From Ancylomarina subtilis (lineage in GTDB: Bacteria > Bacteroidota > Bacteroidia > Bacteroidales > Marinifilaceae), in assembly GCF_004217115.1 (NCBI RefSeq), contig NZ_SHKN01000001.1:2483781-2547780 (forward strand): a stretch of DNA of 64,000 bases. Direction: 5' to 3'. Numbering within the stretch: position 1 is the first letter of the stretch; every line of letters starts with the position of its first letter. The translations under genes and the position numbers were made by a program. Positions 1 through 64,000 of this stretch are shown here, piece after piece. The notes under the pieces were generated by a model. It saw only the letters and a list, made by a program, of their open reading frames with translations, was not told the origin of the DNA and made no database searches.

Positions 1-607
1 CTAAATCCTTTCCATCCTCTTTTTCGTAACGAACAGCCATATAAAACATCATACGAGCAATATCTCCCTTTACTGCATCACGAGGTTCCCAGGAATCGGA
101 ATCTGTTTTACATTCCTTTGCTTCAGAATGATAATTCCCTCCATTGTCGAACCATTTATTACCACGTGCTGAATTCACCGTTTTATCTGATGGGCGCAAA
201 TGATGTAGGTCAGTTCCTGCTCCAAGAGTTGTTCCAAAATCACCTCTCGATTTAGCCCAAACATGCTCACGATTCCAAAAATCATTCTGATTGTTCTTTG
301 CTTTATTGGCTTTAGGTATTGATGTACCCAAATAAAGCAAAATTACATTGTCTGGATTGTTTGGATCTTCATCAGTCTGCTCAAGTGCACGCCACACATC
401 CATATCTGAACTGTTGTCGGTATATTCAATCTGGGTATGGCCTTTAATCAAATTATGAAGAACCGTTTTTAAATTCGCTTGATCATATCCTGAAATCGAT
501 TTGTAATAACCATTATAAGCCGTTTCAAATTCACTTGGTTTATTATCGCTATCGCTACATGAAAAGGCAAAGCTTGCGATCAACAAAATCAATAATATTC
601 TGCGCAT
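1..607 (-). CDS. Endonuclease I family lipoprotein, partial (3' end outside window)
   Basis: The reading frame opens with ATG at 607-605 and runs off the window edge, so about 202 codons of the N-terminal part are seen. The product starts MRRILLILLIASFAFSCSDS, a lipoprotein signal peptide with the acylated Cys near residue 17. The His-Me finger motif NREHVWAKSRGDFG, followed by DLHHLRPSD and ARGNKWFD, identifies the EndA/Vvn/NucM family of non-specific, periplasmic or extracellular nucleases. The EHVW histidine is the expected general base. It is a paralogue of the next gene, which lies upstream in the same orientation about 70 bp away, so the two may be co-transcribed. It is probably surface- or periplasm-anchored and degrades extracellular DNA or RNA. 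The family call is firm; the substrate is inferred. Confidence 0.9.
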   Translation of the reverse strand, partial: MRRILLILLIASFAFSCSDSDNKPSEFETAYNGYYKSISGYDQANLKTVLHNLIKGHTQIEYTDNSSDMDVWRALEQTDEDPNNPDNVILLYLGTSIPKANKAKNNQNDFWNREHVWAKSRGDFGTTLGAGTDLHHLRPSDKTVNSARGNKWFDNGGNYHSEAKECKTDSDSWEPRDAVKGDIARMMFYMAVRYEKEDGKDL

Positions 608-677
608 CTTCTTAAAAGTTTGTAATTAATATTTAGCAATTATATCAATCACTAATTGCTGATTGAAAATCGGCTTA

Positions 678-1607
678 TTAGTCTTCCCAAACGGCAGTTT
701 TCTTATCTCCAAAAATGTATTTCACTAATTCAGGATGATCGATAAATGGATTACGATTATTTTGGAAATCATATATCACATTATTGCGTCTGATCTCATA
801 AGGGTCAACAGGATCCAATTCGTTCCATTTTAATAAATCATCCAACTTTCCATGACGCGCAGCAGTCCCTTGTGCTCCTAAATTATCTACTTTAAAACCA
901 TAACGAACAGCCATATAGAATATAGAACGTGCCACATCCCCTTTAGCACTTAGAGGAGGTTCATAAAATTGAGTATTCTTTGTTCTTGGTCCATTAACAT
1001 CAGCAAAATCTAAATTCCCTCTGTTACCATTCTCACCTGCATCAGATGCTCTAAGATGGTGCCCATCAGTTCCCGGACCATTACTGGTTCCAAAATCGCC
1101 ATGTGATTTAGCCCAAACGTGTTCTCTATTCCATCCGTAAGAAACTGAACTCACTCTGTCTTCTTTTGCAATACCACTTTCTTTATAAATTCGCCACACT
1201 TGTGATGCATTGGCTGGATTTTGATCTCCCTCCTCACACATGGTCCAAACGGTAGAATAAGACAATGCTTTGGCACTTGTCGAAATAATGGTCTTAAGCT
1301 GATTTCTCAATTCTGTTCCCGACAAAGACGAAGCTGATGTGTAATAATCCTTAGGAATGCGAACCGACATCATGTGCTGTCCCTCTTCCACTTTTGTAAC
1401 ATAGTCTTTTGGGGTGTAGGTTACGATAATTTTACCATCTGCATCCACTTTCGGAGTCAAGTAATTAACCTGATCAGGATTTGGTGTTGTCCCGCCATCG
1501 CCACCATTATCTGGCAATTCGGTTTCATCGGTTACATTATCGCTCGACGAATCGCATGAATAAAAAGCGATTGACAAGAAAAATAATAAATAAAGTGCTT
1601 TTCTCAT
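678..1607 (-). CDS. Endonuclease I family lipoprotein
   Basis: The product has 309 residues when started at MRKALYLLFFLSIAFYSC, which gives a clean lipoprotein signal peptide. A longer frame to 1649 only adds 14 polar residues in front. After an acidic Asp/Gly/Pro-rich linker, NREHVWAKSHGDFG (about residues 160-173), DGHHLRASD and NRGNLDFADV form the beta-beta-alpha metal site of endonuclease I. The family cuts single- and double-stranded DNA and RNA with Mg or Ca. It follows a terminator at 1847-1875 and has its own promoter-like sequence at 1775-1804, so it is separate from the receptor operon upstream. It is a paralogue of the partial gene at 1-607. The role in DNA scavenging is inferred from this locus. 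Confidence 0.92.
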   Translation of the reverse strand: MRKALYLLFFLSIAFYSCDSSSDNVTDETELPDNGGDGGTTPNPDQVNYLTPKVDADGKIIVTYTPKDYVTKVEEGQHMMSVRIPKDYYTSASSLSGTELRNQLKTIISTSAKALSYSTVWTMCEEGDQNPANASQVWRIYKESGIAKEDRVSSVSYGWNREHVWAKSHGDFGTSNGPGTDGHHLRASDAGENGNRGNLDFADVNGPRTKNTQFYEPPLSAKGDVARSIFYMAVRYGFKVDNLGAQGTAARHGKLDDLLKWNELDPVDPYEIRRNNVIYDFQNNRNPFIDHPELVKYIFGDKKTAVWED

Positions 1608-1774
1608 TTTATTTGATGTTTTAGTTGTATTCCTCTTGGACACTAACAATTATCAAAATGACTCGTATCGAGACATCAAAATCAAGACACAAAAAACAGA
1701 CATAATGATAATATCTTAAGGGGTGGAATTGATACCATACAGGACCGTATGACATGGGGCATAAAATGGTAGGG

Positions 1775-1804
1775 CAAAAGTAAGTAAAATCAACTGATTT
1801 TCAA
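1775..1804 (-). promoter_or_regulatory. Bacteroidota-type promoter for the endonuclease I gene
   Basis: Read on the minus strand, TTG (1804-1802) is followed after 19 nt by TACTTTTG (1782-1775), matching the Bacteroidota -33 TTTG / -7 TAnnTTTG consensus. Transcription would start about 160 nt before the start codon at 1607. Confidence 0.55.
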
Positions 1805-1846
1805 GGGATCACCTTACAAATTGATTGTTAAAAAATGCAGATAACA

Positions 1847-1875
1847 AAAAAGCATCCCTTTTAGGGATGCTTTTT
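1847..1875. terminator. Rho-independent terminator after the DUF5689 operon
   Basis: AAAAAGCATCCC and GGGATGCTTTTT form a 12-bp stem with a five-base loop, and the A/T tracts make it bidirectional. It lies 28 bp beyond the stop of the DUF5689/LTD gene, ending the receptor operon. Confidence 0.85.
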
Positions 1876-1902
1876 AATAACTTATTCGAAAGGAAATATT
1901 GA

Positions 1903-3771
1903 TTATTCCATCGTTTCCCATTTCAAGTTATCAATGATAACTTGTTTTCCATCAACAGAAACATTCTTAAGCTCAATTGTTACTTCTCCAGAAACATTGA
2001 TTCCTTCAACAACAAAAGTCTTTTTAGTATCGTCAGTTACAACTTCAGAAACACCTTTAGATTCGCCATTTACGAATAATTCAATTTTTCTTTCTTTAGT
2101 AGAAGTATATCCTCTATAAAAATCAACAGAGAACCTCTTGATACCTTTAGTCACTTTTACAGACTTGATAGAACTAGTTGATTTTCCTAACATTAAAGCT
2201 TCTCCATCATGAGTTACATCAGCATAATCAGATGCAGGACGTCCCTGTACAATTGACCATTTAACACCATCAACAGTATAATCTGCATCTGTATATGCTC
2301 CTGAATTTAATACTAAGTCAGTAAAATTTAGAGCATGTTCTCCAGTAGTTACCTCAACAGCAGCCTCTTCGTTGCCACCAGTATTACCTCCGTTATCTTC
2401 ACCAATTCCTCTAATACCAATGCTTAACCAGTAATCAACTTCTTTTACATCCCACTCATTAGCAGCAGTAGTCCAATCAGGGTTACCCACACTAGTAGTT
2501 TCTTTTCTAATTAAGGTATGGTTCATTGTTGCGTTTTCAATACCAGCAACTGCCCAACCTTTATCTTTTCCTGGATCTTCAGACTGAATTCCTACAACAT
2601 CACATAAACTCCATCCTGCATCAACTTTTTTAAATAAGCCTACAGCATCATTACCATTAAAGTGAGCTGGAGAAGGATAAGCTAGTTTTAAATTGGCTTT
2701 ATCTATAATAGATGCATCCAATTGATCAGCAGCAATAACAAAAATCGCTTTGTCAGCAAGTTTTCCTTCTAAAACGATAGCATCACTCCAATCACCACCA
2801 TTCGATCCTGTACGGATAGTGTAATTTGCCAAATCGATTTCAGCACCAGTTGCATTATAAATCTCAATATATTTGTTGTTTGAAGATCCTTCAGTATATT
2901 CAGAGAAATAAACTTTCTCTCCTGTTGTAGGATCTGGCTCTACAGCTTCAGCAAAACGTGCTCCTGTTAAGTCTAAATCTTCTATACCTCTCAATGCAAT
3001 CTGAAAGCCTGAACCAAATGTATTTAGAATACCTGAAATTGAACCACTACCTTCAGGAACAACTTCTGTATTAAAGTTTGCATAGTTATTATTACTAATC
3101 TGAATTTTCTTTTCATCTGCAGTAACAAATTTAATAGCAGTATAACCGCTATTATCTTTATCTCCTAATAACTTGCCCATATCAGCAGTTACAACCTGCA
3201 CACCTGTCACCTTAACTAAGGTTCCAACCATCTCAGGTGTTAAAGTTGAGATATCGCTCACCTCTTTAGGTGTGATGGCTTTATCTTTATCACCAGCAAC
3301 AATTAAAGATTGAAGATTAGTTTCAGGAATACGTGATACTTTATACTTATCATCTGTAGCCTCAAATCCTAAAGTAAATGTATCATAGTATTTTGCAATA
3401 TAAAAGCCTGCAGCTTTTACGAATACTTCCTGACCTGCTACAAACGTTTCATATAATTTAGCATCTTCTTTTAAGCAGCTAATTTTTACAGCCACATCGC
3501 CATCCTGTACATAAATTGCCTGATAAAAGTTGTTTGATTCCGCTTGATTAGAAACAACAATTCCTTTAAAAATAAAATCAGCAGGAACTTCAACTGCATC
3601 CCCAGTTGTAAGAGCGCGAAGATCAGCAATTGTTTTGTTAGCCACAGGTAATTCTGGCGTCGGATCTACCGGATCTGGATCAATTGGCGAATCGCTATCG
3701 CTACTACATGAAGTCATAGAAACAGAAAGTCCCATGATCAAAGCAAAAAATAAGTAATGTAATTTTCTCAT
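1903..3771 (-). CDS. DUF5689 and lamin-tail-domain surface lipoprotein
   Basis: This 622-residue protein begins with a lipoprotein signal peptide (MRKLHYLFFALIMGLSVSMTSC) followed by an Asp/Pro-rich linker. Residues of about 45-275 match the OB-fold-like DUF5689 pattern (ADLRAL, GIVVSN, FYQAIYVQD, GSGSISGIL, DLDLTG). Residues of about 290-450 form a lamin-tail domain (KVYFSEYTEGSSNNKYIEIYN, then NGNDAVGLFKK). The C-terminal 140 residues look like a beta-sandwich binding domain. LTD and OB modules are also fused to the catalytic domain in secreted ExeM/NucH-type nucleases, so a nucleic-acid-binding role on the cell surface is plausible. No catalytic motif was seen. It is the third and last gene of the receptor operon, 79 bp after the previous one. 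Confidence 0.82.
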   Translation of the reverse strand: MRKLHYLFFALIMGLSVSMTSCSSDSDSPIDPDPVDPTPELPVANKTIADLRALTTGDAVEVPADFIFKGIVVSNQAESNNFYQAIYVQDGDVAVKISCLKEDAKLYETFVAGQEVFVKAAGFYIAKYYDTFTLGFEATDDKYKVSRIPETNLQSLIVAGDKDKAITPKEVSDISTLTPEMVGTLVKVTGVQVVTADMGKLLGDKDNSGYTAIKFVTADEKKIQISNNNYANFNTEVVPEGSGSISGILNTFGSGFQIALRGIEDLDLTGARFAEAVEPDPTTGEKVYFSEYTEGSSNNKYIEIYNATGAEIDLANYTIRTGSNGGDWSDAIVLEGKLADKAIFVIAADQLDASIIDKANLKLAYPSPAHFNGNDAVGLFKKVDAGWSLCDVVGIQSEDPGKDKGWAVAGIENATMNHTLIRKETTSVGNPDWTTAANEWDVKEVDYWLSIGIRGIGEDNGGNTGGNEEAAVEVTTGEHALNFTDLVLNSGAYTDADYTVDGVKWSIVQGRPASDYADVTHDGEALMLGKSTSSIKSVKVTKGIKRFSVDFYRGYTSTKERKIELFVNGESKGVSEVVTDDTKKTFVVEGINVSGEVTIELKNVSVDGKQVIIDNLKWETME

Positions 3772-3850
3772 CTTACAGTTCTTTGTTTAGTTAGTAATTG
3801 GATTATAAAAAAATGAAAAGCAAGCCATGCGAGATGACTTGCTTATATGA

Positions 3851-5290
3851 TTATTCTGTTACTTTAATATCGTCTAAACGGTAAGTAGTGGTCTCAGTCT
3901 TACTACCTGTATATTTAAATGCTATGGATATGTGCTTACCCGCAATAACTGGCAAAGCAACATTGCCTGAAGATATCCAGGTATGATCTCCGTCCGTTTT
4001 TTGAGCAATGGTTACATCTAGAGTTTGCCAATTGGCCGTTTTATAATTGCTACCATCAAAATCATCAGCATAAAGAATCTCTAAAGGCTGATTGTCACCC
4101 AAGTGTTCCCAATAAGCTTTAGCTGTTTTTAAGGATAACTGCTTCTGAACAGAAACACTTACTGCCGGGGATATTAACCATGAGATAATTTCTTCATCAT
4201 TTGATTTGTAACCTGAAGCTTGAGCATACACATCAGTATTATAAACTTTTGATATCCAATCACGAGTTCCTTTTTCCTTAATACTATGCCATCCTGTTAG
4301 TCCAATAGAGGCATTATCGGTTAAATTAGAAAAATCTACATCGAAATTATCAACTTGAGTTAGTGTGCCTGAATATTCTCCACTATTCGTTCCAAATCTG
4401 TCTCCAGTCAATTGAACATCATCCAATCTATTAATAACAAATTGCGGCTCTCCATTGTGATAACTTAACACTCCGGTCACACTACCGCTTCCTTCCGGCG
4501 TAATCAAGTGAGCAAATTTCGAATAATTACTTGTAAACAAAGGCAAATTATTTCCATTTGCATCGTTTAATTCGATTGTTGTTTTAAATGGAAATGCAGC
4601 ATTGTGTTCAGGACCAATGACACCCCAAGTTTCTCCGGGATTATTCAGTTGAACATTATTAACGGTAACTAATGTAAATTTATAGTTACTATTGCTTTTT
4701 AACTCAGCTATAGTTCTCACTGCTGGAGTCATTGCAACAGGATACTTGTCTTTAAAAATATGAGCATCAATTGATGGTGATGGAATAGGAGCTAATCTGT
4801 ATTCCTTAAATTTTTCCTGATCTCTATACTTATAAAAATAGAAAGAGCCTCCCAATTGAACTTCATTACCATATTTTCCAAGCGTCAACCCCTTACACTT
4901 TACAAATATCTTTTGTCCTTGAGCAAAACTTGTAAATAACGATGACTCACCTACAGAAATATTGATTCCTTGTGAATTTCCTTCAAGATCACCTTGAATC
5001 ACAATATTCTTATAGAAATTCCCTTCTTTATCATCAGAGATGACATAACCAGAAATGTAAACATCTTCTTCAACAGTAAGAAATTCATCTGCTTTAAGAT
5101 ACTTTCCTGTAGAAGGAATTGCATTGGTATAAATAGATTTTAGATCCGCAATAGAGATTAAGCTTGCTTCAGCAGGTATCTCAAATGTTGGTTCTACTAT
5201 TGTTGGTTCCGCATAATCGTCGTCAATACAGCTGTTCAGAAACAGCAACCCCATTAGCGCTACGATTATAGATAATGATATATTTTTCAT
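3851..5290 (-). CDS. DUF5689 domain surface lipoprotein
   Basis: The product has 479 residues and a lipoprotein signal ending LLFLNSC at residue 21. Residues of about 45-300 carry the DUF5689 pattern: SIADLKSIY, VYISGYVISDD, NFYKNIVIQGD, GSGSVTGVLSYH and LDDVQLTGDRFG. The remaining 160 residues (VDNFDVDFSNL, ISWLISPAVSVS, YRLDDIKVTE) resemble choice-of-anchor-J or DUF5017-type beta-sandwich modules. It sits directly after the TonB-dependent receptor with only 26 bp between them, the position that a SusD-like partner lipoprotein usually takes. It is therefore probably the ligand-binding lipoprotein of this receptor. That pairing is inferred from position; the ligand is unknown, with nucleic acid favoured by the nuclease neighbours. 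Confidence 0.82.
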   Translation of the reverse strand: MKNISLSIIVALMGLLFLNSCIDDDYAEPTIVEPTFEIPAEASLISIADLKSIYTNAIPSTGKYLKADEFLTVEEDVYISGYVISDDKEGNFYKNIVIQGDLEGNSQGINISVGESSLFTSFAQGQKIFVKCKGLTLGKYGNEVQLGGSFYFYKYRDQEKFKEYRLAPIPSPSIDAHIFKDKYPVAMTPAVRTIAELKSNSNYKFTLVTVNNVQLNNPGETWGVIGPEHNAAFPFKTTIELNDANGNNLPLFTSNYSKFAHLITPEGSGSVTGVLSYHNGEPQFVINRLDDVQLTGDRFGTNSGEYSGTLTQVDNFDVDFSNLTDNASIGLTGWHSIKEKGTRDWISKVYNTDVYAQASGYKSNDEEIISWLISPAVSVSVQKQLSLKTAKAYWEHLGDNQPLEILYADDFDGSNYKTANWQTLDVTIAQKTDGDHTWISSGNVALPVIAGKHISIAFKYTGSKTETTTYRLDDIKVTE

Positions 5291-5316
5291 CTTTAATTTC
5301 TTTTTATATCAACCGA

Positions 5317-8145
5317 TTAAAATCTAAAACTCATGTTTAAGAAGAAGTTTCTTCCATAAGCATAATATAATTTAGGAGGGAATTGAGAAATATCGTATTC
5401 ACTCTCATACTTACTGTCTGTTTTAATTCTTGATTGTTCGTAACCTCCAGTTATGAAATCAGTATTATTAAGAACATTTGAAACAGATAAATTAATATTG
5501 ATATAATATTTGTAGTCAATTCTCCACGATTTACCAATATTCAGATCTAACGTAAACTGATCATCTAATCTTGTCTGTTTTGTTACTTTATCCAATAAAC
5601 CTGTAAATAGATCAGCAGATTCAATATCATCAGAAAGGTCTTCAACTTGCTTATAACGATCAAAAGCAGCTTTAGTTCTACGTAAAGGATTATAGCTTAA
5701 ATACATTTCACGGTAGTAGTTGGCATTAACTCCAACCCACCAGTACTTATCACTTGAGTACTTTAAACCTACTGTATAAGCTTGTTGAGGATATCCGGTT
5801 TCTTTAAAATCAGTCACATAAACAGGAACGGCATCCTGTACTGGCTTATCTTCATTATCAGCAATCATGGTCAGCAATGGGCGTGAGTCATATTTATGCT
5901 CCCCAACTGCTATAGCACCAATTAATGACAACTCATCTAGGAGCTTGTAATCGAAGCCAATTTCAATTCCCATATGCGTTTTATCAACACCTGACTGAAT
6001 TGAATTCACAAAAGTTCTTGATTCATCATGATAAAACCCCATTGTTTTAATCTGATCCATGAACTTAGTATAATAAGCATTCGCTTTTAATTTAAAGTTT
6101 GGAGAACGATATGCATAACCCAAATCTGCAGTCATAATCGTTTCACTATTGTTCTGACCTTTATCTTTCAAAGAAGTGTGACGAGTACGAGGTGATAAAA
6201 ACACATTACGGAAAGAAGGTGCTTTAGTCATATAACCTGCATTGGCAAAGAAATAATTTTTACCATCCATTTTATATGTTACTCCAGCTTTCACACCATA
6301 ATTGAAATAGTTAAGCTTCTCACTTTCTCCTAAAGAATTATCCTGAAATAAGCCTTTACGCACTTTCGAATCTCTCCACATAGTCGTTTGAGTCAAACCT
6401 AAAGAAGCATAGTAATCAAACTTATCGAAAGAAAAGTTAGCTTGTGAAAATCCTGAAATTTTATCAACATGAGCGTCATAATCGTGACCGTAAACGTCCC
6501 CTTCCTTCAGCATTTGAGCTTGACCATTTTGAAGAAAATAATCGTAATCGTTTTGAACTCGGTCAACACGCTCCTGAGTAGTAAATACTTTTTCAGGATC
6601 TTGTCTTGTGGCAAACTTATCGACATTGAAGATAAAATCAGCTCCCATTAAATCATCAACCAAAGTGTAAGTACGAGCTTTGTATGAATTATAATTAGCA
6701 CCAGCAATAAGTTCAATATTCTTACTCAACTCATGCTTAATGTTGATATCTGCTATAATTTGCTCGACATCACGTCTACGGTCTTCAACCATATATCGTG
6801 CATGTTTTCCATAGTTCTTACCATCTTCACCTATATAATCAGGATTATTATATAGATTTTTTTCGTACATCTTATCCCAATTCAATTGAGAGTTTGCCTT
6901 AAAATGATCAGCAATTTCACTATTATTTGCATTCGCAGGATAAATAGCCAAATTACGATAATAATCAGGTCGAGGATCAGCCGCATCAATCCAATTTAAG
7001 GCAGTACGACCACTTTCACCTTTGATTAAAGCTATACTTGTTTCAACTTTAGTTTTTGAATTCACATCCCAATAGTGCTTTAAGATAGCAACAGGCGTAT
7101 GCGATTTTTGCATTTTAGCGTTACGCTTTTTGCCATCTTGCCATCCCCAGTTTGGGTTGTAGTAATTTGAACCTACAATATCATAAGCAGCTTGAACTGA
7201 TGCGCCAGAACCTCCTCTTGTACTAGGTGCTCCAAAAACCGTTAAACCAATACTATGATGATCGTTAATTTTTTTCAATGCTGATAGGAAGTAGCCATAG
7301 GCATCATATGATGTACCATCGATATAACCTTCTTCTGACCAACGTTTTGATCCAGAAACTGTCAAAGCCCAACCATTATCCATCATACCTGTTGAATGAG
7401 TAATCATTGCACGGTTACGGTACGAACGATTAGACATTGAGTAAACCAATTTAGTACCCTTACGGTAAGAATCTGCTTTTGTATTGATATTGGTATTTCC
7501 TCCAAAGAAACCAAAACCATTATTTGTTGGCGCTAAACCATCAGAAACTTCCTGATTGCGAGTCACGTCATTTAAACCTCCCCACAGATACCAGTATGCT
7601 CTTCCATTCTCCATATTATTCATTGGAATACCATTGAAGAATACACCTGACTCTTCAGAACCATATCCTCGACGACGGAAACGAGCTGAACTAAACGTGT
7701 AAGCCGCAGCTGCATTGAATGGGTCTTTAGAAGAATTCAACATTCCAGACACAGCCATATCGCCTAAATCAGCGTCAACCTCTTCATCAGTAATCGAAGT
7801 TACATCCAACTCATCAAGCGATGGTAAAAATTTATTCACTTCTAAAACCAAAGTTCCCAGTGAAGTATTTTTTCCTTCAACAACATCAATTGTCTCAGTT
7901 AGACTAATAAATCCTTCTTGATTTAATTCAATCAGATGTTTTCCCTCAGAGACATCGGCAATCAAAAATTGACCATTCTCATCTGTATATACCCAATTGC
8001 TTGTACCTAGAACCTGAACTTGAACATGTTCAAGATATTGTCCATCCTTAGCACTTTTTACTTTTCCACTTACAGTACCCGTTTGAGCTTGTAAGGTAAA
8101 AGACATCAGAGTCCCCACCAACAGGAACAGAAAAATCTTCTTCAT
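5317..8145 (-). CDS. TonB-dependent outer membrane receptor
   Basis: This is a 942-residue outer membrane protein with a Sec signal (MKKIFLFLLVGTLMSFTLQAQ). A carboxypeptidase-regulatory-like domain covers about residues 22-105, a plug about 125-240 (FSSARFRRRGYG, VFFNGIPMNN), and the rest is a beta-barrel ending FFLNMSFRF with the terminal aromatic expected for BAM recognition. It would import a bulky ligand using TonB energy. Its operon partners are DUF5689 lipoproteins rather than SusD, and nucleases lie on both sides, so uptake of oligonucleotides or nucleosides is a reasonable guess. It is the first gene of a three-gene operon and has a long structured upstream region. The family is certain; the substrate is not. 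Confidence 0.93.
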   Translation of the reverse strand: MKKIFLFLLVGTLMSFTLQAQTGTVSGKVKSAKDGQYLEHVQVQVLGTSNWVYTDENGQFLIADVSEGKHLIELNQEGFISLTETIDVVEGKNTSLGTLVLEVNKFLPSLDELDVTSITDEEVDADLGDMAVSGMLNSSKDPFNAAAAYTFSSARFRRRGYGSEESGVFFNGIPMNNMENGRAYWYLWGGLNDVTRNQEVSDGLAPTNNGFGFFGGNTNINTKADSYRKGTKLVYSMSNRSYRNRAMITHSTGMMDNGWALTVSGSKRWSEEGYIDGTSYDAYGYFLSALKKINDHHSIGLTVFGAPSTRGGSGASVQAAYDIVGSNYYNPNWGWQDGKKRNAKMQKSHTPVAILKHYWDVNSKTKVETSIALIKGESGRTALNWIDAADPRPDYYRNLAIYPANANNSEIADHFKANSQLNWDKMYEKNLYNNPDYIGEDGKNYGKHARYMVEDRRRDVEQIIADINIKHELSKNIELIAGANYNSYKARTYTLVDDLMGADFIFNVDKFATRQDPEKVFTTQERVDRVQNDYDYFLQNGQAQMLKEGDVYGHDYDAHVDKISGFSQANFSFDKFDYYASLGLTQTTMWRDSKVRKGLFQDNSLGESEKLNYFNYGVKAGVTYKMDGKNYFFANAGYMTKAPSFRNVFLSPRTRHTSLKDKGQNNSETIMTADLGYAYRSPNFKLKANAYYTKFMDQIKTMGFYHDESRTFVNSIQSGVDKTHMGIEIGFDYKLLDELSLIGAIAVGEHKYDSRPLLTMIADNEDKPVQDAVPVYVTDFKETGYPQQAYTVGLKYSSDKYWWVGVNANYYREMYLSYNPLRRTKAAFDRYKQVEDLSDDIESADLFTGLLDKVTKQTRLDDQFTLDLNIGKSWRIDYKYYININLSVSNVLNNTDFITGGYEQSRIKTDSKYESEYDISQFPPKLYYAYGRNFFLNMSFRF

Positions 8146-8830
8146 AAGAATTATTAAAGTTTGATATAAATAGTCAATGATAGAAATCTCTCAATCGTGT
8201 CCATGTTTCCCCCGAAACACAATCGATTGCAAATACAAAGACGGTTTGAAATTCTACTTTAAAATAAGAAAGTGGAAAGAGTGCCTTTTAAAATTACAGA
8301 TCACATTTAAGGTGAACATGCACTGGCACTGAACACTATACTATAAACTGTATAGTCCGTTCTAGAGTCGAACGGTATAAAATGGTGCTTAAGAGGAGCA
8401 AAATTAGTATTTTTTTTCAGAAACCATTGTTTTTAAGACACAAAATTCGATTATTCAATTACTTAACGAAATATAAATGAATGATATCTGTCTGGAAAAA
8501 AGTGAAGCCATATCCAAAATATATTAGGCTATTCTCAAAAAATATCTTAATTTCGCCAGCGGAAAACAATCATTTTTAGCAAAACCAGCACAAATTAATT
8601 CGATCCCCCCGAATTAAGACTTCGTTTTCTAGTCCACTCCATTTGAAAATAATTTCTCACCCTTGTTCATGAATTTTTGCAACTGCATCCAATGAAATCG
8701 TTCCAAAATGAATAAAACAATGGCCGTGAAGTTTAAGCTTTAAAATCAAACTTAAATTATAGAATAAGCCCTTACGACATTGTACGAATTCGCTTATTTT
8801 ATCAGGGATTACAATAGAAAAAATAAACAC
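8146..8830. other. Intergenic region between divergent receptor and nuclease genes
   Basis: This 685-bp AT-rich region has no credible ORF. It should hold the promoters of both divergent units. The parts that stand out are a minus-strand -7-like CAAAATTA (TAATTTTG) at 8399-8406 and two abutting hairpins at 8335-8375. Nothing else clear was seen. Confidence 0.6.
8335..8375 (-). promoter_or_regulatory. Two abutting stem-loops in the receptor leader
   Basis: ACTATAC/GTATAGT (8335-8341 and 8350-8356) is followed directly by CCGTTC/GAACGG (8357-8362 and 8370-8375). Both lie downstream of the candidate -7 box at 8399-8406 (TAATTTTG on the minus strand), within a predicted leader of about 245 nt before the TonB-dependent receptor. 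They could form RNA structure or be a binding site for a dimeric regulator. Confidence 0.45.
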
Positions 8831-9874
8831 ATGAAGAATTTTAAATTCAAACAGCTAGGTCTATTAGTTCTTTTAGCATGCTTCCTTTTCAATGTAAATG
8901 GGGTTTCTGCTCAAAAAAAAGAAAAAGAAATTGCATGTATCGGTTTCTACAATCTTGAGAATTTATTTGACACCCTTGATGATCCTGAAAAGCGAGATGA
9001 TGAATATACGCCCGAAGGAAAAAACAAATGGACTGAGAGTAAATACAAAGCCAAGCTTTTTAATATGGCTCATGCTATTTCTTTAATTGGGAAAGAAGGC
9101 TGCAAAGAAGGCTTCTCAATTTTAGGTGTTTGTGAAGTCGAAAACCGCAAAGTTCTTGAAGATCTCGTTGCAGAACCAGCACTTGTAAATCGTAAGCTTC
9201 AAATTGTACACTACCCTTCTCCTGATAAACGTGGTATTGATGTTGGACTACTTTACAACCCCAAACGTTTTGAAGTCATCGAATCGAAAAGCTTCAGATT
9301 ACATGCGTTTAGAAATGATGGAGATACACTTTTCACCAGAGATCAACTCCTAGTTACCGGTTTGCTGGATAAAGAAAAAGTACACGTCATTGTAAACCAC
9401 TGGCCTTCGAGAAGCGGTGGTGAGAAAGTTAGTCGCCCAAGCCGTAATAAAGCTGCTCAACTTTGCCGTTCTATTTGTGACTCTTTAACTCAAGCCGATC
9501 CTAAGGCCAAGATTCTTGTTATGGGTGACTTAAATGACGACCCTTTCAACGATTCTGTAAAGAAACACCTAAAAACAAAGGCAAAAATCTCAAAGATGAG
9601 TCCTGAATTCATGTATAACCCATGGGAAAATATTCTGGCTAAAGGTTATGGAACACTAGCCTATCGTGATACCTGGAATTTATTTGATCAGATTATTTTA
9701 TCAAATCCATTAATTGATAAAAACACTGAAGGTTATAAATTCCTAACATGTAATATATTTAAAAAGAAATTTATGATTCAGCAGGAAGGACGCTACAAAG
9801 GCTACCCTAAAAGACGCGAAGGTGGCTATTCAGACCACTTCCCGGTTTACCTTTATTTAGTTCGTAACAAATAG
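8831..9874 (+). CDS. Secreted endonuclease/exonuclease/phosphatase family nuclease
   Basis: Starting at 8831 gives 347 residues with a signal peptide (MKNFKFKQLGLLVLLACF through GVSAQ). The upstream ATG at 8780 would bury it, so it was rejected. All EEP motifs are present: GFYNLENLFD (Asn), CEVENRKVL (metal-binding Glu), VNHWPSRSGG (His), MGDLNDDPFND (Asp/Asn) and YSDHFPV (terminal Asp-His pair). The family hydrolyses phosphodiester bonds in DNA, RNA or related compounds with Mg. Export and the divergent receptor/lipoprotein operon suggest degradation of extracellular nucleic acid. It is alone on the plus strand and is followed by a terminator at 9898-9926. Catalytic class is secure; substrate is inferred. 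Confidence 0.9.
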   Translation: MKNFKFKQLGLLVLLACFLFNVNGVSAQKKEKEIACIGFYNLENLFDTLDDPEKRDDEYTPEGKNKWTESKYKAKLFNMAHAISLIGKEGCKEGFSILGVCEVENRKVLEDLVAEPALVNRKLQIVHYPSPDKRGIDVGLLYNPKRFEVIESKSFRLHAFRNDGDTLFTRDQLLVTGLLDKEKVHVIVNHWPSRSGGEKVSRPSRNKAAQLCRSICDSLTQADPKAKILVMGDLNDDPFNDSVKKHLKTKAKISKMSPEFMYNPWENILAKGYGTLAYRDTWNLFDQIILSNPLIDKNTEGYKFLTCNIFKKKFMIQQEGRYKGYPKRREGGYSDHFPVYLYLVRNK

Positions 9875-9897
9875 CTGTCTACTTAGATAAAGTCGTT

Positions 9898-9926
9898 AAA
9901 ACTGCCTCAAAAGGGCAGTTTTTTTT
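9898..9926 (+). terminator. Terminator of the EEP nuclease gene
   Basis: AAAACTGCC (9898-9906) pairs with GGCAGTTTT (9914-9922), followed by further T residues. It lies 24 bp after the stop codon. Confidence 0.85.
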
Positions 9927-9950
9927 GTATCCTTTAAAGCTATAAAACAA

Positions 9951-9984
9951 AAAAGCTATTCTGATTATTATCGGAATAGCTTTT
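9951..9984 (-). terminator. Terminator of frr
   Basis: AAAAGCTATTC (9951-9961) pairs with GAATAGCTTTT (9974-9984). Read on the minus strand it ends in a T-rich tract, 21 bp after the frr stop. Confidence 0.8.
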
Positions 9985-10004
9985 AAACATAATAAAACGG
10001 CTTA

Positions 10005-10568
10005 TTAGATAGTCATGATATCTTTTTCTTTAACTAATAGCAGCTCTTCAATTTTCTTACCATAAGCATCCGTTAATTTCTGCACATCATTTTCGGCATC
10101 CTTCTCAAGATCTTCTGATAAACCTTCTTTAATCAACTTCTTAAGCTCGACGATTGTGTCACGACGTGCATTACGAACACTCACCTTAGCATTCTCACAC
10201 TCAGCCTTAGCCTGTTTTGCCAAATCATTACGACGCTCTTCTGTTAGAGCAGGAATGTTGATACGAATGATTTCCCCATTATTATCCGGATTAAAGCCCA
10301 GGTTCGAATTCATGATTGCCTTCTCAATAGGAACCAGCATTGCTCTTTCCCATGGCTGTACAGCAAGAGTTCTTGGATCAGGCACACTCACATTGGCAAC
10401 CTGGCTCAATGGCACCATACTCCCATAATAATCAACAGTTACACCTGCGATCATATTTACATTCGCTTTTCCAGCACGAATTTTCACTAATTCTGTTTCA
10501 AGATGCCCTATCGCTGCATCCATCTTTTCCTTTGCATCCTCAAGATACATTTGAACTTCTTCATTCAT
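10005..10568 (-). CDS. frr: Ribosome recycling factor
   Basis: The 187-residue product has the length and sequence of RRF, which works with EF-G to split post-termination ribosomes. Diagnostic segments are KIRAGKANVNMI, VDYYGSMVPLSQVANVSVPDPRTL, IRINIPALTEERR and the C-terminal helix KKLIKEGLSEDLEKDAENDVQKLTD. It is cytoplasmic and essential. It follows pyrH on the same strand with a 125-bp gap, the usual pyrH-frr pairing, and ends at a clear terminator. The start ATG at 10568 fits the family N-terminus. Confidence 0.98.
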   Translation of the reverse strand: MNEEVQMYLEDAKEKMDAAIGHLETELVKIRAGKANVNMIAGVTVDYYGSMVPLSQVANVSVPDPRTLAVQPWERAMLVPIEKAIMNSNLGFNPDNNGEIIRINIPALTEERRNDLAKQAKAECENAKVSVRNARRDTIVELKKLIKEGLSEDLEKDAENDVQKLTDAYGKKIEELLLVKEKDIMTI

Positions 10569-10693
10569 AGGAGGAAGAGTTTAAGTATTTTATTATTATA
10601 TAATTACATTTCTTATGTCAGCCATCGAGGCCACATACAAAAATAATAAAAAAATCGTTACTTGCTTATGTCTCAATAAAAGAGGCTAAATGC

Positions 10694-11404
10694 TTATACG
10701 TGAACCAAGGTTCCTATGTTTTCGCCATTAATTACTTTCAGCAAATTCCCTTTGGTATCCATATCAAAAACGACAATTGGAAGATTATTTTCCTTACACA
10801 TGGTTGTTGCTGTTAAGTCCATCACCCTTAAATCTTTGTGATAAACTTCATCAAAACTGATCTTGTCATATTTTGTTGCCGAAGGATCTTTTTCAGGATC
10901 TGCAGTATAAACCCCATCAACACGAGTTCCCTTCAGCATAACATCCGCTTCAATTTCGATCCCACGTAGTGAGGAGCCTGTATCTGTTGTAAAATATGGA
11001 TTTCCCGTACCCGCTGAGAAAATAGTCACATAACCTTCCTCAAGATAATCAACAGCCTTTTGTTTTGAATAAAACTCGCCTATAGGCTCCATTCTAATTG
11101 CTGTAAGTACTCTTGACTTACAATTGATTGCTTCAAGAGCGGAATTTAAGGCCAAACTATTAATTACAGTAGCCAACATCCCCATAGAGTCTCCTTTAAC
11201 ACGATCAAAGCCTTTGGAAGCTCCACTGAGGCCTCGAAAGATATTACCTCCCCCTATCACAATACCAACTTGCACTCCTTGGACTACAATTTCTTTAATC
11301 TGCTCTGCATAGTCATTTAATCTTTGAGAATCGATACCGTATTGTTGCTCTCCCATTAGCGACTCTCCGCTAAGTTTCAGTAAGACACGTTTGTATTGTA
11401 ACAT
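10694..11404 (-). CDS. pyrH: UMP kinase
   Basis: This 236-residue protein belongs to the amino-acid-kinase fold UMP kinases, which phosphorylate UMP to UDP in pyrimidine nucleotide synthesis. It shows RVLLKLSGESLMG at the N-terminus, GIVIGGGNIFRG for phosphate binding, SAGTGNPYFTTDTGSSLRGIE and DPEKDPSATKYDKISFDE. Length is normal. It sits between tsf and frr, a widespread gene order, but a terminator at 11547-11576 separates it from tsf, so pyrH-frr probably has its own promoter in the 190-bp gap. UMP kinases of this type are usually regulated by GTP and UTP. Confidence 0.98.
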   Translation of the reverse strand: MLQYKRVLLKLSGESLMGEQQYGIDSQRLNDYAEQIKEIVVQGVQVGIVIGGGNIFRGLSGASKGFDRVKGDSMGMLATVINSLALNSALEAINCKSRVLTAIRMEPIGEFYSKQKAVDYLEEGYVTIFSAGTGNPYFTTDTGSSLRGIEIEADVMLKGTRVDGVYTADPEKDPSATKYDKISFDEVYHKDLRVMDLTATTMCKENNLPIVVFDMDTKGNLLKVINGENIGTLVHV

Positions 11405-11546
11405 TTTAAGTCTAGTATTTTATTAGATATGAATAGATGAACCGAATAGAATCGGTCGAGATTCAGTTCATAAAAGCAGTCCTCAATATAAGAATTAAAA
11501 GCTTAATTGTTATGCTTTTAGATAGATCTGAAAAATATAAGTCCAA

Positions 11547-11576
11547 AAAAAAGAGTCCCTAAAAGGAACTCTTTTT
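11547..11576 (-). terminator. Terminator of the ribosomal protein-tsf operon
   Basis: AAAAAGAGTCCC and GGAACTCTTTTT form a stem with one mismatch. On the minus strand the second arm is followed by a run of T residues. It lies 20 bp after the tsf stop. Confidence 0.8.
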
Positions 11577-11595
11577 ATATGTAATAATAATTGTA

Positions 11596-12420
11596 TTAAG
11601 CATTCAAAGTGAAACGCATCATAGCAGTTACAGTTAAATCTTTATCTGCTGTTGCTAAATATTGCTTAACGTTCATCTTACCGTCTTTTACAAAATCTTG
11701 GTTTAATAAAGTAGACTCTTTAAAGAATTTACCTAAACGACCTTGTGCAATTTTATCTAGCATTTGCTCAGGCTTACCTTCAAGGCGAGCCTTTTCTTTA
11801 GCAATTTCCAATTCTTTTGCAACGATATCTTCAGCTACACCATCCTTATCGATAGCAACTGGTGCCATAGCTGCAGCTTGCATAGCAACATCACGACCCA
11901 TTTGCGCATCAATTTCCTTATTGAAACCAATAAGAGTCGCTAGTTTGTTACCAGCGTGAATATAAGCAACTGTTGATTCAGCCTCAACTTTATCGAAGAA
12001 ACTTAGATCGATTTTTTCACCGATCACACCAGTTTGTTCAGTTACAAGCTCTTCAATCTTTCTACCATCTAATTCCATAGCTTTTAAAGCTTCTAGGTCA
12101 GCTGGCTTATTAGCGATAGCTACATCAAGAATCTTACCTGCAAATTCAACAAAACTATCGTTCTTAGCAACGAAGTCAGTTTCACAGTTCAAAGTAATCA
12201 TTGCTCCTGATTTCTTATCTTCAGATACCTTTGCTAAAACCACACCTTCAGTTGCTTCTCTGTCAGCACGTTTATTAGCAATAGCCATCCCTTTTTTACG
12301 GATTTCCTCAACCGCTTTGTCAAAATCACCATTGGTTTCAACAAGAGCTTTTTTGCAATCCATCATACCTGCGCCAGTTGCTTTACGCAACTTAGCTACA
12401 TCTGCTGCTTTTATAGACAT
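11596..12420 (-). CDS. tsf: Translation elongation factor Ts
   Basis: The 274-residue product is the nucleotide exchange factor for EF-Tu. The N-terminal UBA-like domain has VAKLRKATGAGMMDCKKAL, and the EF-Tu contact motif appears as TLNCETDFVAKN (about residues 76-87). It is followed by the dimerisation domain and the C-terminal module. Length is typical of the family. It lies 27 bp after rpsB and is surely co-transcribed with it, ending at the terminator downstream. Confidence 0.98.
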   Translation of the reverse strand: MSIKAADVAKLRKATGAGMMDCKKALVETNGDFDKAVEEIRKKGMAIANKRADREATEGVVLAKVSEDKKSGAMITLNCETDFVAKNDSFVEFAGKILDVAIANKPADLEALKAMELDGRKIEELVTEQTGVIGEKIDLSFFDKVEAESTVAYIHAGNKLATLIGFNKEIDAQMGRDVAMQAAAMAPVAIDKDGVAEDIVAKELEIAKEKARLEGKPEQMLDKIAQGRLGKFFKESTLLNQDFVKDGKMNVKQYLATADKDLTVTAMMRFTLNA

Positions 12421-12447
12421 CTTAATAGAAATTTATAAGTTTAATAT

Positions 12448-13251
12448 TTACTCCTTATCTTTTGCTACATCTTCAGTTGCCTTAGCTTCTGGAGCTGCTT
12501 CTTCTTTAGGAGCTTTTTTAGCCTTAGCTGTTTTCTTATCAGCAGCTTCTTTCTCTTTCTCGTTCTTTCTTTCTGATAAACCTTCCTGAATAGCTCCAGT
12601 TACTTTATCTAAAATAATAGAAATTGAGTTAGAAGCATCGTCATTAGCTGGAATAACAAATTCCACACCTTCTGGGCTTGAGTTTGTATCTACCATAGCA
12701 AATACAGGAATTCCCAAACGGTTAGCTTCTTTAACAGCGATGTATTCTTTCATTACGTCAACTACAAACAAAGCTGCTGGCAATCTGGTCAGATCAGCAA
12801 TGCTACCTAAGTTTTTCTCTAACTTAGCTCTCTGACGAGATACTTGTAGTCTTTCTCTTTTAGAAAGGTGGTTCAATGTACCATCAGCTTCCATTTTGTC
12901 AATAGTTGACATCTTTTTCACTGCCTTTCTGATAGTAGGGAAGTTGGTCAACATACCACCTGGCCAACGCTCAGTTACATATGGCATGTTTACGTTGCTT
13001 ACTTTTTCAGATACAATACCTTTAGCTTGTTTCTTAGTTGCAACGAATAAGATTTTTCTACCCGATTTTGCAATTTGTTTCAATGCTGCAGCAGCATCGT
13101 CTACTTTTACGGCGGTTTTATGCAAGTCGATAATGTGAATACCGTTACGCTCCATAAAAATATAAGGAGCCATTTTTGGATTCCATTTTCTGGTCAAGTG
13201 ACCAAAGTGACAACCTGCTTCTAATAATTCTTCAAATGTAGTATTAGACAT
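12448..13251 (-). CDS. rpsB: 30S ribosomal protein S2
   Basis: The start at 13251 (MSNTTFEELLEAGCHFGHL) matches the S2 N-terminus; the frame extends to 13281 but that adds an atypical stretch. S2 signatures are GCHFGHLTRKWNPKMAPYIF, PGGMLTNFPTIRKAV and VFAMVDTNSSPEGVEFVIPAND. The protein is 267 residues, with a Lys/Ala/Glu-rich C-terminal tail of about 45 residues (KEKEAADKKTAKAKKAPKEE) that probably lies disordered on the ribosome. It binds the 30S head-body junction and is needed for S1 docking. It is the third gene of rplM-rpsI-rpsB-tsf, and a structured intergenic segment precedes it. Confidence 0.98.
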   Translation of the reverse strand: MSNTTFEELLEAGCHFGHLTRKWNPKMAPYIFMERNGIHIIDLHKTAVKVDDAAAALKQIAKSGRKILFVATKKQAKGIVSEKVSNVNMPYVTERWPGGMLTNFPTIRKAVKKMSTIDKMEADGTLNHLSKRERLQVSRQRAKLEKNLGSIADLTRLPAALFVVDVMKEYIAVKEANRLGIPVFAMVDTNSSPEGVEFVIPANDDASNSISIILDKVTGAIQEGLSERKNEKEKEAADKKTAKAKKAPKEEAAPEAKATEDVAKDKE

Positions 13252-13290
13252 TTTGTTTTCTTTTAAATTGTTTACATTCATCTTAATGGC

Positions 13291-13340
13291 AATTACTAGG
13301 TAGTTCTATCGTGTAAAAACGGATAGAAGTCTTAGTAATT
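13291..13340 (-). promoter_or_regulatory. Candidate structured leader upstream of rpsB
   Basis: The rpsI-rpsB gap holds a two-tier stem: AATTACTA (13291-13298) with TAGTAATT (13333-13340), and inside it TTCTATC (13304-13310) with GATAGAA (13322-13328), separated by an internal loop. It has no terminal T-run, so it is not a terminator. Its position 40 nt before the S2 start suggests feedback control by S2 or an RNA processing site. Confidence 0.5.
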
Positions 13341-13366
13341 TTGATACTAAACCTGCCACAAAAATA

Positions 13367-13753
13367 TTAACGCTTGCTAAATTGAAATTTCTTACGAGCT
13401 TTTGGTTGACCTGGTTTCTTACGTTCAACCTCACGTGGGTCACGTGTCATGAATCCAGCAGTTCTCAATGCTGATTTAGATTCTGCATCGATTTTCACTA
13501 GAGCTCTAGAAATAGCCAAACGAAGTGCTTCCGCTTGACCAGTTACTCCTCCTCCATCAAGGTTAACCTTGATATCATACTTATCAGCAACCTCAAGAAG
13601 GTTTAATGGCTGAGTAACGATGTACTGAAGAGTCCCGGTAGTAAAGTACTCTTTAAGCTCTTTTTTATTGATGGTAATCTGACCTTTACCTTCGCTAACG
13701 TATACACGAGCAACTGCTGCTTTTCTACGTCCAATAGCATTAATAACTTCCAT
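13367..13753 (-). CDS. rpsI: 30S ribosomal protein S9
   Basis: The 128-residue product has the S9 signatures IGRRKAAVARVYV near the N-terminus, GGGVTGQAEALRLAISRAL in the middle, and the basic tail KKPGQPKARKKFQFSKR, whose terminal residues normally reach the P-site tRNA in the 30S head. Length is normal. It follows rplM by only 5 bp, the near-universal L13-S9 pair. Confidence 0.98.
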   Translation of the reverse strand: MEVINAIGRRKAAVARVYVSEGKGQITINKKELKEYFTTGTLQYIVTQPLNLLEVADKYDIKVNLDGGGVTGQAEALRLAISRALVKIDAESKSALRTAGFMTRDPREVERKKPGQPKARKKFQFSKR

Positions 13754-13758
13754 ACCTA

Positions 13759-14214
13759 TTATTTAATAGTGTTTAAATCTAATTTCTTAGGCTGCTGAGC
13801 TTCATGCTTGTGCTCAGGACCTGCATATACGTTAAGGTTTCTGTAAAGTTGGCTACCTAAACGATTTTTAGGAAGCATACCTTTTACAGCCATCTCAATC
13901 ACTCTCTCAGGGTGCTTTGCAAGAACAATTTCCGGATTTGCAAAACGCTGTCCCCCTGGGTAACCAGTGTAACGGATATACTGCTTATCAGACATTTTCT
14001 TACCTGTCAAACGGATTTTCTCAGCATTGATAATAATCACGTTATCTCCACAATCAACATGAGGAGTGTAGTTTGGCTTCAACTTACCTCTTAGCAACAA
14101 TGCTACTTTAGAAGCAAGACGTCCCAATACTTCATTTTCTGCATCAATAACAACCCACTCTTTAGTAGCAGTTGCTTTATTGGCAGAAACTGTTTTGTAA
14201 CTTAATGTATCCAC
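13759..14214 (-). CDS. rplM: 50S ribosomal protein L13
   Basis: The 151-residue protein is L13, an early-assembly 50S protein. It shows WVVIDAENEVLGRLAS, KPNYTPHVDCGDNVIIINAEKI, YTGYPGG and MAVKGMLPKNRLGSQLYRNLNVYAG. It is the first gene of the rplM-rpsI-rpsB-tsf operon, and a good Bacteroidota-type promoter lies about 50 bp upstream. Confidence 0.98.
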   Translation of the reverse strand: MDTLSYKTVSANKATATKEWVVIDAENEVLGRLASKVALLLRGKLKPNYTPHVDCGDNVIIINAEKIRLTGKKMSDKQYIRYTGYPGGQRFANPEIVLAKHPERVIEMAVKGMLPKNRLGSQLYRNLNVYAGPEHKHEAQQPKKLDLNTIK

Positions 14215-14632
14215 TTTATAAAGTTTTAATAATTAATACTTCAATACAATTATTCAATTTGGCCTGCAAAAGTATCTGTTTCCAATAAATACACCAATTT
14301 TTCAACGATTTATTTATGAATAACTTAAACCCTGTGTGGATAATCGGGGCAATATTGGATTGTTAAGTTATTCCCACAAATCAAATTCGTGTACCTTAAA
14401 TAAATCGACTTAAATACTTGCTAAGGGTAGTAAAATCAATCTATTAAGATGAAAAAACAGCACTGTCAATGACCACATTGCATAAATGCTCTGCAAAAGT
14501 ATAAAATTTATTTGGGATAGAAACTTTATTTTTCTAAATATTTTATCCTTACCGAGTTGGGCAATAGAATTAAAGGATAAATTTTGTGATATGGGATAGA
14601 ATGTATCTTAATAAACATACACACTTACTGCC
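14215..14632. other. Gap upstream of rplM
   Basis: This 418-bp stretch has no ORF worth calling. It contains the rplM promoter (14267-14297), a second TACTTTTG-like box on the minus strand at 14494-14501, and a weak inverted repeat TTATCCTT/AAGGATAA at about 14544-14581. Nothing else was seen. Confidence 0.55.
14267..14297 (-). promoter_or_regulatory. Promoter of the rplM operon
   Basis: On the minus strand TTG (14297-14295) is followed after 20 nt by TACTTTTG (14274-14267), an exact TAnnTTTG -7 element. Predicted transcription begins about 45 nt before the L13 start codon. Confidence 0.6.
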
Positions 14633-15775
14633 TTAGTTCCATTTCAATTTTTTCAGGAAAAACTCCCCGTTTATTCTAACAAAGACAGAGGTTGCATAAG
14701 AAAAATCATGTGAGGCATTCATATCCAGATAAGCATCAACTTGTCCGCCCAATAGAATCCCTTTAGCAATTGACTTTTGAATTCTATATTTACCGGTAAA
14801 CATCTCCCGTCGCGCTTTAACATAGCTATTATCGACAATTGACATCGATTGAAATAAGGCTGAACCTCTTGCTGAGTTGAATTTATGACCACTCCAATAC
14901 CCCAGTTTGATATCAGAATGTTGGGTACTTCCGCCAAGTCTGAAATGAAAGGCGCTGCCTTCTCCAAAAACAAATTCCTTAACGGATGAATTATCTCTAA
15001 ACTGAAGATGCAAAATTTCAAATCCATAATTTTTGAAGCGGGAATTGTGAATTGCCTTCTCAAAAGAAAATCCGGCTACAAGATTTCTTACGGTTTGCTT
15101 ATTTTTATTTGAAGCATCAATTTCGCCACCTCGGTGTGTAAACAAGATCTGCATCGGAATAGACAAAGAATAGTCAGACTCTGGATTGCTTAAAAGCAAA
15201 TCAGCCACAAATCCAAAACTAAAAACCTCGTTAAACGGATCGTTCTGAAAAATAAACTTCTCCCAGTTTATCCACGTTTCCGCTTTTAAAAATGGTGATT
15301 TGTATAGAATCTGGAGCCCATTCTCAGCTTTATCGGTAAAATACCTTTCAGGCTCAAACAATGCCTCGTGCAAATGGTGATTGTCTTCTTGATTTAAACT
15401 CCCCAAATTGAAAGATAAGCGATCGTTCGTCTGATAATGGATGGTAAATACAGGTTCACTTTCGGAATAACCGGACAAACCTGAATATTTTTGAAGGCGA
15501 ATCCCCGCCTCGATTCTAAAATCAGAACTTGGATAATAAACTAATTTTGGGGTTGCCAGATAACCAATATAGGTTTCGCCTTTTGCAAATTCGCCACTGT
15601 ACTCGTTATTCTTGATAAAGTTCAGATTCTCAACTCTAAAAAATAAATTATTTTCAGCATCCGTCTTAAATTCTCCGAAATGAGAATAAAACGGATTGTA
15701 CTGTTGAGCCTGAATAAACTGATTCGAGAAAACTAGCAGGAATAACAAAATCAGGCAAAATCTCTTTGGTCGCAT
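14633..15775 (-). CDS. Unrecognised secreted or outer membrane protein
   Basis: I do not recognise a named family. Starting at 15775 gives 380 residues with a Sec signal peptide (MRPKRFCLILLFLLVFSNQF through QAQ). The rest is rich in alternating aromatic and polar residues (LFFRVENLNF, RIEAGIRLQKY, FTIHYQTNDRLSFNLGS, AFHFRLGGSTQ), the look of a 14-18 strand beta-barrel or a porin-like envelope protein, although the end (LKKLKWN) lacks the usual terminal Phe. It stands alone between the ribosomal and atp operons with long gaps on both sides, so context gives no function. It is a real gene by length, signal peptide and composition. Confidence 0.75.
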   Translation of the reverse strand: MRPKRFCLILLFLLVFSNQFIQAQQYNPFYSHFGEFKTDAENNLFFRVENLNFIKNNEYSGEFAKGETYIGYLATPKLVYYPSSDFRIEAGIRLQKYSGLSGYSESEPVFTIHYQTNDRLSFNLGSLNQEDNHHLHEALFEPERYFTDKAENGLQILYKSPFLKAETWINWEKFIFQNDPFNEVFSFGFVADLLLSNPESDYSLSIPMQILFTHRGGEIDASNKNKQTVRNLVAGFSFEKAIHNSRFKNYGFEILHLQFRDNSSVKEFVFGEGSAFHFRLGGSTQHSDIKLGYWSGHKFNSARGSALFQSMSIVDNSYVKARREMFTGKYRIQKSIAKGILLGGQVDAYLDMNASHDFSYATSVFVRINGEFFLKKLKWN

Positions 15776-16381
15776 AATTATCATCGGTTTGACCCCGGCA
15801 ATATATGAAAAGATCTACTCTCTTTTAAGGAATTTTAACATTCCGTTAACAAGGCAAAAAGCTTTAGAAACCTCGGATTCCCTCAATATATTTAAAACTA
15901 AAGCTTAAGATAGGATTGATAAGGACAGACTCAGATCATTTAATTATTCATTATGAATATCAGAAGCTCCTGAACACCTCAAAAAAGACCTAAAAAGTTA
16001 AGAAACCTAAGGAGAATTAAGCAAAATCTGAAATAAAGCCATGAGACTGCTTATCACTGGTTATTCATTTTATCTAAAAATTAAAACCTCAAAACAGATA
16101 CTACGTTCACACTATTCAGGTATACTGAACTATACCACTAGGTAATATAACACAATCAGTCCGTATAACAAAAAATAACATCAATTTTATCTCACAGATA
16201 AAACGCAAAACAAGTTCACAGAAAAACATCAATACCACGCCATTTCTTATTGAAATCTAACTAGGAAAAATAGAATTTTACAGACTCTTTGACGCTGGTC
16301 ATCCTTAAATTCTATAATGAATAACAAAAAAAATCCCCATCTAAAAGATGAGGATTTAGCAAAAAAATATTTTCTATATTA
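15776..16381. other. Gene-free AT-rich gap
   Basis: This 606-bp stretch has no ORF of note on either strand. Apart from the atp terminator at its right end and, presumably, the promoter of the 14633-15775 gene at its left end, I see no recognisable feature. Confidence 0.5.
16331..16357 (-). terminator. Terminator of the atp operon
   Basis: AAATCC.CATCT and AGATG.GGATTT form a hairpin that, read on the minus strand, ends in a long T tract. It lies 25 bp beyond the atpG stop. Confidence 0.8.
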
Positions 16382-17257
16382 TTATTGAGCAAGAGCATTT
16401 GCTCCGGAAACAATCTCAAGAATTTCGTTCGTAATTGCAGCCTGACGAGCCTGATTGTAATGAAGTTTAAGCTCCTGAATTAAATCACTTGCATTATCAG
16501 TTGCCTTATGCATTGATGTCATTCGAGCTCCGTGCTCTGAAGCAACAGAATCGAGCATAGCACCAAAGAATTGTGTTTTCAATGATTTGGGGACTAATTC
16601 ACTAACAATAGCTTCTTTCCCTGGTTCGAAAATATAGTCCGAATGAGCATTTGCATCTTCATTCTCATCATTTACAATAGGTAAAAATTGCTCGTTAGTC
16701 AAAATTTGAACGCCTGCATTCTTAAATCGATTATACACCAATTCAACTTTATCGTAATTCCCTGCAACATACTCCTTCATAATTGAACTTGCAATTGCAG
16801 ACGTATTTTCAAAGCTCATATCATCAAAAAGCTCATTGTGGTGGCCAATAACCTGATAAGCTTTAGACAAGTCTTTAAACCCTTTCTTACCAATGGTAAG
16901 AACCTTCAAATTTCCTTGTGCTCTCTGACTAGAATAAACACCCTTAGCAAGCTCATTTACACGCTTAATTACATTCGAATTGAAAGCGCCACACAAACCT
17001 TTATTTGAAGTTATAGCAACCAATAAGACTTTATCAGCCTTACGCTCACTGCCATAAATATTATCCTCCGAATCGCTCAGACTTCCTGATAAACTCCCCA
17101 AAATTTCATGCAATTTGTCAGCATAAGGGCGAATTTGCAAAATCGCATCCTGAGCTTTCTTCAGCTTGGCAGCAGATACCATTTTCATAGCAGCAGTAAC
17201 CTGTTTGGTTTTCTCTACGGATGAAATTCGGGTACGTATTTCTTTTAAATTGGCCAT
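16382..17257 (-). CDS. atpG: ATP synthase F1 gamma subunit
   Basis: The 291-residue protein is the central rotor stalk of F1. It starts MANLKEIRTRISSVEKTKQVTAAM and ends ARQAAITNEILEIVSGANAL, the two conserved helices that form the coiled-coil shaft, with SNKGLCGAFN between them. Length is normal. It is the last gene of the operon, 76 bp after atpA, and is followed by a terminator. In many bacteria atpD and atpC follow atpG; here they do not. Confidence 0.98.
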   Translation of the reverse strand: MANLKEIRTRISSVEKTKQVTAAMKMVSAAKLKKAQDAILQIRPYADKLHEILGSLSGSLSDSEDNIYGSERKADKVLLVAITSNKGLCGAFNSNVIKRVNELAKGVYSSQRAQGNLKVLTIGKKGFKDLSKAYQVIGHHNELFDDMSFENTSAIASSIMKEYVAGNYDKVELVYNRFKNAGVQILTNEQFLPIVNDENEDANAHSDYIFEPGKEAIVSELVPKSLKTQFFGAMLDSVASEHGARMTSMHKATDNASDLIQELKLHYNQARQAAITNEILEIVSGANALAQ

Positions 17258-17333
17258 TTTATAATCAAATTAAATGGCTTTTGTAAATACCATTGACTTC
17301 TAAAAATTAAAAGCCAATGGTGTTATACTAAAG

Positions 17334-18938
17334 CTAGTTTTTATATTTCTCAGATACTTCTGCAGCAACCTGACGCATTGTATCTTGCGCTTGATCTGTA
17401 TATTTTCCCGTTGCCAACTCGGCTAAAACATCTTTGTGTTTCAACTCCATCATGTCCAAGAAATCTTTTTCAAATTCCTTCGTTTTCTCAACAGGTACAC
17501 TACGAAGTAAGCCCTGACTTCCGCAGTACAAAATGGCAACTTGTCTTTCAACTGAATAGGGTGAGTACTGTCCTTGTTTTAGGATCTCAACATTCTTAGC
17601 ACCCTTATTCAATACCGATAAAGTGGCAGCATCCATATCCGATCCAAATTTAGCAAAAGCCTCAAGTTCACGATATTGTGCCTGATCCAGTTTCAAGGTT
17701 CCAGCCACTTTCTTCATCGACTTAATTTGAGCATTACCCCCAACACGAGATACCGAAATACCCACATTAATCGCCGGACGAATCCCCGCATTAAACAGGT
17801 CAGATTCAAGGAAAATCTGTCCATCAGTAATGGAAATTACATTGGTTGGAATATAAGCCGATACATCACCTGCCTGAGTTTCAATAATTGGCAAGGCAGT
17901 TAATGACCCCCCTCCTCGAATGATAGATTCGCCATTTTCATCCTTTGCATCAATCAAACTCTGAGGTAAATCATTCATTTGACGAGCAATATCGTCTGAA
18001 TTAATAATTTTAGCTGCACGCTCTAACAAACGTGAGTGAAGGTAAAAAACATCACCTGGATATGCTTCACGTCCTGGTGGACGACGAAGGAGTAGAGAAA
18101 CTTCACGGTACGAAACCGCCTGTTTCGATAAATCATCATAGATAATCAGTGCAGGACGTCCGGTATCACGGAAGAACTCACCAATTGAAGCCCCTGCAAA
18201 GGGTGCGTAAAATTGAAGTGCAGCAGGATCAGAGGCTGTTGCCATCACAATAACGGTATAGGCCATTGCTCCATGATCCTCAAGTGTTTTGGCAATATTA
18301 GCTACAGTTGAGCCTTTCTGCCCGATTGCAACATAAATACAATAAACAGGCTCTCCTTTATCGTAGAATTCTTTCTGATTGATAATGGTATCAATCGCAA
18401 TGGCTGTTTTACCTGTCTGACGGTCACCAATAATTAATTCACGCTGTCCACGACCGATAGGAATCATGGCATCAACAGATTTCAAACCTGTCTGAAGAGG
18501 CTCGTTTACCGGTTGACGATATAAAACTCCCGGAGCCTTACGTTCCAAAGGCATTTCATATGTTTTACCTTGTATTGCACCCTTACCATCTACAGGTTCA
18601 CCAATGGTATTAATCACACGCCCTAACATGCCTTCACCAACATTGATAGAAGCAATTCTATTCGTACGTTTTACTGTATCGCCTTCTTTAATCCCTCGAG
18701 TTTCACCAAGCAATACCGCTCCTACATTATCCTCTTCAAGATTAAGAACGATACCTAAAACACCATTCTGAAATTCGATCAATTCATTTGATCCAACGTG
18801 TGACAAACCGTAAATACGGGCAATTCCATCACCCACTTGTAGTACGGTTCCAACTTCTTCAAGTTGCGCTTCGGTTTTTAGACCTTCTAATTGCTGCTTT
18901 AGAATTTCCGAAACTTCAGCAGGTTTAATACTAGCCAT
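17334..18938 (-). CDS. atpA: ATP synthase F1 alpha subunit
   Basis: The 534-residue protein forms the alpha3beta3 head with the (absent here) beta subunit. The Walker A loop is GDRQTGKT (171-178). [20 protein letters not shown] is the Walker B and signature region, and the catalytic-interface arginine is in [11 protein letters not shown]. The N-terminal helix ([13 protein letters not shown]) docks on delta. Length is slightly above the common 505-530. It lies between atpH and atpG on the same strand. Confidence 0.98.
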
Positions 18939-19089
18939 ATTTTTTATTGCTTTTGTTACGATTCAAGACTTATGTATGAGATTCAAGATCCACAGCGGTG
19001 CGGTATAAAGACTGATACAGCCTTATCTCAAACTTCAAAATTCTTTATTTATTAATTTATAAGAGCTCAGCTTAAAATTAAGTCTAGCC

Positions 19090-19623
19090 TTATACTAATG
19101 CTCTTTTAATGCGATTCAATTGTGTAGAAACACTGGTATCTAACTCCTGATCATCAACCCGAAGAATAAAACCTCCAATGATATCCTTATCCAGAACTTC
19201 TTCTAACTCAATTTTTGAATTAAAAGCCTGTTTAAGCATTTCACCTAGCTTTGTTTTGCCTTCCTCATCAATCTGAACAGCAGTTGTTAATTTTGCAGAT
19301 ACAATTCCCTGATCTTTTCGACATAAAGCCAAAAAATTACGAACCATATCTTTCATGAAAATTTCACGACGGTTTTGAAAAACCATATCCAGAAAGTTAA
19401 GAGTAAGAGCATCAAGCTTATCAGCTAAAATCAGTTTGACAGTCTTTCTTTTCTGAGACGTTTTAACCACCGGACTTTCAATCATCAACCAGAAATCCTT
19501 CACTGTATTGCAAAGTTCTCCAACAAGCTTCATGTCATCCACAATTGTGTCTAACATGCCTTTTTCTTTTCCCAGTTGGAAAAGAGCTTTTGCATATCGA
19601 ACCGAGATTTTACTTTCGTTCAT
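19090..19623 (-). CDS. atpH: ATP synthase F1 delta subunit
   Basis: The 177-residue protein matches the OSCP/delta family, which links the peripheral stalk to the top of F1. Visible motifs are SVRYAKALFQLGKEKG at the N-terminus and GGFILRVDDQELDTSVSTQLNRIKRAL at the C-terminus. It lies 52 bp after atpF and 151 bp before atpA in the operon. Length is typical. Confidence 0.97.
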   Translation of the reverse strand: MNESKISVRYAKALFQLGKEKGMLDTIVDDMKLVGELCNTVKDFWLMIESPVVKTSQKRKTVKLILADKLDALTLNFLDMVFQNRREIFMKDMVRNFLALCRKDQGIVSAKLTTAVQIDEEGKTKLGEMLKQAFNSKIELEEVLDKDIIGGFILRVDDQELDTSVSTQLNRIKRALV

Positions 19624-19675
19624 ATCTTCTAATTAATTGCTATCCCCAAGGGATAGATGTTCGACTTTCAGAGAA

Positions 19676-20170
19676 TTAATTGATATTGACGTCCTTCATC
19701 AAGTCCTGGAAATAATCCTTCTGTTGTTGATCATCTTCGAACTGACGACGTAAAACCTTTTCTGCAATCTCTACTGAAAGACTAGCCACCTGTTTTTTTA
19801 TCTCTCCTAAGGCAGCCACCTTATCACTTTCTATAGCTTGACGAGCTGATTCAACAACTTTTTCTGCTTCTTCAGATGCTTTTTTCTTGGCTTCACCTAC
19901 GATTTGCTCACCCAATTCCTTAGCTTCTTTCAGCATATTCTCTCTTTCACGTCTGGCTTCTTTCAAAATCTTTTGATTATCCGCCTGAAGTTTAGCCATC
20001 TCTTCTTTTGCTTTTTCAGCTGAAAGAAGAGCCTCCTTTATAGAGTCATTACGTTCCTCAATTGCATCAACAATTGAAGGCCAGGCATACTTCTTCAATA
20101 GAAAAAAAACAGTTGCAAAAGCAATAAACATCCAAATGAAAGTCCCCAATTCGGGAGTTACTAAGCCCAT
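19676..20170 (-). CDS. atpF: ATP synthase Fo b subunit
   Basis: The 164-residue product has one N-terminal membrane span (LGTFIWMFIAFATVFFLLKKYAWPSI begins it) and then a long charged coiled coil (AEKAKEEMAKLQADNQKI, EAEKVVESARQAI) forming the peripheral stalk that resists rotor torque. It ends in a delta-binding region. It lies in the order atpE-atpF-atpH, with a perfect 12-bp hairpin in the 111-bp gap after atpE. Confidence 0.97.
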   Translation of the reverse strand: MGLVTPELGTFIWMFIAFATVFFLLKKYAWPSIVDAIEERNDSIKEALLSAEKAKEEMAKLQADNQKILKEARRERENMLKEAKELGEQIVGEAKKKASEEAEKVVESARQAIESDKVAALGEIKKQVASLSVEIAEKVLRRQFEDDQQQKDYFQDLMKDVNIN

Positions 20171-20230
20171 AGTATTCTATATTTATAATTACAATGCGTA
20201 ATTAATGATTTTTTAACTGAAAGGTTGGTC

Positions 20231-20272
20231 CCCACAATTTGTCGCCGACAACCTCATTGAACAAATTGTGGG
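20231..20272 (-). other. Intercistronic stem-loop between atpE and atpF
   Basis: CCCACAATTTGT (20231-20242) and ACAAATTGTGGG (20261-20272) are perfect 12-bp complements around an 18-nt loop. There is no T-run after it, so it is not a classic terminator. It lies just downstream of atpE, where an mRNA-stabilising or processing hairpin would help make many c subunits per b subunit. Confidence 0.75.
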
Positions 20273-20281
20273 ATAATACTA

Positions 20282-20545
<264 letters not shown>

Positions 20546-20623
20546 TTAGTTTAAAATTTATAAAACTATAATGTCTCCCGAAGGAGTTTGATTCAATTTA
20601 AACAGACTTATAAGTCTCCATTT

Positions 20624-21712
20624 TTAATGATGTTCCTCTACCGCCATACCAAAATAAAGGGCCGATAGAAGAGTAAACACATAAGCTTGAATTAAAGCAA
20701 CAAGCAATTCCAGTACATCCATGAAAATAACAAAGAAGACCGAAACAACTGAGGTTCCCATTCCAAGTGCCGGACTCATTTCCCCAAAAATGAAAATCAA
20801 AGAAATGAAGGCCAAAACAATCATATGACCTGCAGTAATATTTGCAAAAAGTCGAACCATCAATACGAATGGTTTTGTAAAAACACCCATCAACTCAACC
20901 AATGGCATCAAAGGCACAGGAAATTTCAACCACCAAGGTACCCCCGGCGTATTAAAAATGTGCTTCCAATAATTTTTATTTCCATTTACTGTTGTGATAA
21001 TGAATGTAAACAAGGCCAATACCATCGTAATGGTAATATTACCCGTCACGTTGGCACCTCCTGGCAAGAAAGGCACCAAGCCCATCATGTTGTTCAACCA
21101 AATAAAGAAAAAGATGGTCAACAAAAAGGGAACAAATTTCTTGTATTTTTTTTCACCAATAGCTGGCTTAGCAATCTCATCAATAACAAAAACGATGATA
21201 GGCTCTAGATATGCCTGAAGACCCTTAGGTGCCTGTCCTTTTCTTCTGTTATAGGTTTTAGCAACTGAAATAAATATTAGAAGTAAGAAAACCATGGAAA
21301 TCAACATCGCCACAACATTCTTAGTCATCGAAACATCAAAAGGTCGCACTTGATGCCCATTAACCATCTCAACAACCTTTCCTCTGTATTCACCTTCCTT
21401 AGCCAGTTCGAATCCCTTGTAAGATGCATGACCATGGTGAAATTTACTTGACATGAAAACATGAAACCCCGAATGCTCAGAATAAACAATTACAGGTAAA
21501 GGTGCGGTAAAGTGAAAATCACCATATGAAAAAACATGCCAATCGTAAGAATCAGCAATATGATCCATTATAAAATTACCAGGTTCAAATTTCTCTTTTT
21601 TGTGGCTCTCTTGATGAGTCTCATGCTCGTGCTCATCGCTAACTGAAGCAAAAGCCGGAGTTAGACAAGTAAAAAAGAATGCGATAAGTAAAAGTCGATG
21701 AATGTGCTTCAT
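20624..21712 (-). CDS. atpB: ATP synthase Fo a subunit
   Basis: With the start at 21712 (MKHIHRLLLIAFFFTCL) the protein has 362 residues, longer than the usual 240-280 because of a signal peptide and a His/Glu-rich external domain of about 120 residues, a feature known from Bacteroidota a subunits. The frame to 21766 adds 18 residues that would hide the signal. The essential arginine is in MVRLFANITAGHMIVLAFI, and the last helix has ALIQAYVFTLLSALYFGMAVEEHH. It forms the ion half-channels next to the c ring. Confidence 0.96.
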   Translation of the reverse strand: MKHIHRLLLIAFFFTCLTPAFASVSDEHEHETHQESHKKEKFEPGNFIMDHIADSYDWHVFSYGDFHFTAPLPVIVYSEHSGFHVFMSSKFHHGHASYKGFELAKEGEYRGKVVEMVNGHQVRPFDVSMTKNVVAMLISMVFLLLIFISVAKTYNRRKGQAPKGLQAYLEPIIVFVIDEIAKPAIGEKKYKKFVPFLLTIFFFIWLNNMMGLVPFLPGGANVTGNITITMVLALFTFIITTVNGNKNYWKHIFNTPGVPWWLKFPVPLMPLVELMGVFTKPFVLMVRLFANITAGHMIVLAFISLIFIFGEMSPALGMGTSVVSVFFVIFMDVLELLVALIQAYVFTLLSALYFGMAVEEHH

Positions 21713-21911
21713 TCCATTCGAAAATATCAGATTAATAAAACGGTATTTAACTTGTTCATGAAACAAGATCTAACCGGAAATAACTTAAAATCAATCCAGA
21801 ACAAAACATGGTAAAAAACACCATGTTTATCCTTGCCATAGGCCCCTTTTTTTTAAGCCCTCCAAATTTAATAAAAAAAAGACATAAGATACCAATTTGT
21901 CTTTATTTATC

Positions 21912-22283
21912 TCACTTTGATTTTAGACTCTTCACTAATGACGTGACTTCGAATACCGTATAAAAAATATAACAGGTGGCAAAATACAAAATAAAACTCA
22001 GCGCTTCTGATCTGTTCAATAAGACAAAAACAATTATAATGGTCAGGTTTAAAAATAACTTCACAGCAAACCATGCCATAAAACTTGTATTAAATGCCAT
22101 CGGGCTTTTCTCTTTCGTCTTTAATAGGGCTGAATGCTGCACCAAATTAAAAATAAAAAAATAGAAAATAATAAAAGGAAAGATCGGATTGAACCAAGGA
22201 TTCAAAACTTTATAAAACAAGCCCAAGGTCAGAATTAATAGTATTATAGAGAGCAATCCCAGTTGGGAAATATGTTTTTTCAT
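21912..22283 (-). CDS. Small four-helix membrane protein in the atp operon
   Basis: The product has 123 residues when begun at 22283 (MKKHISQLGLLSIILLIL) and contains about four hydrophobic segments with a short basic C-terminus (SLVKSLKSK). It lies between atpZ and atpB, the place where atpI-type assembly or Mg-handling proteins are encoded in other atp operons. Sequence similarity to AtpI is not obvious by eye, so a role in c-ring assembly is only inferred from position and topology. The frame is not disturbed, and spacing to both neighbours supports co-transcription. Confidence 0.7.
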   Translation of the reverse strand: MKKHISQLGLLSIILLILTLGLFYKVLNPWFNPIFPFIIFYFFIFNLVQHSALLKTKEKSPMAFNTSFMAWFAVKLFLNLTIIIVFVLLNRSEALSFILYFATCYIFYTVFEVTSLVKSLKSK

Positions 22284-22361
22284 GCAGTTCAAGTTTTTTT
22301 TATGTGATCAAAGTATTGATTTGTTCAAAATCTCCATGAAAATACGGAAAGTCTACAGATT

Positions 22362-22607
22362 TCAGCTATCCTTCTTAAAAAAATCCTTAAGGGCTATATA
22401 CAAAGAAAGTATCACCCCCAGAAATGCACCCAATACTGTGAATCCTGGAAAATCGTTTTCCAGATATTTATCAGCTTGCATACCTGCGAACAATACTAAC
22501 AGTATAATGGCAATCATTTGAAATGCCAGACCAGAATATCTGGCAGCTTCTCTTAATTGCCTTTTTTTCTTTTCAGCATCTATCTTATTTGACGGCTTTT
22601 TTTTCAT
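22362..22607 (-). CDS. atpZ: AtpZ/AtpI family protein
   Basis: This 81-residue protein has a lysine-rich N-terminus (MKKKPSNKIDAEKKKRQLRE), then two membrane segments (GLAFQMIAIILLVLFAGMQA and FTVLGAFLGVILSLYIALKD) separated by a short Asp/Pro-containing loop, the layout of AtpZ/AtpI-like small proteins near the start of atp operons. These are linked to Mg/Ca uptake or c-ring assembly. Its start codon lies inside the 3' end of the bactofilin gene (23-bp overlap), so the two are translationally coupled. Confidence 0.82.
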   Translation of the reverse strand: MKKKPSNKIDAEKKKRQLREAARYSGLAFQMIAIILLVLFAGMQADKYLENDFPGFTVLGAFLGVILSLYIALKDFFKKDS

Positions 22608-22962
22608 CTTTTACAACGGCCTCATTTCCCATTTTACATGTACCTGTAAACTTAGCGCCCGGCTCAACAGAAATTTTAACAGTATTAATGTTACCCAAAA
22701 TTAAAGCGGATGATTTAAGACTGATAAGCTCACTTACATGAATATTTCCTTCAATACGACCAGAAACGTCAATTGTTTGACAAGTAATATCCCCTTCAAC
22801 TTTTCCAGTAGGACCAACAACAACCTTACCTTTTACAATGATTTTTCCTTTTACAAAACCATCAATTCGAATATCTCTTGAGGCTTCAATATCTCCATTG
22901 ATAGAAGTCCCATCGCAAACTAAATTAACTGCTGTAGTTTGTACCTCGTTATTTCTGCTCAT
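22585..22962 (-). CDS. Bactofilin (polymer-forming cytoskeletal protein)
   Basis: With the start at 22962 (MSRNNEVQTTAVNLVCDGTS) the product has 125 residues. The core is a run of short beta-helix repeats: INGDIEASRDIRIDGFVKGK, VVGPTGKVEGDI, IDVSGRIEGNIHV, ALILGNINT and VEPGAKFTG. This right-handed beta-helix polymerises without nucleotide and scaffolds cell-wall or shape enzymes at the membrane. Here it is the first gene of the atp operon and overlaps atpZ by 23 bp. The link to ATP synthase seems to be genomic position only; I infer no direct function in it. Confidence 0.92.
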   Translation of the reverse strand: MSRNNEVQTTAVNLVCDGTSINGDIEASRDIRIDGFVKGKIIVKGKVVVGPTGKVEGDITCQTIDVSGRIEGNIHVSELISLKSSALILGNINTVKISVEPGAKFTGTCKMGNEAVVKDEKKAVK

Positions 22963-23130
22963 TTTATTTTCGCTTTTAAACATTTTAGTGACCTATTTTT
23001 CAAACCTTCTTCATAATCCATTAAAACGAATTAAACCTTACGAAGAAGGAGTCTAATCATACAAAAACCGAACGCTTATCCATATCGACTGATCGTTAAT
23101 CAAAATATCGCATTCTTTTTTCAAGTTTCA

Positions 23131-23138
23131 CAAATATA
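23131..23138 (-). promoter_or_regulatory. Candidate -7 box of the bactofilin-atp operon
   Basis: TATATTTG on the minus strand is an exact TAnnTTTG match about 170 bp upstream of the bactofilin start. No clear -33 TTTG was found at 19-20 nt spacing, so confidence is limited. Confidence 0.4.
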
Positions 23139-23287
23139 AAAAAAGCATACAGACCTACATCTTTTTTTAGCCTTTTTTAATTTTCACACTCAACTTTTGA
23201 TGAAGCAAATTCGAATCCCAATAGCTTTCTCTCAGAATGCAGCCCTTAAGATTAACGTGCTAATTAAAATTTTATTTAAAATATCAG

Positions 23288-23319
23288 AAAAAAAGATGCC
23301 CCAAACCGGAGCATCTTTA
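23288..23319 (-). terminator. Terminator of the glutathione peroxidase gene
   Basis: AAAGATGC (23292-23299) pairs with GCATCTTT (23311-23318), extended by CC/GG. The minus-strand transcript ends in a T-run. It begins 33 bp after the stop codon. Confidence 0.8.
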
Positions 23320-23351
23320 ACTAGAAACCAAAAATGTTTGTGGAGATAAGC

Positions 23352-23978
23352 CTAAAGATCTTTAAGCATTGCTGCAATTTCTTTTTCAAAATCTTTGGGT
23401 GCAATATTGGGTTCGATACGACGAACCAGCTTACCACTTCTATCAATTATGAATTTTGTAAAATTCCATTTAATCCCATTCCCCTCATAAATTTCCGGAA
23501 ATTTCTCACTCAAAAAAGATTTGAACTTTTGACCTGATGTTGAATCATCAAACCCCCTAAATGGTTTTTGTGAGGTGAGCATTTTATAAAGTGGATGCGC
23601 ATTTTCACCCCTCACTTCAATTTTTTCAAACATAGGAAAACTAACCCCATAATTTTTATGGCAGAATTCTGCAATTTCAGTCGAACTACCCGGCTCCTGT
23701 CCTAAAAACTGATTACAGGGAAAGCCTAATATTACCAAACCCTGATCTTTATACTTTTCATACATCGCTTCCAAGCCTTCGTACTGAGGTGTTAAACCGC
23801 ATTTACTGGCCGTGTTCACCACAAGTACCACTTTACCTTTATAAGAACTCATGGGCACTTCTTCCCCCGATAAAGAATTCAACTTAAAATCATAAAATTT
23901 AGCCTGTTTTTCCTGAGCCTGTAATGGTATTACAAAAAGACTCATTAGGATTATAGTACAAATAGTTATTGCTTTCAT
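23352..23978 (-). CDS. Secreted glutathione peroxidase family protein
   Basis: This 208-residue thioredoxin-fold protein has a Sec signal ([22 protein letters not shown]). The peroxidatic cysteine is in [19 protein letters not shown], the resolving Cys/Gln region in [15 protein letters not shown], and the Trp/Asn pair in [14 protein letters not shown], so the catalytic tetrad is complete, with Cys instead of selenocysteine. Such enzymes usually use thioredoxin rather than glutathione and reduce hydrogen or lipid hydroperoxides. Export points to a periplasmic role. It is monocistronic, divergent from hemN, with a minus-strand TAATTTTG box at 24035-24042 that could be its -7 element. Confidence 0.93.
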
Positions 23979-24143
23979 TTTTCTACTTTTTAATATTTAT
24001 CAGGCAAGTTATTCATAAAAGATGAAATAAAAGACAAAATTATCTTAAATATTATTCCCTCTAAATTAAATCATATTAATCATTGAAAATAAAAACCATT
24101 TTAAGAGAAATTGAACGAAGCAATGAACATTCACAAAAAAAGA

Positions 24144-24151
24144 TATCTTTG
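24144..24151 (+). promoter_or_regulatory. Candidate -7 box for hemN
   Basis: TATCTTTG matches TAnnTTTG, 45 bp before the hemN start codon. No matching -33 element was seen at the expected distance. Confidence 0.4.
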
Positions 24152-24195
24152 TATGATTCAGTATAGATTTTGAAGAACAACCAAGTCATTATATT

Positions 24196-25560
24196 ATGAA
24201 TAAAGAAGCTCTAATAGATAAATATAACGTTCCCGTACCACGATATACCAGTTACCCAACGGTTCCGTTCTGGGGAAACGAAACGCCTGATGTCAAGCAA
24301 TGGTTCAAACATGTAAAACGCTGTTTTACAGAGTCGAACCAGACGAAAGGGATTAGTATTTATATTCATCTGCCATACTGCGAGAGGCTTTGCACCTATT
24401 GTGCCTGCACAAAAGTGATAACCAGAGACCACAAGGTTGAGGACTCATATATTGATGCCCTTTTACAAGAATGGCAAATCTATTTGAATGAATTCGATGA
24501 AAAACCGATACTAAGGGAACTTCATCTTGGAGGAGGAACGCCAACCTTCTTTAGTCCCGAAAATCTGAAACGATTAATCAATGGTATCAAGTCAGAATCT
24601 GAGCTTCATCCTGAATATGAATTCAGTTTCGAAGGGCACCCCAACAATACAACGCGCGAGCACATGCAAGCACTATACGAAGTTGGTTTCAGACGAGTAA
24701 GTTTTGGCGTTCAGGATTTTGACCCGGAGGTTCAAAGAGTCATCAATCGACTTCAATCCTACGAAACGGTTAAAGAGGTAACTGAAATTGCACGAGAAAT
24801 CGGCTATCATTCGGTTAATTACGATTTGATTTATGGTCTTCCTAAACAAAAATTAAGCTCAGTAAAAGATACCTTCGATAAAGTTTCAGAGCTAAAACCT
24901 GACCGAATAGCTTATTACTCATACGCTCATGTACCATGGAAAAGTAAAGGACAGCGTTTGTTTACCGAAGAAGATATTCCAAACAGTGCTGGAAAAAGAG
25001 CTTTATATGACTTAGGGAAAGAGAAACTTGCTGAACTAGGCTACGATGATGTGGGAATGGACCACTTCTCGCTACCACATGACAACCTATATCAAGCTAA
25101 AATTGAGAAGCGTCTTCACCGAAACTTCATGGGCTATAATACATCTCATACTGAGCTTTTGATTGGGTTAGGTGCCTCATCTATTTCTGATGCAAAATAT
25201 GCTTACGCTCAAAATCCAAAAGAGATACACCTATACAAAGCCGCCTCTGAAAAAGGCGAATTAGACTTAGTTAAAGCCTGTAACCTTACGGATGAAGATT
25301 TAGAAGTAAAAAAAGCCATCCTTGACATTTCGTGCAGAAGAGAATTGGTGTTCTCAAATGAATTAAAACCTTACTTGCCCAAAACCATTGAAAGTGAATT
25401 GCAGATAATGGCTGACGAAGGCATCTTAACATTCGACTCTGAAAAATTAGAAGTGACTGATTTAGGTATGACTTTCTTGCGCAACATCTGCAAGTTATTC
25501 GATAATCGACTTAGAAATGCCAAAGCCGGTGAGAGTAATATGTTTTCAAAAGCCATCTAA
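24196..25560 (+). CDS. hemN: Oxygen-independent coproporphyrinogen III oxidase
   Basis: The 454-residue radical SAM enzyme decarboxylates coproporphyrinogen III to protoporphyrinogen IX without oxygen in haem synthesis. The N-terminal HemN signature PRYTSYPTVPFW is followed by the 4Fe-4S motif YCERLCTYCAC (Cys 62, 66, 69 and the conserved extra Cys 71), GGGTPTFFS, EGHPNNT and VSFGVQDFDPEVQ. The presence of RYTSYPT, the extra Cys and full length argue for true HemN rather than the haem chaperone HemW. The next gene follows on the same strand after 51 bp. An oxygen-independent enzyme fits an anaerobic or facultative host. Confidence 0.95.
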   Translation: MNKEALIDKYNVPVPRYTSYPTVPFWGNETPDVKQWFKHVKRCFTESNQTKGISIYIHLPYCERLCTYCACTKVITRDHKVEDSYIDALLQEWQIYLNEFDEKPILRELHLGGGTPTFFSPENLKRLINGIKSESELHPEYEFSFEGHPNNTTREHMQALYEVGFRRVSFGVQDFDPEVQRVINRLQSYETVKEVTEIAREIGYHSVNYDLIYGLPKQKLSSVKDTFDKVSELKPDRIAYYSYAHVPWKSKGQRLFTEEDIPNSAGKRALYDLGKEKLAELGYDDVGMDHFSLPHDNLYQAKIEKRLHRNFMGYNTSHTELLIGLGASSISDAKYAYAQNPKEIHLYKAASEKGELDLVKACNLTDEDLEVKKAILDISCRRELVFSNELKPYLPKTIESELQIMADEGILTFDSEKLEVTDLGMTFLRNICKLFDNRLRNAKAGESNMFSKAI

Positions 25561-25611
25561 TTTTGTAGCTTTACATAGCAATAGTGTATTGTTATCTAAA
25601 ATGTCAGCAAA

Positions 25612-26961
25612 ATGATCAACAAGCTTAAAACCCACTTCAATGACCTGATGAATTTCCTAAGTCAGGGTGTTTGGAGTATGCGATTAAAAGATTTATCCGG
25701 TTCTCGTTATCTTCTAATGAGACAGTTACGAATCTATTTATTAGCAATCAAAGGGTTTTACGAGGATAAGTGTCAGTTGAGAGCCTCAGCTCTCACCTTT
25801 TATTCTCTGCTATCTGTTGTTCCCGTCTTAGCCATGTTTTTTGGTATTGCCAAAGGATTTGGCATGGAAAAACTTCTCGAAAAGGAGTTAACCAAAAGCC
25901 TTTCCGGGCAAGAAGAAGTTCTGAGTTGGTTGATTGAATTTGCAAACAAAATGCTTGAGAATACCAAAGGAACATTGATTGCAGGTTTGGGTTTTGCCAT
26001 TTTATTTTGGTCCGTTATTAAGGTTCTTAGTAATATAGAAGAAGCATTTAATGACGTTTGGCAGATAAAAAAAAGCAGAACATGGGGGCGAAAATTCTCC
26101 GACTACACATCCATCATGATCTTTGGTCCCATTCTTTTGATTGGCTCCAGTGCTGTAACGGTTTTCATCAAATCCAAAATTGGAGAAGTCATTGTAGGAA
26201 ACAGTATTCTCGAAGCTATTGGGCCCGTAATTGTAACATTAATAAATTTAATCCCTTACTTTCTGGTTTGGATCCTTTTCACAGGTATTTATGCCTTTAT
26301 GCCCAATACCCGGGTAAAATTCAAATCTGCTATACTCGCTGGTATTGTAGCTGGTACAATCTACCAACTATTGCAAATTGGCTACATCGAGTTTCAAGGA
26401 AGAGTGACCTCATACAATGCCATATACGGTAGCTTTGCAGCCTTACCTCTCTTTCTTATTTGGCTACAATTAAGTTGGCTTGTCGTGCTCTTTGGGGCTG
26501 AAATATCATTTGCTGAGCAGAATGTCGAGAGTTATGAATTTGAGGCTGAATCAACTCAGATTTCGCATAGTTTCCGCCGATTACTCAGTTTAATTGTAGT
26601 TCATAAAATCATCCAAAACTTTACTCAGGATAAACGCCCATACCGAGCCAAGGATATTTCTCAGGAACTCGAAATGCCAATTCGTTTAACACGAGAAATC
26701 ATCTTTAATCTGGTCAATTGTGGTTTACTTTCGGAACTTACTACCGGAAGGGATAAAGAAACAGCTTATGCACCAGCCTTTGATATTGCAGACATGAGCT
26801 TAAACAGAGTCGTCAATTCTCTGGAAGACTATGGCTCGGATGATATTCCTGTGAAAAGAAATAGGGTATTTGACACCTTAACTCATCATATTAATGAGTA
26901 CAAGATAAAATTTGAAAAAGAAAGTGGAAATGTGCTGTTGAAGGATGTTGAGATCGATTGA
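25612..26961 (+). CDS. YihY/BrkB family inner membrane protein
   Basis: The 449-residue protein has the YihY/virulence factor BrkB domain with about six membrane spans: DKCQLRASALTFYSLLSVVPVLAM, GTLIAGLGFAILFWSVIKVL, SIMIFGPILLIGSSAVTVF, a span near LINLIPYFLVWILFTGIYAFMPN, AILAGIVAGTIYQLLQ and LPLFLIWLQLSWLVVLFGAE (segments abbreviated). A cytosolic C-terminal domain of about 130 residues looks like a winged helix (YRAKDISQELEMPIRLTREII). The family is not RNase BN despite older labels; its function is unknown, possibly transport. It follows hemN closely and may be co-transcribed. Confidence 0.88.
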   Translation: MINKLKTHFNDLMNFLSQGVWSMRLKDLSGSRYLLMRQLRIYLLAIKGFYEDKCQLRASALTFYSLLSVVPVLAMFFGIAKGFGMEKLLEKELTKSLSGQEEVLSWLIEFANKMLENTKGTLIAGLGFAILFWSVIKVLSNIEEAFNDVWQIKKSRTWGRKFSDYTSIMIFGPILLIGSSAVTVFIKSKIGEVIVGNSILEAIGPVIVTLINLIPYFLVWILFTGIYAFMPNTRVKFKSAILAGIVAGTIYQLLQIGYIEFQGRVTSYNAIYGSFAALPLFLIWLQLSWLVVLFGAEISFAEQNVESYEFEAESTQISHSFRRLLSLIVVHKIIQNFTQDKRPYRAKDISQELEMPIRLTREIIFNLVNCGLLSELTTGRDKETAYAPAFDIADMSLNRVVNSLEDYGSDDIPVKRNRVFDTLTHHINEYKIKFEKESGNVLLKDVEID

Positions 26962-27109
26962 TAATTTGTTTGACTATGAAATGTAAGATGTAAATGGGAA
27001 GACTCAATATCTAAAATTGAAACAACTGGACCCATCACATTTCCATCTATTGAATTGATTTAAAAGACAAGGACTTGAAATTTAAATATTAATCCTAAAT
27101 TAAATCCTC

Positions 27110-27892
27110 ATGATTCGATTCCTATCAGTACTCATCACAAGTGTCCTACTCAGCACGTCTTGTTGTCTTAAAAGAGATAAAACAGTTCAAACGCCTTGCC
27201 CCCAAGAGAAGAAAGAATATCCGGAACGGGTTGAATTTTATGCTCCGGATTCACTCAAAATCTCGGCTCTCCTTTATCAAATTGATGACAGTTCGCCTTT
27301 CATTTTACTTTGTCATCAGGCACGTTTCAATAAATTTGAATATGCAGGCATTGCCGAGCGCCTAAATAATATGGGGTTCAATTGTATGGCGATAGACCAG
27401 CGATCAGGAGGACCAATTGGCAATCAGCAAAACCTGACCAGCCTAAGAGCTCTAAAACTCGGCAAATCCATTGATTATCTTGATGCCGAACAGGATATCA
27501 GAGCTGCCATTCGTTATGCAAATACTAAATTCAACACAAAAGTCATTCTATGGGGAAGCTCCTATTCTTCAACCCTGGCCTTATATTTGGCTGCTGAAAT
27601 GGATGAAGTTAGCTATGTATTGGCCTTTAGTCCAGGAAATTATTTTGCCGACAGAAAAGGGAGCCTCATCGATGTTTTAAGTGAGTTTGATAAGCCTCTG
27701 TTTTTAACGAGTTCAAAACAGGAAGCAAAATCAGTCGGTCAACTACTAAGCAAACACAAACTTGTCGAAAATCAAGTTCAGTTTATTCCCAAAGGCAATG
27801 GCCATCATGGCTCAAGGGTTTTGTGGATCAACCAAATTGACGGTGAAGAATATTGGCTGGCAGTCGCACTTTTCTTAAAACAACTGAAATAA
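27110..27892 (+). CDS. Alpha/beta hydrolase lipoprotein
   Basis: This 260-residue protein carries a lipoprotein signal (MIRFLSVLITSVLLSTSCC). The alpha/beta hydrolase core shows a strand-turn at FILLCHQARFNKFEY (oxyanion region), AIDQRSGG, the nucleophile elbow LWGSSYSST, FDKPLFLTSS before the acid position, and the late histidine in GNGHHGSRVLW. The catalytic triad is therefore plausibly Ser-Asp-His. The substrate cannot be told from sequence; an ester or peptide in the periplasm is likely. The gene is alone, convergent with ilvE across a strong terminator. Confidence 0.8.
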   Translation: MIRFLSVLITSVLLSTSCCLKRDKTVQTPCPQEKKEYPERVEFYAPDSLKISALLYQIDDSSPFILLCHQARFNKFEYAGIAERLNNMGFNCMAIDQRSGGPIGNQQNLTSLRALKLGKSIDYLDAEQDIRAAIRYANTKFNTKVILWGSSYSSTLALYLAAEMDEVSYVLAFSPGNYFADRKGSLIDVLSEFDKPLFLTSSKQEAKSVGQLLSKHKLVENQVQFIPKGNGHHGSRVLWINQIDGEEYWLAVALFLKQLK

Positions 27893-27896
27893 AAAA

Positions 27897-27921
27897 GAGG
27901 GCGTTCTGAATGAACGCCCTC
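27897..27921. terminator. Bidirectional terminator between hydrolase and ilvE
   Basis: GAGGGCGTTC and GAACGCCCTC form a perfect 10-bp GC-rich stem with a five-base loop and flanking A/T tracts. It serves both convergent genes. Confidence 0.9.
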
Positions 27922-27944
27922 TCCTATTTTATATTTCGAATAGA

Positions 27945-28961
27945 TTAAAATTCGATGATTGTATTCCAGTTATGCTTGTCTTCAATTGTTCCGTACTGAA
28001 TTCCGCGTAGTGTTTCATACAATTTGAAGCTAGTTTTTCCAGCCTCATCACCATAGAAATAATCCACTTTATTATCTGCATCAACAATCTTACGAATTGG
28101 AGAAATAACCGCAGCAGTACCACAAGCACCTGCCTCGGTAAAGTCAGCTAATTCCTCAACAGTAATCTGTCTGCGCTCTACGTTCATTCCCAAATCTTCA
28201 GCAATCTGACACAAACTTTTGTTTGTAATTGAAGGCAAAATTGAATTTGACTTTGGAGTTACATAAGTGTTGTCTTTAATTCCGAAAAAGTTAGCAGGAC
28301 CACACTCATCAATGTATTTCTTTTCTTTTGCATCAAGGAATAATACAGCAGAATATCCTTCATCATGAGCACGTGTTCCACCTCTTAAAGATGAAGCATA
28401 GTTTCCACCCACTTTGATTGTACCTGTTCCCTGAGGAGCTGCACGATCGTACTCGCGATAAATCACGTAATCAGTTGGTTTGAAACCTTCTTTGAAATAT
28501 GGACCTACTGGCATTACAAATACTGCAAAAGTATACTCGCTTGCAGGGCTTACGCCAACTTGAGCACCATTACCAAAAAGAACCGGGCGAATATAAAGAG
28601 AAGCACCTGACTCATATGGAGGAATCCATCTTTCGTTCAGTTTGATCGCTTTAATGACAGCTTCTTCAAACAATTCCAATGGCATTTCAGCCATCATGAT
28701 ACCATGAGATGAACTTTGAAGACGTTTTCCGTTCTCATCGATACGGAACACTCGTACTTTTCCATCCGGGCCTTTAAATGCTTTTAAACCTTCGAAAGCT
28801 TGCTGTCCGTAATGCAATCCGGTAGCAGCAATATGTACATTTACCTGATCAGATGAAGAAACTTCTAATTCTCCCCATTTTCCATCACGGTAGTGACAAC
28901 GAACATTATAATCAGTTTTGGTATAACCAAAGCCAAATTCTTTCCAGTTTATATTTTCCAT
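27945..28961 (-). CDS. ilvE: Branched-chain amino acid aminotransferase
   Basis: The 338-residue fold-type IV PLP enzyme interconverts Val, Leu and Ile with their keto acids. Diagnostic parts are HYGQQAFEGLKAFKGPDGKVRVFR, SGASLYIRPVLFG, GTIKVGGNYASSL (the Lys of KVGGNY binds PLP), YIDECGPANFFG and GACGTAAVISPI. Length places it with the longer class II BCATs. A TATCTTTG-like box on the minus strand at 29037-29044 lies about 76 bp upstream of the start. It is monocistronic and ends at the shared terminator. Confidence 0.96.
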   Translation of the reverse strand: MENINWKEFGFGYTKTDYNVRCHYRDGKWGELEVSSSDQVNVHIAATGLHYGQQAFEGLKAFKGPDGKVRVFRIDENGKRLQSSSHGIMMAEMPLELFEEAVIKAIKLNERWIPPYESGASLYIRPVLFGNGAQVGVSPASEYTFAVFVMPVGPYFKEGFKPTDYVIYREYDRAAPQGTGTIKVGGNYASSLRGGTRAHDEGYSAVLFLDAKEKKYIDECGPANFFGIKDNTYVTPKSNSILPSITNKSLCQIAEDLGMNVERRQITVEELADFTEAGACGTAAVISPIRKIVDADNKVDYFYGDEAGKTSFKLYETLRGIQYGTIEDKHNWNTIIEF

Positions 28962-29036
28962 CTTTCGTTAAGAATTTTACGATTAGTAAAGGATATTTGT
29001 TGTGTTTTTGTTCTTTTAAGTATAAAATATACAATA

Positions 29037-29044
29037 CAAAGATA
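29037..29044 (-). promoter_or_regulatory. Candidate -7 box for ilvE
   Basis: The plus strand reads CAAAGATA, giving TATCTTTG on the minus strand, a full TAnnTTTG match 76 bp before the ilvE start. No -33 element was seen at 19-20 nt. Confidence 0.4.
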
Positions 29045-29088
29045 TCAAGATATTTGATCTTTTCACCTTCAATTTGTTTGATTTTCGT

Positions 29089-29892
29089 CTATTCTACTTT
29101 CAATTCAACAAAATATCCGTTGTGTTTCCGAATATTTATAACTTTACCGCCATCAAACATTAAATACTGTCCTTTTATCCCCTTCAACTCGCCTTCATAT
29201 GAATCAAGCTTATCAAAACTAAAGCTTGTAATTTTTTCAGGATATTGCTCTACAGGATAATTCAGTTCATAAACATCTTCTTCGGGACTCACATATTGCT
29301 GAAGCTCGGGATGTAACAAATCAACAGCTTTTTGCTTCTCCATTTTTAAATCAACTGAGACCTCTCCCTGATCCTTAAGCATCGCTCTCCAATTGGTCTT
29401 ATCAGCAAAGTGCTCTTTTAAGGCAACCTCAATCACACCAGCGATATGTCGATTCGGCGTTTTAGCAAGCTTTATAGCTCTTACCGCTCCTTGATCAATC
29501 CAACGGGTAGGAATCTGAGATTCACGCGTGACACCCACCTTCAGATTACTTGAATAAGCTAAATACACGTAGTGAGGTTTCAATGCATGTTCTTTCGACC
29601 ATTCCATATCTCTTGAAATACCCAGGTGCGATTCATCCAGCTCCGGATTCATAATGCTGGCATCGGTCTCCGGCAAGGATTTAAAGCACGTATAACAATA
29701 GCCTTGCGAGAATGAAGTCTTGGTTTGCTTACCGCAATGCACACAATTGATCTGATGCAGATACGTCCATGTCAGTTTTTTACCAATAAGCCTATTCATA
29801 TCAACAAAAGCATCGCCAATAGGAAGTTCATAAGTAATCACATCCTTTAGTTGTGTTCGCATTTTAAGTAAGTTCCCTTTATATAGCATCAT
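29089..29892 (-). CDS. DUF2797 zinc-ribbon protein
   Basis: The 267-residue cytosolic protein matches the DUF2797 pattern: a short N-terminal beta region (GNLLKMRTQL, YELPIGDAF), a four-cysteine zinc ribbon CVHCGKQTKTSFSQGYCYTCF (about residues 55-75), HYVYLAYSSNLKVGVTRESQIPTRWIDQGA, which resembles a GIY-YIG-like nuclease core, and a C-terminal beta region. The family has no assigned role; the metal-binding and GIY-like segments hint at nucleic acid work. Three methionines compete for the start (29892, 29889, 29862). It is 34 bp from the thioredoxin-like gene upstream in the same orientation. Confidence 0.85.
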   Translation of the reverse strand: MMLYKGNLLKMRTQLKDVITYELPIGDAFVDMNRLIGKKLTWTYLHQINCVHCGKQTKTSFSQGYCYTCFKSLPETDASIMNPELDESHLGISRDMEWSKEHALKPHYVYLAYSSNLKVGVTRESQIPTRWIDQGAVRAIKLAKTPNRHIAGVIEVALKEHFADKTNWRAMLKDQGEVSVDLKMEKQKAVDLLHPELQQYVSPEEDVYELNYPVEQYPEKITSFSFDKLDSYEGELKGIKGQYLMFDGGKVINIRKHNGYFVELKVE

Positions 29893-29926
29893 TCTATCGA
29901 ATTAGTCCGTATTTTTTCTTTTAAAT

Positions 29927-30436
29927 CTATTCTTTTATAGCCTTTTCGATAATCTTCATCATCTCATCCAACTCTTTTTGAGAGAAGCCTTTCGCTTGAA
30001 AGATTATTTTTCCTGTTTTGTCGACAATGTAATTTCTCGGGATAAATTTCTCAGCATACTTACCGTAAATATGACGCTGAGGGTCAGCTGCAATAGGAAA
30101 TGTAAATTTCTTTTTTGATTGAAACTTATTCAACTCTGCTTTAGTATGCTCACGCCCGATAGAAATCATCTTAAAGTTTTCATTCTTAAATCGAGGCCAA
30201 AGCTGCTTTTCCAATTCTGGTAACTCTTTCATACAAGGGCCACACCATGTTGCAAAAAAGTTGACCAAAACGACTTTACCTTTCAAATCAGATAGCTTAA
30301 AAACCTGGCCATCCAGGCTCGTCACCTCAAAATCGGGTGCAATTTGTCCTTTTGTGGTTCGATCCCCTTCGGTTCCATCAGCCCATAAGCTGGTAGTAAA
30401 AACCAAAGCCAGTAATAGTAATGTCAATCTTTTCAT
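29927..30436 (-). CDS. TlpA-type periplasmic thioredoxin
   Basis: The 169-residue protein has a Sec signal (MKRLTLLLLALVFTTSLWA) and a TlpA/ResA-like thioredoxin domain: IAPDFEVTSLDGQVFKLSDL, VNFFATWCGPCMKELPEL with the redox-active CGPC, and the cis-Pro region FIPRNYIVDKTGKI. It should reduce or isomerise disulfides, or act in cytochrome c maturation, in the periplasm. It lies 41 bp after the U32 gene in the same direction, so they may share a transcript, though their roles are not obviously linked. Confidence 0.92.
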   Translation of the reverse strand: MKRLTLLLLALVFTTSLWADGTEGDRTTKGQIAPDFEVTSLDGQVFKLSDLKGKVVLVNFFATWCGPCMKELPELEKQLWPRFKNENFKMISIGREHTKAELNKFQSKKKFTFPIAADPQRHIYGKYAEKFIPRNYIVDKTGKIIFQAKGFSQKELDEMMKIIEKAIKE

Positions 30437-30477
30437 GAGTTGGGTTTTAAATTATTTAGTGGTCGGTTATTTCAGTT

Positions 30478-31734
30478 TTATTGCAGTAAGTTCTCGTTAA
30501 CGTCTACAATCTTGTAAAGCTTATCTGATCGGCGAATAACGGTATCCAGAGCAATAGAAAAACTATCACCTTTTACGGCTTTCTCAACGGGTTTCAAATC
30601 CACACGAATCTCTTCTATGGTTGTTTCTACCACCCCGGTGGTCGGTCCGGTAATCAATATTTTATCGCCGACACACAATTCCTGTGATTCCAATAAGAAT
30701 TCAGCCACTTTAATCTTGTTAAAATAGTTGGTCCCCTTTCCAATCAGCATTTTACGCTTGGTTGCACGATTACCATATTCCGAACTCCACTCGCCTAGCT
30801 TTTGTCCCATATAATAACCATCCCAGAAACCACGATTGAAAACCGTTGATAATTCTTCCTTCCAAACGGCAATCTTCTCTTCGCCATACGTCCCATCCAG
30901 ATAAGCATCAACAGCTTCACTATAGCAGTTTAGTACCGTTTTTACATATTCCGGAGAGCGGGCCCGACCTTCAAACTTAAGCACACGAACACCGGCATCA
31001 ATAAATTTATTCACAAAACCAATGGTACACAGATCCTTAGGCGACATAATATATTGATTATCAATCTCCAATTCATTCCCTGACTCCTTCTCTGTTACCG
31101 TATAAGCCTTTCTGCAAGTCTGCATGCAAGCGCCGCGATTGGCCGAAGATGCTTTTTCGTGAAGACTTAAATAACACTTACCTGAAACAGCCATACATAA
31201 AGCACCGTGAGCAAACATTTCAATTTGTACCAATTCACCTTTCGGACCACGAATATCCTGTTTCTGAATTTGATAATGGATATTAGCCACCTGATCCAAA
31301 TTCAATTCACGAGCCAAAACCACCACATCGGCAAATTGAGAATAGAACTTCACCGACTCGATATTGGTAATATTACACTGGGTTGAAATATGAACCTCAA
31401 CGCCAATAGAACGTGCATATAGAATCGCTGATATATCAGATGCAATAATGGCTGTCACACCATTCTCTTTTGCAGAGTCAATCACCTCGTGCATCAAATT
31501 CAACTCATTATCATACAAAACTGTGTTTACTGTCAGGTACGTTTTTACCTGATTCTCTTTGCAGATCTTCACAATTTCACGCAAGTCATCTTTGGTGAAA
31601 TTATTCGACGATCGGGCACGCATATTTAATTGTTCAATGCCAAAATAAATGGAGTTGGCGCCTCCCTGAATAGCTGCCATTAAGGATTCATACGATCCCA
31701 CCGGTGCCATTAACTCTATATCTGTACGCTTCAT
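30478..31734 (-). CDS. trhP: U32 family protein, probable tRNA prephenate-dependent hydroxylase
   Basis: The 418-residue protein belongs to the U32 'peptidase' family. It has MAPVGSYESLMAAIQGGANSIY at the N-terminus, HISTQCNITN, MFAHGALCMAVSGKCYLS and the cysteine cluster ANRGACMQTCRKAY, which binds an iron-sulfur cluster in TrhP. Length and a C-terminal beta-barrel-like part (VGDKILITGPTTGVVE) suit the YrrO/TrhP group, which hydroxylates uridine 34 of tRNA using prephenate. The RlhA (rRNA) group is larger, so TrhP is favoured. True peptidase activity is unlikely. Confidence 0.82.
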   Translation of the reverse strand: MKRTDIELMAPVGSYESLMAAIQGGANSIYFGIEQLNMRARSSNNFTKDDLREIVKICKENQVKTYLTVNTVLYDNELNLMHEVIDSAKENGVTAIIASDISAILYARSIGVEVHISTQCNITNIESVKFYSQFADVVVLARELNLDQVANIHYQIQKQDIRGPKGELVQIEMFAHGALCMAVSGKCYLSLHEKASSANRGACMQTCRKAYTVTEKESGNELEIDNQYIMSPKDLCTIGFVNKFIDAGVRVLKFEGRARSPEYVKTVLNCYSEAVDAYLDGTYGEEKIAVWKEELSTVFNRGFWDGYYMGQKLGEWSSEYGNRATKRKMLIGKGTNYFNKIKVAEFLLESQELCVGDKILITGPTTGVVETTIEEIRVDLKPVEKAVKGDSFSIALDTVIRRSDKLYKIVDVNENLLQ

Positions 31735-32401
31735 GAATTTTTAATATGAACTATCAGATTCTACTCTTGATATGATATTTAATAGGTATGAGTCTGAATA
31801 ATGCTATTCGTCAATACCTTTGTCTAATTTTACAAATCTAAATCAGAGGATTTTAGCTAAACCCCAACGGCTTGATTCCAGCTGAATTCCTGATTTTCAG
31901 CAAAAGTAATCTTTATCAGGCACTCATGCAATATATTAAAAGAAAGACGAGTCTTTTATTTTAGTGTAAAGCTCTTTGTATTTTTTGCTTAAAGCTCCTG
32001 AATATCGTACATTCGCATCCAGCTATTGTTGATTCACGGGATTAAATTCTTCCTCATTCATATTCATTGAAAATTATTACAGGAAATAATCCCACCTCCG
32101 TTAGAATGAAACGGAACCTTATTGAAATATATTCGTCCCACATACTGGAGACATATATCTTCTCTATTGTTTTTACTGATAGCTTTTTAGTATTGTTTAC
32201 AAGACATTGTTCTTGAAATAGTTGGACTTTAACCTTTCATCAGGATTAAGAGCCCTTTGTTGGGCTGCACATATATTCCTGTAAATGGGTCAAATTGTCC
32301 TTTCGGTAAATTCAGACAATCAGGCTTTTATATAAAGAGTTTCTTGATTGTTTGTAAAAACAAGCATGAATAAGTTTACAACTCAAAAACATATTTTTTC
32401 G
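31735..32401. other. Gene-poor gap upstream of the KamA-like gene
   Basis: This region of about 667 bp holds the divergent promoters of trhP and the KamA-like gene. I found no convincing ORF, strong hairpin or riboswitch pattern. The longest short frame starting with ATG (32106-32216, 36 codons) looks random. Confidence 0.45.
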
Positions 32402-33676
32402 ATGAAGTATAAGGTTTATACACAAAAAAGCTTTAAAAAGATCCCTCAGATACAGAACTTAAGCGCTGAACAGATTTTTGATATTGAGGTGTTAGGAGAG
32501 ATCTTTCCTTTTAAGGTTAACAACTATGTGATAGATGAATTGATTGATTGGGATAACTTTAATGAAGATGCTATTTTTAGGCTGACTTTTCCACAGAAGG
32601 GGATGCTTTCGAAAAAATATTTCGACAAGATGGCTGAATTAATTCGCAACGAAGCCCCGACTAAAGAAATTACAAAAGCATCAAACGAAATCCGACTTAC
32701 CCTAAATCCCAACCCATCAGGACAAGCCCATAACGTTCCTGTTTTGAATGGAGAAGAATTAATGGGTGCTCAGCATAAGTACAACGAAACCATGTTGTTT
32801 TTTCCAACTCAGGGGCAAACGTGCCATGCCTATTGCACATTCTGTTTCCGCTGGCCACAATTTACAGGATTGGAAGGTTTAAAGTTTGCCATGAAAGAAG
32901 TGGATCTTGTCATTGCCTATCTAAAGAAACATCCTGAGGTAACTGACCTGCTGTTTACAGGAGGTGATCCTATGGTGATGAAATCAAAAGTCTTCAAAAC
33001 CTATATCGATGCGATTCTTGAAGCTGATCTTCCTAATCTTAAAACCATTCGTATTGGTTCAAAAACCTTGGCATACTGGCCATATCGCTATACAAAAGAT
33101 GACGATGCTTCCGAACTACTTGAGGTATTCAGATCGATTACTGATGCCGGATTAAGTCTGTCGTTTATGGCACATTTCAACCATATTAGTGAATTGAAAA
33201 CTGCTGCTGTAGCCCAGGCAACAAAGGCCATTCGCGAAACAGGTGCTAATATCAGGACCCAATCGCCACTACTGAAACACCTAAACAATGATGCCGATAT
33301 GTGGGCAAACATGTGGCGAAAGCAGGTCGACATGGGAATGATTCCTTATTATATGTTTATGGCTCGTGAGACGGGTGCTCAGGAATATTTCGGATTAACC
33401 CTTGAAGAAGCTTGGACGATTTTTCGCGATGCTTACTCACAAGTAAGTGGCATTTGTCGCACGGTTCGCGGACCAGTGATGTCAGCAAACCCGGGTAAAG
33501 TTCAAGTATTAGGCATCACCGAGATTAATGGTGAAAAACAGTATGTTCTAAATTTCTTGCAAGGACGAAATCCCAAATGGGTCGGACAACCCTTCTTTGC
33601 AAAATACAACGATAAAGCGCTTTGGTTAAGCGATCTTGAACCTGCCTTTGCTGATAAGTTCATGTACGAAGACTAA
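32402..33676 (+). CDS. KamA-like radical SAM aminomutase family protein, orphan
   Basis: Starting at 32402 (MKYKVYTQKSFKKIPQ) gives 424 residues; ATG at 32366 or TTG at 32348 are alternative starts. The radical SAM motif is CHAYCTFCF (about Cys 141, 145, 148), followed by LLFTGGDPMVMK. It is a relative of lysine 2,3-aminomutase, but the segment matching the lysine-binding Asp 293 region (QCDLSMG in the window's KamA) reads MARETGA here, and the second substrate-binding Asp in VVDAPGGGGK is replaced by a SANPGKVQV-like segment that keeps a possible PLP lysine. The substrate is therefore probably not lysine. It stands alone, 15 kb from the kam operon. Confidence 0.85.
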   Translation: MKYKVYTQKSFKKIPQIQNLSAEQIFDIEVLGEIFPFKVNNYVIDELIDWDNFNEDAIFRLTFPQKGMLSKKYFDKMAELIRNEAPTKEITKASNEIRLTLNPNPSGQAHNVPVLNGEELMGAQHKYNETMLFFPTQGQTCHAYCTFCFRWPQFTGLEGLKFAMKEVDLVIAYLKKHPEVTDLLFTGGDPMVMKSKVFKTYIDAILEADLPNLKTIRIGSKTLAYWPYRYTKDDDASELLEVFRSITDAGLSLSFMAHFNHISELKTAAVAQATKAIRETGANIRTQSPLLKHLNNDADMWANMWRKQVDMGMIPYYMFMARETGAQEYFGLTLEEAWTIFRDAYSQVSGICRTVRGPVMSANPGKVQVLGITEINGEKQYVLNFLQGRNPKWVGQPFFAKYNDKALWLSDLEPAFADKFMYED

Positions 33677-33695
33677 TCCAAACACAATAAAACAA

Positions 33696-33727
33696 AAAGC
33701 CATCGCTCAATAATGAACGATGGCTTT
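33696..33727. terminator. Bidirectional terminator after the KamA-like gene
   Basis: AAAGCCATCG and CGATGGCTTT form a perfect 10-bp stem with a 12-nt loop. It separates the convergent KamA-like and DEAD-box-like genes. Confidence 0.85.
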
Positions 33728-33757
33728 AAATATATTCGAGAGTTAATCCTCTTTCTA

Positions 33758-34390
33758 TTACTGATCATCTTCCTCTTCCGCTTCAATCTCCACAATCTCA
33801 GGAGCAAGCATATAATAATCCACATAATCCTGAATTCGAACATTCATTTCCGTTGTGAAAACAATCCGTTGTGATTCTGGAATACTGGTTGTCAATCGAT
33901 CGATCTGAGATGTAATTTCGTGCTTAAACACAGCCTGTGCATCGTCGATAATATACATTTTCAAACGATTCAAATTCATTCCCGAACTGGAATAAAGTTC
34001 ATTCAAAAACTTCGCAGGTCCTATTAACACATCGCAGCCGGCATACACTCTGTCGCGTTGTTTCAAAATATTCTCACCCTGAAAAACAGCGAAAACACGT
34101 AAATCGGTATGTTCAGCCAAAATATCGAACTGCTCTTTCAACGCCTCAGCCTTTGCTCTATCTTCCACAACAATTAAAGCTCTGGGCACATCTTCAAAAG
34201 CTTCTTTCAGTTTTTGAATAAGGGTAATCACGATGGCAGATGTTTTACCCGATTTCTCAGGCGCTATAAAGAGACAATCACGTCCACTTTTCATCTTACC
34301 AATACTTTGCTTTTGTATGGGAGTTGGCTTTTCGAACCCCTCCTGTTCAAGAGCAATCGTTAGCTGTTCGTCTAGTTTCTTTAAAAACAT
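33758..34390 (-). CDS. Single-domain, degenerate DEAD-box helicase-like protein
   Basis: At 210 residues this is only the first RecA domain of a DEAD-box protein. The Q motif (GFEKPTPIQKQSI), a Walker A-like APEKSGKTSA, motif Ia RALIVVEDRAKAEAL, Ib-like GPAKFLNEL and a region like motif III (VFTTEM instead of SAT) are present, but motif II is IIDDAQ instead of DEAD, and no second helicase domain follows; the protein ends in an acidic tail (EIEAEEEDDQ). It cannot unwind RNA in the normal way. The frame is intact and well-formed, so it may be a functional regulator or binding protein instead of a decaying gene. It is monocistronic. Confidence 0.8.
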   Translation of the reverse strand: MFLKKLDEQLTIALEQEGFEKPTPIQKQSIGKMKSGRDCLFIAPEKSGKTSAIVITLIQKLKEAFEDVPRALIVVEDRAKAEALKEQFDILAEHTDLRVFAVFQGENILKQRDRVYAGCDVLIGPAKFLNELYSSSGMNLNRLKMYIIDDAQAVFKHEITSQIDRLTTSIPESQRIVFTTEMNVRIQDYVDYYMLAPEIVEIEAEEEDDQ

Positions 34391-34618
34391 ATCTTCTAAT
34401 TAATCAAAGTACCCCATATACAATGGGTACAAATTCAGCTACAAAGATGGCAATTATCCCAAGTAAAGAGAAATAAAATTAAAAAATCAAACTATCAATA
34501 CTAATCATTTACTTGTAATAGATAAAATAGGACACAGCGCCTACATAACAATAAATATTATTACTTTGCATATCCTTTATCAAAATCAGAAGATATAACA
34601 GCCAAATAAAATCATTCA

Positions 34619-35459
34619 ATGCAAAAAAATATCATTTAATATCATTTTAGGAGTATGCTCACCTCTGTTATCTCTTTGCCAAAGTCAAGACACGGTCTAT
34701 TACGATAAAGGATGGAGAAAAACAGAAAAAATAAAAGCTGAATATTATACCATACCAGTCAGTACTCCCAAAGGATCTTTATATCATGTTAAAGATTATT
34801 TCATGACTGGACAGCTACAATCTGAGTATGCTAAAACTTACTGGAAACATTTAGATGAAGGAGCCTGTCTCTATTATTATCGAGATGGTAATAAAAAAAG
34901 TATATGCTCATACCACAGGGGCAAAAAAAATGGTTTGGAAATTAATTGGTACAAAAATGGCCAAATAAAATCACAAGGCTCATACAGACATTGTTGTAAA
35001 GATGGTAAGTGGCAATATTTTTATAGGAATGGAAAAAAAAGTGCAGAGGAAGAATATACAAGAGGACGCTTATTAAATAGCAAATACTGGACTCAAGCTG
35101 GAGATCTTTTACAAGACAAACCAAAAGCAAATATCCGACCTCAATATCCTGATGGTGAAGAAAACCTAAAGAAATTGATCTTAAAAAATTTCAAATATCC
35201 ATATGTAAACTATTCTAGATCGGCAAGTCGAAAAGCTATTGTCTCATTCATAATTAATCAAAACGGAGAAATGAAAGATATTTGCATTTTAGATCACCCA
35301 CATCCCATATTTGAAAAAGAAATTTTACGTGTAATGGATGTTATAACCAAAAAATGGTCTCCAGCAATAAATCAGTTTAGAATTGATGAAGCCTGCGTTG
35401 AAATAGCTTTTGAGATTAAAAAAGAAAAACTAGAAATAAGGGGAATATCCATTTATTAA
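34619..35459 (+). CDS. MORN-repeat and TonB C-terminal domain protein, frameshifted signal peptide
   Basis: The intact frame runs from ATG 34803 to 35459 (218 residues), but the same frame is open upstream to 34599 and encodes a signal peptide and mature N-terminus (QDTVYYDKGWRKTEKIKAEYY) with no start codon. An ATG at 34619 is one frame off: with one A fewer in the A7 run at 34623-34629 it would read MQKISFNIILGVCSPLLSLC, a good signal peptide. The protein has toxin-antitoxin-like MORN/YwqK repeats (HRGKKNGLEINWYKNGQIK, YFYRNGKKSAEEEYTRG) and a TonB_C-like end (ILDHPHPIFEKEILRVMDV). It is thus either a programmed or transcriptional slippage gene or a fresh mutation. A TPR protein follows after 16 bp. 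Confidence 0.7.
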
Positions 35460-35475
35460 TACATTCCATATAAAA

Positions 35476-36423
35476 ATGAAATTAAAATATTTGATCATTA
35501 CTGTACTATTGATATCAGTAAAATTATCATCTTACGCACAAGACAAAACAAGTTTGGATAAGATGTTCCAAACCAGCCTTGAAAAATATAAAGCAAATCA
35601 ATTTGAGCAAGCCAATGCAATTCTTGATTTCATACTTGAGTCAGATTCTACATATTACAAAGCTTATATTGGAAAAGCAAACATATCCATTGCAAAAAAA
35701 CAATATAGAACAGCAGTCTTAAATGCCAATTGGGCACTCGATCTGAATCCTAATGACACTGACGCTCTTTGTACTAAGGCAAAAGCCATTTCCCGAACAA
35801 GAAATGTATCAGAAGCCATAGAGATCTATCAATCTATTCTTAAAAAAGACCCTAAATCAGTTGCAGCAATAAATGGACTTGCACGCATTGACTATCAACA
35901 GAAGAGGTATAAAGAAGCAGCTAAAAAGTTAAACAAGGCCATCAAATACCAATCAGATCATTCAGAAACTCTATTTAATTTAGCATCGGCATATTTCAAA
36001 CTAAAAGATTATAGCCGAGCTGCCAAATATTGCAATAAGGTCCTAAAAATCAATCCAACTTTTAGGGATGAGAGTGTTTATACAATAAGAGGAGCTTGCA
36101 ATAATAAGCTAAATAATCCAGTTGGCGCCATTCTTGATTACCGGGAAGCTTTAAAACTAAATCCAATGAATCCGAGCTTGTACAATAATATTGCTTTAAT
36201 ATTCACCAGACAGGGTAAATATGAAAAGGCAATCAAATATCTGGATGCATCCATTAAAATATATGCAAAATCAAGTGTCACTTATTACAACAGAGGTTTG
36301 GCTTATAATTTTCTTGGAAAACATAATAAGGCTTACGTCGATTTTAAAAAAGCCTGCGATTTGGGTGGTTATGATGATGCATGTGGTTACTACCAAAGCT
36401 TAAAAAAGAAATTGAAGAAATAA
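35476..36423 (+). CDS. Secreted TPR-repeat protein
   Basis: The 315-residue protein has a signal peptide (MKLKYLIITVLLISVKLSSYAQ) followed by about seven tetratricopeptide repeats, for example YKAYIGKANISIAKKQYRTA, AAINGLARIDYQQKRYKEAA, TLFNLASAYFKLKDYSRAA, YNNIALIFTRQGKYEKAI and YYNRGLAYNFLGKHNKAY. Such a solenoid is a protein-protein scaffold; no catalytic part is seen. It follows the MORN/TonB-C gene by 16 bp, so they form a two-gene unit, and probably act together in the periplasm or outer membrane. The partner is unknown. Confidence 0.85.
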   Translation: MKLKYLIITVLLISVKLSSYAQDKTSLDKMFQTSLEKYKANQFEQANAILDFILESDSTYYKAYIGKANISIAKKQYRTAVLNANWALDLNPNDTDALCTKAKAISRTRNVSEAIEIYQSILKKDPKSVAAINGLARIDYQQKRYKEAAKKLNKAIKYQSDHSETLFNLASAYFKLKDYSRAAKYCNKVLKINPTFRDESVYTIRGACNNKLNNPVGAILDYREALKLNPMNPSLYNNIALIFTRQGKYEKAIKYLDASIKIYAKSSVTYYNRGLAYNFLGKHNKAYVDFKKACDLGGYDDACGYYQSLKKKLKK

Positions 36424-36536
36424 TGATATAAAACTTATATATTAATTATTATCAACTCACAATGTTGGTTTTCTTTTGTTGATCAATCGATTTATTTCTA
36501 ACTTCATGTTTGCTTTAATCTAAACACAAAAGCAAT

Positions 36537-37220
36537 ATGGTAACGACTCATATTCCCTTAGAGTTTGAATCCTATTATCATGTATATAATAGAGGTATCA
36601 ACCGATGTGATTTATTTCAAGAGTCAAAGGACTACAAGCATTTCTTAAGGTTGTACGAGAAGTATATTGAGCCTATTGCAGATACTTTTGCTTGGGTCTT
36701 GATGCCTAATCATTTTCATTTGTTGATTAGAATAAAGTCTGAGAAGGAAATTGGGGTTTATAAAAATTTAAACTCTGAAGGGGCTAAAGACTCCGTCAGG
36801 TTTCAAACCGAACCAGATGGAAACCTATCAGAGTCCGAAGGACCTGATAGAGTTGGTATTAAAAAGCCAAATCCTACCAAACACTTTTCACACCTTTTCA
36901 ATGCTTACGCAAAATATATTAACAAAAAATATCAGCGAACAGGCTCTCTATTTGAACATCCTTTCAGAAGAAAACAGATAGATGATGAAACTTATCTTAT
37001 GACATTAGTGCTATACATCCACAACAACCCCATTCATCATGGTTTTACTGATATGGCACTAGACTATCCATGGAGTAGCTATCTGAGCTGTTTATCAGAC
37101 AAACCAACAAGGCTATTAAAGAACGAAGTTGTTGGTTGGTTCGACGAAATAACGAATTTTAAGTTCATGCATCAGCAGCATATCGACTTTATGAAACTGG
37201 AAGAATGGTTAGAGATCTAA
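36537..37220 (+). CDS. RAYT (REP-associated tyrosine transposase)
   Basis: The 227-residue Y1/HUH transposase has the metal-binding MPNHFHLLI (HFH at 59-61) and the catalytic tyrosine in LYIHNNP (Tyr 160), with the C-terminal WSSY element typical of RAYTs. It cuts and joins single-stranded DNA at short palindromes. Residues of about 79-108 (NSEGAKDSVRFQTEPDGNLS onward) interrupt the usual core and are encoded by a copy of the same repeat that lies downstream at 37238, inserted in frame. The repeats around it (AAACCTGACA/TGTCAGGTTT) are presumably its cognate sites. It is the first gene after a 113-bp gap; the frame is intact. Confidence 0.92.
   Translation: MVTTHIPLEFESYYHVYNRGINRCDLFQESKDYKHFLRLYEKYIEPIADTFAWVLMPNHFHLLIRIKSEKEIGVYKNLNSEGAKDSVRFQTEPDGNLSESEGPDRVGIKKPNPTKHFSHLFNAYAKYINKKYQRTGSLFEHPFRRKQIDDETYLMTLVLYIHNNPIHHGFTDMALDYPWSSYLSCLSDKPTRLLKNEVVGWFDEITNFKFMHQQHIDFMKLEEWLEI
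36771..36808 (+). repeat. REP copy inside the RAYT coding sequence
   Basis: This 38-bp segment (AACTCTGAAGGGGCTAAAGA onward, ending TTTCAAAC) matches 37238-37275 at 36 of 38 positions without gaps. It begins exactly at codon 79 of the RAYT gene and keeps the frame open. Confidence 0.9.
36825..36850 (+). repeat. Hairpin within the RAYT coding sequence
   Basis: CTATCAG-a-GTCC, loop gaa, GGAC-CTGATAG forms an 11-bp stem with one bulge. It follows the in-frame REP copy and is probably part of the same inserted repeat unit. Confidence 0.7.
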
Positions 37221-37237
37221 TCTTATATCATTTTTAA

Positions 37238-37275
37238 AACTCTGACGGGTCTAAAGACTCCGTCAGGTTTCAAAC
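37238..37275 (+). repeat. REP copy downstream of RAYT
   Basis: This is the second copy of the 38-bp sequence at 36771-36808 (two mismatches). It starts 17 bp after the RAYT stop and is followed by an inverted repeat. Confidence 0.9.
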
Positions 37276-37287
37276 TAAACCAAACAA

Positions 37288-37335
37288 AAACCTGACAAGT
37301 TTTATCTACATCTCGTAAATAAACCTGTCAGGTTT
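37288..37335. repeat. REP inverted repeat downstream of RAYT
   Basis: AAACCTGACA (37288-37297) and TGTCAGGTTT (37326-37335) are perfect 10-bp complements. CGTCAGGTTT at 37261-37270 is a third copy with one difference. The hairpin lies between RAYT and the convergent etfA and could also act as its terminator. Confidence 0.85.
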
Positions 37336-37357
37336 CTATATCTAATAAACGATAAGA

Positions 37358-38350
37358 TTACTTCTTCAATCTCTCGTTTAGTTTTTTGATGATTTGCTTA
37401 GCATCTCCAACAATACCCAAGTCAGCTACCTGAAAAATGGGTGCGTGCTTGTCTTTGTTTACTGCGATAATCAAATCGGAATCTTCCATACCTGCAACGT
37501 GCTGAATGGCTCCTGAGATACCGAATGCAAAATAAAGGTCCGGACGTACCGTTTTACCCGTCTGTCCTACCTGACGTTCGTGTCCGATATAACCCGCATC
37601 AACCATAGCACGAGAAGCTGAAACTTCAGCATCAAGTGTTTTAGCCAACGAATCCATGGCTTCGAAACCTTCCTGGTTACCAATACCACGACCTCCTGAA
37701 ACCAGAATACGTGCTTCAGTAATATCAATTAGATCGGTTTCTTCCTTAACGGTTTTAACCAATTTCACCTTAATCTTAGAGGCATCGAAATTCACCTTAT
37801 AGTCAGTAATAACACCTTCGCGAGCAGCGTCAGCATCCATTGCAAACAATACACCCGGACGAACGGTTCCCATTTGTGGACGGTGATTTTTACAAACGAT
37901 AGTTGCCATTAAATTACCACCAAAAGCCGGACGTGTCATCAACAACTCACGGTTCGCTCCCACTTCAATCTTAGTACAGTCAGCTGTTAAACCCGTTTTA
38001 ACACGAGCCGAAACACGAGGTCCCAGGTCACGACCAATAGTCGTAGCTCCGATCAATACTGAATCTGGTTTTCTATCATTAATGATTTGGCAAATAGCCT
38101 GAGCATAAGGTTCAGTGGTATAATCTGCCAATTCCGGCGCATCAACAACCAAAACCTCGTCAGCACCAGCAGCAATCAATCCTTGTGCTTTATCGGCAAT
38201 ATTATGCCCTAAAAGCATCGCATAAACCTTATCGTTTAATTCATCTGCCAATCGTCGTGCTTGTCCCAAAAGTTCCAATGCCACATTCTGAACAAGGCCT
38301 TCGCGCTGCTCAATAAAAACATATATGCCTTTGTAATCTTCTAAATTCAT
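37358..38350 (-). CDS. etfA: Electron transfer flavoprotein alpha subunit
   Basis: The 330-residue subunit binds FAD through its C-terminal domain: GRGIGNQEGFEAMDSLAKTL, AVSASRAMVDAGYIGHERQVGQTGKTVRPD (segments of it) and GISGAIQHVAGMEDSDLIIAVNKD. Its N-terminal half has the AMLLGHN and IGATTIGRDLGPRVSARVKTGL features. With EtfB it carries electrons from or to acyl-CoA dehydrogenase, here crotonyl-CoA reduction in lysine fermentation. It lies 12 bp after etfB, last in bcd-etfB-etfA, and is convergent with the RAYT. Confidence 0.97.
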   Translation of the reverse strand: MNLEDYKGIYVFIEQREGLVQNVALELLGQARRLADELNDKVYAMLLGHNIADKAQGLIAAGADEVLVVDAPELADYTTEPYAQAICQIINDRKPDSVLIGATTIGRDLGPRVSARVKTGLTADCTKIEVGANRELLMTRPAFGGNLMATIVCKNHRPQMGTVRPGVLFAMDADAAREGVITDYKVNFDASKIKVKLVKTVKEETDLIDITEARILVSGGRGIGNQEGFEAMDSLAKTLDAEVSASRAMVDAGYIGHERQVGQTGKTVRPDLYFAFGISGAIQHVAGMEDSDLIIAVNKDKHAPIFQVADLGIVGDAKQIIKKLNERLKK

Positions 38351-38362
38351 AGTCTCAACGAT

Positions 38363-39145
38363 TTATAGAATGAATTTTTCTTTCATCTTGTTAATAATGA
38401 TTCCTACTGCCTCATCGGTTTCCACCTCGTAAAGTTCACCAGCTGGCTTCAAGCCACGAGCAAATGCTTTATGCACACTTGTTGGTGATCCTTTAAGACC
38501 CAATAGTGTTTCATCCACTTCAATTTGGTCTTTACCCCAAACTTCAACTTCTTTCTGGTAAGCATCTACAATACCGCCTACACTCATATAACGAGGCGAA
38601 TTAGCTGAAGCAAGAACAGTTACCACACAAGGTGCTTCCACCTCAAGAATTTGATATCCCTCTTCGATATGACGTTTCATCGTGAACGTTTTGTCACCGT
38701 CAAATTTCAGATCTTCAAGGTAAGATACCTGAGGTAAATCAAGGTGCTCAGCAATTTGAGGTCCCACCTGAGCAGTATCCCCATCAATCGCCTGACGACC
38801 TGTAATCAAAAGGTCGAAATCAAGCTTTTTAAGCGCTCCTGCAAGCGCATATGATGTTGCAAGAGTATCAGCTCCCGCAAATTTTCTATCGGTCAAATGG
38901 ATGGCTCTATCGGCTCCCATTGCGAATGCTTCACGAAGAATTAAATCCGCTTGAGGAGGCCCCATAGTAATCACGGTTACGTGAGCACCCTTTTCTTCTT
39001 TTAACTGTAGCGCCATTTCCAAACCACCCTTATCATCCGGGTTGATAATACTTGGTACGCCTTCTCTGATTAGAGTTCCTGTTTTTGGATCGATTTTAAT
39101 CTCAGTCGTATCAGGAACCTGCTTTATACAGACAACTATTTTCAT
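38363..39145 (-). CDS. etfB: Electron transfer flavoprotein beta subunit, bifurcating type
   Basis: The 260-residue subunit begins MKIVVCIKQVPDTTEIKIDP and has TGTLIREGVPSIINPDDKGG, VITMGPPQADLILREAFAMG, DRKFAGADTLATSYAL and ITGRQAIDGDTAQVGPQIAE. This pattern matches the EtfB of anaerobes that couple NADH to both crotonyl-CoA and ferredoxin reduction, rather than the respiratory EtfB. That is inferred from memory of the family signatures, not from an alignment. It lies between bcd and etfA and should provide low-potential ferredoxin during lysine fermentation. Confidence 0.96.
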   Translation of the reverse strand: MKIVVCIKQVPDTTEIKIDPKTGTLIREGVPSIINPDDKGGLEMALQLKEEKGAHVTVITMGPPQADLILREAFAMGADRAIHLTDRKFAGADTLATSYALAGALKKLDFDLLITGRQAIDGDTAQVGPQIAEHLDLPQVSYLEDLKFDGDKTFTMKRHIEEGYQILEVEAPCVVTVLASANSPRYMSVGGIVDAYQKEVEVWGKDQIEVDETLLGLKGSPTSVHKAFARGLKPAGELYEVETDEAVGIIINKMKEKFIL

Positions 39146-39194
39146 TTTCTTATTCTTTTAGATTCTCGTAACTAATCGCTTTTACCCCCTATGC

Positions 39195-40334
39195 TTATTT
39201 AAGCATGTTAGCTGAAATAACCATTCTCTGAACTTCAGAAGTTCCTTCGTAGATTTCAGTAATCTTAGCATCACGCATCATACGCTCAACCGGATATTCA
39301 CGAGTGTAACCATAACCACCGTGCAGTTGAACGGCTTTGTTTGTTACCTCCATAGCTGTTTCGGCTGCATAAAGCTTAGCCATAGCTGCATCAACAGAAT
39401 AAGCTATTTTATTATCTTTTTTATAAGCCGCTTTACGAACCAACATACGAGAAGCCTCAGTCTTAGTATTCATATCAGCCAACTGGAACTGTGTGTTCTG
39501 GAAAGCAGAAATGGCACGACCAAACTGTTTTCTTTCTTTCACATATTTCACGGTTTCATTAATAGCACCTTGAGCTAATCCAAGAGCCTGAGCAGCGATA
39601 CCAATACGACCACCATCAAGGGTTTTCATCGCAATACCAAAACCTTTACTCAATTTACCCAGCATGTTTGCTTTAGGCAATACGCAGTTTTCGAAGATGA
39701 GTTCACAAGTTGCAGAACCTTTAATCCCCATTTTCTTCTCTTTCTTACCGATAGAGAAACCAGGTGTTCCTTTTTCAATGATGAATGCTGTAATTCCACG
39801 GGTTCCCTGCGACTTATCAGTCATCGCAAAAATCACATAAACATGTGCATATTCTGCATTGGTAATGAAAATCTTAGATCCATTAATGATATAGTTATCA
39901 CCATCTTCAACCGCAGTTGTTTGCTGACCAGCTGCATCAGTACCCGCATTGGGTTCTGTTAAACCAAAAGCACCAATCCACTCACCCGAAGCAAGCTTTG
40001 GTAAATATTTTTGCTTTTGCTCTTCAGTACCGTGCTCTAAAATAGGTGCTGCACACAAAGACGTGTGAGCCGAAACAATAACACCAGTTGTACCACATAC
40101 TGCTGAAAGTTCTTCAACAGCCATAGAATACATCAGGTTATTTCCACCTGCTCCACCATATTGCTTTGGAATTGGAATTCCCATAATTCCAATCTTCGCC
40201 ATTTTCTCAACCGTTTCGATTGGGAAACGCTCCTGCTCATCAACTTCTGCAGCAAGTGGCTTCACTTCGTTTTCAGCAAAATCCCTAATCATTTGCTGGA
40301 ACAACTCCTGTTCTTTTGTAAGGCTAAAGTTCAT
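39195..40334 (-). CDS. bcd: Short-chain acyl-CoA dehydrogenase (butyryl-CoA dehydrogenase)
   Basis: The 379-residue FAD enzyme has the family length and motifs: FGLTEPNAGTDAAGQQTTA, GSKIFITNAEYAHVYVIFAM, ERKQFGRAISAFQNTQFQLA, LHGGYGYTREYPVERMMRDA and IYEGTSEVQRMVI, where the Glu of YEGT is the likely catalytic base of short-chain members. Next to etfBA and the kam operon it most likely reduces crotonyl-CoA to butyryl-CoA. It is the first gene of bcd-etfB-etfA, separated from thl by a terminator, so it is a unit of its own. Confidence 0.94.
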   Translation of the reverse strand: MNFSLTKEQELFQQMIRDFAENEVKPLAAEVDEQERFPIETVEKMAKIGIMGIPIPKQYGGAGGNNLMYSMAVEELSAVCGTTGVIVSAHTSLCAAPILEHGTEEQKQKYLPKLASGEWIGAFGLTEPNAGTDAAGQQTTAVEDGDNYIINGSKIFITNAEYAHVYVIFAMTDKSQGTRGITAFIIEKGTPGFSIGKKEKKMGIKGSATCELIFENCVLPKANMLGKLSKGFGIAMKTLDGGRIGIAAQALGLAQGAINETVKYVKERKQFGRAISAFQNTQFQLADMNTKTEASRMLVRKAAYKKDNKIAYSVDAAMAKLYAAETAMEVTNKAVQLHGGYGYTREYPVERMMRDAKITEIYEGTSEVQRMVISANMLK

Positions 40335-40700
40335 TAATGTATTATTTCAAAATTAAGTTTCAGATCAAGTTTGGGCTTAATCCGGAAAAATTTCTTTAAT
40401 TGCTAATTTTCACTACAAAGAAAGCTTAGTAAAAACGAATTTCGATACAACATGATATGTTATATATCAGAAAATTAGAATTTTTCAACACAAACATTAC
40501 AAGTTGTTAAATATTTAACAATACTTCACACAAATAACTCATTCATCCAAAATATAAAGATCTCCTCTCATTTAATCTTCAAGCGGCCAATTTTCGCAAT
40601 TCCAAAAAAAATCGGTTGCTGATTTTTTTACAAACCAACAACCGATTATATATAATGCAGTTAAGACTTAAATTATCAGAGATTTAGTCTCAACAATTTA
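40335..40700. other. Gap between bcd and thl
   Basis: This 366-bp stretch contains the thl terminator (40604-40646) and should hold the bcd promoter. A weak -7-like TTTCTTTG is seen on the minus strand at 40416-40423. No ORF was found. Confidence 0.5.
40604..40646 (-). terminator. Terminator of the kam operon
   Basis: ATCGGTTG (40611-40618) pairs with CAACCGAT (40639-40646). The minus-strand transcript then ends in eight T residues. It lies 55 bp beyond the thl stop. Confidence 0.85.
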
Positions 40701-41906
40701 TTAAACGTTTTTAAGGATCAAAGCTGTTCCCATACCACCACCAATACAAAGTGATGCCAATCCGAATTGCTTATTGGTACGTTTCATTTCGTGAATCAAA
40801 CTCACTGTGATACGTGTTCCGGATGCACCAATTGGGTGACCTAAAGCAATCGCTCCACCATTAACATTACATCTTTCTAAGAAGAACTCAGGAGCAACAC
40901 CATGATCTTCGCACAATTGCTTAACCACACCCAATGATTGAGCCGCAAAAGCTTCATTTAATTCCAACACGTCCATGTCAGTTAATTTCATGTCTGCCTT
41001 TTTCAATGCGCTAGCAATAGCTGGAACGGGTCCCATACCCATGATAGCTGGATCAACACCACCCTGACCAGTTGCTACAATTTCAGCAAGAGGTGTTAGG
41101 TTATGCTCTTTTACAGCCTCCTCAGAAGCAACCAATACGAAAGCTGCACCATCGTTAATACCAGAAGCATTACCAGCCGTTACCGTACCATCCTTTTTGA
41201 AAGCCGGACGTAAACCACCTAATTTTTCTTCGCTGGTGCGACGATTGATAAACTCATCCGCATCGAAAGTAATGGTCTCCTTACGTGATTTGATCTCAAC
41301 TGGAACAATCTCATTCTTGAAATGACCAGCATCTTGTGCTGCCATAGCTTTTTGCTGAGACGCAAATGCGAAAGCATCCTGCTCTTCACGTGTCAAGTTG
41401 TATTTGGCAGCAATATTTTCTGCAGTGATTCCCATGTGGTAACCTTCGAAAGCATCGGTTAAACCGTCGAATACCATGTGGTCAACAGCTTTAAGATCCA
41501 TCATTTTGTGTCCGCCACGAACTGAACCTGGCATAACAAAACCAGCAGCTGACATATTCTCAGTACCACCGGCAATAATCATATTCGCTTCACCTGATTT
41601 GATGTTTGAGTATGCTAAATTGATGGTTTTCATACCTGAACCACAAATCATGTTGATTCCGTAAGCTGGTACTTCTTGAGGCACACCTGCTTTAATTGAA
41701 GCCTGACGAGCAACACCCTGTCCTTGACCTGCCATAAGGATATTCCCTACAACAACTTCATCAAGTTTTGAAGCATCAATCTTTGTTTCTTCAATAATAT
41801 TTTTGATAACACCTGCAGCTAAATCAGCAGCAGTAACCGGAGTTAAACTTCCTAAAAATTTTCCTAGAGCCGTTCTTTTGGCTGCAACGATATATACTTT
41901 ACTCAT
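40701..41906 (-). CDS. thl: Acetyl-CoA acetyltransferase (thiolase)
   Basis: The 401-residue thiolase shows MICGSGMKTINLAYSNI (nucleophilic Cys), GGTENMSAAGFVMPG, NASGINDGAAFVL, NVNGGAIALGHPIGASGTR (catalytic His) and LCIGGGMGTALIL (second Cys). In this operon it splits the acetoacetyl-CoA made by the CoA-transferase into two acetyl-CoA, the last step of lysine fermentation; one acetyl-CoA primes the Kce reaction. It is the last gene of the operon, after ctfB. Confidence 0.96.
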   Translation of the reverse strand: MSKVYIVAAKRTALGKFLGSLTPVTAADLAAGVIKNIIEETKIDASKLDEVVVGNILMAGQGQGVARQASIKAGVPQEVPAYGINMICGSGMKTINLAYSNIKSGEANMIIAGGTENMSAAGFVMPGSVRGGHKMMDLKAVDHMVFDGLTDAFEGYHMGITAENIAAKYNLTREEQDAFAFASQQKAMAAQDAGHFKNEIVPVEIKSRKETITFDADEFINRRTSEEKLGGLRPAFKKDGTVTAGNASGINDGAAFVLVASEEAVKEHNLTPLAEIVATGQGGVDPAIMGMGPVPAIASALKKADMKLTDMDVLELNEAFAAQSLGVVKQLCEDHGVAPEFFLERCNVNGGAIALGHPIGASGTRITVSLIHEMKRTNKQFGLASLCIGGGMGTALILKNV

Positions 41907-41945
41907 GGTGATAACTATTATTTTGTGAGTTTTCAGTTATCAGCT

Positions 41946-41991
41946 GTCGGTTATCAGTTGATCAAAAACCGATAACAGAAAACCGATAACC
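41946..41991 (-). other. Intercistronic repeat and stem-loop between ctfB and thl
   Basis: CGGTTATC (41948-41955) faces two copies of CCGATAAC (41969-41976 and 41983-41990). GGTTATC pairs with GATAACC at 41985-41991. There is no T-run, so this is an internal processing or stabilising structure. Confidence 0.55.
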
Positions 41992-42002
41992 TGTTCTTTA
42001 AA

Positions 42003-42665
42003 TTAGGCTTGTTTCATTTCAGCTAAATCCTCTGCAATAATCAATTTTGCATCGGTTGCTTCCTGTACCTGCTCAACAGTAAACATTGGATTAATCTCTG
42101 TTAAAAGTATTCCTTTTGGAGTAATTTTCATCACGCCCATTTCAGTGATAATCATCTCAACTTGTCCTGCAGCAGTTAATGGTAAATTACACTCAGTCAT
42201 AATTTTATGATTCCCTCTTGCCGTATGCTCCATCGATAGAATAACACGTTTAGCACCTACAATAAGGTCCATGGCACCACCCATTCCCGGCGTTTTCTTA
42301 CCTGGAATCATCCAGTTAGCAAGATTCCCTTTTTCATCAACCTGAAGAGCTCCCAAAAAAGTTACATCAACATGTCCGCCTCGGATAATAGCAAAAGAAG
42401 CTGCTGAGTCAAAACTACTTGCACCTTGCTTATACGTAATGTGCCCGCCACCAGCGTTTACAAAATCCTTATCTTCTTCCCCTTCGGCAGGAACTGCTCC
42501 CATGCCAAGCAAACCATTCTCCGATTGAAGAATCACGTTAACATTTTCAGGTACATAATTAGGGATAAATGTAGGCAAACCAATTCCTAAGTTTACTACA
42601 TCACCATCTTGTAATTCAAGAGCTGAACGCTTTGCGATAATCTCTCTGATTTCTTTTTTATCCAT
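42003..42665 (-). CDS. ctfB: Butyryl-CoA/acetoacetate CoA-transferase, beta subunit
   Basis: The 220-residue subunit belongs to the class I 3-oxoacid CoA-transferases. It has VNLGIGLPTFIPNYVPENVNV as the phosphate-binding start, the catalytic Glu in LQSENGLLGMG, GGHVDVTFLGALQVDEKGN and MGGAMDLIVGAKRVI. With the alpha subunit encoded at the start of the operon it transfers CoA from butyryl-CoA to acetoacetate, releasing butyrate. The split of the two subunit genes to opposite ends of the operon (9 kb apart) is unusual. It could be named atoA in other annotation. Confidence 0.94.
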   Translation of the reverse strand: MDKKEIREIIAKRSALELQDGDVVNLGIGLPTFIPNYVPENVNVILQSENGLLGMGAVPAEGEEDKDFVNAGGGHITYKQGASSFDSAASFAIIRGGHVDVTFLGALQVDEKGNLANWMIPGKKTPGMGGAMDLIVGAKRVILSMEHTARGNHKIMTECNLPLTAAGQVEMIITEMGVMKITPKGILLTEINPMFTVEQVQEATDAKLIIAEDLAEMKQA

Positions 42666-42687
42666 TGTGGTATGTTGTTTTGTTTAT

Positions 42688-42725
42688 ATTCTGTAGAGAC
42701 GTCATGTATGACGTCTTTACAGAAT
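42688..42725 (-). repeat. Near-perfect 18-bp palindrome between kamE and ctfB
   Basis: ATTCTGTAGAGACGTCAT and ATGACGTCTTTACAGAAT are 18-bp arms with one G/T mismatch and a two-base centre. The core TGTAGAGACG resembles a palindromic repeat that is widespread in Bacteroidota genomes, so it may be a dispersed element that also folds in the mRNA. Confidence 0.8.
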
Positions 42726-42732
42726 TATAAGT

Positions 42733-43521
42733 CTATTGGTTGATTCTTCTATCAAGTTCTTGAGCCAAATACGAAGCCACGTCATCAGCATATTTATTCA
42801 TACCGAAACCTGCATCATAACCAAGCTCTTTTGCTAATTCGTGAGAAATACGAGGACCTCCACAAATTAAAATTACCTTATCACGTAAACCTTCTGCTTC
42901 AAGCATCTCAACGAGTTCAACAAGGTTTTGAATGTGAACATCTTTTTGAGTAACTGTTTGCGAAACCAAAAGCACATCAGCTTTCATTTCGATAGCTTTA
43001 GCAATGAACTCCTCGTTTGGTACCTGAGATCCCATATTTAGAGCCTCAATCATTTCGTAACGCTCCAAACCGTAGTGACCTGCAAAACCCTTCATGTTCA
43101 TAATCGCATCGATACCCACGGTGTGCGCATCAGTACCTGTACTGGCACCAACGACCACAACCTCACGTCCGATATGCTCTTTAATGAAATCATCAGTCTC
43201 GTGCATATCCATAGTAGTCGATTCTACCTTTGGTACAACAATACTGGTAAAATCAACAGTGTGAATTGAACTACCATAGCAGTTGAAAAAGGTAAACCCT
43301 TCCATTAGCTCCTGAACGAACACCACCTGAACGTCTTCGAAACCCATTTTTCTCATCATCTGCTTAGCAGCCTCAACAGCTTCCTCGCCTTTAGCTACAG
43401 GAAGTGTGAAACTCACCTGCGTCTTACCATCGTTCATGGTATCGCCGTAAGGCTTAATTTTAGTTAGATCTAAGGTCTTATCGAAATCATTCGAACTGGT
43501 AGAATAAAGTCCTCCACTCAT
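42733..43521 (-). CDS. kamE: Lysine 5,6-aminomutase beta subunit
   Basis: The 262-residue subunit has the cobalamin-binding motif GTDAHTVGIDA with His 133, and Lys 144 in IMNMKG, exactly the positions known for the cobalt ligand and the PLP-binding lysine of the clostridial enzyme. An N-terminal dimerisation part precedes the Rossmann-like B12 domain, and GGPRISHELAKELGYDAGFG closes it. With KamD it moves the terminal amino group of beta-lysine to C5 using adenosylcobalamin and PLP. It lies 71 bp downstream of kamD. Confidence 0.97.
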   Translation of the reverse strand: MSGGLYSTSSNDFDKTLDLTKIKPYGDTMNDGKTQVSFTLPVAKGEEAVEAAKQMMRKMGFEDVQVVFVQELMEGFTFFNCYGSSIHTVDFTSIVVPKVESTTMDMHETDDFIKEHIGREVVVVGASTGTDAHTVGIDAIMNMKGFAGHYGLERYEMIEALNMGSQVPNEEFIAKAIEMKADVLLVSQTVTQKDVHIQNLVELVEMLEAEGLRDKVILICGGPRISHELAKELGYDAGFGMNKYADDVASYLAQELDRRINQ

Positions 43522-43540
43522 TTTGCTTATCTCCTATATT

Positions 43541-43591
43541 TTATTTGAATCGATCCTTATTAATTATCGACTCTTTATCATTATCAAATAA
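43541..43591 (-). other. Weak stem-loop between kamD and kamE
   Basis: TTATTTGA (43541-43548) and TCAAATAA (43584-43591) are perfect 8-bp complements with a 35-nt loop, and the second arm abuts the kamD stop codon. AT-rich and weaker than the other hairpins in this operon. Confidence 0.4.
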
Positions 43592-45145
43592 CTAGTTTTT
43601 CTTCATTAAAGCCACAAAAGGATTGAAGTAGTTGCTTCCCTTTTCCACAACACCATCAAGACCTTTACCACCATTCTTTGGACGCTTGATATCAGCGAAA
43701 ATTCCTTTTTCAAGTGCGGTAAACATCCCTTCTTTTTCAATCTTCTCAAGCAATTCAATTGAATCAGCAAGAATCTTTTGAGCTCTCTTGCGAATGATAC
43801 CATCCTCTTTAAACTCAACCTCATCACCAATATTTTTCATATTGTTGAAGATGTATTTAGCATTCTCAAGAGAAAGGTAACGGTCAGACATAAAAGGTGT
43901 GTGAATCGCTTCAGTCAACATACCCAAAAGTTGGATTCCCTGTCCTGTCCAGATTGAGATTTGGTTAAACAAAGCATCCTGTACGTTTCCTTTGAAGATA
44001 TTACCTGTCATGAATTTTGTAGGAGGCATATATTTAAGAGGCGCCTTAGGGAATATCTCACGAGTCATTTGTGCTTGTGCCAATTCGTAAAGGAAACCAT
44101 TCTCTAATCCTGGTTCCATTTCGAAAGCGTGACCCAATCCCATTTGCTCTTCAGGAAGATCAGCAATAAGCGCTAATTGCTCATTGATAAAGTCAGAAGC
44201 CAATACGGTATGAGCCTCGTCGAATGCATCAGCAGTTGTTAGGTAATTATCTTCACCTGTGTTGATGATTACACCTGCGAAACCGTTCAATACTCTTGAG
44301 AAATATTGATCGACAAGTGTACGTTGCATATTGATATCACGGAAAAGAATTCCATAAAGCGCATCATTCAACATCACATCTAAACCTTCCAATGCACCCA
44401 TAGCTGCAATCTCAGGCATACATAAACCAGAACAGTAGTTACAAAGACGGATATAACGGCCTTCTTCTTCACCAATCTTATCAAGGTGAGTACGCATGAT
44501 ACGGAAGTTTTCCTGAGTCGCAACAGTACCACCGAAACCTTCAGTCGTTGCACCATAAGGCACATAGTCAAGCAATGACTGACCTGTTGTACGAATTACA
44601 GCAATAATATCAGCACCCTGACGAGCCGCAGCTTCAGCCTGAACCACATCTTCGTAGATGTTACCAGTCGCTACAATTACGTATAAGTAAGGCTTAGGAC
44701 CTTCACCAATGGTTTGGATATAGTTATCTCTTTTGGCTTTACGAGCCTTGATTTTATCAATACAATCGTTGATATATGGCTTAAGAGCTTCATGAGCCTC
44801 TTCAACTGAATGACTAGGCAATTGTGTGATATCCAATTCCCCTGCTGCAATTTTCTCTGCAGCTTGTTGTGGGTTTAATCCCGCTTCAATCACTGCATTC
44901 CCAAGAAAATACATCACCCCCTGGTTAAGAACACCTTTGTCCTTAATCTCATCAACAACAACATTAGGAAGAGGTACTTCGTTGTTATCAACACCATCAA
45001 TCCCCAAAAGACGACACAAGGTACGCTCTACAGCTACTGTTGTGTAGCCCTCAACAAACTCCTGAACGTTGTCAGCAATTTTTCTCGAAACGCCCTTTGC
45101 GTAGTTAACTTTATCAAAGTCAAGACCTAGTTTACTCCTTTGCAT
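43592..45145 (-). CDS. kamD: Lysine 5,6-aminomutase alpha subunit
   Basis: With the start at 45145 (MQRSKLGLDFDKVNYAKGVS) the product has 517 residues, right for the large subunit; the frame to 45196 only adds a basic leader. The TIM-barrel shows PYLYVIVATGNIYEDVVQAE, IAVIRTTGQSLLDYVPYG, TEGFGGTVATQENFRIM, LCNYCSGLCMPEIAAMG and ALKYMPPTKFMTG. It holds adenosylcobalamin and substrate jointly with KamE. It is preceded by kamC and followed by kamE, as in clostridial and fusobacterial clusters. Confidence 0.97.
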   Translation of the reverse strand: MQRSKLGLDFDKVNYAKGVSRKIADNVQEFVEGYTTVAVERTLCRLLGIDGVDNNEVPLPNVVVDEIKDKGVLNQGVMYFLGNAVIEAGLNPQQAAEKIAAGELDITQLPSHSVEEAHEALKPYINDCIDKIKARKAKRDNYIQTIGEGPKPYLYVIVATGNIYEDVVQAEAAARQGADIIAVIRTTGQSLLDYVPYGATTEGFGGTVATQENFRIMRTHLDKIGEEEGRYIRLCNYCSGLCMPEIAAMGALEGLDVMLNDALYGILFRDINMQRTLVDQYFSRVLNGFAGVIINTGEDNYLTTADAFDEAHTVLASDFINEQLALIADLPEEQMGLGHAFEMEPGLENGFLYELAQAQMTREIFPKAPLKYMPPTKFMTGNIFKGNVQDALFNQISIWTGQGIQLLGMLTEAIHTPFMSDRYLSLENAKYIFNNMKNIGDEVEFKEDGIIRKRAQKILADSIELLEKIEKEGMFTALEKGIFADIKRPKNGGKGLDGVVEKGSNYFNPFVALMKKN

Positions 45146-45188
45146 TTTTGTTCTATGTTTAGATATTTGATTCTGTTTTCTTTTCTTT

Positions 45189-45214
45189 AAAATCAAGCTT
45201 CACGGCTTTGATTT
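45189..45214 (-). other. Stem-loop at the kamC stop codon
   Basis: AAATCAAGC (45190-45198) and GCTTTGATTT (45205-45214) form a stem with one bulge and a six-base loop. It covers the kamC stop codon region and precedes kamD. Confidence 0.45.
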
Positions 45215-46643
45215 ACATGACAGAAATAATGCTGTCAGGTTTAAGCAAATTTTCATTTGCCTTTTCTATAATTTGTTGGTTTATTCCTAAAATTCCGGCG
45301 ATGCGTAGTGCTTCATGCGGCACTGTTGAGGCATCGTCTTCAATCAAGGAATAATCCATATAATCGTTTATATTGTTTTTGTTTATCTCACCAGACTTAA
45401 AGTCTTTATCCAAGCCTTTCACTCTCAATTTTCGACAACGGGAATCCAATCCACTGTAGTGAGTTGTAATCACCGACTGGGTTTGATTCTCATTGAAGAT
45501 TTCAGCCACAGCATTCACAATAGCACGGCCCTCTGTTGGATTCGTTGTTCTGGCCAATTCATCTACAAGAATTAAAACATTCTCCTTTCTAATAGATGCT
45601 TCCACCATTTCGTTAATCTTCACCATTTCGGATGCAAAAGACGACAAGCCATTTTGTTCAGACTGATCATCCCCAACCGAAACTAAAACCCTATCAACTA
45701 ATGCAATGCAAGCCGATTGTGCTGGTACAAAAAAACCAAATTGCAAAAGATATTGACAAAGGGCTAAGGTTTTTAAAATAACTGTCTTTCCAGCCATATT
45801 TGCACCTGTTATAAAACAAACAGATTGATTTAAAGCGATGTCTATGGCTTGAAATTTTCTCTTTGATAAAGATAATGTTTCCTTTATTTGCGGATGAAAC
45901 ATGCCCTTGTATTCTGTAATTGAATCACTAAGTCGGGCTCTGGTGAAACCCAAATTCTCAGCAAGAAGGGCTTTAGCCACTATCACATCGAGGTGTGCAA
46001 CTTGATTCAAGGCTTTTTCAAGCTCAGTTGCATAAGGATACAGCCTCTCACAAATCTGAGCTCTGACATCAGCCTCAATTGCTTCAGCCTGGCTTTTTAG
46101 AGCTTCCAAAGACTGCCCCGCACTCATTTCTGGATCAGCTTTTATCGCTGACTTTAGTTCTTTAATTTCCTTTCGAACTTTTGCAAGCTCTTCTGAATAG
46201 GAATCATATATATAGAAAGATGGAATTCTGTTATTTTCCGGATCCAGAATTGAAATCATGGGATTCATGTCCGGAATCTCCATCAATGTGGTTTCAAACT
46301 CATTTTGAAGCTTCAATATCTCATCAGAAACCAGTGCGAAAGATTTGATCTCGAAAAGCTCAATATCATCCAAAATTAATTTGGCTTTCATATTTTTAAT
46401 GCTCCCCTTGATGTCTCGCACCTGCATAAGTTTGGTCTGAACCTTACTAATCAGGCCTACCTTTTTCCCTCCTAAGATCGTGTAGATACGAGTCACCAAA
46501 TCAAGCTCACAATTGATTTCATCAGCCTGATACAACATCGGCATATCAAGTAGGTAGCGCTTTCCCAAACTGGATTGCAGCTGCATACTCTCCACCAAAT
46601 GTTGAAGGCCTTTGACTTGAGATATGGCAGTTCGTAATTTCAT
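45213..46643 (-). CDS. kamC: Lysine 5,6-aminomutase reactivase ATPase KamC (MutS-like)
   Basis: The 476-residue protein has a MutS-like ABC ATPase at its C-terminus: Walker A GANMAGKTVILKT (280-292), DQSEQNGLSSFASEMV (signature-like), and Walker B region ILVDELARTTNPTEG followed by VITTHYSG. The N-terminal half contains helical lever-like segments but no mismatch-recognition domain, so it is not a repair protein. It sits between kamB and kamD, the position of the reactivase ATPase that releases inactivated cobalamin from lysine 5,6-aminomutase. Only 6 bp separates it from kamB. Confidence 0.88.
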   Translation of the reverse strand: MKLRTAISQVKGLQHLVESMQLQSSLGKRYLLDMPMLYQADEINCELDLVTRIYTILGGKKVGLISKVQTKLMQVRDIKGSIKNMKAKLILDDIELFEIKSFALVSDEILKLQNEFETTLMEIPDMNPMISILDPENNRIPSFYIYDSYSEELAKVRKEIKELKSAIKADPEMSAGQSLEALKSQAEAIEADVRAQICERLYPYATELEKALNQVAHLDVIVAKALLAENLGFTRARLSDSITEYKGMFHPQIKETLSLSKRKFQAIDIALNQSVCFITGANMAGKTVILKTLALCQYLLQFGFFVPAQSACIALVDRVLVSVGDDQSEQNGLSSFASEMVKINEMVEASIRKENVLILVDELARTTNPTEGRAIVNAVAEIFNENQTQSVITTHYSGLDSRCRKLRVKGLDKDFKSGEINKNNINDYMDYSLIEDDASTVPHEALRIAGILGINQQIIEKANENLLKPDSIISVM

Positions 46644-46649
46644 CTGTTC

Positions 46650-47660
46650 TTAATTCAATTTTCTCACATCATAAACAGGCAGTTTCAGCTTTTCTTCCAT
46701 TGCTTGTTTTAATTCGTCTGAATTCAGACAATAACCATCAGGTGATACCGGATTAATACAAACCGCTATCAGCTTGGTTTTTTGGAGCACCTTAATGCGT
46801 CCTCCACGCTTGATAAAAGCGTAATACGTTTCGGGCGAGGCAAATATTCTCGTAAAATCCCGAACAATAATTTCAATATCTTTTATCTGTTTCTGAACCC
46901 TTAAAAAATTCAAAAACTTATCGGTAATCGCCCCGTTAACAAAGATTCGATTGCCTTTTGTAAATAACTTATCTTTTGCCTTTTCAATCAATAGAACCGA
47001 TTCTATTTCTAAATCGAAAAATTCACCTTCATCTGAAATCGCCCAAATTCCATTCTGTTTTGGCAAAAGCTTTTCTTTTAAATCTTCTTCTACAGCCTCC
47101 AAACTGATCAGTTCGTAGGTGTAGTTGGTTTTATAAACCAGTTGCGGGATATTGGCCGAAAGAGCTGCACCTGTAGCCAAAATCATAGCATCGGTTACTG
47201 CTGGCGATCCCAAACTTTTCCGTGACAGAGCGCCATCAACCAGAGTCAGATCAACATCGAAGTTTTTCATCTGAGAAATCAAATCTTTTATAGCCGCATT
47301 GCTGGCCGGACCTGATATCATCACCTTATCGCTTGATTTTGCTTTTGCCGTTACCAAACGTCCCAAAGAGGTCGTTTGTGTACTAACATCCAAAACTTCA
47401 GCAATCAAATTTTTCTTGTGATAATGCAATTCAGAAGTCACAAAAATCATCCCCTCATAAACCTCAATTTCAGGCTTATGTGTTTGAGTCACTACGTCGG
47501 TATTTTCTCCATCAACACCTATGGACGTGAGAGCAATTTGTTTTGTGCTGCCGCTCAATCGCGACAGCACATAATTCAAACACTCGGTTTTCCCGGTATT
47601 CTTTTCAAGTCCAACAATAGACAGACTTTTGTATTTCTCTATTTCCTTTATGAAAGGCAT
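46650..47660 (-). CDS. kamB: Lysine 5,6-aminomutase reactivase subunit KamB
   Basis: The 336-residue protein has an N-terminal P-loop, IVGLEKNTGKTECLNYVLSR (GLEKNTGKT at 17-25), DGALSRKSLGSPAVTDAMIL in the middle and a C-terminal region with VQKQIKDIEIIVRDFTRIF and INPVSPDGYCL. It overlaps the 3' end of kamA by 13 bp, so translation is coupled, and it is followed by kamC. These two genes are the conserved companions of kamDE in lysine-fermenting bacteria and are assigned as the B12-enzyme reactivase; the biochemical evidence is thinner than for the catalytic genes. Confidence 0.86.
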   Translation of the reverse strand: MPFIKEIEKYKSLSIVGLEKNTGKTECLNYVLSRLSGSTKQIALTSIGVDGENTDVVTQTHKPEIEVYEGMIFVTSELHYHKKNLIAEVLDVSTQTTSLGRLVTAKAKSSDKVMISGPASNAAIKDLISQMKNFDVDLTLVDGALSRKSLGSPAVTDAMILATGAALSANIPQLVYKTNYTYELISLEAVEEDLKEKLLPKQNGIWAISDEGEFFDLEIESVLLIEKAKDKLFTKGNRIFVNGAITDKFLNFLRVQKQIKDIEIIVRDFTRIFASPETYYAFIKRGGRIKVLQKTKLIAVCINPVSPDGYCLNSDELKQAMEEKLKLPVYDVRKLN

Positions 47661-48910
47661 TCAGTTTTCTTATTTCTCTCTTTACGTTGTAACAGAGATG
47701 GCTCAATTGCCAATCGACTACCTTCAAGCAAAGAAGCTACACCTTCTGGTTGTTTGTGATCAGAACATTCCGGACAGTGACAATTTTCGGTGTAACCTTT
47801 AGGTTCGGTATAAGTTGTAATTACCCCCTCGAAGTTACGCAAAATCACTTTAGTAGGACTCTGAGAAACAACATACTGAGGCATTACAGGAATCTTTCCT
47901 CCTCCACCTGGAGCATCCACAACAAAAGTTGGAACTGCAAATCCAGAGGTATGACCGCGAAGACTCTCAATAATCTCGATACCCTTAGAAACTGGTGTTC
48001 TAAAGTGTTCAAGTCCCATTGAAAGGTCGCACTGATAAATGTAATAAGGACGAATACGATTCATCACCAAGTTGTGAACCAATTTCTTCATTACGTGTAC
48101 ACAGTCGTTAATGCCTTTCAACAATACAGACTGATTACCCAAAGGTACACCTGCATTAGCTAAACGAGCAACAGCTTCCTTAGCCTCTGAAGTCATTTCA
48201 TCTGAATGATTAAAATGCGTGTTCAACCATACTGGATGGTATTTCTTAAGCATATTAACCAAGCCTTCGGTAATACGCTGTGGCAATACAACAGGCGTAC
48301 GTGAACCGATACGAATAATCTCAACATGTGGAATAGCGCGTAATGAGCTGATAATATATTCCAGTTTATCATCACCAATCAATAAGGCATCCCCACCAGA
48401 AAGAACAACGTCGCGAACCTGAGGTGTATTTTTAATATACTCAATTGCTTTCTCGATATTATCCTGTGGTGTAGAAGCATCAGACTGACCAGCGAAACGA
48501 CGACGGGTACAGTGACGACAATACATTGAACACATATCTGTAATCAAGAATAATACACGATCCGGATAACGGTGTGTTAAGCCAGGAACCGGTGAATCTT
48601 CATCCTCGTGCAATGGATCTAAAAGATCGGCATCAGCATGATGAACTTCCAAACCTGTAGGAATAGCCTGCTTACGTATAGGACATTCCGGGTTATTTAC
48701 ATCTACAAGAGATAAATAATATGGTGTAATCGCCATACGCAATGTCGCTAACGATTTCTTAACACCTTCTTCTTCATCAGCAGTAAGGTTGATATACTTT
48801 TTAAGATCTTCCAGAGTTTCGATACGGTTTCTCACCTGCCATCTCCAGTCATTCCACTGCTCGTCTGTAACCTCAGGAAACATTTCCTTACGTCCCTTAT
48901 TTTCAATCAT
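47648..48910 (-). CDS. kamA: Lysine 2,3-aminomutase
   Basis: The 420-residue product (start at 48910, MIENKGRKEMFPEVTDEQWN; 48913 is possible) has the radical SAM motif CSMYCRHCTRR (about Cys 127, 131, 134), LSGGDALL, the lysine-binding Asp in YIYQCDLSMGLEHF and in VVDAPGGGGKIPVM, where the Lys of GGGGK binds PLP, and a zinc-binding Cys cluster NCHCPECSDHKQPEG at the C-terminus. It converts L-lysine to L-beta-lysine, the first step of the pathway. The substrate residues are all in place, in contrast to the orphan relative at 32402. It is followed by kamB with a 13-bp overlap. Confidence 0.97.
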   Translation of the reverse strand: MIENKGRKEMFPEVTDEQWNDWRWQVRNRIETLEDLKKYINLTADEEEGVKKSLATLRMAITPYYLSLVDVNNPECPIRKQAIPTGLEVHHADADLLDPLHEDEDSPVPGLTHRYPDRVLFLITDMCSMYCRHCTRRRFAGQSDASTPQDNIEKAIEYIKNTPQVRDVVLSGGDALLIGDDKLEYIISSLRAIPHVEIIRIGSRTPVVLPQRITEGLVNMLKKYHPVWLNTHFNHSDEMTSEAKEAVARLANAGVPLGNQSVLLKGINDCVHVMKKLVHNLVMNRIRPYYIYQCDLSMGLEHFRTPVSKGIEIIESLRGHTSGFAVPTFVVDAPGGGGKIPVMPQYVVSQSPTKVILRNFEGVITTYTEPKGYTENCHCPECSDHKQPEGVASLLEGSRLAIEPSLLQRKERNKKTECLS

Positions 48911-48943
48911 CATATTTTGTTTTAGTCTCAAGATTTAGAATCA

Positions 48944-48992
48944 AGTATCAAGGAGAAATTCTCTGTTGTATCAAAAATTAAGTCTTGATACT
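48944..48992 (-). other. Stem-loop between kdd and kamA
   Basis: AGTATCAAG (48944-48952) pairs with CTTGATACT (48984-48992), a perfect 9-bp stem around a 31-nt loop, with a smaller GAGAA/TTCTC hairpin inside. No T-run follows it. Confidence 0.6.
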
Positions 48993-49018
48993 CGATACTC
49001 TTATCTTAATTCTATAAT

Positions 49019-50053
49019 CTACACGTATAATTTTTCAAATAACTCTCTAATTCCAGCTGATTCTCTAATGATTTCAAGTGTTAGATCGGCATGACCAATT
49101 GCATAACCATTTCCAACAATCATATCAACATCCTTACCTACTCCTTCAGCACCTAGAGCTGCCTTAGAGAAAGAAGTTGCCATAGAGAAGAAATAAACAC
49201 AACCACGATCTTTAGTGATCAGGATAGATGACATTTCAGTAGAAGCAACGTTTACATTGTTGATCACCACATCACAACCTTCTTCGCCTGTAATTGCAGT
49301 CACCTCAGTGTAAACATTCATTACGTCCGTTGCATCGCCAACAATCACATCAGTAGCCAGACCCAGATCCTTAATACGTTTGGCATTCTCTTCAGAATAC
49401 TCAACGACAATTACTTTTCCTTTAGGACCAACTTTTTTCATAGCCTGGTAGCAGCAAAGTACTCCCGATTTTCCACCACCACCGATGATGCAAACCGTAT
49501 CGCCTTCCTTCACCAAACGATCAACCTGAGCAGGAGCACCCGCTACATCAAGAGCAGCTAAAGCTAATTTCTCTGGTAAATCAGATGGAAGAACAGCATA
49601 TAAACCTGAAGCAAAAAGAATTGCCTGACCGTCGATATCAACTTGATCGTTTGATAAGTTGATGTTCTTGATCTTATTAATTTTAAGAGGTGTTAATGAT
49701 AAAGAAACCAAAGTCGCCACTTTATCACCTACCTTAAGATCTTGATTAGGGAAATTTGGTCCAACTTCTTTAACAGTTCCGATCAACATTCCTCCTGAAC
49801 CTGTAACCGGGTTTTGCATCTTTCCACGGCTGTTTACGATAGAAAGAATCATCTCTTCCATCTTAGCTGTATCCGCATCACAAGCCCCTTTTACCTGAGT
49901 AAAACTTGCTGAATCAATATTTAACGTTTGAACATCAATTAAAACCTCGTTGTCGTAAATTGACATGGTGTTGTCCAACTTTTGAGCTGGCTGTGGAAGA
50001 GTCCCTTTTGGCTCAAGGACTCTGTGAGTTCCGTATTTGTTTCCTGCTTTCAT
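49019..50053 (-). CDS. kdd: L-erythro-3,5-diaminohexanoate dehydrogenase
   Basis: The 344-residue protein resembles the zinc-free alcohol-dehydrogenase-like Kdd of lysine fermenters: an N-terminal GroES-like part (YGTHRVLEPKGTLPQPAQ, GSGGMLIGTVKEVGP), then a Rossmann NAD domain (VCIIGGGGKSGVLCCYQAMK) and GCVYFFSMATSFSKAALGAEGVGKDVDMIVGNG segments. It oxidises 3,5-diaminohexanoate to 5-amino-3-oxohexanoate with NAD release of ammonia. It lies 10 bp after kce and before kamA. Confidence 0.95.
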   Translation of the reverse strand: MKAGNKYGTHRVLEPKGTLPQPAQKLDNTMSIYDNEVLIDVQTLNIDSASFTQVKGACDADTAKMEEMILSIVNSRGKMQNPVTGSGGMLIGTVKEVGPNFPNQDLKVGDKVATLVSLSLTPLKINKIKNINLSNDQVDIDGQAILFASGLYAVLPSDLPEKLALAALDVAGAPAQVDRLVKEGDTVCIIGGGGKSGVLCCYQAMKKVGPKGKVIVVEYSEENAKRIKDLGLATDVIVGDATDVMNVYTEVTAITGEEGCDVVINNVNVASTEMSSILITKDRGCVYFFSMATSFSKAALGAEGVGKDVDMIVGNGYAIGHADLTLEIIRESAGIRELFEKLYV

Positions 50054-50063
50054 TCTATATTAA

Positions 50064-50888
50064 TTATCTTGCTTTTAAACCTAAAATTTCTCTTGCTTCT
50101 GCTGGCGTTGCGATTTCGCGACCTAACTCATTGGCCATACGAACCACTTTCTCAACCAACTGACCATTCGATTCTGCCACAACACCTCTCGAAATCATGG
50201 TATTATCTTCAAACCCAACACGAACATGACCACCATCGATGATAGCAGCTGCAGCTAGTGGAAATTCGAAACGACCAATACCAGCAACGGTATAAGTTGC
50301 ATCAGCAGGAATACTACCACGCATGAATACAAAATCGCGAAGTGTACCAGAGATTCCACCGTTTACTCCCATCACAAAATCAAAATGCATTGGCGATTTG
50401 ATAAAACCTTTTTTACCTAAACGCAAAGCCATGTCGATCATCGATTTATCGAAAACTTCAAGCTCAGGCTTAATGCCTCTTTCAATCATTTTCTCACCGA
50501 AATACTTGATTGTATTTTCAGTATTCTCGAAAATCTCGTCACCTCCGAAATTCAATGTACCACAGTCAAGAGTTGCCATCTCAGGGTTCAACTCAGTTGG
50601 TTGAAGTCTTTCATCGTTTGACATACCAACGGCACCACCGGTTGATGGCTGGATAATAACGTCAGGATATTGAGCATGAATTGCATCCATCACCAATTTA
50701 AAACGGTTTTTATCTTGTGTTGGAGTCCCATCATCCTCACGAACGTGAAGGTGGATGATACTTGCACCCGCTTTGATAGCTGATCCTGCTTCGCGAACAC
50801 ATTCTTCAACTGTATATGGAACAGCAGGGTTATGCTCTTTTGTTACTTCGGCGCCACAAATTGCGGCCGTGATAATTAACTTTTCCAT
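50064..50888 (-). CDS. kce: 3-keto-5-aminohexanoate cleavage enzyme
   Basis: The 274-residue TIM-barrel protein (BKACE/DUF849 family) shows IITAAICGAEVTKEHNPAVP, the zinc-binding SIIHLHVREDDGTPTQD (two His), QPSTGGAVGMSNDERL, and MVNGG-like FVMGVNGGISGT, with AGIGRFEFPLAAAAIIDGGH late in the chain. With acetyl-CoA it converts 5-amino-3-oxohexanoate to acetoacetate and 3-aminobutyryl-CoA. Its neighbours kal and kdd perform the adjacent steps, which makes the Kce assignment firm among BKACE members. Confidence 0.96.
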   Translation of the reverse strand: MEKLIITAAICGAEVTKEHNPAVPYTVEECVREAGSAIKAGASIIHLHVREDDGTPTQDKNRFKLVMDAIHAQYPDVIIQPSTGGAVGMSNDERLQPTELNPEMATLDCGTLNFGGDEIFENTENTIKYFGEKMIERGIKPELEVFDKSMIDMALRLGKKGFIKSPMHFDFVMGVNGGISGTLRDFVFMRGSIPADATYTVAGIGRFEFPLAAAAIIDGGHVRVGFEDNTMISRGVVAESNGQLVEKVVRMANELGREIATPAEAREILGLKAR

Positions 50889-50903
50889 GGCTTAAGTATT
50901 TAA

Positions 50904-50971
50904 AATATGAGTCTAAAGTGAAAAAAATAGTTAGTCGGCATTTCTTTTGGTCAACACTTCAGACCCATATT
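50904..50971 (-). other. Long stem-loop between kal and kce
   Basis: AATATGAGTCTAAAGTG (50904-50920) and CACTTCAGACCCATATT (50955-50971) form a 17-bp stem in which the only two non-Watson-Crick positions are G/T. There is a 34-nt loop and no T-run. Confidence 0.7.
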
Positions 50972-50985
50972 AATAAAGTCTAATA

Positions 50986-51369
50986 TTATTTACGTTGATT
51001 GGCTTTTGGTGTCACACAAGTACCCACTGCACGACAAGTCACGATAGGCTCTTCAAGCACATCACATGCTGAATCAGAAATATCAGTTCTTGGAACGATA
51101 ACCTTACGCGCTTCAAATTTCATTTTACGGCTAGAGTTACCTTCTTTAATGATCTCACCTACAGCCTCAATATAATCGCCTGCATAAACAGGAGCCAAGA
51201 ATTCAACGCTTTCGTATCCTGCAAACAAACCTTCATCGCCATCACGACGAATCAACAATTCCGTTGCAACATCTCCAAAAAGCTGAAGCATTTTTGCACC
51301 ATCAACAAGGTTTCCACCATAATGTGCATCGTGTGAACTCATACGTACTCTAATAATTGCCTGTTCCAT
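50986..51369 (-). CDS. kal: 3-aminobutyryl-CoA ammonia lyase
   Basis: The 127-residue hotdog-fold protein shows [20 protein letters not shown] (the His-Asp region at the active site), [20 protein letters not shown] and [12 protein letters not shown], with the length of the clostridial enzyme. It removes ammonia from 3-aminobutyryl-CoA to give crotonyl-CoA. It is the second gene of the operon, between ctfA and kce. Confidence 0.94.
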
Positions 51370-51407
51370 AATAGTATAGTGTTAGTATTTTATAGTTTCT
51401 AAATCAT

Positions 51408-51428
51408 ATGGAAGCTTAAAACTTCCAT
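51408..51428 (-). other. Stem-loop between ctfA and kal
   Basis: ATGGAAG (51408-51414) pairs with CTTCCAT (51422-51428) around a seven-base loop. It is small but perfect and lies close to the ctfA stop codon. Confidence 0.5.
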
Positions 51429-51438
51429 CAAAATCGAA

Positions 51439-52089
51439 TTAGTTTGCTCTTACAATAAAGTCAACATAGATTGAAGGGGTTTTAACTTCCTCAGGTTTAA
51501 ATGTTCCTGCCTCAACAATTTCTTCAGGCTCAACAATAACCAAATCCCCGGCAGTCGCCATTATTGGATTGAAGTTTTGAGATGTACCACGGTAAGTCAA
51601 GTTTCCATGTGTATCACTTACACTTGCACCAATTAAGGCAACATCAGCCTTTAAAGGTTTTTCAAGAATAAACTCCTTACCATCAACCGTAACAATATCC
51701 TTTCCTTCGGCAACCATGGTTCCTAATCCGGTTGGTGTTAGCACACCACCTAATCCAGCACCACCAGCACGAACGCGCTCAGCTAAGGTTCCCTGAGGAC
51801 TAAACTCAACGATTAACTCACCATTGTTCATCTGCTCAATTGAAGCTGAATTCGCTCCTACATAAGAGGTAATTACCTTTTCAACTTGCTTATTTGCGAT
51901 CAATTTTCCTAAACCTTTATCGGCAAAAGCAGTATCGTTACAAATGATTGTTAAATTTTTAACATTTGAGGCAACAATGCCATCAACCATTTGGTTGGCA
52001 GTTCCAACCGATAAAAAGCCACCAATCATGATAGTCATACCATCTTTAATCTTGGCAACAGCCTCTTCAAATGAAATTATCTTGTTCAT
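51439..52089 (-). CDS. ctfA: Butyryl-CoA/acetoacetate CoA-transferase, alpha subunit
   Basis: The 216-residue subunit has the class I CoA-transferase alpha features MIGGFLSVGTANQMVDGIV, FSPQGTLAERVRAGGAGLGGVLTPTG, and DVALIGASVSDTHGNLTYRG. It pairs with the beta subunit encoded about 9 kb further along the same operon. The enzyme moves CoA from butyryl-CoA to acetoacetate so that the pathway yields butyrate and acetoacetyl-CoA. It is the first gene of the long lysine-fermentation operon. Called atoD in some genomes. Confidence 0.94.
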   Translation of the reverse strand: MNKIISFEEAVAKIKDGMTIMIGGFLSVGTANQMVDGIVASNVKNLTIICNDTAFADKGLGKLIANKQVEKVITSYVGANSASIEQMNNGELIVEFSPQGTLAERVRAGGAGLGGVLTPTGLGTMVAEGKDIVTVDGKEFILEKPLKADVALIGASVSDTHGNLTYRGTSQNFNPIMATAGDLVIVEPEEIVEAGTFKPEEVKTPSIYVDFIVRAN

Positions 52090-52574
52090 TACAGGATTCG
52101 TTTTAAATTAATTGCAAAGCATTTCTTAACAGTCATTTACACTTACCTAATGTAAAATCACAGAGCAAATATAATCTTATTTTCCACGCTTTAAAAGGCT
52201 TCTAAATCTGCACTCTAAGCTAACTTATTCGGAATGATTCTAACTTATCAATTTAGCTTAAATCCATTCTAAATAGTATCGGAAACCTTTTCGAAATCCG
52301 TATCAAAAACAAACTCTATGTTTAGATATAAACACAATCAGGCATATTTCACGCAGGTGTATTTTAAAATGGTTGTCTTTCATCTGCTTAATAACATGGT
52401 GAATCAAGAAAAAAAACGAAATTTAGATTCATTCTTAAGTATGTTCCCTGCCTATCGACCTATTTTTCAGCCAAAGAGCCCCTTTGGTCATTTTTACAAC
52501 TTTTCACATAATCATGATAAGTGCTTCATAATTATTTCCCTAAATTCGTTGACATAATTTGAATTCATCTTCAC
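52090..52574. other. Divergent promoter region of the kam operon and DUF2723 gene
   Basis: This 485-bp AT-rich gap contains a minus-strand TATATTTG box (52166-52173) for the kam operon and a plus-strand TAAATTCG (52541-52548) before the DUF2723 gene. A 79-codon frame at 52318-52557 lacks any recognisable composition and is probably not a gene. No clear riboswitch was found. Confidence 0.5.
52166..52173 (-). promoter_or_regulatory. Candidate -7 box of the lysine fermentation operon
   Basis: CAAATATA on the plus strand gives TATATTTG on the minus strand, a full TAnnTTTG match 77 bp before the ctfA start. A -33 TTTG at the usual spacing is not evident. Confidence 0.45.
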
Positions 52575-55500
52575 ATGTCGAAATTTCAAAAACTCAATAC
52601 AATTGGTGGCTGGTTCGTTTTTACTATCTCAGCTCTTGTTTACCTCTTTACAATAGAACCTTCAGTTAGTTTCTGGGACTGTGGTGAATTTATTACTGCA
52701 GCCTACAAATTGGAAATTGGACACCCTCCGGGAGCTCCTGTTTTTATGCTGTTGGGACGATTCTTTTCGCTTTTTGCATCAGATAAATCTCAGGTAGCCA
52801 TGATGCTAAACAGTCTGTCTGCTCTTGCTTCAGCTTCTACAATTATGTTTTTGTTCTGGAGTATTACATATTTAGCTCGCAAACTGTTTAAACCTAAAAA
52901 TGGTCAATACAATCCGATTCAAACAGGTAAAATTCTGAGTGCGGGTATCATTGGCGCATTGGCTTATGCATTCTCTGACACCTTTTGGTTTTCAGCCGTA
53001 GAAGCTGAGGTTTATGCACTTTCATCATTGTTTACAGCAGTCGTGTTTTGGTCTATTCTCAAATGGGAAAGCGAAGCGGATTCGCCACATGCAAACAGAT
53101 GGTTGATTTTAATCGCATACCTGATGGGTTTATCCATTGGTGTTCACCTATTGAATCTTCTGGCCATTCCGGCCATAGCCATGCTCTTTTATTTCAAAAA
53201 ATATCCAATTACACCCAAAGGAATTCTTATTGCCTTATCTGCTGCCATACTCATTTTGGCCGGCGTGATGTATCTGATTATCCCCGGAATTGTAAAAATT
53301 GGAATCTGGTTCGAATTTGCTTTTGTCAATGGGCTTTCGCTCCCCTTTAACTCGGGTCTAATCTTCTACTTGGTTCTTCTGTTTATCGGATTAATTTTTG
53401 CCATTCGATATAGCATTAAACATCAAAAGGTTCTGTTAAACATCTGTCTTACGATTGTCAGTGTCATTCTAATCGGCTATTCGTCGTATAGTCTGATTAT
53501 GATTCGGGCGGCTGCGAATCCCGCTTTAAATCAGAACAATCCCGAAAATGTTTTTTCACTTCTATCCTACCTCAACCGCGAGCAATATGGGTCTAACCCA
53601 CTGATTTATGGCCAATATTTCAATGCGCCCATTGATGAAGAGAATCCGACTCGGGTGGATAAGAAAATTTACATTAAAAAAGACGGCAAATATGAGCTTT
53701 CGTACAAACTTGAACGCAATAATTTTAGCTCAACTCACAAAACCCTCTTCCCAAGAATGTACACCAAAGGCATGTCAGGAAGGGCTCCTATTGAATATGC
53801 AAAATGGACGGGACTTAATCCCAAACAGAAGGAGAAACCAAGCTTTATTCAGAATTTAAACTTTTTCTTCTCCTATCAAATCAACCACATGTATATCCGT
53901 TACTTCATGTGGAATTTTGCCGGACGACAAAATGATGTGCAGTCCTATGGTGATAAAACAAACGGAGCCTGGGTTTCAGGAATTCCTTTTATCGATAATC
54001 TCAGGTTAGGCGATCAGTCGCTTCGCTCCGATGATATGAAATCGAATAAAGCCAACAACACCTACTACTTTCTGCCTTTAATTCTGGGACTTTTAGGTAT
54101 GATTTATCAATACAGAAAAAGTAAAACGGGAAGAAATGATTTTTATGTCGTTCTGCTGCTATTCATATTTACGGGACTGGCAATCGTAGTCTATTTAAAT
54201 CAACCTCCTTTACAGCCTCGTGAGCGCGATTACGCTTATGCCGGATCGTTTTATGCGTTTGCCATATGGATAGGTATAGGTGTTTTGGCTGTAATCAATA
54301 GTTTAGAAAAATACCTCAATCCCAAGCTAAGTCTGATACTTGCTACAGCACTTTGCTTTATGGGCATTCCCGCTTTGCTTGCCCAACAAAATTGGGATGA
54401 TCATGATCGATCAGATCGCTACTTTGCTCACGATTTGGCCTACAATTATCTGAATTCGTGCGCTCCCAATGCGATTTTATTTACCATGGGTGACAACGAC
54501 ACTTTCCCGCTTTGGTATTTGCAAGAAGTTGAGGGCATCAGAACCGACGTTCGGGTTTGTAATTTGAGTTATCTCTCAACGGATTGGTATATCGATCAGA
54601 TGAAACGGGATAATTACGATTCAGAAAAGCTGCCTATTTCGATGAAAAAAGAGAAATACCTGATGGGAAATCGTGATGTTGTTTACCTTGTGGATGATCC
54701 CCGATTTGAAGCCTGGGTTGAAAAGAATAAGGGACTGAATCTTAAAGACGCCTTAGACTATGTGCTTTCTGATAAAGAAAGTACAAAAACGATTTATGGC
54801 TACGATCAGAAAATCGATTACATTCCTGCTCGAAAATTCAGAATGCCGGTAGATAAACAACAGGTTTTGTCTACGCATACTGTCACCTTGAAGGATTCTG
54901 CTGATATCGTCACTCAAATGGAGTGGAAACTGGATCAGAATGCCATTGAAAAATCGGGTTTAGCGCTTTATGATCTGCTTTTAACCAATAATTGGGAACG
55001 TCCGATTTACTTCTCTCAAACGGTGCCTAAATCGGGTTATTACGGCCTTCAGGATTACTTCCGACTGGAAGGTCTGGCTTATCGGTTAATCCCGGTTAAA
55101 ACAAAAGATTCGTCAGGCAATATGGGACAAATTGATAGCCATATCCTGTACCAAAATATGATGAATAAATTCAAATGGGGCAACATCAATCAAGAAGGGA
55201 TTTATGCCGATGAAAACATCAAACGCATGTGCCTCAATCTGAGAAATAACTTTTTAAGCTTATCGAATGTATTAATCGCTGAAAACAAAAAGGATAAAGC
55301 CCTTGAAGTGCTGGATAAAAGCAGAGAAATACTACCTAATGAATTAAGTCCTTATGACTATATCGCCTTGCTGATGGCCGAAAACTATCTTAAACTTGGG
55401 AAAGAGCAAATTGCCATGGAAATGATGGCGAAAATTCGCAAGCGATTAAATCAGGAGATCACTTATTATGAGAGTTTAAAACCGACAAGTTTATCTGAAT

Positions 55501-55589
55501 TCGTTCGCTCAGCAAGACGAAATCATGCTTTGATTCAAGAGATGAATCGGATTATTAAGGTGTATAAAAAAGAAGGAAGCGAACTATAG
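52575..55589 (+). CDS. DUF2723 multi-span membrane protein
   Basis: The 1004-residue protein belongs to the DUF2723 (TMEM260-like) family common in Bacteroidota. The N-terminal signature is EPSVSFWDCGEFITAAYKLE, followed by GHPPGAPVFMLLGRFFSLF and then about ten membrane spans to about residue 620. The C-terminal 380 residues are soluble (FTMGDNDTFPLWYLQEVEGI, NWERPIYFSQTV) and end in helical, TPR-like segments. The fold and the early acidic motif resemble GT-C glycosyltransferases such as protein O-mannosyltransferases, so an envelope glycosylation role is inferred. It is a single gene, divergent from the kam operon, ending at a bidirectional terminator. Confidence 0.9.
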   Translation: MSKFQKLNTIGGWFVFTISALVYLFTIEPSVSFWDCGEFITAAYKLEIGHPPGAPVFMLLGRFFSLFASDKSQVAMMLNSLSALASASTIMFLFWSITYLARKLFKPKNGQYNPIQTGKILSAGIIGALAYAFSDTFWFSAVEAEVYALSSLFTAVVFWSILKWESEADSPHANRWLILIAYLMGLSIGVHLLNLLAIPAIAMLFYFKKYPITPKGILIALSAAILILAGVMYLIIPGIVKIGIWFEFAFVNGLSLPFNSGLIFYLVLLFIGLIFAIRYSIKHQKVLLNICLTIVSVILIGYSSYSLIMIRAAANPALNQNNPENVFSLLSYLNREQYGSNPLIYGQYFNAPIDEENPTRVDKKIYIKKDGKYELSYKLERNNFSSTHKTLFPRMYTKGMSGRAPIEYAKWTGLNPKQKEKPSFIQNLNFFFSYQINHMYIRYFMWNFAGRQNDVQSYGDKTNGAWVSGIPFIDNLRLGDQSLRSDDMKSNKANNTYYFLPLILGLLGMIYQYRKSKTGRNDFYVVLLLFIFTGLAIVVYLNQPPLQPRERDYAYAGSFYAFAIWIGIGVLAVINSLEKYLNPKLSLILATALCFMGIPALLAQQNWDDHDRSDRYFAHDLAYNYLNSCAPNAILFTMGDNDTFPLWYLQEVEGIRTDVRVCNLSYLSTDWYIDQMKRDNYDSEKLPISMKKEKYLMGNRDVVYLVDDPRFEAWVEKNKGLNLKDALDYVLSDKESTKTIYGYDQKIDYIPARKFRMPVDKQQVLSTHTVTLKDSADIVTQMEWKLDQNAIEKSGLALYDLLLTNNWERPIYFSQTVPKSGYYGLQDYFRLEGLAYRLIPVKTKDSSGNMGQIDSHILYQNMMNKFKWGNINQEGIYADENIKRMCLNLRNNFLSLSNVLIAENKKDKALEVLDKSREILPNELSPYDYIALLMAENYLKLGKEQIAMEMMAKIRKRLNQEITYYESLKPTSLSEFVRSARRNHALIQEMNRIIKVYKKEGSEL

Positions 55590-55599
55590 GCTCGATATA

Positions 55600-55646
55600 A
55601 AAAACAAAGTCGGAATGTTGATACATCCCGACTTTGTTTTTTTTTT
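55600..55646. terminator. Bidirectional terminator between DUF2723 gene and tolC-like gene
   Basis: AAAACAAAGTCGG (55601-55613) pairs with CCGACTTTGTTTT (55628-55640), followed by a T-run. It serves both convergent genes. Confidence 0.9.
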
Positions 55647-56991
55647 AGATCTGATCCAACTCGCCAATCGCTTTCAGATAGACTGAATACTTTTGCTGAC
55701 AGGCAATTTTTGCATCAATAAATTTGCTGTAGGACAATTGCCACGAAACCTGTGCATCCAAAACCTGAGTGACAGAAGCCACACCCACACTGAAATTATT
55801 ACGAGTAACATTTAAATTCTCTTCGGCTTGTTCCAGTGAGGTTTCCATGAAACTCATCTTTGAAATCGCTTCCTTTAAGGCATATAAAGACTGTTGGACA
55901 TCAAGAGCTATTAGATCTTTATTCTTCTCTAATTCAAGAACAGCCTGCTCACGCTGCATTTTACTGCGTTTCACAGCTTGTCTTTTCTCGCCCCAATGCA
56001 GAACCGGTATTTTAACCATGGCAGTTGCATTCCATGATTTTTCACCCTCATCAACACCAAAATGATTGGGGTTGCCATAATAGCCATTCACTCCAACATT
56101 CACACTGGGTAGTTGATCAGCTCGGGTCATTTTAACTCCCAACTCTCTCATATCAACGGCAAGTTGGCTCATCTTTAACTCTGGTCGTTGCGCCAAAGCT
56201 TTTTTATGTGCCACTTCAAAATCAGGAAGCGTGGCTTTATTCACCACAGAATCTTCTAGTTGAACTTTTTCCCAAAGAGGTAAGCCAATCAAACGATTAA
56301 GAGACATATTGGCCAAATCGAATCCATTTTCAGCTTCAATATTCGCTAGGGTCACATGATTGAGATTCACCTGAGCCTGAAGCACATCATTCTTCGTTGC
56401 CAATCCCACTTCATAAAAGTTGTTGATATCCTTTTTAAACTCTTCAAGGAATTTAATACTCTCACGGGTCAAAATCAATTTTTCCTTCAGGGAAACAATC
56501 GTCCAATAGGTCTCATCAGTTGTCAATAAAAGATCGGATTGCTCCAATCGCAGATTCTCTTTTGACAGATCGACTTGCTTTTGGCTGAGTTTATTCAAAT
56601 TCCTCAATTTTCCTCCCATATATATGGGTTGAATCAGAGATAAATTCAATTTGTATAAATTCTCCGGAGCTTCGTAAAGTTTGCCGCCAGGAAAAAGAAC
56701 CCCACTTGGACTGAAATCTACCTTGGGTAATTCAAAAGCCGGCATCTGAATCACCTGAGGATCTCCTAATCGAGTCAATGAAGCCGAGAAATCAAGTTTC
56801 GGCAATAAATTGGTCTTATTCGATTTCAGTTGGCTCTCGTAAATAGCAACATTAATTGCCGCATTTCTCACATCCTGATTGTGTTCCTTTGCCAGTGTTC
56901 TGCATTTATCCAAACTCAATACTTCTTGAGAGATTGAGGGCTTAGTCATGCAAATGGCAATCAGAACTGCTAATATTATTTTATGTCGCAT
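55645..56991 (-). CDS. TolC family outer membrane efflux protein
   Basis: The start at 56991 (MRHKIILAVLIAICMTKPSIS) gives 448 residues with a signal peptide; the frame to 57024 would hide it. Two OEP domains form alternating coiled coils and strands: LSLDKCRTLAKEHNQDVRNA, QVDLSKENLRLEQSDLL, FYEVGLATKNDVLQAQVNLN, and in the second half EQAEENLNVTRNNFSVGVAS, VTQVLDAQVSW. It forms the trimeric outer membrane channel of the efflux system. It is the last gene of adaptor-pump-channel, with a perfect palindrome in the gap before it. Confidence 0.93.
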   Translation of the reverse strand: MRHKIILAVLIAICMTKPSISQEVLSLDKCRTLAKEHNQDVRNAAINVAIYESQLKSNKTNLLPKLDFSASLTRLGDPQVIQMPAFELPKVDFSPSGVLFPGGKLYEAPENLYKLNLSLIQPIYMGGKLRNLNKLSQKQVDLSKENLRLEQSDLLLTTDETYWTIVSLKEKLILTRESIKFLEEFKKDINNFYEVGLATKNDVLQAQVNLNHVTLANIEAENGFDLANMSLNRLIGLPLWEKVQLEDSVVNKATLPDFEVAHKKALAQRPELKMSQLAVDMRELGVKMTRADQLPSVNVGVNGYYGNPNHFGVDEGEKSWNATAMVKIPVLHWGEKRQAVKRSKMQREQAVLELEKNKDLIALDVQQSLYALKEAISKMSFMETSLEQAEENLNVTRNNFSVGVASVTQVLDAQVSWQLSYSKFIDAKIACQQKYSVYLKAIGELDQI

Positions 56992-57010
56992 TGTATTATC
57001 AATTTTAATG

Positions 57011-57040
57011 TAGATGTGAGACAATCCTGTCTCACATCTA
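57011..57040 (-). repeat. Perfect 13-bp palindrome between RND pump and TolC genes
   Basis: TAGATGTGAGACA and TGTCTCACATCTA flank a four-base ATCC loop. It lies between the pump stop at 57055 and the channel start at 56991. There is no T-run, so it is a REP-like or processing hairpin. Confidence 0.8.
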
Positions 57041-57054
57041 TCGCTTATATCCTA

Positions 57055-60000
57055 TTAGTCAACAATCTTAATTTTGTAGAACAAACAAAAGAACAAAGGC
57101 ACTACAAATAGGGTTAAGATGGTTGCGAAAAGCAATCCAAACATGATGGTTGCTGCCATCGATCCGTACATGGCATCGTTGATCAATGGGATCATCCCCA
57201 GGATGGTCGTTAAAGCGGCCATCATAACCGGGCGCATTCTTGAAATTGCAGACTCAACCACGGCTTCAAGCGGCGACTTATCCACAATCAAAACATTAAC
57301 CTGATCAATCAGAACAACCGCATTCTTAATCACCATTCCCAATAGACCCAGGAAGCCAACAATAGCCATAAATCCAAAGGCCTTATCGAATACAAAGAGC
57401 CCATTGGCCACTCCAATAAACGAAAGAGGCAACATCAGGAATATAATCAAGGTTTGACGGAACGAATTGAACAGGATCACAATGATAATCATCATCAAAA
57501 TAATTGCCAGTGGGAAAAATGCCCCCACATTTTCATTTCCCTCAACTTGTTTACGATGTTCGCCATCCCACATCATATAATAGCCTTCAGGCAAAGGAAT
57601 CGCTTCGATTTTATCCTTCAATTTCGCCAACAACTGGTCTCCGGTCACATCTGAACTTATTGGATCGCACTGAGCTGTAATAGAACGACGACGATTGTAA
57701 CGACGAATCACAGGATCTTCCCATCCCATTTTGGCTCCATCCAAAACCTGATCAAGTATGGTAGAAGTCGGACCACCACCCCAAACTGGCAGGTATTGCA
57801 ACTGGTTGTTCTGATCATGCGTATCATCTACCATTTTCAGTAGAATACTCTGCGCACGCTCACCATCATAAAAACGCCCCACTACTGCACCATCATTAGC
57901 CGTTTGCAGCGCGATTGACATTTGCTGACGGGTTACATTGGCACGTCGGCCTTTTTCCTGATTGTAAACAGGCTCCCAGGTCATCACCTTTTGTCTCCAG
58001 TCGTCTCTAACATTAATCGCCAACTTTTCCTGACGCATGATGTCCTTAGCCTGATCGGCTAATTTGTGTAAAACTTCAGGATCAGGTCCCATAAACCGGG
58101 CTTCAATCTTAAATTCCAATGGAGGTCCACCCAGCAAGAGTTTAGAATGCTCAGTGGCAGCCGGATAATTCTCTTTGATATAGGTATCAATCTTCTTTCT
58201 GACTCCATCCAAATTGTCGAATTCATCGGTTCGAACCAATAATTGAGCATAAGACGAATTGTTTTTCACTACTTCAGCCATCAGGATATAACGAGGCAAA
58301 GACTCCCCAATGGCGGCAGTCACACTTGTTACGTGCTCTAAGCCCATCACATATTTCTCAATCTCTTTGATATCAGCTTCAACCTTTTGAATATCGGTTC
58401 CTTCAGGCATCCAGTAATTCACCGTCACCAAAGGTTTGGTCAGTTCAACAAAGAAGGGCTTCTTCACTTTAGTAAAGACCATTAAACTGCCAATCAAAAC
58501 AAGGATAACAACTCCCAACGAAATAAAACGATGACTTAGCACTTTCATTAAAAGCTTCTCAAATATCTTATATCCTTTGCCAGAGAAAGGTTCCTTATCC
58601 TTAGAATTTTTACTCACCTTAAGGAAAACATCACTGAAAAGCACATTTTGGGTCACCGCAAAAAGCCAACTCAATCCTAGCGAAATAGCCAAAACCTGGA
58701 ACATCGATTTACAGATTTCACCCACACTACCCGGAGCCATAAAAATTGGAAGGAAGGCTAAAATGGCAATTAGAGTTGCACCAAATAAAGGCCAGATGGT
58801 TGACTCAGCCCCCATTAAAGCTGATTTCCGTCTGGAATGCCCTCTTTGCAAAGCAACCAGAGCCCCGTCTGTCACCACAATGGCATTATCAACCAACATC
58901 CCCATCGCCACAATAATAGCGGCCAGTGAGGTTCGCTGAAGAGCAATATCTCCAGCCAACATGACAATAAAAGTTGCCAATATCGTAAGTATCAAACCAC
59001 TCCCAATCAGTAAGCCCGATCGCAATCCCATAAACAAAAGAAGGATCAGAACAACAATGGTTACCGATTCCGCAAGATTGGTCATAAACAACCTGTTGGA
59101 CTCGGCCACTTCATCTGATTGAAAATAAACCTTTTCAATATTTAAACCAACCGGCAATTGTGCATTCAACGCTTCCAGACGCTTGTCGATATCCTCACCA
59201 ACATCCATCACATTCACCCCCCATGACATGGCTACGCCAATACCAATAGATTCTTTTCCGTTAAAACGCATCAGGTTTTTTACGGGTTCCTGGTAGGACT
59301 CTTTAATCTCAGCAATATCTTTCAATTTAATTTGCTGCTTACTGTAATCCTGAATCACAAGTTCCCCAACTTCTTCAACTGTTTTGAAACTGCTTCTGTC
59401 CCGAATCTTAATTCGCTGACCATCTACATCCATCTGACCATTATCCCATCTGGAATTCAAATCAGTTAAAATGCCAATGACCTGACCAGGATTAATTCCA
59501 AAACTAGCCATTCTAGAACTCAACAAATTAATCTCGATACTTTCGGTTTTGGCTCCGAATAGTTTAACTTTTGCCACCCCTTTTACGGTTAGAAGCTCAC
59601 GCTTCAACATTGCCGAATAGTCGTGTAACTCCGCATACGAATAATCATCGCCTGAAAGTGAAAGAAAAACGCCAAACACATCACCAAAATCATCCAAAAC
59701 CATCGGATAGGCGGTACGAGGCAGATGGACTCTGCAATCATTCACCTTTCGTCTCAAATCATCCCAAATTTGAGGCATTTCAGCGGTTTTCTTGTTCCCC
59801 TTTATCTCAACGGTAACAATGGATAATCCTTCTTTCGACTCCGATTCAATAAAATCAAGTCCCTGAGTCGCCTGCACCGCTTGCTCAATCACATCGGTAA
59901 CCTCAAGTTCTACTTCATGAGGTGAAGCTCCCTTGTAAGACGTTACAACCAGTGCTGTTTTCAGCGTAAACTCAGCATCTTCAAGCTTTGCAAGTTTTGT

Positions 60001-60087
60001 GTAAGAGAAAACTCCTCCAACAAGACTAAAGAAAACGGCAACCCAAATAACAACCCTATTGTTTACCGAATACTTTGCAATATTCAT
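57055..60087 (-). CDS. RND efflux pump permease
   Basis: The 1010-residue inner membrane pump has the AcrB/MexB-like layout: a first span at residues of about 12-30, two large periplasmic loops and 12 spans in all. Motifs include YKGASPHEVELEVTDVIEQA in the porter domain, GMLVDNAIVVTDGALVALQR in span 4 (one Asp where AcrB has two) and GLLGMVIKNAVVLIDQVN in span 10 with the proton-relay Lys. It exports a toxic compound by proton drive; the substrate cannot be told. Its ATG overlaps the adaptor stop by 4 bp, so translation is coupled. Confidence 0.95.
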   Translation of the reverse strand: MNIAKYSVNNRVVIWVAVFFSLVGGVFSYTKLAKLEDAEFTLKTALVVTSYKGASPHEVELEVTDVIEQAVQATQGLDFIESESKEGLSIVTVEIKGNKKTAEMPQIWDDLRRKVNDCRVHLPRTAYPMVLDDFGDVFGVFLSLSGDDYSYAELHDYSAMLKRELLTVKGVAKVKLFGAKTESIEINLLSSRMASFGINPGQVIGILTDLNSRWDNGQMDVDGQRIKIRDRSSFKTVEEVGELVIQDYSKQQIKLKDIAEIKESYQEPVKNLMRFNGKESIGIGVAMSWGVNVMDVGEDIDKRLEALNAQLPVGLNIEKVYFQSDEVAESNRLFMTNLAESVTIVVLILLLFMGLRSGLLIGSGLILTILATFIVMLAGDIALQRTSLAAIIVAMGMLVDNAIVVTDGALVALQRGHSRRKSALMGAESTIWPLFGATLIAILAFLPIFMAPGSVGEICKSMFQVLAISLGLSWLFAVTQNVLFSDVFLKVSKNSKDKEPFSGKGYKIFEKLLMKVLSHRFISLGVVILVLIGSLMVFTKVKKPFFVELTKPLVTVNYWMPEGTDIQKVEADIKEIEKYVMGLEHVTSVTAAIGESLPRYILMAEVVKNNSSYAQLLVRTDEFDNLDGVRKKIDTYIKENYPAATEHSKLLLGGPPLEFKIEARFMGPDPEVLHKLADQAKDIMRQEKLAINVRDDWRQKVMTWEPVYNQEKGRRANVTRQQMSIALQTANDGAVVGRFYDGERAQSILLKMVDDTHDQNNQLQYLPVWGGGPTSTILDQVLDGAKMGWEDPVIRRYNRRRSITAQCDPISSDVTGDQLLAKLKDKIEAIPLPEGYYMMWDGEHRKQVEGNENVGAFFPLAIILMMIIIVILFNSFRQTLIIFLMLPLSFIGVANGLFVFDKAFGFMAIVGFLGLLGMVIKNAVVLIDQVNVLIVDKSPLEAVVESAISRMRPVMMAALTTILGMIPLINDAMYGSMAATIMFGLLFATILTLFVVPLFFCLFYKIKIVD

Positions 60088-61157
60088 AATAAGCCTCCTA
60101 TGTTTGAGTTAGTCTTTTCTGTCAACAATTTCACGGCTTGTTTATCGATTAAGAAAGTGGCACCTGCAATCACAACTTGCTCACCTTCGTTAAGTCCCTT
60201 ACGTACCAGGATTTTATCATTTGCCAGTAGACGAATCACATCAACCTCACGCTGATTCACCACCTGCTCCTTAGGATTATAAACCCAAACAATACTCTTT
60301 CCTTTATAGTTAACAACCGAATTCACAGGAATTTCGAAACCTGAATCGGTACTTTCTTCACTGATCTCGATATTTAAACTGGCATTCATGCCCGGACGTA
60401 GATTTTTAGCTTCATCCTTATTTAAATAAACAGTAATCGGATAAACCTGATTGTAACCAGCCGTCTTTTTACTAATCTCCTTAAGTTTAGCACCAACAAT
60501 TCGGGTTCTGCCATTTTTTATCGTACAGCTAAATGATTTAAACTGATCAGAATGACTGGCAATACTTTCAGGTACACCAGATTTCACCTCAAGAACTGAA
60601 ACATCAAGCAGGGTTAGAATTGGATAACCCGCAGCAACCTTTTCGTAGTTTTCAACTAATTTTGCTTGCACGTAACCATCAAAAGGGGCAAATAATTTGG
60701 TGTCATTTAAGGCATTCTTCACCTTATTATAATTCGATTCAGCCATAGCTGCTGCAACTTCAACCTTTTCTTTCGTGCTCTCAGGTACCGATTGTTTCTC
60801 ATACAATTCCTGATAACGTTTGGCATCCTGCTTGGCATGCTCCCAATTGGTTTTTGCAGCTTCCAAACTAACCTGAAAATCGCGTGGATCAATTTGAGCC
60901 AATAAATCCCCTTTTTTCACAAACATGCCTTCCTTTACATTAAGCTGAACCAAAGGACCCGGAACCCTGAAAGCCAATTTCACCTCACGCGATTCCTGAA
61001 CTTTTCCAGGGAAGGTGTGCGTTATTGTATTGTTTCTACTCTCAACAGTCATAACCTTTACAGGTCGTACTGGCTTTTCCACTGCCGTTTTAGGCTTGCA
61101 TCCAAAAAGGAGGCTGGATAATATTAAGCCTGCTCCTAATAGTCTTATTGTTGTCAT
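60084..61157 (-). CDS. RND efflux periplasmic adaptor lipoprotein
   Basis: The 357-residue membrane fusion protein has a lipoprotein signal (LLGAGLILSSLLFGC). The lipoyl halves are REVKLAFRVPGPLVQLNVKE and LFAPFDGYVQAKLVENYEKV around a helical hairpin (ALEAAKTNWEHAKQDAKRYQ-like), then the beta-barrel (LRPGMNASLNIEISEES) and the membrane-proximal domain (VVNQREVDVIRLLANDKILV). It bridges pump and channel. It is the first gene of the efflux operon, 113 bp downstream of the TetR gene, with an operator-like site at 61204-61219. Confidence 0.94.
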   Translation of the reverse strand: MTTIRLLGAGLILSSLLFGCKPKTAVEKPVRPVKVMTVESRNNTITHTFPGKVQESREVKLAFRVPGPLVQLNVKEGMFVKKGDLLAQIDPRDFQVSLEAAKTNWEHAKQDAKRYQELYEKQSVPESTKEKVEVAAAMAESNYNKVKNALNDTKLFAPFDGYVQAKLVENYEKVAAGYPILTLLDVSVLEVKSGVPESIASHSDQFKSFSCTIKNGRTRIVGAKLKEISKKTAGYNQVYPITVYLNKDEAKNLRPGMNASLNIEISEESTDSGFEIPVNSVVNYKGKSIVWVYNPKEQVVNQREVDVIRLLANDKILVRKGLNEGEQVVIAGATFLIDKQAVKLLTEKTNSNIGGLL

Positions 61158-61203
61158 TTAATTCTGATTTAAATATTTCAGTTTATAAATTCGCTTCAAC
61201 TAA

Positions 61204-61219
61204 TTAAACGTTTGTTTAA
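61204..61219. promoter_or_regulatory. TetR operator-like site upstream of the RND operon
   Basis: TTAAACGTTTGTTTAA is an inverted repeat (TTAAAC/GTTTAA with a 4-bp centre), identical at all 16 bases to 61902-61917. It lies 47-62 bp before the adaptor start codon. Confidence 0.8.
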
Positions 61220-61270
61220 TTTGTGTTTCCAAAAAAAACACACAATATCATTGCGGTTTAGTTATCAATT

Positions 61271-61879
61271 CTAATTTGCCTTACCCAACTGTAAATCCAG
61301 ATAATCCTGAACAAACAGATGTAAATATCTTCGGATCTCATTATTATTCTGACTTGAGAAACTCGAATTTCCAAGTGCAATATCCATTGCCCTGGGGGTT
61401 GACAAGGCTTTATTAACCATTCCCATCACCATTACGGGCAACATCCTGCAAATATCATCATCCAAATCAGGTTTACAAGCTTTTATACAATTGTAGATAT
61501 AATCGTTGCTTCTCGATATTATAGCCAGGATAAGATCGACAATAGTCTGATTTCGATTCAACGATAATTCAGTACCAAAAACATAGCTCACCAAATCATG
61601 ATCAACAAAATGATCCACATAAGTTCGAAACAACAGAGATATTCTCTCTCGAGGTTCCAAATCAAGATCCTTAATATGCTTTGTTTTTTCCTGCATGTTA
61701 TTTGATGTTTGATTAATTAAATCAACCAAAACACCTTCCTTCGATTTAAAATAATAGGAGATCATCGCAATATTAACCCCTGCTTCCCTGGCAATTTGCC
61801 TCACACTGGTCCCATCGAAACCATTCTTAACAAATAACTGCGCCGAGGCATTCAAAATTTTACTTCTGCTATCTTCCAT
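61271..61879 (-). CDS. TetR/AcrR family repressor of the efflux operon
   Basis: The 202-residue regulator has an N-terminal helix-turn-helix: ILNASAQLFVKNGFDGTSVR, QIAREAGVNIAMISYYFKSKEGVL (residues of about 7-50), followed by an all-helical ligand and dimerisation domain. Identical 16-bp palindromes lie in its own promoter and upstream of the efflux genes, so it probably represses both and is released when it binds a pump substrate. It is transcribed in the same direction as the efflux operon, 113 bp upstream of it. Confidence 0.93.
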   Translation of the reverse strand: MEDSRSKILNASAQLFVKNGFDGTSVRQIAREAGVNIAMISYYFKSKEGVLVDLINQTSNNMQEKTKHIKDLDLEPRERISLLFRTYVDHFVDHDLVSYVFGTELSLNRNQTIVDLILAIISRSNDYIYNCIKACKPDLDDDICRMLPVMVMGMVNKALSTPRAMDIALGNSSFSSQNNNEIRRYLHLFVQDYLDLQLGKAN

Positions 61880-61896
61880 TATTTCTAAATTTGCCT

Positions 61897-61927
61897 CAAA
61901 GTTAAACGTTTGTTTAAATTCGACAAA
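61897..61927 (-). promoter_or_regulatory. Promoter of the TetR gene with embedded operator
   Basis: On the minus strand TTTG (61927-61924) and TAACTTTG (61904-61897) are separated by 19 nt, an excellent -33/-7 pair. The operator lies in the spacer, so bound repressor would block RNA polymerase. Confidence 0.65.
61902..61917. promoter_or_regulatory. TetR operator-like site in the tetR promoter
   Basis: TTAAACGTTTGTTTAA, the second copy of the 16-bp inverted repeat, lies 23-38 bp upstream of the TetR start codon between the -33 and -7 elements. Confidence 0.8.
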
Positions 61928-62115
61928 TATTTTTTTGAAATTTTAACCATTCCATCTAAATCACTCAATATAAAAGGACTAATCAAACCAATAACAAGCA
62001 TCTCAATTTCTAAATAGGATCGATAGAAATGGTAAACTCACAATTTCAAAACCGATCTCAATTTGGTATTACAAGCAAGTCCATTACTTTTGAGGGATTC
62101 AAACAATTATATTTT

Positions 62116-62727
62116 ATGCGATTTGTTGGCGTACCACAATTTTTAAAAAGACTTTTCTCCCGTCTCATTTGGGACTACAATACAGGAGAGAAAATTGTTT
62201 ACATCACCTTTGATGATGGGCCTATTCCAGAGTCCACACCCTGGACCCTAAAGCTTCTTAGCGATAAGAATGTAAAAGCGACTTTCTTTTGCGTAGGCGA
62301 TAATGTGAGAAAATATCCGGAAATTTATCAGCAGATTTTGAAGGAGGGTCATGCCGTTGGTAATCACACCCACAATCACTTAAGAGGTTTTACAAATCAA
62401 ACGCAAAGCTATGTCAATAATGTAAGACTGGCGAGTCAATATATCAATTCCGAACTCTTTCGCCCTCCTTATGGCATGATTAAACGCTCCCAAGCCAAAC
62501 AACTTTTAAAGAATTATAAAATCGTCATGTGGGATGTTCTGAGTCAGGATTATCGACAAGATATCAGCCCTGAGTCATGCTACAAAGCGGTATTAAAAAA
62601 CATCAAGCCTGGTTCCATTATTCTTTTCCACAACCATGTGAAATCTGAGAAAAATATGCGTTATGCCTTGCCTCGCTTGATTGATGAACTAAGAAACAGA
62701 GGCTTTGAATTTGGGGTTTGTAAATAA
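62116..62727 (+). CDS. Polysaccharide deacetylase (NodB homology) family protein
   Basis: The start at 62116 (MRFVGVPQFLKRLFSRLIWD) gives 203 residues and matches short family members; an ATG at 62029 adds 29 residues of unlike composition. The NodB motifs are present: VYITFDDGPIPESTPW (catalytic base and metal Asp), GNHTHNHLRGF (metal His pair), FRPPYGMIKR, and MWDVLSQDYRQDI, with ILFHNHVKSEKNM near the end. It removes acetyl groups from a polysaccharide or peptidoglycan. No signal peptide is seen, so location is uncertain. It is monocistronic and ends at a terminator. Confidence 0.9.
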   Translation: MRFVGVPQFLKRLFSRLIWDYNTGEKIVYITFDDGPIPESTPWTLKLLSDKNVKATFFCVGDNVRKYPEIYQQILKEGHAVGNHTHNHLRGFTNQTQSYVNNVRLASQYINSELFRPPYGMIKRSQAKQLLKNYKIVMWDVLSQDYRQDISPESCYKAVLKNIKPGSIILFHNHVKSEKNMRYALPRLIDELRNRGFEFGVCK

Positions 62728-62766
62728 AAAAAAGAGCAGAACCCAATTAAGATTCTGCTCTTCTTA
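62728..62766 (+). terminator. Terminator of the deacetylase gene
   Basis: AAGAGCAGAA (62732-62741) pairs with TTCTGCTCTT (62753-62762), a perfect 10-bp stem right after the stop codon, with T-rich sequence after it. Confidence 0.85.
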
Positions 62767-62784
62767 TATTTATCTCAACGAGAT

Positions 62785-62928
62785 CTAATTCTCTGTCGTC
62801 TCTCCTCCAAATTCCATCAAGTAAGCTTTGATAGAAGCATCCAAATCGCCATCTAAAACAGCCTGTACATTTGAGGTTTCGTGGCCTGTACGCACATCTT
62901 TTAGCTTTTGTAAGTTTTTATCTGATGA
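62785..62928 (-). pseudogene. prfB: Displaced C-terminal fragment of prfB
   Basis: The minus strand encodes 47 codons ending at TAG (62787-62785) that include [37 protein letters not shown] and ETTEN, a clear match to the C-terminus of peptide chain release factor 2. In front of it are only the codons SSDKN and then an in-frame stop, inside palindromic repeat sequence, so it lacks the rest of the gene. A second prfB C-terminus begins at the window edge (63972-64000). This fragment is therefore a relic left by the RAYT element or its repeats; it is unlikely to be translated. Confidence 0.85.
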
Positions 62929-63122
62929 TTAAATAGGCGTAAAGAATATTCATCAGATAATTTATCTCAACAGTAAATCAATTTATCTGATGATTTTCAG
63001 GATGTAGACTATTCTTTGGATAAAATTAATGTCTCCCAAAGCTGCAGTTCAGATTTATCTGATTCATGAATGTTCATCAGATAATTTACATCGACCGTAA
63101 ACGAATTTATCCGATAAATTTT
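62918..63122. repeat. Tandem palindromic repeats left of the second RAYT
   Basis: TTATCTGATG (62918-62927) faces CATCAGATAA (62951-62960), which also faces TTATCTGATG (62983-62992). The unit at 62944-62998 is repeated in similar form at 63068-63122 (both start GAATxTTCATCAGATAATTT). AATTTATC-C-GATAAATT at 63104-63120 is a perfect 17-bp palindrome. Confidence 0.85.
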
Positions 63123-63170
63123 CATCTTCTAAACGATTTATCGGATAAATAGACTCGGTTAATCCTTCTT
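63105..63170. repeat. Left 66-bp direct repeat flanking the second RAYT
   Basis: This segment aligns without gaps with 63918-63983, about 56 of 66 positions identical by eye. It contains two ATTTATC-N-GATAAAT palindromes and ends TCGGTTAATCCTTCTT, which corresponds to the last codons and stop of prfB. Confidence 0.85.
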
Positions 63171-63243
63171 AATTTTTCAAATCATAATCTTTTCTTAAGT
63201 CAAGAATTAAACTTATCTTCCTGTTAAACTTAAACATTAAGAT

Positions 63244-63831
63244 ATGGATTTTGAAAGTGGACATATCTATCATATCCTCAACCAAGGAAATAACAGAAGG
63301 AAAATTTTCTTTAAAAGAGATAACTACCTCTATTTTATTAAGAAAATAAGAACACACATTCTCCCATATGCAGATATTATTGCATGGTGTTTAATGCCTA
63401 ACCATTTTCATTTAATGGTGCACGTCAATAACACAGAGATTACTGTTAATCCCAACACTGGAAATGAAAAATTAAGAAGTATCAACAGCTCTATAGCCAT
63501 AATGCTTCATTCATATACAAGAGCTATTAATAAAGTTGAAAATACATCCGGTTCTCTTTTTAGAGCAAGAACAAAAGCTTATTGTTTGGATAAAATTGAA
63601 TCTGCAGATCACGTCTGGTATTCTGATAATGGTATAAGCATGATAAATACAGATCACTCGACAAGATATCATCTGCAAACCTGCTTTAATTATATTCACA
63701 ATAATCCAAGTGCAGCGAAATTGGTAGAGTGTAATACCGATTGGGAGTTTTCTTCTGCAATTGACTATGCCGACAGACGAAATGGTAATCTGGTGAATAA
63801 AGACATTGCTATAAAGCTAGGGCTAATATAA
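63244..63831 (+). CDS. RAYT (REP-associated tyrosine transposase), second copy
   Basis: The 195-residue Y1/HUH transposase has LNQGNNRRKIFFKRDNYLYF, the metal-binding MPNHFHLMV (HFH at 54-56) and the catalytic Tyr 150 in FNYIHNNPSA. The frame is intact, so it is probably active. It differs strongly from the RAYT at 36537 and lies among a different palindrome family (ATTTATCnGATAAAT and TTATCTGATGA). Direct repeats of 66 bp lie on either side, and prfB 3'-end sequences lie outside them. Confidence 0.9.
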   Translation: MDFESGHIYHILNQGNNRRKIFFKRDNYLYFIKKIRTHILPYADIIAWCLMPNHFHLMVHVNNTEITVNPNTGNEKLRSINSSIAIMLHSYTRAINKVENTSGSLFRARTKAYCLDKIESADHVWYSDNGISMINTDHSTRYHLQTCFNYIHNNPSAAKLVECNTDWEFSSAIDYADRRNGNLVNKDIAIKLGLI

Positions 63832-63836
63832 TTGAG

Positions 63837-63884
63837 AGTTATCTGATGAATTGTTTTTTAAGTCTATTAATTCATCTGATAACT
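63837..63884. repeat. Palindrome downstream of the second RAYT
   Basis: AGTTATCTGATGAATT (63837-63852) and AATTCATCTGATAACT (63869-63884) are 16-bp arms with one mismatch. They start 6 bp after the RAYT stop and may act as transposition site and terminator. Confidence 0.8.
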
Positions 63885-63917
63885 TTTATTTCTCAATATC
63901 AATATACTCTAATCTAG

Positions 63918-63983
63918 ATTTATCCGATAAATTCTCATATTGTAAAAAATTTATCAGATAAATGAATTCGGTTAATCCTCCTT
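63918..63983. repeat. Right 66-bp direct repeat flanking the second RAYT
   Basis: It holds ATTTATC-C-GATAAAT (63918-63932), ATTTATC-A-GATAAAT (63949-63963) and the stop plus last codons of the prfB copy at the window edge. It matches 63105-63170. Confidence 0.85.
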
Positions 63984-64000
63984 GTTCTCGCCTCCAAATT
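63972..64000 (-). CDS. prfB: C-terminal end of prfB, partial (gene continues outside window)
   Basis: On the minus strand the last nine codons FGGENKED plus TAA (63974-63972) are visible before the window ends. The sequence matches the FGG segment of the displaced fragment at 62785-62928, which ends FGGETTEN. It is most likely the 3' end of a complete prfB gene encoding release factor 2, which recognises UGA and UAA stop codons, but the body of the gene cannot be seen. Confidence 0.6.

Follow-up and report, generated by a model that had tools for sequence, protein, structure and literature searches.

The locus described here lies at the end of the analysed stretch of Ancylomarina subtilis DNA, 64,000 nt long and referred to below as the window. 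It comprises the 3' end of prfB, a RAYT gene with palindrome pairs around it, and a second, displaced prfB 3' end, which we call the remnant (Table 1). The genome under study is designated G000, and the other four available genomes of the genus, which make five in all, are G001-G004.

The first-pass annotation had placed the RAYT between two ungapped 66-bp repeats that each hold two palindromes and the last prfB codons. Both points hold. The repeats align without gaps at 85% identity (about 56 of 66 positions), and each contains a REPIN-like pair together with a match, recognized by eye, to the last prfB codons. The left copy is the start of a second REP unit, which has no RAYT. The two gene ends had also been read correctly: the prfB C-terminus FGGENKED stands at the window edge (stop codon at 63972-63974), and FGGETTEN closes a displaced open frame of 47 codons that ends at 62785. 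Between the two prfB ends the insert is about 1.2 kb long, and the RAYT is its sole frame of more than 62 aa.

Table 1. Features of the prfB-RAYT locus in window coordinates
Feature	Position	Strand	Remarks
RAYT gene	63244-63831	+	195 aa; NHFH (HUH) and YIHNNP motifs
66-nt repeat, right copy	63918-63983	none	REPIN-like pair and last prfB codons
66-nt repeat, left copy	63105-63170	none	REPIN-like pair and match to last prfB codons
REPIN-like palindrome pair	63920-63961 (G000:C1:2547700-2547741)		pair-pattern search
REPIN-like palindrome pair	63839-63882 (G000:C1:2547619-2547662)		pair-pattern search
REPIN-like palindrome pair	63107-63148 (G000:C1:2546887-2546928)		pair-pattern search
REPIN-like palindrome pair	62918-62960 (G000:C1:2546698-2546740)		5 nt from displaced-prfB junction
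Intact prfB 3' end (...FGGENKED*)	63972-64000	-	gene runs past window (L006 3753 upward)
Displaced prfB 3' end, the remnant (...FGGETTEN*)	62785-62912	-	
Terminator hairpin found behind prfB in relatives, displaced with the remnant	62729-62765		

The RAYT protein is homologous to Y1/HUH transposases, with scores that stay below the curated cut-offs: 22 bits against Pfam Y1_Tnp (cut-off 23; E 1.9e-4) and 47.2 bits against NCBIfam REP_Tyr_transpos (cut-off 80; E 2e-12). The match to the PDB entry 4er8 of TnpA-REP is weak (E 0.0018 over 27 residues). Residues H54, H56 and Y150 are invariant in 41 aligned sequences, Y150 being presumably the catalytic tyrosine according to the family motif. The RAYT gene is intact and, with a dN/dS of about 0.12 between G000 and G003, looks to be under purifying selection. 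Its family suggests that the protein is most likely an ordinary transposase of the REP-associated type, with its own REP sequences as the substrate. The identification of the element as an IS200/IS605 insertion sequence was rejected: G000 holds five RAYT-like matches and no near-identical copies, the next best match having 47% identity. This second RAYT (L002 1229-3041; G000:C1 near 652601) lies amid at least seven repeats of about 150 nt that belong to a different repeat family, and six of them follow the gene with a spacing of about 130 nt.

The REPIN-like pairs have the form TTATCNGATRA-N-TYATCNGATAA with 20-22 nt between the palindromes. It had been proposed earlier to look for the same repeats elsewhere, and an exact count does find them: 31 pairs in G003, five in G000, four in G004, three in G002 and none in G001. 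The reversed pattern, used as a control, gave 0 pairs in each of the five genomes. Since five matches in G000 stand against 0 for the control, the repeats and palindromes are not a product of chance. Four of the G000 pairs are at the prfB locus and the remaining one is at a site common to G002; REP palindromes thus flank the RAYT and are present at another place in the genome as well. In G003 the pairs are scattered; in G000 nearly all of them are at the prfB locus. Single palindromes (eight in G000, four at the locus and four elsewhere; 15 in G003; 5-7 in the other genus genomes) are less telling than pairs, because their controls in the genus gave 0-3.

A RAYT-like match of some kind is present in 37 of the 96 genomes searched, G000 included. 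The full-length version of the prfB-locus RAYT was found among these 96 genomes only in G000 and G003 (87% aa identity), and the next full-length match, in G022, has 59%. A 22-residue match of 86% lies at a contig end in G081. Among named relatives (the best 80 of 534, a set that may leave out the window's own genome) the identity is at most 57%. In G003 the orthologous RAYT immediately follows prfB and lies amid REP units and decayed pieces of RAYT genes; no prfB remnant is found near it in the 7 kb read. Beyond this RAYT are two more REP units (G003:C96:43300-43770; L175 about 4300-4770), one of them with degraded RAYT pieces, which suggests tandem growth and decay of the REPtron.

A REPtron is a RAYT/TnpA-REP gene flanked by its own REP/REPIN sequences, as defined in NCBIfam NF047646 and in the pertinent parts of PMC6006769 and PMC3116915; the former paper also describes a Bacteroidetes subclass of RAYTs with atypical structures. 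Our element resembles a REPtron in its HUH and tyrosine protein, its flanking palindrome pairs, the dispersed pairs of G003 and its patchy distribution. It differs in the NCBIfam score below the cut-off, in the AT-rich TTATCNGATRA palindromes at the prfB locus and in its position directly on the prfB end with a displaced remnant. Overall, the element is an ordinary, if divergent, RAYT/REPtron whose junction is unusual and informative.

The whole genome shows prfB running on past position 64000, with 349 codons in an open frame. Ahead of these, in another frame, stand an ATG and a short open stretch that closes with CTTTGA, which we take to be the usual prfB frameshift layout. The gene is intact, and the broken prfB that had been named as speaking against a rebuilt gene end is not what the genome contains. 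Homology of the remnant to prfB starts at about 62912, and the remnant is thus about 128 nt long; near its start a 1-nt deletion was seen by eye. The flanks match with a blastn E of 2e-34, and in an alignment of 130 positions the remnant shares 83% identity with the working tail. The native prfB terminator hairpin is still attached to the remnant, and a similar hairpin was recognized by eye directly behind prfB in G001, G002 and G004.

Of 96 nt, 13 differ between the remnant and the intact tail. A comparison over 97 nt gives the remnant four sites in common with G001 alone and none with any other sequence alone, the intact tail included. The remnant is therefore not a drifted duplicate of the tail, and by this comparison the remnant and the working prfB tail are different alleles. 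The remnant is closest to G001 (94% of 96 nt, dS 0.29, versus dS 0.77 to the sister genome G002). Such an affinity is unlike that of a plain resident allele, which should be nearest to the sister G002.

The core of the G000 prfB is G002-like (92.3% nucleotide identity over 870 sites, compared with 83-85% for the other genus genomes). This affinity is lost in the tail, where 117 nt contain 18 differences to G002 and 11 to G003. From the core to the last 34 codons, dS rises from 0.42 to 0.80 for G000-G002 and falls from 1.20 to 0.34 for G000-G003, G003 being the nearest genome in the tail; for G000-G001 the values are 1.05 and 1.14. If the last 39 codons are taken instead, the tail dS is 0.93 for G002 and 0.59 for G003, with core values of 0.42 and 1.08. 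The low G000-G003 tail value is partly general, because tail dS is below core dS in eight of the ten genus pairs, the exceptions being G000-G001 and G000-G002. The rise of G000-G002 dS in the tail was seen in 93% of bootstraps. A paired test of the tail being nearer to G003 than to G002 gave 0.0535, and the Fisher test on exclusive sites of the G000 tail gave 0.068.

Maximum chi-square analysis of G002 versus G003 affinity classed 111 of 138 informative sites as G002-like before positions 2342-2351 and three of 13 after them. For an alternative break at 2381-2390 the counts are 112 of 140 and two of 11; in the same coordinates, homology of the remnant begins at 2371. The observed value was reached in 0 of 2000 shuffles, and p was 0.001 when the test was repeated to position 2490. 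A control with 30 triplets weakened the exact placing of this switch: eight triplets had p < 0.05 and four had p <= 0.001, all four with the G000-G002 pair, and the breaks of these four ranged from 2150-2159 to 2342-2351. No switch was seen from the side of G003 (G003 versus G000/G002, p = 0.52). Judging from these alignments, prfB is mosaic in the genus; because of this, and because no switch is seen from the side of G003, a changed G002 tail is an alternative. The affinity of prfB changes near the remnant start, at an exact place that is uncertain, and we are moderately confident of the breakpoint and of the donor identity.

The RAYT is nearer to G003 than the neighbouring genes are. Its G000-G003 dS is 0.59, versus 1.01 for prfB, 2.56 for pda and 1.66 for tetR, and the share of bootstraps in which the RAYT dS equalled or exceeded that of prfB was 0.0105. 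The pda gene, located behind the remnant, is nearest to G002 (dS 0.89), with G001 saturated.

Displaced gene ends were then sought at other RAYT loci and at prfB in other genomes. The RAYT survey started from 114 loci, of which 15 were too short and were left out; the remaining 99 are distinct and have 300 nt or more on either side. In 75 of these the best segment reaches an identity of 45% or more to the query. The flank test detects only repeats with blastn E up to 1e-4, and thus old or short remnants could be missed. Close flanking direct repeats are present at 50 of the 99 loci. Besides the prfB locus (L007), eleven loci were flagged with a repeat overlapping a frame of at least 110 codons; inspected by eye, their repeats proved to be REP-like palindromes or repeat sequences, and none of the eleven has a displaced gene end. 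The idea that RAYTs habitually target gene ends was therefore rejected, the prfB locus being the only one of the 99 whose flanking repeat is a real gene end.

The prfB survey, in which prfB was the sole gene, found a match in 270 of 295 genomes of the order and in 379 of 395 genomes of the class; 12 genomes, including G000, are in both draws. Across both surveys displaced prfB ends were seen in two genomes only, G000 and G282, and prfB is probably not a general hot spot. A second prfB match in G117 was discarded: it is on another contig, 67% identical, with a frame cut by the contig start, and is not an end next to prfB. G282 belongs to another family of the order. Its displaced end (G282:C17, L179 1700-3320) consists of 147 nt, 98% identical, and a 20-nt piece. 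The 1311 nt between the two ends contain one frame of about 326 codons, of a secreted type by eye, and no RAYT-like frame. Since G282 shows the arrangement with other cargo, it can arise without a RAYT. The same arrangement in relatives lacking the RAYT had been named as evidence against the first-pass annotation; it does exist in G282, but its cargo is unrelated, so it is a separate event. G051 and G186, from the family of G282, have one prfB end each in the stretch read, with other sequence behind it. Among the open-licence literature matches listed, none linked prfB with RAYT, REPIN or REP and none on integration sites named prfB, while those for release factor 2 with Bacteroidetes and insertion site looked unrelated by their titles and the starts of their abstracts.

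We consider it fairly probable that G003-like DNA, made up of a prfB tail and a REPtron, joined the chromosome via the prfB 3' end, probably by a single crossover of a circle, to give a chimeric but complete prfB. The donor piece, from a relative of G003, would comprise the final ~110 nt of prfB and the REPtron located behind that gene, with its RAYT and REPIN-like pairs. An ancestor of G000 would have taken it up and integrated it at the 3' end of prfB, with general recombination rather than the RAYT as the agent. The most economical route would be for the donor fragment, circularised and with its prfB arm trimmed, to recombine with the resident prfB in a single crossover. The product would start with the resident prfB core and the donor tail, which form a complete chimeric gene, and continue with the REPtron; last would come what is left of the trimmed donor arm, running directly into the 3' end of the resident prfB with its terminator. 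Homology-facilitated illegitimate recombination would be a close variant. One crossover would explain at once why prfB is intact, why there is a remnant, why the tail switches and how the RAYT arrived. A single crossover is also expected to swap alleles on both sides; the tail fits a G003-like donor, and the remnant fits G001 rather than G002.

Similar products are known from E. coli conjugation. The passages of PMC3240628 on this subject report unexpected duplications of the lacZ end in 56 of 60 clones by PCR, 109-950 bp long in the 14 sequenced clones, and explain them by a single crossover with a circle that lacked part of the homologous arm; homology-facilitated illegitimate recombination is given there for the other four of the 60 clones. 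As in this Campbell-type insertion with a trimmed arm, the foreign DNA in our case is bounded by a partial duplication of a gene end, which comprises ~128 nt in G000 and 147 nt plus the 20-nt piece in G282. Unlike the laboratory clones, the G000 case is natural, concerns different species and prfB, and its crossover and circle are what we infer from the end product.

The idea that an element entered the 3' end of a gene and rebuilt it survives in part. Foreign DNA apparently entered the prfB end, gave the gene a new end and left a remnant, as the different alleles and the change of affinity indicate. That rebuilding gene ends is a property of RAYT elements is not supported, given the single case in 99 loci and the G003 copy without a remnant in the 7 kb read. 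The rebuilt gene end holds for the prfB locus, and the credit for it most likely belongs to recombination and not to the element. The locus seems to have arisen by accident, in the ordinary exchange of DNA among related bacteria, and does not look like a new kind of mobile element.

An opposite history, in which the RAYT is old and resident and the remnant with its terminator came from a RAYT-less G001-like donor through one homologous and one illegitimate event into the REP array, is rather unlikely. It would account for the closeness of the remnant to G001 and for the four exclusive sites. The REP family may moreover be old in the genus, as REPIN-like pairs occur in G002 and G004, neither of which has the RAYT of the prfB locus. 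However, the lost G002 affinity of the prfB tail and the low RAYT dS to G003 would be left without explanation, pda behind the remnant is nearest to G002, and just one G000 pair lies away from the locus.

That the RAYT itself moved the block seems quite improbable. The enzyme would have cut at the REP feet, carried the REPtron and the prfB tail as a single-strand circle and re-inserted it at prfB, with the gene end as a landing pad that rebuilds the target. Such a circle is possible, given that a REPIN-like pair has its foot just 5 nt away from the remnant junction, but nothing else calls for one. The 66-nt repeats hold the last prfB codons, so that the unit boundaries reach into prfB, and the RAYT is intact and looks to be under purifying selection; yet the duplicated end is unique among the 99 two-flanked RAYT loci, is absent from the 7 kb read around the G003 copy and recurs in G282 without a RAYT. 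Nor is there an inverted or direct repeat around the prfB-side switch (L006 3780-3960).

A further alternative, in which the prfB end was duplicated locally in tandem, by target duplication or slippage, with the RAYT enclosed and the copies diverging later, has little chance of being right and is already disfavoured. In its favour are the prfB end on either side of the RAYT, the tandem REP units at the G000 locus and in G003, and the 98% identical copies in G282, which could be a recent duplication. Against it, the remnant has the G001 state at the four exclusive sites instead of random differences, and the sequence next to it is the native terminator and not a REP. It is very improbable that REPtrons can spread between species with the 3' end of the essential gene behind which they are located, RAYT cleavage at a REP foot closing the circle and the end acting as a homologous landing pad that rebuilds the gene, which, if true, would mean a domesticated transposase with a host-gene-guided, non-disruptive transfer route.

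An integrase island was also rejected: with the RAYT as the sole frame above 62 aa between the prfB ends, the ~1.2 kb insert carries no tyrosine or serine integrase gene. The att core of integrase islands is short and identical, in contrast to the 83% identical duplicated stretch at prfB. The likeness is in the target gene rebuilt by the insert and in the displaced original fragment on its far side; islands that regenerate the end of their target gene are treated in the corresponding parts of PMC4383910 (tRNA genes, Islander) and PMC8409611 (the trmE 3' end).

With recombination into the prfB end as the preferred reading, the locus suggests a route of acquisition, namely hitch-hiking on homologous recombination in the essential gene next door, after which the gene end of the receiver remains as a scar. 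Because G282 has the same kind of prfB scar with other cargo, gene-end remnants could mark acquisitions that need no integrase.

The interval between prfB and the polysaccharide deacetylase gene (window 62029-64000; L006, L175-L178) is different in each of the five genus genomes. It has no frame listed in G004, a 656-codon frame in G002, two smaller frames in G001, the RAYT array and two frames in G003, and the RAYT and the remnant in G000. Elsewhere in the window (36519-37217 and 37361-38362), and likewise in L038 (146-2086), a RAYT and an etfA-like gene, so named by eye, converge at the 3' end of the latter. Two different RAYT genes thus adjoin this gene end in two genera (G000 and G022), as if it were a favoured spot.
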